From the NCBI GenBank assembly GCA_009936995.1, contig JAACDH010000488.1:1-37321 (forward strand): a DNA stretch of 37,321 nucleotides, given 5' to 3'. The stretch comes from Rhodobacterales bacterium (GTDB taxonomy: Bacteria > Myxococcota_A > UBA796 > GCA-2862545). A model generated the notes under the pieces. The model saw nothing but the letters and a program-made list of their open reading frames with translations, was not told the DNA's origin and made no database searches. Below are positions 1 to 37,321 of this stretch, one piece after another. Each line of letters starts with the position of its first letter. Within the stretch, counting starts at the first letter, position 1. A program made the position numbers and the translations under genes.

Positions 1-1071
1 ATTGTCGTCTACGGCCAACCGAATACCATCGCCCAGATGACTCAAATGCACCCGGACAAAACCATGGGTCGCCGACGTAAACTTGACCGCATTAGAGACC
101 AGGTTGAACAGGAGCTTCCGCAGCAAACCCGGATCAATGAGCGCCCACACCGGTTCAGGCTCCAGCACCAGCTCAATCTGACACTCCGTCCCACTTCGAT
201 CAAAGGACGACACTACGTGGCGGACAAGTGCGCTGACATCTGTCGCCACCGGCTTTATCTCCATGACCCCAGAGTCCATGCGCGACATGTCCAGGAGCTG
301 ATTAATCAGCATCAGCAGACGCGCCCCATTACGAAGGCCAACCATCACTTGGCGCTGTTCGGCGGCGTTGTCGCCGTCCTGTCCCAGGCCACGAAGGGTT
401 CCGAGAATCAGCGTCAGCGGGGTCCGCAACTCGTGGGAGATGTTTGCGAAGAAATCGGTCTTGGCCTGATCAAGTTCTGCGAGGCGCTCGTACGCCGCCA
501 CCAGCTCGGCCTTCGCTTTCAGCTCCGCCCGAATCTGCTGAGCGAACAAATGCATGGAGAGATTCACGACGAACGCGACCCACACCAGGATGAACGTGAC
601 CAAGAAGATCACTGTGCCGTCCACTTCGGGATGATGGATCAGCTGGCCGACCACAAATATCGAGATTCCCGCAATCTGACCGCCGACGTGCCATCGAATG
701 AAGACCGGCAGGACAGTCGTGGCCCCGATCACTGCGAGATACATCCCTCCGACATAGACATCGAGGGGGCCGGTAGCCAGCGCCGTAATCCAACCCACAC
801 CACCGATCAGAGTGGTGCCAACGACCAGCGGAACGGCTCGATGCCAGTCAAAATAGATAAGCACCAACACAACCAGGAACCCGATCTCCATCGCGATTCG
901 CGTTGGCAGAAAAACCATCGCGAACTCAGGTCTCGCGACGAAGTCCAGGAGCACGAAGCTCAAGTGGCCCACAACGAGGACCCACGCAAGGATGCGGGCA
1001 CGACGGGTACCGAAGTCCCACCGCCACTCCTCGAAACTCTGAGCACTCACGGGTGCGGGGACCAGAGGCAT
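1..1071 (-). CDS. Membrane sensor histidine kinase, C-terminus beyond window
   Basis: Two-component sensor kinase, incomplete because the window ends inside its ATPase domain. The N-terminal 170 residues are hydrophobic, with about five or six membrane segments, followed by a linker helix rich in Glu/Ala/Lys. The HisKA motif FFANISHELRTPLTLILG puts the phospho-acceptor at His213. The N-box (LLFNLVSNAVKF) appears about residue 325, and the frame runs off the window at LAVDDN, just before the G1 box. The ATG at 1071 follows a GGGGGAG ribosome site seven or eight bases upstream. No response regulator is visible. The gene begins just downstream of a repeat carrying a TATACT hexamer (see 1105-1213). 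The ligand is unknown; the multi-helix input resembles MASE/7TM-type sensors only in general form. Confidence 0.9.
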   Translation of the reverse strand, partial: MPLVPAPVSAQSFEEWRWDFGTRRARILAWVLVVGHLSFVLLDFVARPEFAMVFLPTRIAMEIGFLVVLVLIYFDWHRAVPLVVGTTLIGGVGWITALATGPLDVYVGGMYLAVIGATTVLPVFIRWHVGGQIAGISIFVVGQLIHHPEVDGTVIFLVTFILVWVAFVVNLSMHLFAQQIRAELKAKAELVAAYERLAELDQAKTDFFANISHELRTPLTLILGTLRGLGQDGDNAAEQRQVMVGLRNGARLLMLINQLLDMSRMDSGVMEIKPVATDVSALVRHVVSSFDRSGTECQIELVLEPEPVWALIDPGLLRKLLFNLVSNAVKFTSATHGFVRVHLSHLGDGIRLAVDDN

Positions 1072-1104
1072 TAAACAATCTCCCCCAGAGGATATGAAGC
1101 ACCA

Positions 1105-1213
1105 GCGCATTTCCCGAGACAGTATACGAGTTTTTGAGCGTTTAGGATGTGCGAGCGTGGCGTTGGCGCCCGTGGCACCAACGCAGGTCGCCAGGTGCAG
1201 ATGCAGGGTGGCG
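1105..1213 (-). repeat. ~110-bp dispersed repeat, copy A (promoter-like)
   Basis: This stretch aligns with 29680-29788 at roughly 80% by eye. Shared blocks include the TATACT hexamer (minus strand, 1126-1121), CGTTTAGG, GCGAGCGT and CCAGGTGCAGA. In this copy TATACT lies about 50 bases upstream of the histidine kinase ATG, a sensible place for a -10 element. No matching -35 was found. It could be a mobile promoter module or the terminal part of an element. Confidence 0.6.
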
Positions 1214-1224
1214 TTGCGAGTTGG

Positions 1225-1612
1225 CGCAATGATGCCCCTCCCGCCTGGCGTTGCGCGGAGCGTTCGAGGCCCTCTCTGTCGCCGTTCCAAATGACCACTG
1301 CCGCGTGCACGTTGCACCCTTGGCCTTCCCTGTTGAGACACCGGGGTCGCCAAGGGCAGCGGCGCGGCGTTCGTACCCGCGCGACAGCTCCCGCCAAATC
1401 CTGCGACGGACCCCGACGCAAATCTCGGGACGGGCGGCGAAGAGGTATCGCCTGGGCCACGGGACGCTTAATGACCCGGTCTGGATGGACCACTGGCGAA
1501 CGGTCACGTCTTGCAGCACGCGGTCAATGAGGTGTACAGCGGCCGAAGCGGTCGAGGTAGCGGACCACGTGGCTGGCCACGAAGCCGCCGCGAAAAGGGC
1601 GTCTGTGGCCAT
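1225..1612 (-). pseudogene. IS91-type transposase remnant, copy A
   Basis: Decayed transposase of the IS91 / Y2 rolling-circle type, read on the minus strand in several frames. Recognisable pieces are FVASHVVRYLDRFGRC, HLIDRVLQDVTVRQW, the arginine-rich stretch after it (RRYLFAARPEI) and HAAVVIWNGDREGLER. These match in order the zinc-binding, VRQWVL and late VPxxDRxxLERLCRY regions of the family. Frames shift and internal pieces are missing. The copy at 31090-31722 has the same aberrant WSIQTG after VRQ, so both descend from one already damaged ancestor. No functional product is expected. Confidence 0.6.
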
Positions 1613-1776
1613 TCACCGACCATCCCACGCCATCTGGCCGCCAGTGTGCTCGCCGCCACAAGGCGGATCTCATGTCCACACATCAAGCGCCCAATCTAGC
1701 CATCCAGTCCGGATTCGCTGCCAGCTCCGGAGCCTCTCTCACGGCGTTGACCTTTGCCCCAATGCGAGCGCAGAGG

Positions 1777-2583
1777 TCATCTCATCCGGACGCCCACGGT
1801 GAGCGTCAGAAAATGCAGCCAATTGGATGTATAGCCATCGCCGGTACCATCGGGCGTACCCGTACCACTGGCACCGCCTCCGATATATCGCACGCCCAGA
1901 AACGTAGATGCGCCCTCTGGCGCCAGAGGAAGACCGGCGCGAACCTGCATGTCTGCGATGGCCCCGATCACGTCCACGTCGCCGCCGTTCAAGTACTTGA
2001 TGGGGGCATAGAAGCCGTCGCCCTCCGCCTCGAGGTAGTTGCCTGCCTCGAACGTGCGTCGGTACTCGAGCTCTAGCAGCGGCACCGGTCCGATGTCGCG
2101 TTTGGTCTCCGACAAACTGCCGTCTACACTGGTAAATCCGATCGTCGCGTTTCTAATCTGCAGACCGACGCCGAGCTTCAGGCTCGCCGCGTCACGCTGC
2201 AACACCTCTTGTCCCCACGACACCCTCCAGAACGAGAAGCCGTAACGGAGGTCGATCGGTCTCTGTGCGGGGAAAACAAGCCCGTCGACGCGAAGATCTC
2301 GATCCAGTACGACCGTACTCCGTAAGTCGAGTGGCTGCCATAAAGCGGTAAATCGGGCTCGCCCGACCTCGATTGCCGCAGTAGGGCGTGCGAAGGGAAA
2401 GAGGTTGTCTTGGCCGCCATCTTGGATGTAGTTGAGTTCATCGCCCTTCGTGCCGAACTGAACCGTGTGGGACATCGGTGCGAGGAGCCCCAACTCTGCG
2501 TCCAGCTCAATCCGATAAGACCGGTCCTCGTCGTTGAGCAGTGAGCCGCCAAGTGCCAAGGCTGTGAGGGTCAGAATCCACAT
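1777..2583 (-). CDS. Exported beta-barrel-like protein of unknown function
   Basis: A 268-residue protein with a short hydrophobic N-terminus (MWILTLTALALGGSLL), likely a signal peptide. The body is rich in alternating polar/aromatic strands and Gly, and ends in a strand-like segment (HFLTLTVGVRMR). This pattern suggests an outer-membrane beta-barrel, but I do not recognise a named family. The ATG at 2583 has no strong ribosome site. It ends with TGA. It lies about 90 bases downstream of the CIA30 gene on the same strand, so the two may be co-transcribed. Function is not assigned. Confidence 0.65.
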   Translation of the reverse strand: MWILTLTALALGGSLLNDEDRSYRIELDAELGLLAPMSHTVQFGTKGDELNYIQDGGQDNLFPFARPTAAIEVGRARFTALWQPLDLRSTVVLDRDLRVDGLVFPAQRPIDLRYGFSFWRVSWGQEVLQRDAASLKLGVGLQIRNATIGFTSVDGSLSETKRDIGPVPLLELEYRRTFEAGNYLEAEGDGFYAPIKYLNGGDVDVIGAIADMQVRAGLPLAPEGASTFLGVRYIGGGASGTGTPDGTGDGYTSNWLHFLTLTVGVRMR

Positions 2584-2676
2584 TGGATGACCCTAGATGG
2601 ATGGATGTTTGTGACGTTCATGACGGTTTACTCTGTTGCGTGGAAGCGGGTTGATGGCGTGATGTAAGGGGTCCGG

Positions 2677-3468
2677 TCACGACGGTGGGCCCACGGTGTA
2701 AAGCACCGTGTCCATCGCGTTGCGCAGCGTCCAGGCTGCTTGTTCGGGGGCCTGGCCGCGCGCCGCAGTGAGCGCTTCCAGGGCGATCGAGCGCTCGCCC
2801 GGCGTCAGGCCGGGTTTTTGGGTCGCCGATAGAAGCGCGTTGGCGTATATCTCGCGGCAGGCCGCCGGGTCCCCTTCGTTAAAGCGTGGAACTCCCTGCT
2901 TGATCGCCTGTGCAAGAACATCCAAGGTTGGCTGCCGCGGGCCGATCTTGGCGTCTGCGTCACGGAGTAGCGACACTTCGAGGATCTCGAGTTCAAAGGG
3001 GCCAGGTTGCTTGTCCGCCAACAGGATGCCAATGGTGTTGATCTTGGACAACCCGGAGTCCAGCGACGGTGCGCCGTAGACCGGACGACCGAAGGAGGTC
3101 GGGCGGAAGTCGGCCAACGGGACCTGTATCTCCGTTCGGCCCACCTCTGTGCGAACGCTGACCCTGTAGGAGCCCGCACGCAACGAAATATCCTCTCGCC
3201 AAAGCGTCACATCGTATGTTCGACCGTCACCGTTCACGTGAATACGAAGGGAATGGGCGCCGTCAAACATGCCTGGTGCGACGTTCGCCCGTGCGGACGC
3301 GAAGCCGCCGTTCCGCTCAAGCGAGAGCACACCAGAGAACATGGCGGAGTCGTCCATCAGAACCTGGGAAGAAGAGACGCCGCCCATTACGGTGTCGTTG
3401 ACCACGTACCAGTCCAGTCCATCGAGTGGAATGGCGTTCGCGAGACCGAGCATTATCCAGAAGAGCAT
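2677..3468 (-). CDS. CIA30-domain protein
   Basis: A 263-residue protein. After a short hydrophobic leader (MLFWIMLGLANA) comes the CIA30 signature: DWYVVNDTVMGGVSSS, then FSGVLSLERNGGFASARA, then a jelly-roll-like stretch to about residue 170 (FELEILEVSLL). In eukaryotes CIA30 proteins assist complex I assembly. Bacterial exported versions are carbohydrate-binding-like and mostly uncharacterised, so no role in respiration should be assumed. The last 90 residues are helical (AACREIYANALL) and unrecognised. The ATG at 3468 is preceded by GGAGAAATA, a good ribosome site. It ends with TGA. Confidence 0.8.
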   Translation of the reverse strand: MLFWIMLGLANAIPLDGLDWYVVNDTVMGGVSSSQVLMDDSAMFSGVLSLERNGGFASARANVAPGMFDGAHSLRIHVNGDGRTYDVTLWREDISLRAGSYRVSVRTEVGRTEIQVPLADFRPTSFGRPVYGAPSLDSGLSKINTIGILLADKQPGPFELEILEVSLLRDADAKIGPRQPTLDVLAQAIKQGVPRFNEGDPAACREIYANALLSATQKPGLTPGERSIALEALTAARGQAPEQAAWTLRNAMDTVLYTVGPPS

Positions 3469-3477
3469 TATTTCTCC

Positions 3478-3887
3478 AAAACCTATTCAATTCTAACCCG
3501 GTTGGTCGTTCTGACAAGGCAGCAGGTCTTCACCCTCGGGTGTTCGGATCAGCATGATCGCTTTTTTTAGCGTTTGAAACAAGATATATAGCGAGCCGGG
3601 CTTATGTTTTAATTTCTCGGCAGAAAAGGTGAAAGACCTCGAAAGACAAGCCCACAAAATATTTGAATAGATTTTGAGCAGATAGTGCTCTTGGGTCCTA
3701 CACGCACTTTTAAGAAGGAGCCTAGGGCCGAGTACGCCATTCCGAGGATGACTCAACCCGCCGAACCGCGACATTGTGAATCGTCATAGAGGTGTAGATT
3801 TTTGAATGTCGAAGACTTCCGTGAAACTACCCCGGCTGATGCCGGTTAGACTAGGCCTGGGTAATGGCGCGCATCACGTCGTCAAAC
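3478..3887. other. Intergenic, lower GC; no gene supported
   Basis: About 410 bases between the CIA30 start and the BLUF gene. It is visibly more AT-rich than its neighbours. The only long frame (3493-3774, minus) lacks normal codon bias and a recognisable domain. A short hairpin CCGGC-TGAT-GCCGG lies around 3832-3845, upstream of the BLUF gene. The region probably holds divergent promoters for both neighbours, but no convincing pair of hexamers was found. Confidence 0.4.
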
Positions 3888-3897
3888 GGGAGTGGCC

Positions 3898-4317
3898 ATG
3901 TCGACTACGGAGCAGCTTTATCGAGTATTCTACATCAGCAAGGCGACACGCCCCATGACCCACGGAGAGCTAGAAGACTTGTTGTTAGGCGCACGAAAGC
4001 GTAACGCAAAACTCCGTATTAGCGGTCTGTTGGTTTAGGATGCGGGCAACTTTGCCCAGGTGCTCGAAGGCCCTCGCGAATCTGTACAGGCGCTCTTGTC
4101 CAAAATCGGCAATGACCCCAGGCATGAGCACACGACCGTCGTGAGTGAATGGGTGGTCGAACATCGAGACTTCGATAATTGGTCCATGGGTTTCCATAAC
4201 ATCCATGAGCGCAAAGAACCCAATCTAGCGCCGCTTCGAGAAATCATGCGAACGCGTCGGGTCAAGGAAACGGGCGTTGCTTACGCCTTTATGCGCGCTT
4301 TTTGCGCGGGTCTATAG
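3898..4317 (+). pseudogene. BLUF blue-light sensor with in-frame TAG at codon 47
   Basis: A BLUF flavin photoreceptor of 140 codons. The essential residues are present: Tyr12 (VFYISKATRP), Asn36 (RNAKLRISG), the Gln of FAQVLEG, and the Trp-Ser-Met motif near residue 98. Codon 47 (4036-4038) is TAG where the family has an aromatic residue (GLLVYDxGNF). Both sides stay in one frame with no indel. ATG 3898 follows GGGAG by five bases. The natural end is TAG at 4315-4317. Either a recent nonsense mutation has killed the gene or the amber codon is read through. No output domain follows, so this would be a stand-alone short BLUF protein. It lies within 4 kb of FAD oxidoreductases, one of them carotenoid-type. 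Confidence 0.85.
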
Positions 4318-4640
4318 GGCAAGCAGGCCGACCCAGGCCTCTCAGGGTCCGTCGGTCACGGCTCACAATCGTCTGCAGGCGTGAACAACTGCACTGCAAA
4401 CACGACCTGCCTGGACCACTTTGCTGTCTGAATGGTCGACCGCATGTCGAACTTCAGATCGCACCGCGCAGACCCGTCGCCGATTCGAACGTCTCGAGAA
4501 GGCGCTATCGCTGGGAGACGCGGACCTCGTTCAACCAAGACCGCGCAGCGGCTTCGTCGGATGCGCCCACCAAGTAGGACGCGTCGCTTGAGGAAACCCA
4601 GAAGCGTTGGTGCGACTTCGTAAACAATCTAGCATCCCGG
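4318..4640. other. Intergenic; nothing recognised
   Basis: About 320 bases between the convergent BLUF and M1 peptidase genes. All frames here look like shadows, with no ribosome site or domain. No clear terminator hairpin with a T-run was found. Confidence 0.4.
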
Positions 4641-4709
4641 CTAATCATCGAACTCGCCCTCGGAGATCCGCTCCAGTTCTGCGCGAAGGACTGGGGGATA
4701 AACCCAGGA

Positions 4710-7406
4710 CTACTCCTGCGCGTTGCCGTCGGCCATGATCCGCCAGACGATGTCGTCGTGGGTCTCGAACGCGCCGTCCGCGCCAGACGACCGAAACGTC
4801 GCGAGGCGTACCTCTCCAGCGTCTTGTTTGTTCTTCGCGAGCTCTTCGAAGGGCTCCGGGTCTTTTGCAAAAGCGAATCGAAGGCTTTGATTCCATGGGT
4901 CTCGATGGTCGGATACGGCCTGTTCGAGCTCCTCGAGCACCCCAGCAGGGACCAGCACGTTGTCACCGGTGTGGGCTTGCACCGCAGCCAACCAGGCCGT
5001 GTAGAGGCTCTTGGCGACCAATGTTGACATGGGCCGAAAGACCTCGCGAGCCTCCGTCGCTAGTGCTTGCTGCATGGGATTGTCTTTCGAGTCGTCGGGA
5101 CGGATACGGACGAGGTGCTCGGAGATCGACTGCGGCCAGCGATTATCGCTCTGATCGGTGTCGGCGATCTGTCCAAACGTGTCGATCTCAACCCAACTGA
5201 GCGCTTTGTCGCTGAGGATGACTTTGACAACGTTTTTGTTGTTCCGACGCCAGATCTCGGCGGGGAGGAGGAGCGTCTCTTCGGTCCCATCCTCGTAAAC
5301 GAGCCGCATGGGCACTGGCATGACCACGCCCCCCTGATTCTCGAGGTGTACGGCGTAAAAGAATCCGCGCTCATCAAACGCCTCGACCGCAGCGCGCTCG
5401 TCGTCTTCAAGGCTCCGCTTAAGCTGGGTCCACGCCAGGGTGTCTATAGGCGTGGGGTCGAGCGCATCGTAGTCGTTGTAGAAGTCCAGTAACTCCGGGA
5501 ATCGGTGGGTTCGGACCTCCGCGCCCGCGTTTCTCTGCGTGGTCAGACTGTCGGCGAGAAGCTCGTCGCGGGTATACTTGTCGTGCGTCGCCGCCCGCTC
5601 GGGGTCACCCCGGAGCGCGTAGCGGCGGACGTCGGTCAACGCGATGTCGACGTGACCTGTGGTGTAGAACCAGCCGCGCCAGAACCAGTCGAGGTCCGTG
5701 CCCGAGGCGTCCTCGAAGGTGCGGAAGAAATCGTGTGGCTGGGGTCGCTTGAAGGCCCAGCGCTCGCTGTACGTGCGAAAGGCGTGGTCAAACAGCTCGC
5801 GGCCAAGGACCGTCTCGCGAAGTACATTAAGCGCCGTGGCTGGCTTGGCATAGGCGTTGTTGCCGAACTGCAGCAGCGACTCGCTGTTGGTCATGATGGG
5901 CCGCTGATTCGATGAGCCCATGAAGGAGGTGATGTCGCGCGGCTCACCGCGGCGTGACGGGTACGTCTCTTCCCACGCCTGCTCGGCGACGAATTGGCCG
6001 TAGGTGTTGAGTCCCTCGTCCATCCACGTCCATTGGCGCTCGTCCGAGTTGATGATCATTGGGAACCAGTTGTGGCCAACTTCGTGGATGATCACGCCGA
6101 TGAGCCCGTATTTGGTGCGCTCGGTGTAGGTGCCATCCTCCTCCGGACGGGGCCCGTTGAAGCAGATCATCGGATACTCCATGCCCCCCACCGGGCCATT
6201 CACGCTGATCGCGACCGGCCACGGGTACGGCGTGGCCAACTCTGAGTAGACCTCGACGGTGTGGGCCACGGCTTGCGTGGAGTACTTGCTCCACAGGGGC
6301 TCCCCTTCCTCGGGGTAGTACGACATGGCCATGGTGGTCCGGCCCGTGCCGGGAACCTCGACCCCCCAGGCGTCCCACAGAACGCTCGGGGACGCCGCCC
6401 CGGCAACGTCGCGCACTTGATTGGCTTCGAAGGTCCACGTGCGGGTCCCCGTGGGCGTGCGGGACTCGTTGGCCTCGGCCTCTTCAGCGGTGATGATCAT
6501 CACCGGCGCTTTCGCGGTTCGGGCTTTTTGCAAGCGAGCCTGTTGGGCGCGCGTCAAGACCTCGCTGGCGTTCTTCAGCTCTCCAGTGCCGGCCACCACA
6601 AACGTGTCGGGCACGGTGATGTTCAGGATATACCGTCCGAACTCTAGCGTGAACTCGCCGCTGCCCACGAACGGCTTGTTCTGCCAGCCATCTATGTCGG
6701 TGTACGCCTCCATGCGCGGGAACCACTGCGCCACCTCGTACAGGGGCAATCCATCGTCGAGGACCTCGACGCGACTGCGTGCCCAGATGGCCTCGGGCAC
6801 GATTCGATGGGACCAGTCGATACCCAGGCGCAGGGTTCCACCGGGCTTAAGGGGCCGAGGCAGGTCAACTCGCATCATGGTGTCGACGATGGTGTGGGGT
6901 AGAGGCTTACCTGCGCTATCGACCACGGCGTCGATGGTCATACCGCCCTGGAATGTAGACTGTGCGTGAGCCCGGGCGAGCCACCCGGGACTTAGGTCCT
7001 CGTCGAGGTTCGGCCCGGTCTCGGAGCGGCGAGCGATGCTGTCCTCGCGGAACTTGTTCTGGTCGAGTTGCACCCACAGGTAGGTCAGGCTGTGGGGACT
7101 GTGATTGTGGTAGGTGATTCGCTCGGAACCGGTGAGCGTGTGGGTCTCGGGGTCGAGCTGGACATCGATCACGTGGTCGGCCTCGTTTTGCCAGTAGGAC
7201 GGTCCCGGGGCACCCGACGCCAATCGCACGTTGTTGGGATCGGGCAGCAACTCGGTGAGCTGGCGGAACGGATCCTCGCCTGGTTCGGGGCGGATGACGT
7301 CTGGCATCTCAGCGTGGTGCTGGTGCGCCTGGAATCCGTCGTGGTGTGCGTCGTGTGCGGTCGCTGAGACGCAGCAAAGTGAGATCAGCATAGTCAGTAG
7401 AATCAT
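4710..7406 (-). CDS. Exported M1-family zinc metallopeptidase
   Basis: An 898-residue aminopeptidase-N-type enzyme, probably periplasmic or outer-membrane associated. The N-terminus (MILLTMLISLCCVSA) is a signal peptide, followed by a His-rich stretch. Residues about 80-290 form the N-terminal beta domain. Around 405 is GGMEYPM, the M1 exopeptidase motif. The zinc site is H441-E-V-G-H445 with E464 in MDEGLNT, the classic HExxH-18-E spacing. A C-terminal domain follows. The called stop is TAG at 4712-4710. Beyond it the same frame continues for 22 codons (beginning SWVYPPVLRAELER) to a second TAG at 4643-4641, and this tail reads like natural protein. The original gene may therefore have ended at 4641. 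Homologues often degrade host or environmental peptides. Confidence 0.92.
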   Translation of the reverse strand: MILLTMLISLCCVSATAHDAHHDGFQAHQHHAEMPDVIRPEPGEDPFRQLTELLPDPNNVRLASGAPGPSYWQNEADHVIDVQLDPETHTLTGSERITYHNHSPHSLTYLWVQLDQNKFREDSIARRSETGPNLDEDLSPGWLARAHAQSTFQGGMTIDAVVDSAGKPLPHTIVDTMMRVDLPRPLKPGGTLRLGIDWSHRIVPEAIWARSRVEVLDDGLPLYEVAQWFPRMEAYTDIDGWQNKPFVGSGEFTLEFGRYILNITVPDTFVVAGTGELKNASEVLTRAQQARLQKARTAKAPVMIITAEEAEANESRTPTGTRTWTFEANQVRDVAGAASPSVLWDAWGVEVPGTGRTTMAMSYYPEEGEPLWSKYSTQAVAHTVEVYSELATPYPWPVAISVNGPVGGMEYPMICFNGPRPEEDGTYTERTKYGLIGVIIHEVGHNWFPMIINSDERQWTWMDEGLNTYGQFVAEQAWEETYPSRRGEPRDITSFMGSSNQRPIMTNSESLLQFGNNAYAKPATALNVLRETVLGRELFDHAFRTYSERWAFKRPQPHDFFRTFEDASGTDLDWFWRGWFYTTGHVDIALTDVRRYALRGDPERAATHDKYTRDELLADSLTTQRNAGAEVRTHRFPELLDFYNDYDALDPTPIDTLAWTQLKRSLEDDERAAVEAFDERGFFYAVHLENQGGVVMPVPMRLVYEDGTEETLLLPAEIWRRNNKNVVKVILSDKALSWVEIDTFGQIADTDQSDNRWPQSISEHLVRIRPDDSKDNPMQQALATEAREVFRPMSTLVAKSLYTAWLAAVQAHTGDNVLVPAGVLEELEQAVSDHRDPWNQSLRFAFAKDPEPFEELAKNKQDAGEVRLATFRSSGADGAFETHDDIVWRIMADGNAQE

Positions 7407-7455
7407 GAGACCGTCCCGGAAGACCTCTACCTAACGGAATTGGCCAGGGTTGTGG

Positions 7456-7815
7456 TCATCCAAGGTCGTCTCCGCACTTGGGCGACGCGCTGTGCTGTCG
7501 CAACAGCAGCCCAGCGGCGGCGGCGCCAGACAACCGGGCACTCTCGATTCGCGGTCCAAGGCAGGCGGCTCCGGCCACGATCAAACCCGCCGCTTCCCAG
7601 CCGCGCACTTGTCGGAGGAAGCACGGGTCGCGCGCCGTAAACGACTGGGCGCCATGGTCATAGCGTCCCTCTGGACTTCGACGCGAGGACATGCGTCCAC
7701 CGGGCCCGCGCGCTTTGTCCACAATGGTGACCGACACGCCGTGGCGAGCGAGGTGGTGGGCCACCGTTGCGCCGCACAGCCCCACTCCAACGACCCGCAC
7801 CCGACAGGCGTTCAT
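7456..7815 (-). pseudogene. Truncated renalase-like FAD oxidoreductase
   Basis: N-terminal third of an NAD(P)/FAD-dependent amine-oxidase-like protein. Starting at the ATG at 7815 one reads the dinucleotide fold VRVVGVGLCGATVAHHL, then VDKARGPGGRMSSRR, then YDHGAQSFTARDPCF. These are the conserved motifs of renalase-like proteins, which are usually about 320-350 residues. Here similarity fades after about 85 residues, and the frame ends in TGA after 119. The substrate-binding part and C-terminal FAD motif are absent, so it is presumably inactive. It is divergent from the intact oxidoreductase at 8069. Confidence 0.75.
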
Positions 7816-8068
7816 GCCGGCTCGGTCGATATGGGCCCCGTGGGCAGACAGGTCTAGGCGTTTGGCATTCCCCTGGGCCAATGTGCGGGGCTCGGCACCC
7901 GTCTCGATGCGTCGAGCGAGCTGCCGCGGAATCTCGAAGGGGTCCGTCCAGTCCATGACGTCGTGAAATGCTGTCGCTTAGGCAGCCGACCGCCGCAGAC
8001 AGAATGAGACAACCAGTGGCCACCGCGGACGGTCAACCGTCATAACGAGGAGCCACAGGGAGTCGCCC

Positions 8069-9505
8069 GTGGATGCGATCGTTATCGGTACGGGATTCGG
8101 AGGCCTCGGCGCGGCGCTTACGCTTGCCAAAGCAGGAGCTGAGGTCCTCGTACTTGAGTCGTTGAACTACCCTGGCGGCTGCGCGGGTACCTTCAGTCGG
8201 AGCGGAAGACGCTTTGACGCCGGCGCGACGGTCGCTGCGGGGTTTGGTAAAGGCCAGCTATTCCGCCAATGGATGGATGAACTCGGGCTGAAGGTAGACC
8301 CCGTTGCCCTTGTTTCTGCCGTCGAGCTACGTGCCGAGGGGCTAGCGCTAACCATCCCGAGCGACCGCAGCGCCTTCGCCGCGCAGCTCGCCCAGCTGCC
8401 GGGTGCCCCGCCCGGAATCCACGACTTCATCGTTCAGCAGGGCCGCGTCGCCGACGCGCTCTGGCCCCTGTTCGCCGACCCTGATCTTCTTCCACCCCTC
8501 TCTCTGGCGAGCCTGGCGAAACACGCCGGACGTGCGGGCAGCTACTTACCGGTGGTCGCAACCCTGGGACGAACGGTCGAAGGCGTGATGCGAAAATGCG
8601 GGGTGGCCGACTTCTTCCCGCTGAGGCTTGCAGTCGACGCCGGACTTCAGATCACCGTCCAGACCGACGCGACGCATGCAGATGCGACATTTGGGCTGTC
8701 GGCCATGGACTTTTGGTTACGGGAACCGGTACACATCCGGGGCGGCATGGGCAACCTCGCCGATGCGCTGGTCGAAGGCATTCGCGGTCTTGGCGGGACG
8801 GTCTCTTTCGCGGACCGCGCCAAAGAGATCCACAGAGATGGTGCACACTGGATCGTGCGTCATCGACACGGTCGGACCCGAGCCCCCCTGGTCATTGCGA
8901 ACCTCCTCCCGAGCGCCCTATCGAGTCTTCTTCCGGCCCCCCTCCCGATGCTGTCCAGTCTCCAAAAGCAGGTGGTGCGAGGCTGGGGCGCCGTCGCTTG
9001 GTTCCTGGTGATTCGGGGTCAGCACCTTCCCCCAGAGGCCTTCCACCTCCAGCTGGTTCTCGATGCGACCGCGCCCTTGACGGATGGAAACCATGTTCTG
9101 GTCAGCATCTCGGCCGCGGATGAGGTCGAGCGGGCGGGGCCAGGGCTGCGTGTCGTGACCGCAACCACCCATGTACGGTTGCCCGCGAGCCCCTCGGACA
9201 TCGAGCGTGTTCAAACCCTGATGCGGCGCACGCTGGATCTGCGTGCACCCGAACTAATCATCGTCGAAGCGCTGCCCGCATCCCCACGCACCTACGCTCG
9301 CTTCACCGGGCGGCCAGAGGGATGGGTCGGTGGCCCTCCCCGCGAGCGTGGCCTGTCCAACTACACAGCGGCGTTTCCCCGCCCAGTCGCCGAGGGACTC
9401 TACCTTGTCGGCGACAGCACATTTCCGGGCCAGAGTACGCTCGCCACTGCGGTCGGGGGGCATCGCGTTGCGACCTTGGCCTTGCGGGCTGGTCTGATGC
9501 ACTAG
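8069..9505 (+). CDS. CrtI-like (phytoene desaturase-type) FAD oxidoreductase
   Basis: A 478-residue flavoprotein of the phytoene desaturase / carotenoid isomerase superfamily. The N-terminus carries the Rossmann FAD motif GTGFGGLGAALTLAKAG, followed by YPGGCAGTFSRSGRRFDAGA. The C-terminus has the second FAD motif (GLYLVGDSTFPGQSTLATA). These bracket the whole family, so the gene looks complete. Start is GTG at 8069, placed by the AGGGAG site about eight bases upstream. It ends with TAG. No crtB or crtE is adjacent, so the substrate is unclear. It could act on a carotenoid, a retinoid or another isoprenoid. Confidence 0.85.
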   Translation: MDAIVIGTGFGGLGAALTLAKAGAEVLVLESLNYPGGCAGTFSRSGRRFDAGATVAAGFGKGQLFRQWMDELGLKVDPVALVSAVELRAEGLALTIPSDRSAFAAQLAQLPGAPPGIHDFIVQQGRVADALWPLFADPDLLPPLSLASLAKHAGRAGSYLPVVATLGRTVEGVMRKCGVADFFPLRLAVDAGLQITVQTDATHADATFGLSAMDFWLREPVHIRGGMGNLADALVEGIRGLGGTVSFADRAKEIHRDGAHWIVRHRHGRTRAPLVIANLLPSALSSLLPAPLPMLSSLQKQVVRGWGAVAWFLVIRGQHLPPEAFHLQLVLDATAPLTDGNHVLVSISAADEVERAGPGLRVVTATTHVRLPASPSDIERVQTLMRRTLDLRAPELIIVEALPASPRTYARFTGRPEGWVGGPPRERGLSNYTAAFPRPVAEGLYLVGDSTFPGQSTLATAVGGHRVATLALRAGLMH

Positions 9506-9580
9506 AACCGGGTGAGCGGCGTTCAGAGCCGTGTCTCATCCCCTTTCTTGCCTATTGCGGAGCGAATGGGGTGTGGGTGA

Positions 9581-10807
9581 TTAGCCGGTGTATTTGGCCG
9601 GTCGCGCCCTTCGAATAGAACCGGATTCGCAGTCGATGACACGTATCTCGCAGTCACAAAGTTCGAATATGGCACGCTGGCCATATCTCCGAGCGATGTC
9701 CAACATCGCCTCCCGTGTCGCTCCGCTACAGGCGATCGAATGTTCTTGCCATGAGCCCACGCGAGACGCGCCTATGGCAGGCCATTGGGCATCCGTGCAT
9801 GTCTCGACCTCTCGCTTTAGGCGTTCCATCGCGTCAGCCGTCTCCGACTCGGTCAGCCTTCGCCCTCCAGGGTTGTGGGCCGTAAGTACAAACACTGAAG
9901 AGGGCCATGCCGTCGGCGCCGCGACCGGCGGCTCCCCGTCGTCGACGGCGCGTACGGTCGCAATGACCGCGTGCTCGAACCTCAGCTCTGTCCCAACGTA
10001 CGCGTCCCACATGAACGGTGAGTTGGTAGAGAGTGCCCATGCTTTGTCGGTTAGGGCCTGCACTTCAGCAATCTTGTCGAGTGTTCGTGCGAGGTCGTCG
10101 CGCACCGCGAATACGCGCCCGCCGTTCGCGATCGTGTTGCGAAGCAATGTCAGCGCTTCCTTGAGCTTGTTCCACTGCTGGCGACTGTATTCGAGATCGT
10201 GCAACAGCAACTTCGTCACCCCGACGATCTCAAAGTGGTCAACAAAATCGAGACACTGGAGCGGACTGAGGTCCGTTTTTACCACCTCCCGCTGCTCGAA
10301 GCGGCGCTGGAGTTTCTTTGCTCGGTCACGGTCCAGCCGCTTCAGCCAATCGCCATGGGTGTACATATCAATCAACGGCGTGAGCGCTTGCTTAAGACGC
10401 AGCAAGAGACCGAGCACTGCCGTGCTTACGGGCGGCAACTGCAGGTCGGCCCGGGTCACGATTCCGGCAATGTGGTCGCTGGTCTGGACATAGAAGTATG
10501 CGCGCTGGCGGAAGTGAGGGAGCAAAGTAGCAAGGCTAGCGCTGGCGCTCACAAGCTCCGACGCCTTGATGTCGCGCATGAGGACGGCCAATTTCTTGGT
10601 GCTAACCTTCAGTTCATCCAACACGACGCATCTCGTGATGGGGCTCTCCTGGATTGGCGCTTGTTTGATCGCCTGATGCTCCATGAGGCGGATTGCCTGC
10701 TCGGCTGTGGCATCGGCCGGAATGCAAATGAGGCCGCTTGTCGCGACGTCGGCGACCGTAACCAGCCCCTCCAGGAGTCGCGGCGCGTCGCGGTCATGGC
10801 GTGTCAT
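9581..10807 (-). CDS. CBS-pair / HEPN-like / DUF3293 protein
   Basis: A 408-residue protein with three parts. Residues 1-135 form a CBS pair (LVTVADVATSGLICIPADAT, then IAGIVTRADLQLPP), usually an adenine-nucleotide sensor. Residues about 140-260 are helical, with SPLQCLDFVDHFEIVG and a final KEALTLLRNTIANGG. This resembles CBS-linked HEPN-type domains, but the RNxxAH motif reads RNTIAN, so the catalytic His is absent. Residues about 300-400 look like DUF3293: SSVFVLTAHNPGGRRLTESE, a Trp/Gly turn, and YGQRAIFE near the end. ATG 10807 follows GGAG by five bases; a longer upstream frame lacks a site. It ends with TAA, convergent with the CrtI-like gene. It is probably a cytosolic nucleotide-responsive regulator; activity unknown. 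Confidence 0.7.
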   Translation of the reverse strand: MTRHDRDAPRLLEGLVTVADVATSGLICIPADATAEQAIRLMEHQAIKQAPIQESPITRCVVLDELKVSTKKLAVLMRDIKASELVSASASLATLLPHFRQRAYFYVQTSDHIAGIVTRADLQLPPVSTAVLGLLLRLKQALTPLIDMYTHGDWLKRLDRDRAKKLQRRFEQREVVKTDLSPLQCLDFVDHFEIVGVTKLLLHDLEYSRQQWNKLKEALTLLRNTIANGGRVFAVRDDLARTLDKIAEVQALTDKAWALSTNSPFMWDAYVGTELRFEHAVIATVRAVDDGEPPVAAPTAWPSSVFVLTAHNPGGRRLTESETADAMERLKREVETCTDAQWPAIGASRVGSWQEHSIACSGATREAMLDIARRYGQRAIFELCDCEIRVIDCESGSIRRARPAKYTG

Positions 10808-11400
10808 CTTCGCTCCCGAGGATGAGCATCGTCCGGGTGTTCCATGGCCCAGCGTACCGCACTTTGGAGGGTTTACCAGTGCCACCTCAACGGGGCTGTC
10901 CGTCAAAACGGGGCAAGGTCCTTCGGAGCGATGGTCTGCGCGTTTGGTGTGCTGGAAGGGGCCGCGATTTAAGACAGGTCGCAAACACTGTTTGAAGACT
11001 GGACCGAACAAATACTTCAGATGCGCGTAGCCAGCGGACTCCTAAAATGGTGGCGGGAGCTCTTCTGCCGGCCATCTGTTGAGCAAATGCCCATTCGGCG
11101 TTCCTGGCTCGCACGGTGAGTAGCAGGCACGCCGATGTTGCACCGTCGCGGTAAGTCAGCGAGCGACGGCGGTCACCTTGTTTGAAAGTGGGAGCATCGC
11201 CGGTGCCTGGCGCGTACCATTGTGATGCTTTTTGAGGTCGATGGTGGTCGAAAGGCTGTGCGGTGCCAAGGGTCGGCTACGACATCGAACTCATGAAGAA
11301 GCGCGCGTTGGCTAGCGGGCTGCCTGATACAAAAGGATGGCTCGACCTGTTTTATGGTGAGCCGGGGTTTCGACAGCACCAGCGGCGTTCACGTTTTCGG
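10808..11400. other. Intergenic upstream of his operon
   Basis: About 590 bases between the CBS gene start and the his leader. Frames here are short or shadows with no recognisable domain. It should hold promoters for both divergent neighbours. I see no RNA gene or repeat. Confidence 0.4.
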
Positions 11401-11430
11401 TTGACAGCGCTCACGTGATCGACCACGTTT
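11401..11430 (+). promoter_or_regulatory. Possible his promoter
   Basis: A perfect TTGACA lies at 11401-11406. At 17-18 bases spacing the -10 position reads CACGTT/ACGTTT, a poor match to TATAAT. If used, transcription would start almost at the leader ATG, making the leader message nearly leaderless. No Shine-Dalgarno sequence precedes that ATG, which fits. Weak evidence overall. Confidence 0.3.
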
Positions 11431-11435
11431 AGACC

Positions 11436-11492
11436 ATGACACGCACCGCCAGCCAGAATCATCTGCATCATCTCCACGAGGTGGGTGGGTAG
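11436..11492 (+). CDS. hisL: Histidine operon leader peptide
   Basis: A short reading frame encoding MTRTASQNHLHHLHEVGG, then TAG. Four of six consecutive codons are His (11460, 11466, 11469, 11475), the hallmark of a his attenuation leader. It begins MTR like the enterobacterial leader. It sits 100 bases upstream of hisG and directly before a strong terminator hairpin. Ribosome stalling at the His codons when charged tRNA-His is scarce should set which downstream hairpin forms. No other role is expected for the peptide itself. It is too short for ordinary gene finders. Confidence 0.88.
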   Translation: MTRTASQNHLHHLHEVGG

Positions 11493-11520
11493 CGGTGTCA
11501 AACGAATTCTGAACACCTAC
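11444..11520 (+). promoter_or_regulatory. Attenuator pause and antiterminator segments
   Basis: Three mutually exclusive pairings can be drawn. Segment 1 (CACCGC, 11444-11449) pairs perfectly with segment 2 (GCGGTG, 11492-11497). Segment 2 (11489-11498) can instead pair with segment 3 (ACACCTAC, 11513-11520): eight base pairs with a two-base bulge at 11492-11493. Segment 3 overlaps the base of the terminator stem. A ribosome stalled on the His codons would mask segment 1, freeing 2 to pair with 3 and so weakening the terminator. This is the classic amino-acid attenuation layout; pairings were found by eye. Confidence 0.7.
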
Positions 11521-11551
11521 GCCGGCCCTCCCAGGTCGGCGTTGTTCGTTT
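11519..11551 (+). terminator. his attenuator terminator
   Basis: Stem CGCCGGCC (11520-11527) pairs with GGTCGGCG (11534-11541) over eight base pairs with one G-U, plus a flanking A-T, around the loop CTCCCA. The tail TTGTTCGTTT follows at once. It lies between the leader peptide stop and hisG, so it would end transcription when histidine is plentiful. Confidence 0.85.
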
Positions 11552-11592
11552 GGAATGGTGCGATCTGAGGAGGTCCGGGACTGGAGCCTCCA

Positions 11593-12477
11593 ATGAATCT
11601 GTCCCCAAAAATTTCCCTGTCCCAAACAAACCCCCTCCGCCTGGCCCTGCCCAAGGGTCGGATGAAGAACGGTGTCTTCCAGCTCCTCGCCGAAGCGGGC
11701 ATCTCCGTGAATATCGGCGACCGCGGCTATCGGCCCCGGTTGAGCTGGGAGGCGGTCGAAGCCAAGCTGCTAAAACCCCAGAACGCCATCGAGATGATCG
11801 CGTCCGGAACTCGGGACCTGGGTTTCGCAGGGGCTGACTGGGTGGCCGAGCTCGACGCCGACGTGGTAGATCTCCTAGACACCCGCCTAAATCCGGTCCG
11901 ACTGGTGGCCGCCCTACCCCTCGCCGCCGCAGGAAACTGGACACAGACGGTTCGCTCGGTGGCCTCGGAGTATGGCCGGTTGACCACCCGATGGATGGCC
12001 GACCGGGGCATCGACGGTCGCTTGGTTCGGTCGTACGGCGCCACCGAGGTCTTCCCGCCCGAGGACGCCGACTGTATTGTCGACAATACGGCCACCGGGG
12101 CCACCTTGCAGGCGAACGGACTGGTCATCGTCGACGAGCTGATGACCAGCTCGACCCGGTTGTTCGCCAATCGACGGGCCCTCGACGACGCCTCCCGACG
12201 AGACCGCATCGAGGACCTCGTGCTGCTGCTGACCGCCGTGCTCACCGCCCGGGACCGGGTGATGATCGAGGTCAACGTGAGCGCCGACCGGATGGACGCC
12301 GTGATGGGTTGTTTGCCGTGTATGCGTGAGCCCACCGTCGCGCAGCTTGCGAACAACAGTGGATTCGCGCTGAAGGTGGCCGCACCTCGCACGTCGCTAC
12401 CGGTGGTGATTCCGGCCGTGAAAGCTGCCGGCGGCACCGACATCGTGGTCACCAATATTGCCCAGATCGTGTCCTGA
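11593..12477 (+). CDS. hisG: ATP phosphoribosyltransferase, long form
   Basis: First enzyme of histidine synthesis: joins ATP and PRPP to give phosphoribosyl-ATP. At 294 residues it is the long, self-regulated type, needing no HisZ. Motifs: LRLALPKGRM at residue 16, the YGATEVFPPEDADCIVDN segment, and the PRPP loop TGATLQANGL. The C-terminal 75 residues (from MIEVNVSADRMDAVMGCLP) are the ACT-like histidine-feedback domain. ATG 11593 follows GGAG by six bases. Its stop overlaps the next start (TGATG). It should therefore be controlled twice, by attenuation and by feedback. Confidence 0.95.
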   Translation: MNLSPKISLSQTNPLRLALPKGRMKNGVFQLLAEAGISVNIGDRGYRPRLSWEAVEAKLLKPQNAIEMIASGTRDLGFAGADWVAELDADVVDLLDTRLNPVRLVAALPLAAAGNWTQTVRSVASEYGRLTTRWMADRGIDGRLVRSYGATEVFPPEDADCIVDNTATGATLQANGLVIVDELMTSSTRLFANRRALDDASRRDRIEDLVLLLTAVLTARDRVMIEVNVSADRMDAVMGCLPCMREPTVAQLANNSGFALKVAAPRTSLPVVIPAVKAAGGTDIVVTNIAQIVS

Positions 12478-14129
12478 TGGCCGCCCTGAAACCCGCCCGC
12501 GCGGTGATGAACCAGCCCTATCGGGTGCCTCGGGCAATGGCGCCCGTCGACCTGTTCCTAGACAGCAACGAGGGCCAAGCGCCCCAACTAGCCGCACGAA
12601 GCCAACTCGCGTCGTTGTCTCGCTACCCGGATGCGGCACCGCTCACCCGGGCACTCGCCAGTCGTCTGGGTATATCCGAGGATCGCGTGGTGGTGACCGC
12701 CGGCGCCGACGACGCCATCGACCGCGCATGTCGCGCCGTTCTCGAGCCCGGTCGGAACGCGATTATACCGGTGCCCGGCTTTGTGATGGTCAACCGCTAT
12801 GTGGCCGCCGCTGGCGCCGAAGGGCGAGACGTCACCTGGTCCTCTGCGTCGTTTCCCCTCGCCGAAACCCTGGCGGCCATCGACGGCAATACCCGGCTGA
12901 TTGTGCTCACCACGCCCAACAATCCCACGGGCTGCACCCTGTCGGCCGACACTTTGGTGTGCATCGCCGAAGCCGCCCCCCAGGCGTTGGTCCTGGTCGA
13001 CTTGGCCTACGTGGAGTTCGCCAATGATGACCCCACGCTGGTCGCGCTCGAGTTTTCCAATACCTTGGTTGTGCGGACCTTCTCGAAGGCCTACGGCTGT
13101 GCCGGTCTGCGCGTCGGTTACGCCGCTGGCGCTCCCGAGATCATTCGTTGGCTGAAGAGCGTCGGACCTCCCTACGCGGTCTCTTCGCTGTCGCTCGCGC
13201 TCGCGACCCAGGTCCTCAACCGCGGCCCAGGTGCACTCGACGCCACCGTGGCCTGGGTTCGACAAGCCCGCGAGGAACTGACCCAGCTGCTGCTGGCACT
13301 CCACATAGAAGTCTGGCCTTCACAGGCCAATTTCGTGCTCTGTAGGGTACCCAACGCCCTATGGTTCCGCGACGCCATGGCCGGACTGGGCATCGCCGTA
13401 CGCGCCTTTCCCGGTAGGGCGAACCTCGACAACTGCATCCGCATCGCCCTGCCGTCGACATCCGAAGACCAACAACGCCTGTGTGGAGCCGTGCAAACCG
13501 TGCTTGCGCCACAGGCCTTGCTCTTCGACCTGGACGGTGTCATCGCCAACGTCAGCCAGTCCTATCGGCAAGCCATCGCGGCCACGACCCTCGACTATGG
13601 CCTGATCTGCTCGCTCTCAGACATCCAAGCTGCCAAGGACGCAGGCGGCGCCAACAACGATTGGGTGCTCACCCGCGATCTGCTCGATGCAGCCGGCATC
13701 TCCGTGCCTCTCGCCCGCGTCACCGAGACCTTCGAGTCGCACTACCAGGGCGACCTCTGGAGGTCCGAAGACCTGCTTTGCAGCAGAGACACCTTGGCTC
13801 GTTGGTCCAAGCGATACCCGCTGGCCGTCGTGACCGGGCGACCTCGGAAGGACGCGCTGCGCTTCCTCGAGCAGTTCGACCTTCTCGACCTCTTCCAGGC
13901 CGTCATATGCCTAGAGGACGCACCGTCCAAACCCGATCCTGCGCCGGTCAAACTGGCGCTCTCTCGGCTCGGAATCGCCCGCGCCTGGATGTTCGGAGAC
14001 ACCCCAAACGACATGCGAGCCGCACGTTCCGCCTCCGTCCTTCCCCTGGGAATCGGAAGTACAACCTTGGTTGCTGAAGGCGCGGCGCGGACTTGGCAGG
14101 GACTCGACGACGTGGAGGTGGTGCCATGA
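12477..14129 (+). CDS. hisC: Histidinol-phosphate aminotransferase fused to HAD phosphatase
   Basis: A 550-residue fusion. Residues 1-345 are HisC: NNPT at 148-151, Asp175/Tyr178, PLP lysine Lys204 in TFSKAYGCAGLRVGY, and Arg322 for the substrate carboxylate. Residues 347-550 are a complete HAD subfamily-IA hydrolase: nucleophile Asp351 and Asp353 (LLFDLDGVIANVS), Thr453 (VVTGRP), Lys485 (SKPDP) and Asp508/Asp512 (GDTPNDM). The stretch GGANNDW near 390 matches, from memory, a HAD group linked to histidine genes. HisC makes histidinol phosphate, and the HAD part is the only phosphatase in the operon. Histidinol-phosphate phosphatase is the natural inference, but specificity is unproven. Both ends overlap neighbours (TGATG, ATGA). 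Confidence 0.93.
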   Translation: MAALKPARAVMNQPYRVPRAMAPVDLFLDSNEGQAPQLAARSQLASLSRYPDAAPLTRALASRLGISEDRVVVTAGADDAIDRACRAVLEPGRNAIIPVPGFVMVNRYVAAAGAEGRDVTWSSASFPLAETLAAIDGNTRLIVLTTPNNPTGCTLSADTLVCIAEAAPQALVLVDLAYVEFANDDPTLVALEFSNTLVVRTFSKAYGCAGLRVGYAAGAPEIIRWLKSVGPPYAVSSLSLALATQVLNRGPGALDATVAWVRQAREELTQLLLALHIEVWPSQANFVLCRVPNALWFRDAMAGLGIAVRAFPGRANLDNCIRIALPSTSEDQQRLCGAVQTVLAPQALLFDLDGVIANVSQSYRQAIAATTLDYGLICSLSDIQAAKDAGGANNDWVLTRDLLDAAGISVPLARVTETFESHYQGDLWRSEDLLCSRDTLARWSKRYPLAVVTGRPRKDALRFLEQFDLLDLFQAVICLEDAPSKPDPAPVKLALSRLGIARAWMFGDTPNDMRAARSASVLPLGIGSTTLVAEGAARTWQGLDDVEVVP

Positions 14130-14710
14130 CCCGAACCGCACAGATTCGGCGCACCACCACCGAGACCGATATCGACCTCACCCTCACCCTGGCAGACGTG
14201 GGCCCCAATCGCATCGAGACCGGCCTGGGATTCCTCGACCACATGCTCACCGCGTTGGCGCGTCACTCGGGTTGGACGCTGGTTCTCAAAGCGACCGGAG
14301 ACACTTGGGTCGACGACCACCACACCGTCGAAGATGTCGCCATCTGCCTGGGCCAAGCTGTGTCTAATGCCCTGGGAGAGCGCAGGGGAATCCAACGCTT
14401 TGGGTCGGCGTTCGTACCGATGGACGAGGCGCTCGCCCGCGTGGTCATCGACCTGTCAGGTCGACCGGCCTGGGTGGTCAACCTGGGCTTTAAACGCGAG
14501 AAACTGGGCGCCGTCGCCACCGAGAACCTGACCCACTTCTTCCAGACCTTGGCCATCGAACTGAAGGCGGCCATCCATGTGGACGTGCTCCGCGGAGAGA
14601 ACGATCACCACCGCTCCGAAGCCGCCTTCAAGGCGCTCGCGCTGGCCCTCAAGGCTGCCTGTACCTCTACCGAATCCGACCAAATCCCCAGCACCAAGGG
14701 CGTGCTCTAA
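14126..14710 (+). CDS. hisB: Imidazoleglycerol-phosphate dehydratase
   Basis: Dehydrates imidazoleglycerol phosphate to imidazoleacetol phosphate, the HisC substrate. At 194 residues it is the monofunctional form, without the phosphatase domain of the enterobacterial HisB. Metal-binding motifs are clear: FLDHMLTALARHSG, DDHHTVEDVAICLG, and near the C-terminus ENDHHRSEAAFKALA. ATG 14126 overlaps the previous stop (ATGA). Its TAA overlaps the next ATG (TAATG). Upstream in-frame Met codons lie inside hisC and are unlikely starts. It supplies the substrate for the transaminase fused in the preceding gene. Confidence 0.96.
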   Translation: MTRTAQIRRTTTETDIDLTLTLADVGPNRIETGLGFLDHMLTALARHSGWTLVLKATGDTWVDDHHTVEDVAICLGQAVSNALGERRGIQRFGSAFVPMDEALARVVIDLSGRPAWVVNLGFKREKLGAVATENLTHFFQTLAIELKAAIHVDVLRGENDHHRSEAAFKALALALKAACTSTESDQIPSTKGVL

Positions 14711-16080
14711 TGCAAATCCACATCGTCAAGACCGGCGTGGCTAACTTGGCCAGTGTGTGCGCCGCCTTTCGCCAGATCGGATGCGAGCCCGTGCTCACCA
14801 CCGATGCCACCACCATTCGGACCGCGGCCCATGTGGTCTTGCCCGGTGTGGGCGCCTTCGGGTCGGGCATAACAGCCCTACGCAGCGGCGGTCTGACCGA
14901 GGCACTCAAGACGCGCATCGACCGGGACCAGCCCACACTGGCCATCTGCTTGGGTATGCAACTGCTGTGCACCGACTCGGAGGAATGCCCCAGAGAGCGC
15001 GGGATGAACGCCGTGAACGCATCGGTCCGCCGACTCCGGGCAGACACCGTGCCCCAGATGGGCTGGAACGCGGTCGAGACACCCAGTGAATCCAGGTTGA
15101 TCGGCGGCTACGCCTACTTTGCCAATAGCTACGCGCTCGACGCCATTCCCGCTGGCTGGCAAGGCCTGATGGCCAACCACGGATATCCCCTGGTCGCCGC
15201 CCTGTTTCGCGGTTCTGTGTTGCTCTGTCAGTTTCACCCCGAACTCTCTGGAGAATGGGGCTTGAACCTCCTCCGTCAGTGGGCCGGGTTGCCCGTCGAC
15301 AAGCGCACATCCTCACTGCGGGGCAACCAGCTCGCCAGTCGCGTCATCCCCTGCTTAGACATCCGAGATGGCCGGGTGGTGAAGGGCGTCCAGTTCCAAG
15401 GACTGCGCGACCAGGGAGACCCCGTCGAGTTCGCCGAGCGGTATGCCGCGCAAGGCGCCGATGAACTGGTCGTCCTAGACATCGCCGCGACCCCAGGCGC
15501 GCGGGACCACGGCCTTGAGGTCCTACGAAAAATTAGAGCAAAGCTAGCGATCCCACTCACAGCTGGGGGAGGTGTGCGGTCCGTCCGCGACGCGTCCCAG
15601 ATGCTGGAAGCCGGCGCCGACAAGGTGGCCGTCAACAGCGCCGCCGTCGCCAACCCTGTCCTGATCACCCAGCTCGCCGATGCCTTCGGCCGGCAGTGCG
15701 TGGTCCTCGCCATTGACGCCCAGCGCACCGACGATGGCTGGCAGGTGCTCACCCGAAGTGGCGGAACAAACAGCGGGCGGTGTGTCGTCGTCTGGGCCCA
15801 AGAGGCCGAACGCCTGGGGGCAGGAGAGATCTTGCTCACCAGTTGGGACCGGGACGGAACGGGCCGGGGCTACGATCTAGACCTGGTCCGCGCCATCCGG
15901 GCCGCCGTTCGCCTACCGGTCATCGCCTCGGGCGGTGGACGCACGGCCGACCACATGCACCAAGCCCTCAACGCAGGAGCCAGCGCCGTTCTCGCCGCAT
16001 CCGTTCTGCACGACCGCGACACCACCATTCCCGAACTGAAACAGACCCTCCGCCGCAAAGGCCAGGAGATCCGATCATGA
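14710..16080 (+). CDS. hisHF: HisH-HisF fusion: imidazole glycerol phosphate synthase
   Basis: A 456-residue protein joining both subunits of IGP synthase, normally separate in bacteria. Residues 1-195 are the class I glutaminase HisH, with Cys80 (AICLGMQLL) and His176/Glu178 (QFHPELS). After a short linker, residues 210-456 are the HisF barrel: Asp217 (RVIPCLDIRDGRVVKG), the phosphate-binding TAGGGVRS, Asp336 (LAIDAQ) and TSWDRDGTGRGYD. All catalytic residues seem intact. Glutamine-derived ammonia would pass from HisH into HisF to make IGP and AICAR. The same HisH-HisF order occurs in the fungal/plant HIS7 enzyme. Overlaps are TAATG upstream and ATGA downstream. Confidence 0.95.
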   Translation: MQIHIVKTGVANLASVCAAFRQIGCEPVLTTDATTIRTAAHVVLPGVGAFGSGITALRSGGLTEALKTRIDRDQPTLAICLGMQLLCTDSEECPRERGMNAVNASVRRLRADTVPQMGWNAVETPSESRLIGGYAYFANSYALDAIPAGWQGLMANHGYPLVAALFRGSVLLCQFHPELSGEWGLNLLRQWAGLPVDKRTSSLRGNQLASRVIPCLDIRDGRVVKGVQFQGLRDQGDPVEFAERYAAQGADELVVLDIAATPGARDHGLEVLRKIRAKLAIPLTAGGGVRSVRDASQMLEAGADKVAVNSAAVANPVLITQLADAFGRQCVVLAIDAQRTDDGWQVLTRSGGTNSGRCVVVWAQEAERLGAGEILLTSWDRDGTGRGYDLDLVRAIRAAVRLPVIASGGGRTADHMHQALNAGASAVLAASVLHDRDTTIPELKQTLRRKGQEIRS

Positions 16081-17336
16081 TTGTGCCTTCCATCGACCTC
16101 ATGAATCAGCGCGCTGTCCAACTCATTGGCGGCGAAACCCTCGAAATCGACGCCGGGGACGCCAGGCCCATCGCCGATCGCTTTGGACGGGTGGGCGAAG
16201 TCGCCGTCATCGACCTAGACGCCGCCCTCGGCCGCAAACCGCAAACCGAAACCGTCCGCGACCTCCTCCAACGGGCCAGATGTCGGGTGGGCGGAGGAAT
16301 CCGCTCGGTACAGGCCGCCATCGACTGGCTCGACGCCGGCGCCGAAAAGGTCATCCTCGGCACCGCCGCCACCCCAGAGATCCTCTCACAGCTACCCAAA
16401 GGCCGAGTGATCGCCGCCTTGGACGCAAGAAACGGAGAGGTCCTCTCCCACGGTTGGACCCGAGGCACCGGAACCACCATCCTCGAGCGCATCGAAGCGC
16501 TCCGACCCTACGTCGGCGGTTTCCTGATTACGTTTGTGGAGCGCGAGGGACGCTTGGGAGGAACCTGTCTCGATCGGGTGCCCGAGCTGGTCGAAGCGGC
16601 CCAAAACGCCAAGGTCACCATCGCCGGCGGCATCACCACCGCAGAAGAGGTGGCCGCACTCGACCAGGCGGGCGCCGACGCCCAAGTCGGCATGGCCCTG
16701 TATGGCGGCCAAATGAGCCTCGCCGAGGGCTTCGCGGCGCCGCTAAGGTCGGACCGATCCGACGGGCTTTGGCCCACAGTGGTCTGTGATAGCCGTGGGG
16801 TTGCCTTGGGAATGGTATACAGCAACGTGGAGAGCCTCACCCGAGCCATCGACACCGGAACCGGGGTGTACTGGTCTCGCAAACGGGGACTGTGGCAGAA
16901 GGGCGCGACTTCGGGGGCGACTCAGCGGCTCATCCGACTGGACGTCGACTGCGACCGCGACTGCCTTCGCGCAGTGGTTGAGCAGGCGGGCAGTGGCTTC
17001 TGCCACCTCGACCAACCCGGCTGTTTCGGCGCCATCGGGGGTCTTGGAGCGCTGGACCAGACGCTGCGGGCACGGGTCGCGGACGCCCCCGTGGGCTCCT
17101 ACACCCGTAAACTCATCGACAACCCTGCCCTTCTTGGTAGCAAAATCATGGAAGAAGCCAGTGAATTGGTCGAAGCCACCTCCACCGAAGAGGTGTGTTG
17201 GGAGACTGCTGATGTGCTCTACTTCTCGATGGTGCGGGCAACAGCCGCCGGCGTGAGCCTGGCCCAAGTGGAACGAGAGCTGGACCGTCGCGCCCAAAAG
17301 GTCACCCGACGCTCGGATGTGGAGGCGTCATGCTGA
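16077..17336 (+). CDS. hisA: HisA-HisI-HisE three-domain enzyme
   Basis: A 419-residue fusion of three steps. Residues 1-222 are the HisA barrel, the ProFAR isomerase: Asp7 (VPSIDLM), VGGGIRSV at 71, Asp116 (AALDARNG), TIAGGITTAEEV at 181. Residues 230-325 are HisI, the PR-AMP cyclohydrolase: SRKRGLWQKGATSG, the Asp cluster 289-293, and Cys292/309/316 as likely zinc ligands. Residues 330-415 are HisE, the PR-ATP pyrophosphohydrolase: KIMEEASELVEA and ETADVLYF. It therefore performs steps two, three and four. ATG 16077 overlaps the hisHF stop; a longer upstream frame from 15780 would lie inside hisF. It overlaps hisD by seven bases. Confidence 0.94.
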   Translation: MIVPSIDLMNQRAVQLIGGETLEIDAGDARPIADRFGRVGEVAVIDLDAALGRKPQTETVRDLLQRARCRVGGGIRSVQAAIDWLDAGAEKVILGTAATPEILSQLPKGRVIAALDARNGEVLSHGWTRGTGTTILERIEALRPYVGGFLITFVEREGRLGGTCLDRVPELVEAAQNAKVTIAGGITTAEEVAALDQAGADAQVGMALYGGQMSLAEGFAAPLRSDRSDGLWPTVVCDSRGVALGMVYSNVESLTRAIDTGTGVYWSRKRGLWQKGATSGATQRLIRLDVDCDRDCLRAVVEQAGSGFCHLDQPGCFGAIGGLGALDQTLRARVADAPVGSYTRKLIDNPALLGSKIMEEASELVEATSTEEVCWETADVLYFSMVRATAAGVSLAQVERELDRRAQKVTRRSDVEASC

Positions 17337-18583
17337 AACAACGCGACGCGAACCTGCCGCCCGTACCCGGCACAGCCTCCCTCGACGCAGACACGCTGGC
17401 CACAGTCGACCGGATGATTCGTTCGGTACGGCTGGAGGGCTCCGTGGCCGTGCAGCGGCTGGGCCGGAAGTTTGGCGACCTAGGTCCCACGGAGTCCATC
17501 CGTGTGCTCGGACCGTCCGCACTCCAGCAGGCCCTGGAGCAGATTTCGGCCGCCGACCGGAGCCTGCTCGAACAGACCGCCGACCGAATCCGCACCTTCG
17601 CCCAGGCCCAACGAGACGCCATCCAGCCCGTAGATATCGCGGTCCCCGGCGGTCGCGCGGGCCTGAATTATGCGCCAATGGAACGGGTTGGATGCTATGC
17701 ACCTGGCGGTCGTTACCCCCTTCCCTCCTCGGTCCTCATGACCGCCATCACCGCGAAAGTGGCAGGTGTTCGGGATGTTTGGGTAGCGTCTCCGCGCCCG
17801 GCCGCAATCACCCTGGCCGCCGCCGCCATCGCCGGCGCCGACCACTTCTTCTGTATGGGAGGCGCACAAGCCATCGCCGCGCTGGCCTACGGAATCCACG
17901 AAGTCCCCCGCTGTGACCTCATCGTGGGTCCTGGGAACCGCTGGGTGAGTGCGGCCAAGCAGCTTGTGTCCGGCGACGTCGCCATCGACATGGTCGCTGG
18001 TCCCTCTGAACTCACGGTATTGGCCGACGAACACGCAGATGCCGAGTTGATTGCCGCTGACCTTCTCGCGCAGGCGGAGCACGACCCGGACGCAATTCCC
18101 ATCCTACTCAGCCAGTCCGAAGCCATGATCGACGCGGTGAACGACGCACTGAAGAACCAACTAAAGACGCTACCCACCGCCACCGTAGCAAGGGAGGCCC
18201 TCAAAAACGGATACGCGGTGTCCTTCCCAGACTTCGAAAAGATGGCGTCCTTTTGCGACAGCATCGCCCCAGAGCACGTCGCCCTCCACCTCCAGGACGC
18301 ACAGCAGCGGGTCTCCCGGCTACACAACTACGGCGCCGTGTTTGTGGGCGACCACGCCGCGGAGGTGTTCGGAGATTACGGCGCCGGCCCCAACCACGTG
18401 CTCCCCACCGCGGGATCCGCCCGTCGCACCGGAGCACTGTCCATCCTAAACTTTCTCCGCGCCCAGACCTGGCTACACTTGGAGGATCCTCGTCCGCTCG
18501 CAGAGCAGGCTGCCCGGTTCGGAAGGATCGAGGGATTAGAAGCGCACTCACGCGCCGCGGACTTCCGCAATAGACGCCCGTAG
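17330..18583 (+). CDS. hisD: Histidinol dehydrogenase
   Basis: Final enzyme: oxidises histidinol to histidine in two NAD-dependent steps, zinc enzyme. It is 417 residues, normal for the family. Motifs: VGCYAPGGRYPLPSSVLM, GGAQAIAALAYG, GPGNRWVSAAK, AGPSELTVLAD, then QAEHDPDA and IAPEHVALHL carrying the zinc and catalytic Glu/His residues, and YGAGPNHVLPT. ATG 17330 lies inside the end of hisA-I-E, so translation is probably coupled. It is last in the operon and ends with TAG at 18581-18583, within a possible terminator hairpin. Confidence 0.96.
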   Translation: MLKQRDANLPPVPGTASLDADTLATVDRMIRSVRLEGSVAVQRLGRKFGDLGPTESIRVLGPSALQQALEQISAADRSLLEQTADRIRTFAQAQRDAIQPVDIAVPGGRAGLNYAPMERVGCYAPGGRYPLPSSVLMTAITAKVAGVRDVWVASPRPAAITLAAAAIAGADHFFCMGGAQAIAALAYGIHEVPRCDLIVGPGNRWVSAAKQLVSGDVAIDMVAGPSELTVLADEHADAELIAADLLAQAEHDPDAIPILLSQSEAMIDAVNDALKNQLKTLPTATVAREALKNGYAVSFPDFEKMASFCDSIAPEHVALHLQDAQQRVSRLHNYGAVFVGDHAAEVFGDYGAGPNHVLPTAGSARRTGALSILNFLRAQTWLHLEDPRPLAEQAARFGRIEGLEAHSRAADFRNRRP

Positions 18584-18605
18584 GTGGGGCGTCGTCGCCT
18601 TTCGT
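18573..18605 (+). terminator. Possible his operon terminator
   Basis: GACGCCC (18573-18579) and GGGCGTC (18587-18593) form a seven-base-pair stem around a seven-base loop that contains the hisD stop. The tail (GTCGCCTTTCGT) is only weakly T-rich. The position suits the end of the operon, but termination strength is uncertain. Confidence 0.4.
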
Positions 18606-18682
18606 CAGCAGATGGGATGGGCGGTCGACAGGGCGTTGGTGCATGAAGAAAATTCGAGCCGCCCTAAACCAACTTGAACCTC

Positions 18683-19048
18683 TCATCCACGCAGCGCAAC
18701 CGAGTTCCGCCTCCCCAGCTCGGTCCTCTTGTTGAGGATGTTGCAGGCGGTGAGGGCTTCGTTGCGTTGTGCTGCTTGATTTCGAGCGGTCAGTCGTCCA
18801 CCGAAGCGCTTCTTGTATCGGTAGAACGTATTCTCCGAACAAAGGTTCACCCGAGAGAACCCAAGCTCGATACCCGGGTCGGAGTAGATTCTTTGGCCAC
18901 CTACCTCGCCCGTTGGTAACGGAGTCCAGGCTCGGAGGGCGGCTGGCGTGAACCAGATGGTGAGGTCACCGCGCCGAACAAGGGCGCGGTCGTACTCTGG
19001 CCAGTTTGTGCCCCGGTATCTGGTTTTGTACGTGGGGTGGACCTTCAA
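18683..19048 (-). pseudogene. IS5-type transposase with internal deletion
   Basis: The frame starts like an IS5-family transposase (RGTNWPEYDRALVRRGDLTIWFTPAALRAW; the first residues are the typical N-terminal block in two pieces). After GGQRIYSD it jumps to the family C-terminus (YRYKKRFGGRLTARN, then ACNILNKRTELGR). The central catalytic DDE domain is missing, yet the joined halves remain open for 121 residues. It therefore cannot transpose itself. This is a MITE-like deletion derivative or simple decay. Confidence 0.75.
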
Positions 19049-19195
19049 CCGCTTCGAAATTAGGAACTCCTATTCGGAGCCTCTGATGTACACGACCGGC
19101 GTCACGACAACCGGAAGAAGGGCGATCCGTGCACCCACGCCGCGGCTTTGGTCACGGGTCAAGTTAACATAGGGTGCCACCCACGGAGATCTCGC

Positions 19196-21241
19196 ATGCC
19201 CCTCGGCTTCTCGCGCACAGTATTGGTCGCTTTGGTGGCGCTGTCGGCCTGCAAAGGAAAGGCGGATGAGTCCTTCGTCCTCGACAACGAGACCGAGGTG
19301 GTGCTCACCGAATCCGGGGGCTTAGCGCTGCTGCGCGACGGTGCGGTCAGCTTCGCCATGGCTGGTCCGCCGGAGGCGCGCCGGTTCACCGAAACGGTCA
19401 ACGGCGCTTTGGGACAGTGGACCTTTGATCGAGACGAGACCACCGCGGACAAGCTCACTCTGGACGAAGCGGTCCTCGATGGCGGGACGCTCACCGTCCG
19501 CCTGGCCAACGGTGGCAGCCTCACGGTGTCGTCCCCCAATGACCACACCACCCGATTGGTGCTCCAGGCAGGCCAGGCCCACGACGCCCTGGCCATTCCA
19601 GCCGCTTGCGACGCCGACGGTAGTTTCCACGGGTTTGGCGCCCAGTACCACCAGACCGACCAACGCGGCGAGGCGTTCACACTCCTGGTGCAAGAACAGG
19701 GCATTGGACGCGACGGCTCAGTGCCCTTCTTCAGCGGAGATGCCCACACCAGCTACTTCCCCATGCCCTGGTACCTCGACGGGCGAGGATTTGGCGTGCT
19801 CCTCGACACCTACGACCGCGTCGAGGTGGACCTTTGCGACACCGACCCCGACCGCGCCTGGTTAGAGCAAGTGGGCGCCGGGCCCCTTACCCTCGACGTC
19901 TTCCATGGCCCCACACCCAAAGACGTCATTCGCCAGCTGGGCGACGCCATCGGTCGTCCCACCCAGCCGCCAGACTGGGCCTTCGGGACCTGGATCTGCA
20001 CCCAGGGCGGCGAGCAGGCGGTACTGGACCAAGTCTCCCTGCTCGAGGACGAGGGCATCTTTTTCTCGGCGCTGTGGGTCCAAGACTGGACGGGCGCTGC
20101 CGAGAACATCGGCGGTGGTTACGGCGTCAACTACCGCTGGGAGCCCGACGACGGCACCCTCTACCCCGACCTCACGGGCCTCATCGACGACCTGCACGCC
20201 AAAGACATCCGCGTGCTGGGTTACGTCAATCCGTTCATCGATCCCGGCCTCGACAACCACTTCGCCGAGATGGAGGCCGCCGAAATGTTGCCCAAAACGG
20301 CCGATGGCGAGACCTATCTGTTCGTGGGTCCCCGTGGCGCCATGACCCAGGCCGACCTCACCAACCCCGCCACCCGCGCGTACATCAAGGGTCACCTGCG
20401 CACCGCCATGACCGACGTGGGCCTAGACGGCTGGATGGCCGACTTCGCCGAGTGGCTTCCGCTAGACGCGGTCCTCTCCGATGGCTCCGACCCGGTTCGC
20501 GCCCACAACGGCGCCCCCGAGGCCTGGGAGCGACTCACCCGAGAGGTGATGGACGAGGCCCGACCTGGCGACTTCGTGATGTTCGGGCGCTCTGGTTGGA
20601 CGGGCATTCACGAGGTGGCTCAAATCCACTGGATCGGCGACCAAGAGGCCGACTTCCACACCACCGACGGCCTGCCCACCGTAGTGCCGGCCATGCTCAA
20701 CCTGGGGCTCTCGGGCCAGCCCAATGTCACCCACGACATCGCCGGATTCTCGGGTGGGCCCAGCACCGAGGAGCTCTACCTGCGCTGGACCGAACTGGGC
20801 GCGTTTACGCCGTTCATGCGCACCCACGATGGCAACGAGCGCGACGCCAACTGGCGCTTCGACACCGACGCCAGCACCCTGGCTCACTTCAAGCGCTTCG
20901 CAGCCATCCACGAGGCCCTGCGGCCCGAGCTGTTGGTCCTGGCTGCAGACGCCGCCGCTACTGGTGCGCCCATGGTCCGGCACCTGATGCTCGAGTACCC
21001 CACCGACCGCGAAACCTGGGACCTGGCCGACCAGTACCTCCTCGGCCCCGACCTCCTGGTGGCGCCAGTCCTGCACCAGGGCATGACCGCCCGCGACGTC
21101 TACTTACCCGAAGGCCAATGGTTCCATGTCTGGTCGGGCGACACCTACACTGGCCCCAGCTGGGTCACCATCGACGCGCCCCTGGGCTCGCCGCCCGTGT
21201 TCTCCCGAGGGGCCGACCGGACCGATCTACGCGCCTTGTAG
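19196..21241 (+). CDS. GH31 family glycosidase, lipoprotein
   Basis: A 681-residue glycoside hydrolase of family 31. The N-terminus is a lipoprotein signal with lipobox LSAC and Cys19 as the lipidation site, so it faces the periplasm or outer surface. The beta domain is about 30-255 and the barrel about 260-570. Signature segments: WVQDWTG at 294, GWMADFAEWLP with nucleophile Asp416, and WIGDQEADFHTTDGL with probable acid/base Asp482. The closest family I recall is YihQ-type sulfoquinovosidase. However, the Arg and Trp that bind the sulfonate there are not present in the aligned stretch (GGYGVNYRWE), so it is more likely an alpha-glucosidase of unknown substrate. ATG 19196 follows GGAG; the frame is open further upstream, but without a signal sequence. 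It ends with TAG. Confidence 0.88.
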   Translation: MPLGFSRTVLVALVALSACKGKADESFVLDNETEVVLTESGGLALLRDGAVSFAMAGPPEARRFTETVNGALGQWTFDRDETTADKLTLDEAVLDGGTLTVRLANGGSLTVSSPNDHTTRLVLQAGQAHDALAIPAACDADGSFHGFGAQYHQTDQRGEAFTLLVQEQGIGRDGSVPFFSGDAHTSYFPMPWYLDGRGFGVLLDTYDRVEVDLCDTDPDRAWLEQVGAGPLTLDVFHGPTPKDVIRQLGDAIGRPTQPPDWAFGTWICTQGGEQAVLDQVSLLEDEGIFFSALWVQDWTGAAENIGGGYGVNYRWEPDDGTLYPDLTGLIDDLHAKDIRVLGYVNPFIDPGLDNHFAEMEAAEMLPKTADGETYLFVGPRGAMTQADLTNPATRAYIKGHLRTAMTDVGLDGWMADFAEWLPLDAVLSDGSDPVRAHNGAPEAWERLTREVMDEARPGDFVMFGRSGWTGIHEVAQIHWIGDQEADFHTTDGLPTVVPAMLNLGLSGQPNVTHDIAGFSGGPSTEELYLRWTELGAFTPFMRTHDGNERDANWRFDTDASTLAHFKRFAAIHEALRPELLVLAADAAATGAPMVRHLMLEYPTDRETWDLADQYLLGPDLLVAPVLHQGMTARDVYLPEGQWFHVWSGDTYTGPSWVTIDAPLGSPPVFSRGADRTDLRAL

Positions 21242-21364
21242 ACCCCGTCGAATACAGGCGGCGTTGGTGCACGGCGGTGGCAGCGGGATGAACGGGGCGG
21301 TCTCGTCTCAGACCGGCGTGGGTGCACGGCGGAGTCGTGAGCCAGCAGCTTCCCGGCATGAGGC

Positions 21365-21454
21365 TCATCTTCGTACGGCAGCCGACGCGGGCTTGCCGAG
21401 TTCGAACATTCGATTGACGATTCGACAGCCGGTCAGCACCTCGGCGAGCTGACC
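21365..21454 (-). pseudogene. IS5-type transposase C-terminal scrap
   Basis: About 28 codons ending in TGA read LAEVLTGCRIVNRMFELGKP, matching the last helix of IS5-family transposases (compare ACNILNKRTELGR at 18.7 kb). It follows an IS91 fragment directly. Confidence 0.5.
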
Positions 21455-21772
21455 CTATTCCGTCCGCGCATTCAGCCCCCTCCCGAATGTTCTGCAGGTC
21501 AGGCCATCCACTTCAAAGACCCGCCAGAGCAAGTCAGCCCATCCGTGCCATCGGGACGTTCCCTTCGCGCGGGTCTTGGTCAACCGTTTTCTGGGTTCGG
21601 CTTGGGGTGGCTCTGGAATCACCGGGTTCCGGGTGCGGTGCCTCGGGGCAAGGACTCCATGATACGTCACGCCGTTCTGACCGTTCGGGGGCACAAGGGC
21701 GGCCAACTTCTGCGCCAGTTCGACCTCGCTGCAGTCGGCGCACCTTACTGCAGGCGCGAACGCCCAGGGCAA
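21455..21772 (-). pseudogene. IS91-type transposase C-terminal fragment
   Basis: A 105-residue frame matches the C-terminal region of IS91-type transposases: LAALVPPNGQNGVTYHGVLAP, then RWHGWADLLWRVFEVDGLTC, where intact relatives have a CPxCGG knuckle (here CRTFGRG). The knuckle is lost and the Y2 catalytic region is absent. Unlike the copies at 1.2 and 31.1 kb it preserves the tail rather than the head, so it is a separate decay product. Confidence 0.65.
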
Positions 21773-22238
21773 CGCGAGTCTTGAGTCCTGGCGTCCCGGT
21801 GCGAAGCGCCAGACGGTGCGCCGACGCAGGCATCACTCCATCAGGTTGAAGATCTGTGGTGCCGAAGGGTGGATTCGTGACTGGCCCGTCAGGCCGGGTC
21901 AAGGGACCGAGGGCACAGGGATGGTCCTCGCGAGACGAAGCCCCAGGTCATTTCTCGGGGTTCCGTCGGCCGGGCCGTCCATCACCAAACCTAGTCCAAC
22001 CCACCGCCTATCACCGCAGCCACTACTTGGCGGCTGGCACGGGGTCTGGGGTCAGATGGGTCCAGGTAGCAGCAGATAGCGAGAGCGCTTTTGAATATCC
22101 CCCTCCGTCGACGTGGCCTTGGAACGGTATACCTGAATTATGAAGGTGGATAGGAGAAAGTTAGCGGTGTCTTTCGATAAAAACTTGCAGTGCCTCATGT
22201 TGTGCAATACTAGTTCGGAACTTATACAGGCTAGTTTC
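21773..22238. other. Intergenic; no gene supported
   Basis: About 465 bases, part of it possibly more transposase debris too worn to name. Just before the next gene a weak promoter can be drawn (TTGCAG, 17 bases, TACTAG, ending near 22213). Nothing else was recognised. Confidence 0.35.
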
Positions 22239-23000
22239 ATGGTCCTCGCACTGCTCCTCGCTGTCTCCGCTCACGCTCACAAGCCCGCATTCGAGGGTGA
22301 ATGGGATGGTCCCGACAACGCGTATGTGATCGAAGACAACGAAATCTCCATCGTCATCTACCGGGAGCTCACCTGCGAGCAACCCGAGCTATGGATGACC
22401 TTCGACGCAGTAGCCGGGGAGCCCGTCTGGGTGCAGCTGGGTGTTCCGGAGATTCCACGCCTCGAGGACGACCGCCCTTCTGTTGCGGTGATCGGCCCCG
22501 GACTCCCCGAGCCGAAACCAGGCGACTTCCCCTTCGAAGTGCCCGACGGGCTCGGTGCGGTCCTTCTGGACGGGGGCGGGTCGCAGGCCGACTTCTACGA
22601 ACCCTTCTCACAGACCTCAAGCTGGGTTCACGTGGAGGAATGGGTGGACATGCCGGAGAGCGGAACTTCCTATATCGTCGGGTGGAACACCGAGAACCGT
22701 ACGGGTAAGATCTGGCTGGCCGTCGGTGTGGTTGAAGACTTCTCCGACGTCGCGCCATCGGACTTCGGCGACTGGGGTCCACTGGTGAACAACTTCCACG
22801 AGACCGGCCAGTTCGAGCCCGTTCCCGACATCGAGGAGCAGGTCTGCGAGGATAACGGGGCCGACGACGACGGCCATGACCATGGCGAGCATGACCATGG
22901 CAAAGAGAAGGGCTGTGACCAGACCGGCGGTGCCCCGTGGACGGCCGGCGGTCTGGCGCTCATCGCGCTGGTCTTGCGGCGCCGCAGCGATCGTGCATGA
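22239..23000 (+). CDS. Secreted protein with MYXO-CTERM-like anchor
   Basis: A 253-residue protein. It has a signal peptide (MVLALLLAVSAHA, cleaved before HKPAFEG) and a beta-rich acidic body without a known domain. Then comes a His/Asp/Gly linker (DDDGHDHGEHDHGKEKG) that could bind metal. The end is CDQTGGAPWTAGGLALIALV followed by RRR. A Cys, a hydrophobic helix and terminal arginines are the MYXO-CTERM pattern, known from myxobacteria for processing and surface anchoring. Cys216 would be the modified residue. The open frame reaches upstream to 22140, but that extension has no signal character. It is likely cell-surface exposed; function unknown. Confidence 0.8.
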   Translation: MVLALLLAVSAHAHKPAFEGEWDGPDNAYVIEDNEISIVIYRELTCEQPELWMTFDAVAGEPVWVQLGVPEIPRLEDDRPSVAVIGPGLPEPKPGDFPFEVPDGLGAVLLDGGGSQADFYEPFSQTSSWVHVEEWVDMPESGTSYIVGWNTENRTGKIWLAVGVVEDFSDVAPSDFGDWGPLVNNFHETGQFEPVPDIEEQVCEDNGADDDGHDHGEHDHGKEKGCDQTGGAPWTAGGLALIALVLRRRSDRA

Positions 23001-23112
23001 ATGATCCCGCAGCAGACACCGTCGTCTTGTCCGTTTGACGGCTCACCTTTTCCCTGCCCCCCTGGAACGCCCTCATCCGTGAGCCCGATCTCATGAAGGG
23101 CTGATTTTCTAC

Positions 23113-23232
23113 CTGCCTTTGCGGAAGACCAAAGGATTTCTCTCCGCTATCTTTCACCTGGTGAGTCTGGACCTACCGGTGCCCGGAGGCGGCACGGTCC
23201 GTAGGATTGCCGGTGTACCCTCCTTGCCGCCG
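23113..23232 (+). pseudogene. IS5-type transposase internal scrap
   Basis: About 40 codons read LPLRKTKGFLSAIFHL then SLDLPVPGGGTVRRIAG. This matches the IS5-family segment LPLRQTEGFL...LDLPVPDHTTLSRR, which is the part deleted from the copy at 18.7 kb. It is plus strand and has no start or catalytic triad. Confidence 0.55.
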
Positions 23233-23249
23233 AGCACATCAAGCCCCGG

Positions 23250-23480
23250 ATGTCGAAGCTGGACTACGACCCGATCATCGACGGACAGGACTTCGGCAGC
23301 GTGCGCTTGCTCGCCATGGAAACCGTGAGACCGGGTCGTCGGATACGCGTCACCTTCGAGAGTCTTGGGGAGCGAAAAGACGTCGTGTGGGTTTTCGAAG
23401 AGGGTCCAGAGCCCCGTTTCGAAGGCCTCCAGATCGACGGCAAGCATCTCTTCGAAGGTCGCGGCGCCGGGTGCGTTGGA
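23250..23480 (+). other. Possible gene fragment, unrecognised
   Basis: Frame from ATG 23250 with good G/C third-position bias for about 75 codons (LDYDPIIDGQDFGSVRLL, then RRIRVTFESLGERKDVVWVF), after which it degenerates. It has no ribosome site and no known domain. An overlapping minus frame also looks plausible. It may be the head of a gene cut by the rearrangements here. Confidence 0.25.
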
Positions 23481-23523
23481 CGGTGTTGGGGTCGAGTTGG
23501 GGCAACCTTCCTCCGGTGTCCTT

Positions 23524-24094
23524 CTATCGTGTGTCGCGGTGCCACGGGGCCGGTCCAAGGTCGAGAACCGCGCCGCTTATGCCCAGGGCTGACAATCCCA
23601 TCATCGCCACGGTCGTGAACTGCCATGTGGACAGGCCGTAGTTCATGGCCAAAACCACCTGGACCACCGCGCCGACGACTAACAGAGACGTCGCGACGAG
23701 ATAGCGAATTTGCGTCGGAGAGGTTGGCTTTCGAGAAACCAGCGGGCGAATTAGAGGGGTTGTTTACGAGCTTGAATCCCAACCGATGGACCGAGGGCGT
23801 CACGAACACCCGGTCCAGCCAGCCGAGCTTACCCACCAACTGGGTGTGGCTAAAGAAGGTGACAAAGCTGGTGAACGCAAAGACGGGGATGGCCATTGCC
23901 AATGGCGCGCCGAGCGCGGCCAGCGGTGTCACCACCAAGAGGGTCTCTTGGAACATCGAGGCCCGAGCGGCGACCGTGGTGTTGTACTCTTCGCTTTGGT
24001 GGTGAACGGCGTGCACCGCCCACAACAGCGCGATTCGATGGGCGGCCCGGTGTCGCCAGTACTGGGTGAAGTCCAGGATCAGCCAGGCCGCCGC
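23524..24094 (-). pseudogene. Sterol desaturase / fatty-acid hydroxylase-like remnant
   Basis: Pieces of a membrane di-iron hydroxylase. From the 24094 end: AWLILDFTQYWRHRAAH and LLWAVHAVHHQSEEYNTT carry two of the His clusters (HRAAH, HAVHH). A membrane stretch then leads to TPSVHRLG. The third His box is missing, and the frame shifts to a C-terminal membrane region (RYLVATSLLVVGAVVQVVLA to LDLGPAPWHRDTR, stop TAG at 23526-23524). The start and the last His cluster are lost, so it is inactive. It abuts the truncated monooxygenase directly. Confidence 0.7.
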
Positions 24095-24102
24095 TCAGTT
24101 GT

Positions 24103-24640
24103 TCAGGGTCTGGCGGCCGCCATGGGTGGGCGTGCCCAGGACTCTGCCCAGGACACGTCTTGGTCGGTGGGATTGTCCCAGGTGCAGGTGAGCTCGACGA
24201 TGTCGCCAGGACCCACATCGAGGGGTTCGACCAGATCGTAGCCACGCTGCCAGTTAACGTCGTACGCGTCGTGGCGGAGCAGGCAGGATTCGGAGCCGTC
24301 TGGGTGTTGGACAGTGAACTCAACGGACTTGCCCAAGGTGTGCATATGCAAGGTCGTATTGTGCATTTGGATGTCCGTTCCTATTCCCGTACTGAATGTG
24401 TGGGAGACATCGGACGCGCCAGCGGGGATGTCCATGCCCATCCCAAGGACCCCGTTGGTCTCGGTGTTGTCGGGCTCGCTGTGATAACGCACCTGAAACA
24501 CCATCAGTGAGCCGGGGTCGACCGCTAGACCGTAGCCCTCGGGCAGCAGGTAGGCGCCGCTTCCGGGAGATCCGGCGCCCAGCCACCGGGCCTCGATGAG
24601 GTGGACGTCATGAGCGGGATTATGAAAGACGTACGTAGAG
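24103..24640 (-). pseudogene. Copper type II monooxygenase C-terminal remnant
   Basis: Matches the C-terminal domain of PHM/DBH-type copper monooxygenases: YVFHNPAHDVHLIEARW, then LMVFQVRYHSEPDN, then TLHMHTLGKSVEF, then RHDAYDVNWQRGYDLVEPL and WDNPTDQDVSW. The HxH and Met/His copper-B ligands are partly visible. No N-terminal copper-A domain or start codon is present, and the C-terminus breaks off into the desaturase remnant. It lies just downstream of a histidine kinase on the same strand. A deletion product, not expected to be active. Confidence 0.7.
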
Positions 24641-24658
24641 GGTGCCGGCGACCTGCCC

Positions 24659-26095
24659 TTAGCGGGGCCCGGTGGTTCCTGTGCCGCTGCCTGTCGCTGC
24701 GGCGGTGATCAGTGGCAGGGTGACGACGAACGCGGCGCCCCCGAGTTGGGCGGTTTGCAGTACGAGTGTGCCGCCTGCGCGCTCGACCAAGGTGCGGGCG
24801 GAGGTGAGGCCGAGGCCTGTCCCGCCATCGCTTTCGCGCATCGTGAAGAATGGCTCGAAGATCTGACGCTGCACCTCGGCGGGAACCCCCGGCCCGTCGT
24901 CCTCGACGCGGATCTGCAAGCTGGCGTCCGCGACAATGAGCGTCGTGGAGATCTGCCCCTTCCCATCGAGCGCGTTGATCGCGTTCTGGACGAGGTTCAT
25001 GACGATCTGTAGGCACTGCGACTCGGAGAGCGGCACCCTGTCGCCGGTCGGCTCACCGACGGGCGGTCGTTCGAAATGCAGCAAGATGCCCGGAGGGACG
25101 AGCCGCGGCACCGCGACGGCGATTGCGTCGAGGGCGGCGTAGAGGAGGCTCGAGCGCTCGGAGTGCATCTGGGTGCGGCTGAAGGCGACGAGGTCCTGGG
25201 TGAGATCGCGGGCTTGCCGACATCCTTGTTCGAGGATGTCGATCGACTCAGTCATCTCGGAGTCTTCCTCGGGGGCCGCCTCTCGGATGCTGGCGGCCGC
25301 CATGAACATCACGGAGAGGAAATTATTGAAGTCATGCGCGATGGTTCCCGCCATCTGTCCGAGTGCCTCGAGGCGCTGGGCCTGTTCCAGCTCTGCTTGC
25401 AGGCGCCGCTGTTCGGCGTGAGCGTCGATGAGATCGGTGAGATCGACCCCGATGATCAGGGCTTGATGCACGAGCGAGTGGCGGTCTTGAAGCGGCTGGA
25501 GCGTAAGCTGGAAGTGACGGCTTCGGCCAGCGGAGTCGGTGCCATCGGTCCGGAGCGCCTGCTCGCTGCCGGTCTCGAACATTTGGGTCAGCCGGTCGTG
25601 GAAGGCACCTGTGAGCTGCGGAAGGCTTGCGCGGGAGACCACCTCGACGCGCTCGCGGACGAGGGCGTCGAAGGCCGCGTTGCGGAACACCAGGCGACCC
25701 GACCGGTCGACGACGAAGAACACCGTCGGGGTTTGATCGAGCAGATCCGTGAGAAAGCGATTGCTGCGCTGTCGCTCTCCCGCGCGGCGCCGCTCTGCCG
25801 TCCGATCGACGAAGGTGAGGACGAAGCCGGTGCCGTCACTGGGGCTCACGCCAATTCGTAGATCTCGGTCGCCGATGTCGGCATCCCGCGTAGTCGTCGT
25901 GTCGAACCACAGGGCGAAACCCGAGCGCCGTACGCGCTCGAGGAGACGGGTCCACGGGGCGTGCTCCCGATTGGGAATCAGGGCTTCAATTCTCTGCGGT
26001 GCTGCTCCGAGCAGTCGCAGGGCTTGGGAGGTAAGGGGCCGTACGACCCCGTCCTCGAGTTGTGCCATGGGCGCCAGGACTGTTTCCCAGTTCAT
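24659..26095 (-). CDS. PAS-domain sensor histidine kinase
   Basis: A 478-residue soluble kinase. An N-terminal segment (to about 110) and a PAS domain (about 113-225, PTVFFVVDRSGRLVFRN) precede a coiled linker (RRLQAELEQAQRLEALGQ). The phospho-acceptor is His254 in GTIAHDFNNFLSVMF. The ATPase shows the N-box (NLVQNAINAL), G1 (DDGPGVP) and G2 (GGTGLGL). There are no membrane segments and no receiver domain. Its ATG overlaps the stop of the upstream ATPase/TPR gene (ATGA), so the two are one operon. In many relatives the ATPase/TPR and kinase parts are a single giant protein. No response regulator is adjacent. Confidence 0.9.
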   Translation of the reverse strand: MNWETVLAPMAQLEDGVVRPLTSQALRLLGAAPQRIEALIPNREHAPWTRLLERVRRSGFALWFDTTTTRDADIGDRDLRIGVSPSDGTGFVLTFVDRTAERRRAGERQRSNRFLTDLLDQTPTVFFVVDRSGRLVFRNAAFDALVRERVEVVSRASLPQLTGAFHDRLTQMFETGSEQALRTDGTDSAGRSRHFQLTLQPLQDRHSLVHQALIIGVDLTDLIDAHAEQRRLQAELEQAQRLEALGQMAGTIAHDFNNFLSVMFMAAASIREAAPEEDSEMTESIDILEQGCRQARDLTQDLVAFSRTQMHSERSSLLYAALDAIAVAVPRLVPPGILLHFERPPVGEPTGDRVPLSESQCLQIVMNLVQNAINALDGKGQISTTLIVADASLQIRVEDDGPGVPAEVQRQIFEPFFTMRESDGGTGLGLTSARTLVERAGGTLVLQTAQLGGAAFVVTLPLITAAATGSGTGTTGPR

Positions 26096-29000
26096 GGGTG
26101 GGCTCCGAGGGTGTGCGCTCGCCGGGCGAGCAGCGGCTGGGCCTGGACCCGTGTCCAGAGCTCGAGCATGGGCTCACTGGTGGACACGCCGAGCGCTTCG
26201 AGGTGTAGCTCGACCCAGGCCACGACTGCGGATGCGACACCGTGGGGGCATGTGCGCAGCTCGGAACGAAAGAAGACGCGCAGGTGGTCGAGCAGACTCG
26301 ACAGGGTCGCGATGTCGTGCCTTGCGAGGGCCGCCGGCGCCGCACCCAGCGCGAAGTACAGGTAATTGTGGGAGATCACGGCGCTGGCTAGCAGGTCGGT
26401 GCCCCGCGCGAGCCACTCTTCGACGCGCGCGTCTGTCGTGGCGACACCATCTGCACACGCCAGCGACAGGGCCGCGCCGTAACACACGCCGCCATACAGG
26501 CGTTCTCCACCGGTCTTGAGGTGCTCGAGGGTGAGCACGACGTCTCGGGCCGCCGATGTCCGATCCTCCCCGGCAAGCCGGATGTGTGCGGTGAAGGCGC
26601 GGGTCATTCCCATCAGCACCGCGGAGCCCAGCCACTCAGCCCGCTCGATTCCCCCTTGGCAGGAATCCAGAGCGTCCTGTGCGTGGTCACCCCAGAAGCA
26701 GGGCAGCGCGACATTGAGCTCGGAGAGCAAGGTGGCGCGGGTATCGCCCACCTGACAAGCCTGCTCCCAGCAGGTCCGGGCCAGCTCAGCGCCGAGGCGC
26801 CAGTCCCCCGTGTAGGTTGTGGCGATTCCGAGCATGTGCAGCGTGCTCACCTCGATGCGCCCAAAGCCGCGACTTCGGGCGAGATCGACACAACGCTGCA
26901 TGGCGTCGGCGGCTTCGGTGTACCGGCCCTGGGCGTAGAGCGCGTCTCCCATTCCGCTCAATGCCTGCGCGTAGACACGGTGTCCGGTCCATCCCTCGCC
27001 GGCCTCGCCGCTATCGGTCGCCGCTTCGACGGCCTCCAGCGTGGTGAGTGCCGACGCGTGGAAGCGTCCACACAGGTCGAGTCGCCCACGCGAGAACGCG
27101 ATCGAACCGCGAAGGTAGTCGAGGCGAGCGCTCGCGACCGGCATTGCGGCGCGGGCCCGCTCGCCATCGAGTTGGCGTGAGAGGGTGGAGATTGTTCGCT
27201 CCGCTTCGTCGAGTTGGCCAAGGACCCGGTGCGCAGAGAGTGCGCCGAGCCGCGCGCGTTGGATGGAGAGTGCGTCCTCGGCGACCTGGGCTCTGGCAAG
27301 GGCCTTTAGCGCAGCCTCGAAGCACCGCAGACTGCGTTGGCCTTCGCCCTACTCCTCGTGAATCTCGCCCTGTGCCGTCCACACCTGTGCGCACTGCGGG
27401 TCATCGGAGGCGACCGCTTCGGCCCGACCCAGTGCCGAGAGCGCCTGGAACCACCCGAACGCCTCTCGGTGGTCTCTGGCGACCTCGACAAAGGACTCGA
27501 ATGCGCGAGGGTCTCCTGCGCTCGCCCAGTGTTCAGCGCGGACCAGCAGGTCGGTGGTGGCGTCCGCGAGCTCGAGGTGGATCTGACGCCGCTGTGCATC
27601 GGCGAGCGATGAACGAATTGCGTCTCGGCCCAGCGCGTGTTGAAACCGGTGGCCGGACTCCGGTCGCACCACGAGGCCGGCGTCCTCGAGTCGAGCAAGC
27701 GCGTCGGGGGTAGCCCCGGAGATGTCGAGTGCGAGGTCGGAGTCGAAGTAGAAGCCGATGCTCGCGGCGACATCGAGGAGCGCCCGGGGGGCTGGCTGCA
27801 GGTCGTTGATTCGCTGCGCGAGCAAGGACGCAAGGGTCAGAGGCGCCGCGGCGTCCTGTACGCTTCCCACAGCGTGATGGAGGTACTGCGTGAGGTAGAG
27901 TGGGTTGCCGCCCGCCTGGAGCAGGCAACGGTCGAGCTCCGCGTCGTCGAGGAACTCCTCGGAGTGAACTTGCTACGGGTTCCGCCGGTCCCGCGCGAGC
28001 CGCGTCGCGAGTGAACGCGCGTCCTGAGACGAGAGCGGCCCGAGCTGGATGGCGGCCAGCGACTTGCCGAGCGCAGGGTGTGTTTTTCGTGGGTCGATGG
28101 ATGGCCGGCTGGTCGCGACCAGAACGAAAGGGGTGTCTCGCGTCGCCTTGGCGATCTCGGCCACGCAGAAGAGGACGGCGTCTGATGCCCAGTGGAGGTC
28201 CTCGATGACAAGCAGCGCGGGTGCGCGACGTGCGGCGTTGCGGACGCACTGGGCGATGACCTCGGCGCGTGCCGCTTCTAGCTGCTGGGGCCCAAAGCGG
28301 GACAGGATGCTTCGCCCCTCTTCTTCGAGTGGTAGGTCGAGCAGGTCGAGGAGCACAGGTAAGGCGTCGAGCCGTTCGATGGCCGCACTTGCAGCGATGA
28401 CCTTCAAGTGGAGGTCGGGCTTGTCGGCCTCCAGCGCGAACAGCGCCAGCAGGAGACGGGGCAACGGGCCCTGACGTCGCAGCGTCGCGTAGTCCACGCA
28501 GTGGGTTCGGATGCACTGCAGACCCAGCACTGCGGCCTCGGACGTGACCTCTGCGACCAGGGTGGACTTGCCCATGCCGGCTGGGGCCAACAGCATTGGG
28601 TGTCGGGCGGTCGTGGCACCGCGGGCGGCAGCTTCGAGGTACCGCAGCAGCTGTGCGCGCTCGGCCTGGCGGCCTACGACGGTGGGCACCACATGGGTGC
28701 GGGTCGTGGACATCCGGGCAAAGCTGGACGCGACGAGCGACACGTCGCCGTGGTTGGGGTCTGTGAGCTCGAATCGATCACGCCAGTTCCAGCCATCGTG
28801 CTGCTCACCGCCGAGATCCTCGAACGCGGAGCGGGTCCACAGCAGCTCGGCGGGGAGTGCACAGGCGACCCACGATCGACGCGTCGCGACGGCCAGACCT
28901 GGGCTTGACAACAGCCCGCAGCAGTTCAGTCCCGCCGCCTGAGCAGCGGAAACCAGAGGCAACCAGATGGACGCGATCTCTTCGAATGCCTCGGGCTTGT

Positions 29001-29241
29001 GACTGCGGGGGTGCAGTTGGAACCTGGCGAAACAGACATTAGCGTCGCACTTTATATACGATTTTCGACCAAGCGATTCGATGGCCTGACGCCACTCCTC
29101 TAGCGCGGTTTCCGTGACATCATTAGCCGCGGTGCACCGCACGGTGAGGTTGTACGCAATGTCGCGCGGCGCGTCCCCGACACGAGGCGGCGCGTCGTCG
29201 GCCCCTTGGGTTCGGGGGTTAGCCACTCGTTTGGCAGCCAT
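26092..29241 (-). pseudogene. STAND-type ATPase/TPR regulator interrupted by two in-frame TAGs
   Basis: One continuous frame of 1050 codons broken only by TAG at 27975-27973 (codon 423) and 27351-27349 (codon 631), with no frameshift. Order: an N-terminal domain I do not recognise (about 1-185); an AAA/STAND ATPase with Walker A (APAGMGKST, about 222) and Walker B (LLVIEDLHW, about 345); a GGNPLYLTQYL segment just after the first TAG; a helical region; and TPR-like repeats (GMGDALYAQGRYTEAADAM) to the end. Coding bias continues across both TAGs. Start ATG 29241 follows GAAGG; an ATG at 29283 has no site. It overlaps the kinase by ATGA. Such ATPases probably gate a partner kinase. Either dead or amber-read-through. 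Confidence 0.8.
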
Positions 29242-29379
29242 AACGACCTTCGCCGGGGAGGGCGTTGAGGTATGTAAAGACATGATGGGAGGCTATGATA
29301 TGTGGCTCCGGAGGGATCGCCCCAACGGTGATGCGGGGCTCGGTTAGCGAATAAGAAACACTAGTATTACCTATCCAAT

Positions 29380-29677
29380 TTACCGGCCTTCGGCAGTTAA
29401 AAGAAGCGCAAGTGTGCGGTTGAGGTCGAACGTGTCGTCTCCACGCGTGAGGGTGGCTGGCGTAGCCGTCGTACTTGGCGGTGAGGGCTTGGCTCTTGCG
29501 CGCGGCGTACTTCTCCACGGTCTCTTGGCACGTGTCCATCTTGTGGAAGACGGGCAGCTTGGACAGCACCTTGGCGTACAGTGGGATGCCGAAGATGACG
29601 CCGTCAGAAGAAGCGTAGACCCGCTCCACCCGGTAGCCGGCGCCGTGCTTGCGTATGCCGTGGAGGATAAAAAGCAT
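29380..29677 (-). pseudogene. Unrecognised small gene, probably frameshifted
   Basis: From ATG 29677 about 75 codons show strong G/C third-position bias (VYASSDGVIFGIPLYAKVLS, KMDTCQETVEKYAARKSQ). Around 29450 the bias moves to another frame (TRGDDTFDLNRTLALLLTAEGR is its end, stop TAA at 29382-29380; quoted here in part as LNRTLALLL). This suggests one frameshift in a gene of about 98 codons. No family recognised. It lies just downstream of the repeat at 29680. Confidence 0.35.
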
Positions 29678-29679
29678 TC

Positions 29680-29788
29680 GCGCACTCCCGAGGCAGTATA
29701 CCGGTTTTCGAACGTTTAGGGTGCGCGAGCGTAGAGTTAGCGCGCGTACCACCAAAGCAGGTCCGCCAGGTGCAGACGCAGGGCGGCG
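29680..29788 (-). repeat. ~110-bp dispersed repeat, copy B
   Basis: Counterpart of 1105-1213, same orientation. TATACT lies on the minus strand at 29700-29695, 18 bases upstream of the ATG of the small frame at 29677. On the minus strand the far end also encodes a short open run (LRLHLADLLWWYAR, then stop). This could mean the repeat derives from the end of a gene plus the following promoter. Confidence 0.6.
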
Positions 29789-29832
29789 TATGAGTCAACA
29801 CCCAGCGGCTACCTCCTCGTCTTCCCCACTTC

Positions 29833-30906
29833 TTACGGAATGGTCACCGCCGGATGATGCGGCTGCCACATGCCATTGATGCCTACCGGGATGTCATAAA
29901 TCCCTCCGCTGCGGTCCATGACGTACAGGTGGTCCCGCAACCAACCTCCAACGCCCGCCCCAAAGTGCAGCGATGTCGTCCAGCCTCCGGGGATCTGTGG
30001 GAAGTTTTGCACCGCACCTGTGGTGGGATCGATGCGACGGATCCGCCCGTCCGTGATGGTTACGTACAGCGAACCGCACTCGTCTACCGTCATGCCGTCG
30101 AGCTGCTCGAACCCCTCCCACAAATCGACGATCTCTATCGGCGGGTCTAGGCGGACTTGCGAGGTCACCGCCGATTTGTAGATCTCGCCGGTGTCGTCTG
30201 AGTTGAAGTAGAACCAATCGTAATTGGGCGAGAAGGTGAGTCCATCTAGGTCGTGTCCCGGCATGTTGACCATCACCTCGGGCGGCAACACCGAGTCTGG
30301 ATCGACTCGCAGAATCTGATCCGCCGCCGTGGTGAAGATCCAGCCATCTGGATGGATGATAATGCTGTTGGGTTCATCGATGCTGCCCAGCAACACCTGC
30401 GTGGACCCGTTCAGTCCAAGACGCATAAGCGCACCGCTGCCCTCGTCGGCCACCACCAAATCGCCGTCGATTAAGAAGCGAATCGCACCGACCTCAGACG
30501 AGCTGTAGGGCGCCAGAACCGTTGTATTTCCAAGGATGTCCGACTGATAGAGCAGATCGTCAGAGTCGTTAATGTTAAGCAGATGGCCCAGCGCGTCGAA
30601 GGTAAACTCCTCGCTAGTGGGAATGCCCGTGATGGTACTGTACGTCTGCGGTATCGCCGGAATGGCCGCGCACAACGGGGGCGTGGGGCTCGTGGTGCCT
30701 GTGGTGCTGGTACCCGTCGTGGTGCTGATGGTACCCGTCGTGGTGCCCGTGCTGGTGCCCGTGCTGGTGGTCAGCGGTGTACCCGTGTCGGAGCTACTGG
30801 TGCCTATTACCAGTGTTCGACCGCCACTCTGACACCCCTGGACAGCCAGTAGAGCTACTAAACCGACGCCCAGAACCCACAGATCTACCCGAATTTTGCG
30901 GATCAT
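29833..30906 (-). CDS. Propeller-like lipoprotein with Thr/Ser/Gly tether
   Basis: A 357-residue lipoprotein. The signal MIRKIRVDLWVLGVGLVALL ends in lipobox VQGC with Cys25. A low-complexity Thr/Ser/Gly tether of about 35 residues follows. The remaining 280 residues contain repeated beta-blade-like units (FDALGHLLNIN, DGDLVVADEGSG, DGWIFTTAADQILRVDP, CGSLYVTITDGRIRRIDP) of the SMP-30/NHL propeller type. It is likely an outer-surface binding protein. Start at 30906 is chosen for the lipoprotein signal; the frame opens upstream to 30999 without one. The repetitive tether is visible in DNA at 30680-30790. It ends with TAA. Confidence 0.8.
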   Translation of the reverse strand: MIRKIRVDLWVLGVGLVALLAVQGCQSGGRTLVIGTSSSDTGTPLTTSTGTSTGTTTGTISTTTGTSTTGTTSPTPPLCAAIPAIPQTYSTITGIPTSEEFTFDALGHLLNINDSDDLLYQSDILGNTTVLAPYSSSEVGAIRFLIDGDLVVADEGSGALMRLGLNGSTQVLLGSIDEPNSIIIHPDGWIFTTAADQILRVDPDSVLPPEVMVNMPGHDLDGLTFSPNYDWFYFNSDDTGEIYKSAVTSQVRLDPPIEIVDLWEGFEQLDGMTVDECGSLYVTITDGRIRRIDPTTGAVQNFPQIPGGWTTSLHFGAGVGGWLRDHLYVMDRSGGIYDIPVGINGMWQPHHPAVTIP

Positions 30907-31011
30907 CACACCATCCAGCAGGTACTCTAACGCAGACTTTACGGCTCGTCGCGGCGTTATTGCATGGCTCGGTTCCGGACCAGATTTCCCCATCCCCATC
31001 CCCGGCTCGCC

Positions 31012-31089
31012 TCAGACTCGAATGGCCACCGATTCTGGGATGCCGAGCTCCGTCATCTGGTTGAGCTCGTTGACTGCGATCATCGCCTC
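31012..31089 (-). pseudogene. IS5-type transposase C-terminal scrap
   Basis: About 25 codons ending in TGA read IAVNELNQMTELGIPESVAI, the last helix of an IS5-family transposase. It follows the IS91 remnant directly in the same orientation. Confidence 0.5.
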
Positions 31090-31722
31090 CGTTCGTAGCG
31101 GCACAGCCGTTCAAGGCCCTTTCTGTCGTCGCGCCGAATAACGACGGCGTGCAGGTCCTCGGCCAGACCGGGTTGTACCCTTGGTCTTTCCCGCAGAGCC
31201 GAGGCAGTCGGAATGGGCGGACGTGACTTCGCTGCAGTCCGCGCTCTAGCGCGCGATGTGGGTGACGAGTTGTTGAACCTCCTCGGTGGTGGGTGGAGGC
31301 ACCCTCACCCAGCGCACCGTGTCGCCATCGGCGAAGAAAACCCCCTCCAGGAGGAGCCTGTGGAAGACCTCGGCCAGTCCGGCACGATGAGTGCTCCGGT
31401 CTGGATGGACCACTGGCGGACCGTAACGTCGGGCAGTACCCGGTCGATCAGGTGCGCTGCACCTGAGCCCATCGCGCGGCCGCCCCAGGTGGGGCAAAGC
31501 GCCCGACCGTGACAGCGAACAGGCACCACCTTCGACGCACCACAGCAACATCACAGCAGGGCGAAACCAAGCGTAGGGTCGCCGCAGCGGCCGAAGCGGT
31601 CGAGGTAGCGAACCACGTGGCTCGCCACGAACCCACCGCGGTCTTCTGCCAAGTCCACCAACGTGGGCAAGCACCGGAGGACGAGGTCGTTGAGCAGTCT
31701 GTCATCTTGGGCCACCCGTCAT
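31090..31722 (-). pseudogene. IS91-type transposase remnant, copy B
   Basis: A fuller version of the 1.2 kb remnant, minus strand, in several frames: LPTLVDLAEDRGGFVASHVV (N-terminal), VRCHGRALCPTWGGRAMGSG (zinc-finger region, CPSCGGRRM in intact relatives), HLIDRVLPDVTVRQW, then FHRLLLEGVFFADGDTVRW and EEVQQLVTHIAR, and finally HAVVVIRRDDRKGLERLCRY. Frameshifts and a large deletion remove most of the catalytic core. It shares the abnormal WSIQTG junction with copy A. Confidence 0.65.
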
Positions 31723-32220
31723 CACGATGAGCACGATTCCGTTGAGCACCGGAACAATCCAGTGGACCATTCGGAAGCCAAGTGGGTGGAGAGCGTAGAT
31801 CGCGCGCCGTGGGTCGAGCGCTACGAGGGGGACCCGTGGGTGCCGCCTGGTCTGACCTCGTTGTGAGGCATCCGTTGTGCCCCGGCGCCCACCGGTAATC
31901 CACCCACGCGGTATCGAACTGAGATCTGGACCGACGCTGAGCCCGTATGGAGCTCGGAGGCGACGAAATTCAAGTCTGGCTGGTTGATGACGGACTGCTG
32001 GTGTGGCGGCGCACGCCACAGGGCCTCGAGCCGCGGGACGAGAAACTGCGATTGGTTGCGAAAACGGGTGTCAGGAACCGAAAACCCATTGCCTCGGAAC
32101 GTTTGGGGGAACGATATAACCCAATCATTCCAGCAGGTTCTTGTCCGACGGCATTGGAGATTCGTGGGTGTCCACCGTCTTGCGGCGGGGCAGCGCAGGC
32201 CGTCCCCGTCGCCACCTTCG
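31723..32220. other. Intergenic; possible membrane-gene fragment
   Basis: Mostly featureless. On the minus strand 31702-31830 shows good coding bias and a hydrophobic run (MVHWIVPVLNGIVLIVMTGG), perhaps the tail of a lost membrane protein. The short frame overlaps the start of the IS91 remnant. No ribosome site or domain. Confidence 0.3.
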
Positions 32221-33477
32221 CTAGTATGCGAACTGTATCTGCACGCGAACGCGGTCGGAAGCGGTTTCGGCCTCGTCACTCCAGATGTGGAAGTAGTCGG
32301 CCTGGATCTTCAAGGGGTGGCCAGCGATGTAGTAGCCAACGGTGCCACCGGCTTCGCGCTCGTCCACAATCGAGCTCTCGTTCGCAGCCAATCCGCCGCG
32401 ACCAAAGCTCGAGTAGCGTGCACCAACACCCATCGGGAGGCCGGGCAAGAGGTAGCCAACTTGAGCGGAGCCACCCATACCGTTCCGGGTCAGGACCACA
32501 TCGTCCGGCCCCGCTGCACCGGGCGTCATGCCATCGTTCCGCGTGCCGTCGCGGTAGAAGAACTCACTGAAGATGGTGAGCCCAGCCCACTTGGCCATGG
32601 TGTCGACAGTGACATTATTGTAGGTGACGGTGCCGTCATCTGTGTAGGAGTCACCCAGGTAACCCCTGTCTTTATCGCCGTTCGCGGTCAGGGCATATGC
32701 GGCGCCGAGGGACAGTCGGAACTTGTTCAGGCGCTTGAGGTCAGCCTCGGAGTAGTCCTTGAAATGACCAAACGGATTGACCTCGACGCGGCCCAGGTAT
32801 TGCCAACTGGGAGACGCGTCGGGACCAATCACTTCGGCCTCCCAAGAATCGCGCCCCTCGGCGATGGTCAGGCCCGTGTAGTACTTCAGCTTGTCCAGCC
32901 CACCCAGATCCTTCGAGAAGAAGTGGAAGCCGATGTCGCGATCGAGGTTGAATTCACCCTGTGCGATGGTCCGGTCCACGAACTCCTGGTTGCCCGATGA
33001 GATCACGCGTTGCCGGCTGTATAACAGCTTGTATTGGCCCACCCGTACGGAGAGGTCACGTGACTGCGTGTGCTCAGTGTAGAACGACAGAAGTGGCGTC
33101 CGACCCGGCGTCCCGTCCTTAAAAGAAAGGTCTTTCGGCGAGAATGCGAACTCCGCTTTGTACTTATTGTTCTTCCCGAACACGTTGCCCTTGAACTGTA
33201 GTCGGGCGCGGCGGGCACCAAACGTGTTGGTGGTCTCCTCTTCGCCGATGTGCAGCTCGTCGCGGAATTGGATTCGCAGCCGGGGCGCGATCGAGAAGTC
33301 TCCGTCCTCGGACGCGATGACCAGGCCGGTTCCAGGCTTGAAATAGGCCGCATCGGTGTCCGCTGGATGATTGCCGAGGTTGTGCTCATCGTTGGGCGCA
33401 AGGGGGTTGATCCGCTCTTCGTCTTCTGCGAACGCAGAAGAACTGAACAGAATTGCGGCAAGGAAGGCGTTGAGCAT
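32221..33477 (-). CDS. Phosphate-selective-type porin (OprO/OprP-like)
   Basis: A 418-residue outer-membrane porin. Signal peptide MLNAFLAAILFSSSAFA, then mature EDEERINP. Characteristic OprO/P-like segments: IAPRLRIQFRDELHIGEEET, FGARRARLQFKGNVFGKNN, VGQYKLLYSRQRVISSGNQE and the terminal strand VRVQIQFAY ending in an aromatic residue, as barrels require. The family forms anion-selective trimers for phosphate or polyphosphate. No pho genes are adjacent, so the substrate is unproven. ATG 33477 was chosen for the signal peptide; the open frame upstream to 33792 has no coding character. It ends with TAG, clearly a true stop given the aromatic C-terminus. Confidence 0.87.
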   Translation of the reverse strand: MLNAFLAAILFSSSAFAEDEERINPLAPNDEHNLGNHPADTDAAYFKPGTGLVIASEDGDFSIAPRLRIQFRDELHIGEEETTNTFGARRARLQFKGNVFGKNNKYKAEFAFSPKDLSFKDGTPGRTPLLSFYTEHTQSRDLSVRVGQYKLLYSRQRVISSGNQEFVDRTIAQGEFNLDRDIGFHFFSKDLGGLDKLKYYTGLTIAEGRDSWEAEVIGPDASPSWQYLGRVEVNPFGHFKDYSEADLKRLNKFRLSLGAAYALTANGDKDRGYLGDSYTDDGTVTYNNVTVDTMAKWAGLTIFSEFFYRDGTRNDGMTPGAAGPDDVVLTRNGMGGSAQVGYLLPGLPMGVGARYSSFGRGGLAANESSIVDEREAGGTVGYYIAGHPLKIQADYFHIWSDEAETASDRVRVQIQFAY

Positions 33478-33639
33478 CGTGTGCCCCGGGTTCGAGTTTT
33501 GCGGGACTGGATAGCCCTGTGGTGCGGCCAGTTCGATGGCGTTTCTGTGGCGAACAGGTGACAGTCCACCTGACTCAACTAAAACCGTCACAATCAGCTG
33601 ATCAGGAAGTCGCTTTGCAGTGCTTTCTCCGCGAACGAT

Positions 33640-33914
33640 CAGGGATCTCCACCCGAACGGCGCGAACAGTGGGGTCATCAGACCCGCGAATACTGGGAAG
33701 CGCAAGCTTCGAAAATAGGCGAAGAAGACTTCACCTACGTATTCGAGCTGTTTGACTCCGAGGACGGGCCGCTGCCGCTGCACAAGGTTCAAGCGATTGT
33801 CAAGTTCCTCAAGGACTACCCCGAGGAGCGCCGAATCGCAGCTTGTAAACGGGCCTGCTTCTTCGGCGTCACCGGCGTCCGAGCCTTCAAGGACACCCTC
33901 TTGCTCAAGCCTTG
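33640..33914 (+). pseudogene. IS21-type transposase (IstA) C-terminal fragment
   Basis: An open frame without a start reads QWGHQTREYWEAQA, FTYVFELFDSEDGPLPLHK and YPEERRIAACKRACFFGV. The last part matches the C-terminus of IS21 IstA (R-x-EAAC-x-RA-x-x-YG). The DDE domain is missing. It runs straight into the IstB fragment in another frame. Confidence 0.55.
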
Positions 33915-34382
33915 GGCCATCGCGCCTGCATGTCCGGACACATGGTCACATACACGTCCGCCCACACCATGTTCCGCCAACTGCGTTCTTCCAGGGTGGA
34001 CCCAAGCTTTGACCGAACCATGCTGCGCTACACCAAGCCAGACCTGCTCATCATCAACGACCTCGGCCTTCAACCATTGAAGCAAGACGAGCCCCAAGAC
34101 CTCTATGAGGTCATGCGTCACCGCTACGAGCACGGCGCCCTGGTCATCACATCAAACCGAAGCACAGCGGAATGGTATCCGCTGTTTGGCGAAGCACTTC
34201 TCGCCAGCGCAGCCATGGACCGACTGCTTCACCACTGCCACATCGTCGAACGGAACGGCGACGCCTACCGAAACCCCAAGGACATTGACAACCAGGTCGC
34301 GGAGACATCGCGGGCGCTGGCCTTGCCTTCGAACGAACTCGCGTGGCAACCTATCGAGGAACAACACGACCGCGACGACTGA
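33912..34382 (+). pseudogene. IS21 helper ATPase (IstB) lacking its N-terminus
   Basis: A 156-codon frame matching the last two thirds of IstB: SGHMVTYTSAHTMFRQL, the Walker B region KPDLLIINDLGLQPL, LYEVMRHRYEHGALVITSN and MDRLLHHCHIVERNGDAYR. The Walker A loop and DNA-binding start are deleted, and the Walker B has Asn in place of the second acidic residue. The start codon call at TTG 33912 is an artefact of truncation. The junction with the IstA tail shows one deletion removing the end of istA and the start of istB. Non-functional. Confidence 0.75.
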
Positions 34383-34513
34383 CCTGCCCGTTGAGAACCA
34401 CCGGATACAATCTCCCTAATTCTCGATGTTCCACCTTCGCCGTCAAACATCGGTTCAATGTTTAATCAGGATCTGCGATCCACCTTGGTCCTGCCTTTTC
34501 GATGACACCCTGA

Positions 34514-34860
34514 ACCTCTGTGCGGGCCATTTCCAGCCCATCCTGGCCCGATACCCGCACAACCCGCACAAGTCCTGGGTGGCTCTGTACCGCCCTCCGT
34601 CGTGCCGAGGCCAAAGGCTGGATCACGCCAGAGCGTCTGAAGTGGGGCAACCAGCCGATGAGGCTTTACCGGCAGGAGGACTTGCCCGTCCTAAGGGCGA
34701 CCCTACGGGCGAACGGGTCAGGTTCGCGGACGAGGAGACCTTCACCACCGCAGACGTGGCCGAACGCCTCGGGGTCTCAGAGAACACGGTCAGGAAGTGG
34801 GAGCGGGAGGGGGAACTCCCGCCGGTACGGAGGGGACACGAAACGTCAGATGACGACCAG
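34514..34860 (+). pseudogene. Frameshifted helix-turn-helix regulator
   Basis: Coding signal alternates between two frames. First YPHNPHKSWVALYR, then in another frame RRAEAKGWITPERLKWGNQ and RLYRQEDLPVLRATL, then back to VRFADEETFTTADVAERLG and SENTVRKWEREGELPPVRRG. The last two are a clear MerR/excisionase-type HTH; the middle also looks like a MerR-like recognition unit. Two frameshifts are implied. It is possibly a regulator of the adjoining integrated element. Confidence 0.4.
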
Positions 34861-34922
34861 CCCGATGGACAAGGGATGGACAGAATCGCTGTGTGTTGTT
34901 CACCAACTGCCAAGGAGAATCC

Positions 34923-35225
34923 ATGGCCAAAAGAAAGCCCATCCTGATCTGGGACACAGAGGATATTTACGCCATCAAGGAACTCATCAACCGTCGCAAC
35001 GACAGGCTGATTAATCCCAGCGTTGTTCCGCACAGCACCCTCCTTCCAGAATGGCGAGATGAGTTGCCCAAGCGTGGCTGGGTTCGTGTTGCGGGTCTTT
35101 GGTACAACCCTGCCTCTTGTCGAAGCGGGGCGGTTCAAGACCCACCTGCTTCGACAAGGCGCGAAGGGTCCACGCAATGGGATCCTTGGGACGCCAGCCC
35201 AGGTTGGAGTCGAGGTTCCTCTTGA
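34923..35225 (+). CDS. Small protein of unknown function
   Basis: Start ATG 34923 follows AAGGAG by five bases, a strong site. The first 60 residues (MAKRKPILIWDTEDIYAIKE, then RNDRLINPSVVPHSTLL) look like real protein. From about 35105 the frame runs antisense through the end of the convergent 35011-35871 gene and loses coding character. The true gene may have been cut and continue in foreign sequence. No family recognised. Confidence 0.45.
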   Translation: MAKRKPILIWDTEDIYAIKELINRRNDRLINPSVVPHSTLLPEWRDELPKRGWVRVAGLWYNPASCRSGAVQDPPASTRREGSTQWDPWDASPGWSRGSS

Positions 35226-35871
35226 GTCCGTCCTCCAGGGAGAGCATCCCGATCATCAGGCGAAAGTCCCTGTCCGCGATCTTGGTCAAGGGATGCTTCT
35301 TCCCGCTGACAGCCTTCGGGGCCTTGAGGGTCCAGAACTCCCAGACCTCGGGATGACGGAAGTCCAGCAGGTCCGAGAGCGCGTACAGCCAGGAGTAGAC
35401 CTCGTCTTGGTAATACGAAAGATCAACGATCAACGGCACGTGCCCCAAGCGGTCCGACCACTTGACCTTGACCGCATCCTCCCTGTTGCACCAGGTCACC
35501 TTGTTGGAAAGACGGTTGAGCACCTTGAGGGCAGGCTCGGAGAGGGGCGGTGGCGTGTGACGCCATGAGTACCGAGGCACTCCCTCGTAGGGGTCGTACC
35601 TCTCCACCTTCTCCAGGAGACCCTTGTCCACGAGCCGCCGACGGGTCCGCGTCATGTTCCCGATCTCTCTCGGAGTCGGGTGGTCCGGGTCTGCTCCCGT
35701 TCCGAGGATGATGGTCACCTCCTCGGGCGTCCAGATCCGCCACTTGCCTCGTTCCTTCTCCTGCTCGGTGACCCCGAACATGGCGTAAAACTTGATGAGC
35801 CGCTCGCTCATCGGCCCTACCTGAATCACGCCGATCGGCACCATCTTGCCCCACCAGACTTTCGTCTCCAT
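35011..35871 (-). CDS. Winged-helix-like protein of integrated element
   Basis: A 286-residue protein with ATG 35871 preceded by GGGAGAA. Residues about 45-110 (WTPEEVTIILGTGADP, PREIGNMTRTRRRLVDKGLL, VERYDPYEGVPRYSW) look like a winged-helix domain where a recognition helix precedes a beta hairpin. The rest is mixed helix/strand with many aromatics (YYQDEVYSWLYALSDLLDF) and no named family. Such proteins are common in phages and integrative elements as regulators or replication accessories. The last 30 residues overlap the convergent small gene and look less natural. It ends with TAA. Confidence 0.65.
   Translation of the reverse strand: METKVWWGKMVPIGVIQVGPMSERLIKFYAMFGVTEQEKERGKWRIWTPEEVTIILGTGADPDHPTPREIGNMTRTRRRLVDKGLLEKVERYDPYEGVPRYSWRHTPPPLSEPALKVLNRLSNKVTWCNREDAVKVKWSDRLGHVPLIVDLSYYQDEVYSWLYALSDLLDFRHPEVWEFWTLKAPKAVSGKKHPLTKIADRDFRLMIGMLSLEDGLKRNLDSNLGWRPKDPIAWTLRALSKQVGLEPPRFDKRQGCTKDPQHEPSHAWATHLAILEGGCCAEQRWD
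35116..35158. repeat. 11-bp inverted repeat in convergent overlap
   Basis: CTTGTCGAAGC (35116-35126) and GCTTCGACAAG (35148-35158) are exact inverted copies around a 21-base loop. They lie where the ends of the two convergent genes overlap. It could be a bidirectional terminator or a rearrangement joint. Confidence 0.45.
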
Positions 35872-35892
35872 ACGTTCTCCCGCATCGTTGTT

Positions 35893-35916
35893 GTTTCAGC
35901 GGGAAGCACCCCCGCT
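35893..35916. repeat. GTTTCAGCGGG motif with hairpin
   Basis: GTTTCAGCGGG (35893-35903) recurs exactly at 36315-36325. Here its end also forms a stem AGCGGG/CCCGCT around a seven-base loop (35898-35916). The two motif copies flank the excisionase-like gene and could be protein-binding sites. Confidence 0.4.
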
Positions 35917-35976
35917 ATGACGAGTACCGGAACGGGATCAGAATCGCCCCCCCAGGCCTTTGAGAGGAACCGAAGC

Positions 35977-36174
35977 CTACGGATGTTTGGTAGGAGGGTT
36001 TCGAAACCTCACAGGGCGAACCGTTGGAATACGGACTCGGATTGCACGAGGACCAAGCCGTAGACACTCCAATGACCCCCGAGCCGCTGCTCGGCGCACT
36101 GTCTTCGGCGTGGTCTTGAGCAGTTTCGCCATCTCACTGACAAGCATCCATGAGGAGTCTGGGTCAAGAGTCAT
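35977..36174 (-). CDS. Excisionase-like HTH protein
   Basis: A 65-residue protein. ATG 36174 follows AAGGAGG by six bases, a near-perfect ribosome site. The sequence SWMLVSEMAKLLKTTPKTVR then RAAARGSLECLRLGPRAIRV is the excisionase/AlpA-type helix-turn-helix with wing, which bends DNA or sets recombination direction. It is divergent from the serine recombinase 430 bases away, an arrangement typical of integrative elements. It ends with TAG. Confidence 0.7.
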   Translation of the reverse strand: MTLDPDSSWMLVSEMAKLLKTTPKTVRRAAARGSLECLRLGPRAIRVRIPTVRPVRFRNPPTKHP

Positions 36175-36607
36175 CTACGACCTCCTTCTTCTCCTTCAGG
36201 GCATATAGACAAGTTACCGATCTCGAAATGACCGTTCCGGGCGCTGACAACCGCTTGGGCCTCGTGACCGCGCGCTTCCATCAAACCGGCGGTGAGAAAC
36301 AACTTTGAACTGTGGTTTCAGCGGGTGGGAATGGCCTTATGGAAACTTAAGAGGCCCGTAGGGTGCCGGAGAAACCGGGGTTTCTGACGAAAACTGCCCG
36401 TTGCGGAACGAATTTGGTGGCCAAAACGGTCGACTCTCTCCCAATAAGGGTGAAGCGGCAAACTTCGACCGGTCACATTGTCACAGCGCGTGGCGTTGAG
36501 AGCCGCCACAAGGTGAACCCGTACTGACGAGGACGCTGATTGCGTGCGTCCCGACGGCACTGTGACACCCGCCCACGACTGAACCCGCATCCACTTGGAG
36601 GTGACCC
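36175..36607. other. Divergent control region of recombinase and excisionase
   Basis: A 430-base non-coding stretch. It holds the second GTTTCAGCGGG copy (36315-36325), a compact palindrome (36370-36385) and presumably both promoters. No attachment-site duplication can be shown because the other element end is not identified. Confidence 0.45.
36370..36385. promoter_or_regulatory. Perfect palindrome AGAAACC-GG-GGTTTCT
   Basis: Seven-base arms match exactly around a two-base centre. Size and position, 220 bases before the serine recombinase, fit an operator or a recombinase core site with a two-base crossover. Inference only. Confidence 0.4.
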
Positions 36608-37300
36608 ATGACGAAGGCTGTTGGCTACATCCGCGTGAGCACCGAGAAGCAGGCCACGGGTGGTCTGAGCCTCGCTGCCCAGCGGGCACAGTTGGAGGCG
36701 TACGCGAGCCTGTACGAGATCGAACTCGTGGGCATCGAGGAGGACGCCGGAGCCTCGGCGAAGTCCCTCCAGCGAGATGGCCTCGCTCGGGCGCTCACGA
36801 GGCTGGAGTCCGGTGAGGCCAATGCCCTGTTGATCTCCAAGCTCGACCGCCTCACTCGGTCGGTGGTTGACCTCAACACGCTGATCCAGCGGTACTTCAT
36901 CGGCACCACGGGGTTGAGCCTGCTGAGCGTCAACGAGCACATCGACACTCGCAGCGCCGGGGGGCGGATGATCCTGTCCGTAATCACCGTGATTGGCGAG
37001 TGGGAGCGGGCCTCGGCGTCCGAGCGGACCAGTGCGGCGATGCAGGCAAAGAAGCGACGTGGCGAGTACACTGGCGGACCTGTTCCATATGGCTTCCGGC
37101 TCGGAGACGACGGCATTCACCTGGAGCCGGAACTGTCGGAGCGGGACATCATCTTGGAGGCGAAGAAGCGTCGGCTCCGGGGTTGGTCTCTCCGCCGCGT
37201 GGGCCGCTCCTTGACTGCTGACGGGCTGTACACCCGGAACGGGAGGCCGTGGCACCCCGGCCAGGTGGCACGGCTGCTGGAGGCGTCTCATGGGGCGTAG
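36608..37300 (+). CDS. Serine site-specific recombinase
   Basis: A 230-residue resolvase/invertase-type recombinase. Nucleophile Ser11 in VGYIRVSTEKQATGGLS, followed by AQRAQLEAYA, ISKLDRLTRSVVDLN and GGRMILSVITVIGEWERASA (the long dimer helix). The C-terminal part (KRRGEYTGGPVPYGFRLGDD, then RGWSLRRVGRSLTADGLYTR) is the short recombinase/HTH region with the final RPWHPGQVARLL. It is far shorter than large serine integrases, so it resembles IS607/resolvase-like or minimal integrases. ATG 36608 follows GGAGGTG. It ends with TAG close to the window edge. It probably moves the element that starts near 34.5 kb. Confidence 0.9.
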   Translation: MTKAVGYIRVSTEKQATGGLSLAAQRAQLEAYASLYEIELVGIEEDAGASAKSLQRDGLARALTRLESGEANALLISKLDRLTRSVVDLNTLIQRYFIGTTGLSLLSVNEHIDTRSAGGRMILSVITVIGEWERASASERTSAAMQAKKRRGEYTGGPVPYGFRLGDDGIHLEPELSERDIILEAKKRRLRGWSLRRVGRSLTADGLYTRNGRPWHPGQVARLLEASHGA

Positions 37301-37321
37301 AGAGCGGCGCAAGCGTGGACG

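Follow-up and report, generated by a model that had tools for sequence, protein, structure and literature searches.

Histidine attenuators are established in Gammaproteobacteria. In the 37,321-nucleotide stretch of DNA analyzed here (hereafter the window), from an uncultured myxobacterium-like bacterium, a short reading frame rich in histidine codons precedes hisG, the first gene of a heavily fused his operon. This raises the question of whether an attenuator governs this operon outside that group and, if so, how its transcript begins and how widely the element occurs. Judging from the sequence, its relatives and the predicted folds, we consider it very likely that the element is a ribosome-mediated transcription attenuator, in which the supply of charged His-tRNA would set the expression of the his operon.

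A histidine-rich leader and its alternative structures

The leader peptide gene, which encodes MTRTASQNHLHHLHEVGG, lies upstream of hisG at 11436–11492 on the forward strand, comprises 18 codons from ATG to TAG, and is predicted to be leaderless. Its putative regulatory codons, CAT CTG CAT CAT CTC CAC (11460–11477, forward strand), include four histidine codons in six, at 11460, 11466, 11469 and 11475, and the His-rich stretch is kept in relatives. A few further four-in-six His stretches occur in the window, all in unrelated other frames. A Pfam search with seven of the longer leader peptides returned zero matches.

Three alternative pairings involve the leader and the RNA that follows it. The 3:4 structure is an intrinsic terminator at 11519–11542 (forward strand), composed of ACGCCGGCC-CTCCCA-GGTCGGCGT and then TGTTCGTTT, with a 9-bp stem of −16.1 kcal/mol that is supported by covariation. 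It is the sole terminator-like site within 11300–11620 (shuffles, 0.2), and its U tail is interrupted. Because the upstream neighboring gene (9581–11011) lies on the minus strand, this terminator ends no known plus-strand gene. The 2:3 antiterminator (11483–11528, forward strand; −18.2 kcal/mol), likewise supported by covariation, pairs 11483–11486 with 11525–11528, 11488–11490 with 11521–11523, and 11494–11500 with 11510–11517; it is placed as in relatives, occupies six bases of the nine-base 5′ arm of the terminator, and has one G-G mismatch in its lower stem. When the ribosome is absent, a 1:2 structure is predicted (11437–11500, forward strand; −24.3 kcal/mol), which pairs 11437–11442 with 11495–11500, 11446–11450 with 11484–11488, and 11469–11474 with 11478–11483; its own-partner energy was reached in 32 of 5000 permutations over 38 loci. 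The fold of 11430–11560 is more stable than those of shuffled sequences (z −2.44). Three of the features by which a ribosome-mediated attenuator is recognized were found together here, namely a His-codon-rich leader before hisG, an intrinsic terminator between the leader and the first gene, and a mutually exclusive antiterminator and terminator, both with covariation support.

The initial annotation of this DNA had described much of this arrangement. The tiny frame with four His codons in six is present at 11436–11492, the leader stop (11490) falls inside segment 2 as described, and the terminator with a U-rich tail was recovered at 11519–11542, with the interruption given above. The 1:2 pairing proposed there (11444–11449 with 11492–11497) stands in outline, but it represents only a fragment of the structure in a slightly shifted register. 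The proposed 2:3 pairing of 11489–11498 with 11513–11520 was in the wrong register; it overlaps two bases of the terminator stem and was rejected as too weak, at −4.2 kcal/mol against −18.2 kcal/mol for the best antiterminator.

To relate the structures to ribosome position, a ribosome was placed at each codon in turn and the RNA that it leaves uncovered was folded; its footprint was assumed to span 15 nt, counted from the first base in the A-site codon. For stalls at codons 9, 11 and 12, which are His codons 1–3, segment 3 stays sequestered at −18.2 to −15.7 kcal/mol; sequestration holds for stalls through codon 13, and segment 3 is released from codon 14, the fourth His codon, onward. The model thus predicts that stalling at the first three His codons, and not at the fourth, preserves the antiterminator. 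At equilibrium, the terminator is favored even when segment 2 is free, so antitermination would rely on the 2:3 structure forming first.

The operon proposed to be under this control begins with hisG (11593–12477, forward strand; Pfam HisG and HisG_C) and continues, according to open reading frames and Pfam, through a hisC-HAD fusion, hisB, a hisH-hisF fusion, a hisA-hisI-hisE fusion and hisD (12477–18583, forward strand). The hisH-hisF genes share one frame (14710–16080), as in eukaryotic HIS7, and hisA-hisI-hisE share another (16077–17336). Full-length HisHF matches were found in six genomes of the order (G000, G011, G013, G020, G042 and G047), all with a His leader. Histidine auxotrophy looks common in the class of the window, because only 15 of its 32 good-quality genomes have a HisG match and HisHF is also missing in many. 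In a few genomes of the class (for example, G012 and G051), the HisG match is weak and resembles a short HisG adjacent to a HisZ-like gene. The likely Shine-Dalgarno site of hisG lies within a stable hairpin at 11569–11591 (−15.0 kcal/mol) whose stem pairs GGAGG with CCTCC.

Conservation and covariation in relatives

Within the order of the window, a His-rich leader precedes hisG at 9 of 19 loci (L001–L003, L005–L008, L012 and L013), with leader peptides such as VTCLHHHSHAHHHPVAGPVQG and MLNRTAQFHHHHHPSLGW; the other ten loci, including the same-family members L004, L010 and L014, have no such leader. A collection-wide HisG search yielded 80 loci, and similar leaders occur in many of them. Of 91 hisG loci whose upstream DNA was long enough to examine, 41 have His-rich leaders; eight-codon stretches with five or more His occur on the coding strand at 35 of the 91 and on the opposite strand at none of them (0/91). 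The leader-bearing loci belong to Myxococcota, Planctomycetota, Acidobacteriota, Spirochaetota and Armatimonadota, and also to single bins labeled Proteobacteria, with phyla assigned from record titles that may be wrong for binned genomes. A terminator near ACGCCGGCC...GGCCGGCGT with a T-rich tail almost always lies downstream of the relatives' leaders. In the Spirochaetota loci (L042, L063, L067, L070, L088 and L103), the leaders are longer past the His codons than elsewhere, and the peptide is near-constant, ending in HLHHHGHAYAVAMIVIP, which suggests a tighter constraint on the peptide or the RNA.

The pairings are conserved along with the codons. Across 38 loci, pairing of segment 2 with segment 3 of the same locus has a mean energy of −20.3 kcal/mol, compared with −17.5 kcal/mol when segment 3 comes from another locus, and none of 5000 permutations reached the own-partner value; this test is conservative with respect to the claim, since relatives act as each other's partners. 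Covariation was scored on an alignment of 24 sequences, against 500 shuffles and against slid registers. The antiterminator showed 18 cells changed on both sides and a covariation score of 0.213, which no shuffle reached (0/500), and the terminator had 95% of its cells paired and 17 double changes (0/500 shuffles), counts to be read with the fact that the shuffle and permutation controls leave relatedness partly in. Both scores were above those of every slid register. Column by column, just 70% of the antiterminator cells keep their pairs, as its registers slip between sequences.

A covariance model of the element ranked the hisG leader first in the genome of the window (E 3e-14), where the next match (L130, E 9e-4) was without a His leader. 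The hisG leader also ranked first in each of 14 further whole genomes (E between 5e-19 and 3e-5), two of which have loci (L036 and L042) that did not contribute to the model. Among the 379 Myxococcota genomes sampled, full-length matches with a His leader sit before hisG; outside the training set, the matches L106, L114 and L118 again have a His leader before hisG, and a His leader is also present at L115. The remaining matches inspected in that sample look like ordinary terminators or repeats, except for L126 (G191:C1:7273448-7273578, minus strand). There, a Thr-rich frame, MNARFTTARTTTTTTRTGGAGEVRMR, precedes a terminator-like hairpin, after which comes a threonyl-tRNA synthetase-like gene; this is probably a threonine attenuator before thrS in a Myxococcota genome.

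Predicted promoter signals, proposed mechanism and competing explanations

A predicted −35 box, TTGACA, lies at 11401–11406 (forward strand), so that TTGAC starts 35 nt before the leader ATG, and a predicted −10 box, CACGTT, lies 17 nt past it at 11424–11429 (forward strand), 6 nt before the ATG. The position of this hexamer is conserved: in relatives, the best −10 hexamer ends 6–10 nt before the start codon, and in the order of the window 6–8 nt before it. Of 41 leaders, 35 have a TTGAC that starts 34–40 nt ahead of the start codon, against a background of 0.18 of 41 in equal slices further upstream, when the start codon of L030, L044, L048 and L070 is shifted to an upstream in-frame ATG; without these shifts, TTGAC is found at −39 to −34 in 32 of the 41. 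Shine-Dalgarno-like 4-mers are not enriched before the leader starts (3 of 41; shuffles, 5.0). Because of this TTGAC spacing and the lack of Shine-Dalgarno enrichment, the leader mRNA is predicted to start at the ATG (11436) or no more than a few bases away from it, and so to be leaderless. The initial annotation had named transcription starting downstream of 11492, or loss of the His codons and pairings in relatives, as findings that would count against an attenuator; the predicted promoter signal instead points to a start at about 11436, and both codons and pairings are kept, so that its interpretation is supported.

According to the proposed mechanism, RNA polymerase would start on the first base of the leader ATG (11436) or next to it, and a ribosome would load on the leaderless AUG without a Shine-Dalgarno site. 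When charged His-tRNA is short, the ribosome would stall at His codon 1, 2 or 3 (11460–11471), leaving segment 2 (11483–11500) free to pair with segment 3 ahead of the synthesis of segment 4; with the 2:3 structure formed, no terminator would arise and hisG to hisD would be transcribed. When His-tRNA is plentiful, the ribosome would reach the stop at 11490 and cover segment 2, allowing the 3:4 hairpin (11519–11542) to form and ending transcription some 45 nt short of hisG. Were no ribosome to load, the 1:2 structure would form and leave segment 3 free, and transcription would stop as well.

The same attenuator might operate without being leaderless, with transcription starting further upstream, TTGAC playing another role and ribosomes using an unrecognized loading signal. 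The −10 hexamer of the window is weak by consensus, and a generic promoter scan calls no promoter, which speaks for this alternative. We nevertheless regard it as unlikely, given that 35 of 41 leaders have both a TTGAC at −35 spacing and a hexamer that ends 6–10 nt before the start and that Shine-Dalgarno 4-mers are not enriched.

The two remaining explanations both seem highly improbable. Control could act mainly on hisG translation through sequestration of the ribosome-binding site, as the hairpin over the GGAG before the hisG start (11569–11591, −15.0 kcal/mol) would allow, but the terminator covaries and its T-rich tail recurs in relatives, so we give this reading very little weight. Marginally less credible still is a chance His-rich frame beside an unrelated terminator, with hisG driven from its own downstream promoter. 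Other four-in-six His stretches do exist in the window; conservation of the whole arrangement in relatives, the strand bias of 35 to 0 and the covariation nevertheless largely refute this idea, and no TTGAC-type promoter is visible in 11545–11593. The ribosome-mediated attenuator, with a leaderless start as its predicted form, is the reading that we favor.

Relation to known attenuators and wider distribution

The element shares with the enterobacterial hisL attenuator (Rfam RF00514, His_leader) a leader peptide with His codons, mutually exclusive 1:2, 2:3 and 3:4 hairpins and a position before hisG; it differs in its predicted leaderless start, with the promoter abutting the leader codons. 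Rfam, RF00514 included, gave no relevant match in the window at the gathering cut-off, in 11380–11620 at E ≤10, or at 14 related loci. A T-box riboswitch was also considered, and Rfam showed no match to one in the window. The initial annotation had regarded an attenuator outside the enterobacteria as the notable part. An attenuator is very likely present, but his leader peptides had already been reported in Firmicutes (PMC2965389, PMC9413887), and one of these studies saw no similarity in sequence between the Firmicutes and Proteobacteria leaders (PMC2965389). The Firmicutes attenuators (PMC2965389, PMC9413887) share with the present element His codons and a terminator with an antiterminator before his genes outside Proteobacteria, whereas their lineages differ from that of the window. 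In Actinobacteria, a study found his operons to have no conserved RNA element (PMC1262725).

Leaderless attenuators have been described for other amino acids. The Sinorhizobium meliloti rnTrpL begins with the ATG of trpL (PMC7298713); in Streptomyces lividans the leuL, trpL and ilvL leaders are leaderless, and no his leader is included in the S. lividans list (PMC8079986); and mycobacterial polycysteine short open reading frames are leaderless (Canestrari 2020, as cited in PMC13236596). In all of these, as predicted here, the mRNA begins at the leader start codon and the codons sense an amino acid, but the amino acids and the lineages are other than those of the window. The literature covered contained no report of a leaderless his attenuator or of his attenuators in the leader-bearing phyla; Vitreschak 2004 and Lopatovskaya 2010 lie outside that coverage and may hold earlier predictions. 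The attenuation mechanism is ordinary, while its architecture and distribution are apparently undescribed, and the notable part is the predicted leaderless start together with a layout common to several phyla.

We tentatively suggest that the leaders of Myxococcota, Planctomycetota, Spirochaetota, Acidobacteriota and Armatimonadota form one widespread, undescribed class of leaderless his attenuators, inherited from an early ancestor or carried between phyla with his operons, in which segment 2 overlaps the leader stop and is in many members complementary to the His codons; we rate this proposal as somewhat less than probable. The resolution of the HisG tree is too low to tell whether the leader was inherited, transferred or gained repeatedly.

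These results extend ribosome-sensed his regulation to phyla for which we found no earlier report, and they suggest that the leaderless start, described until now chiefly for attenuators of actinobacteria and rhizobia, is the norm here. The covariance model can be used to annotate the element, and the proposed mechanism predicts that His codons 1–3 control expression and that the fourth does not. Furthermore, leaderless loading, if true, would anchor the first ribosome at the extreme 5′ end of the growing transcript, making transcription–translation coupling directly testable.
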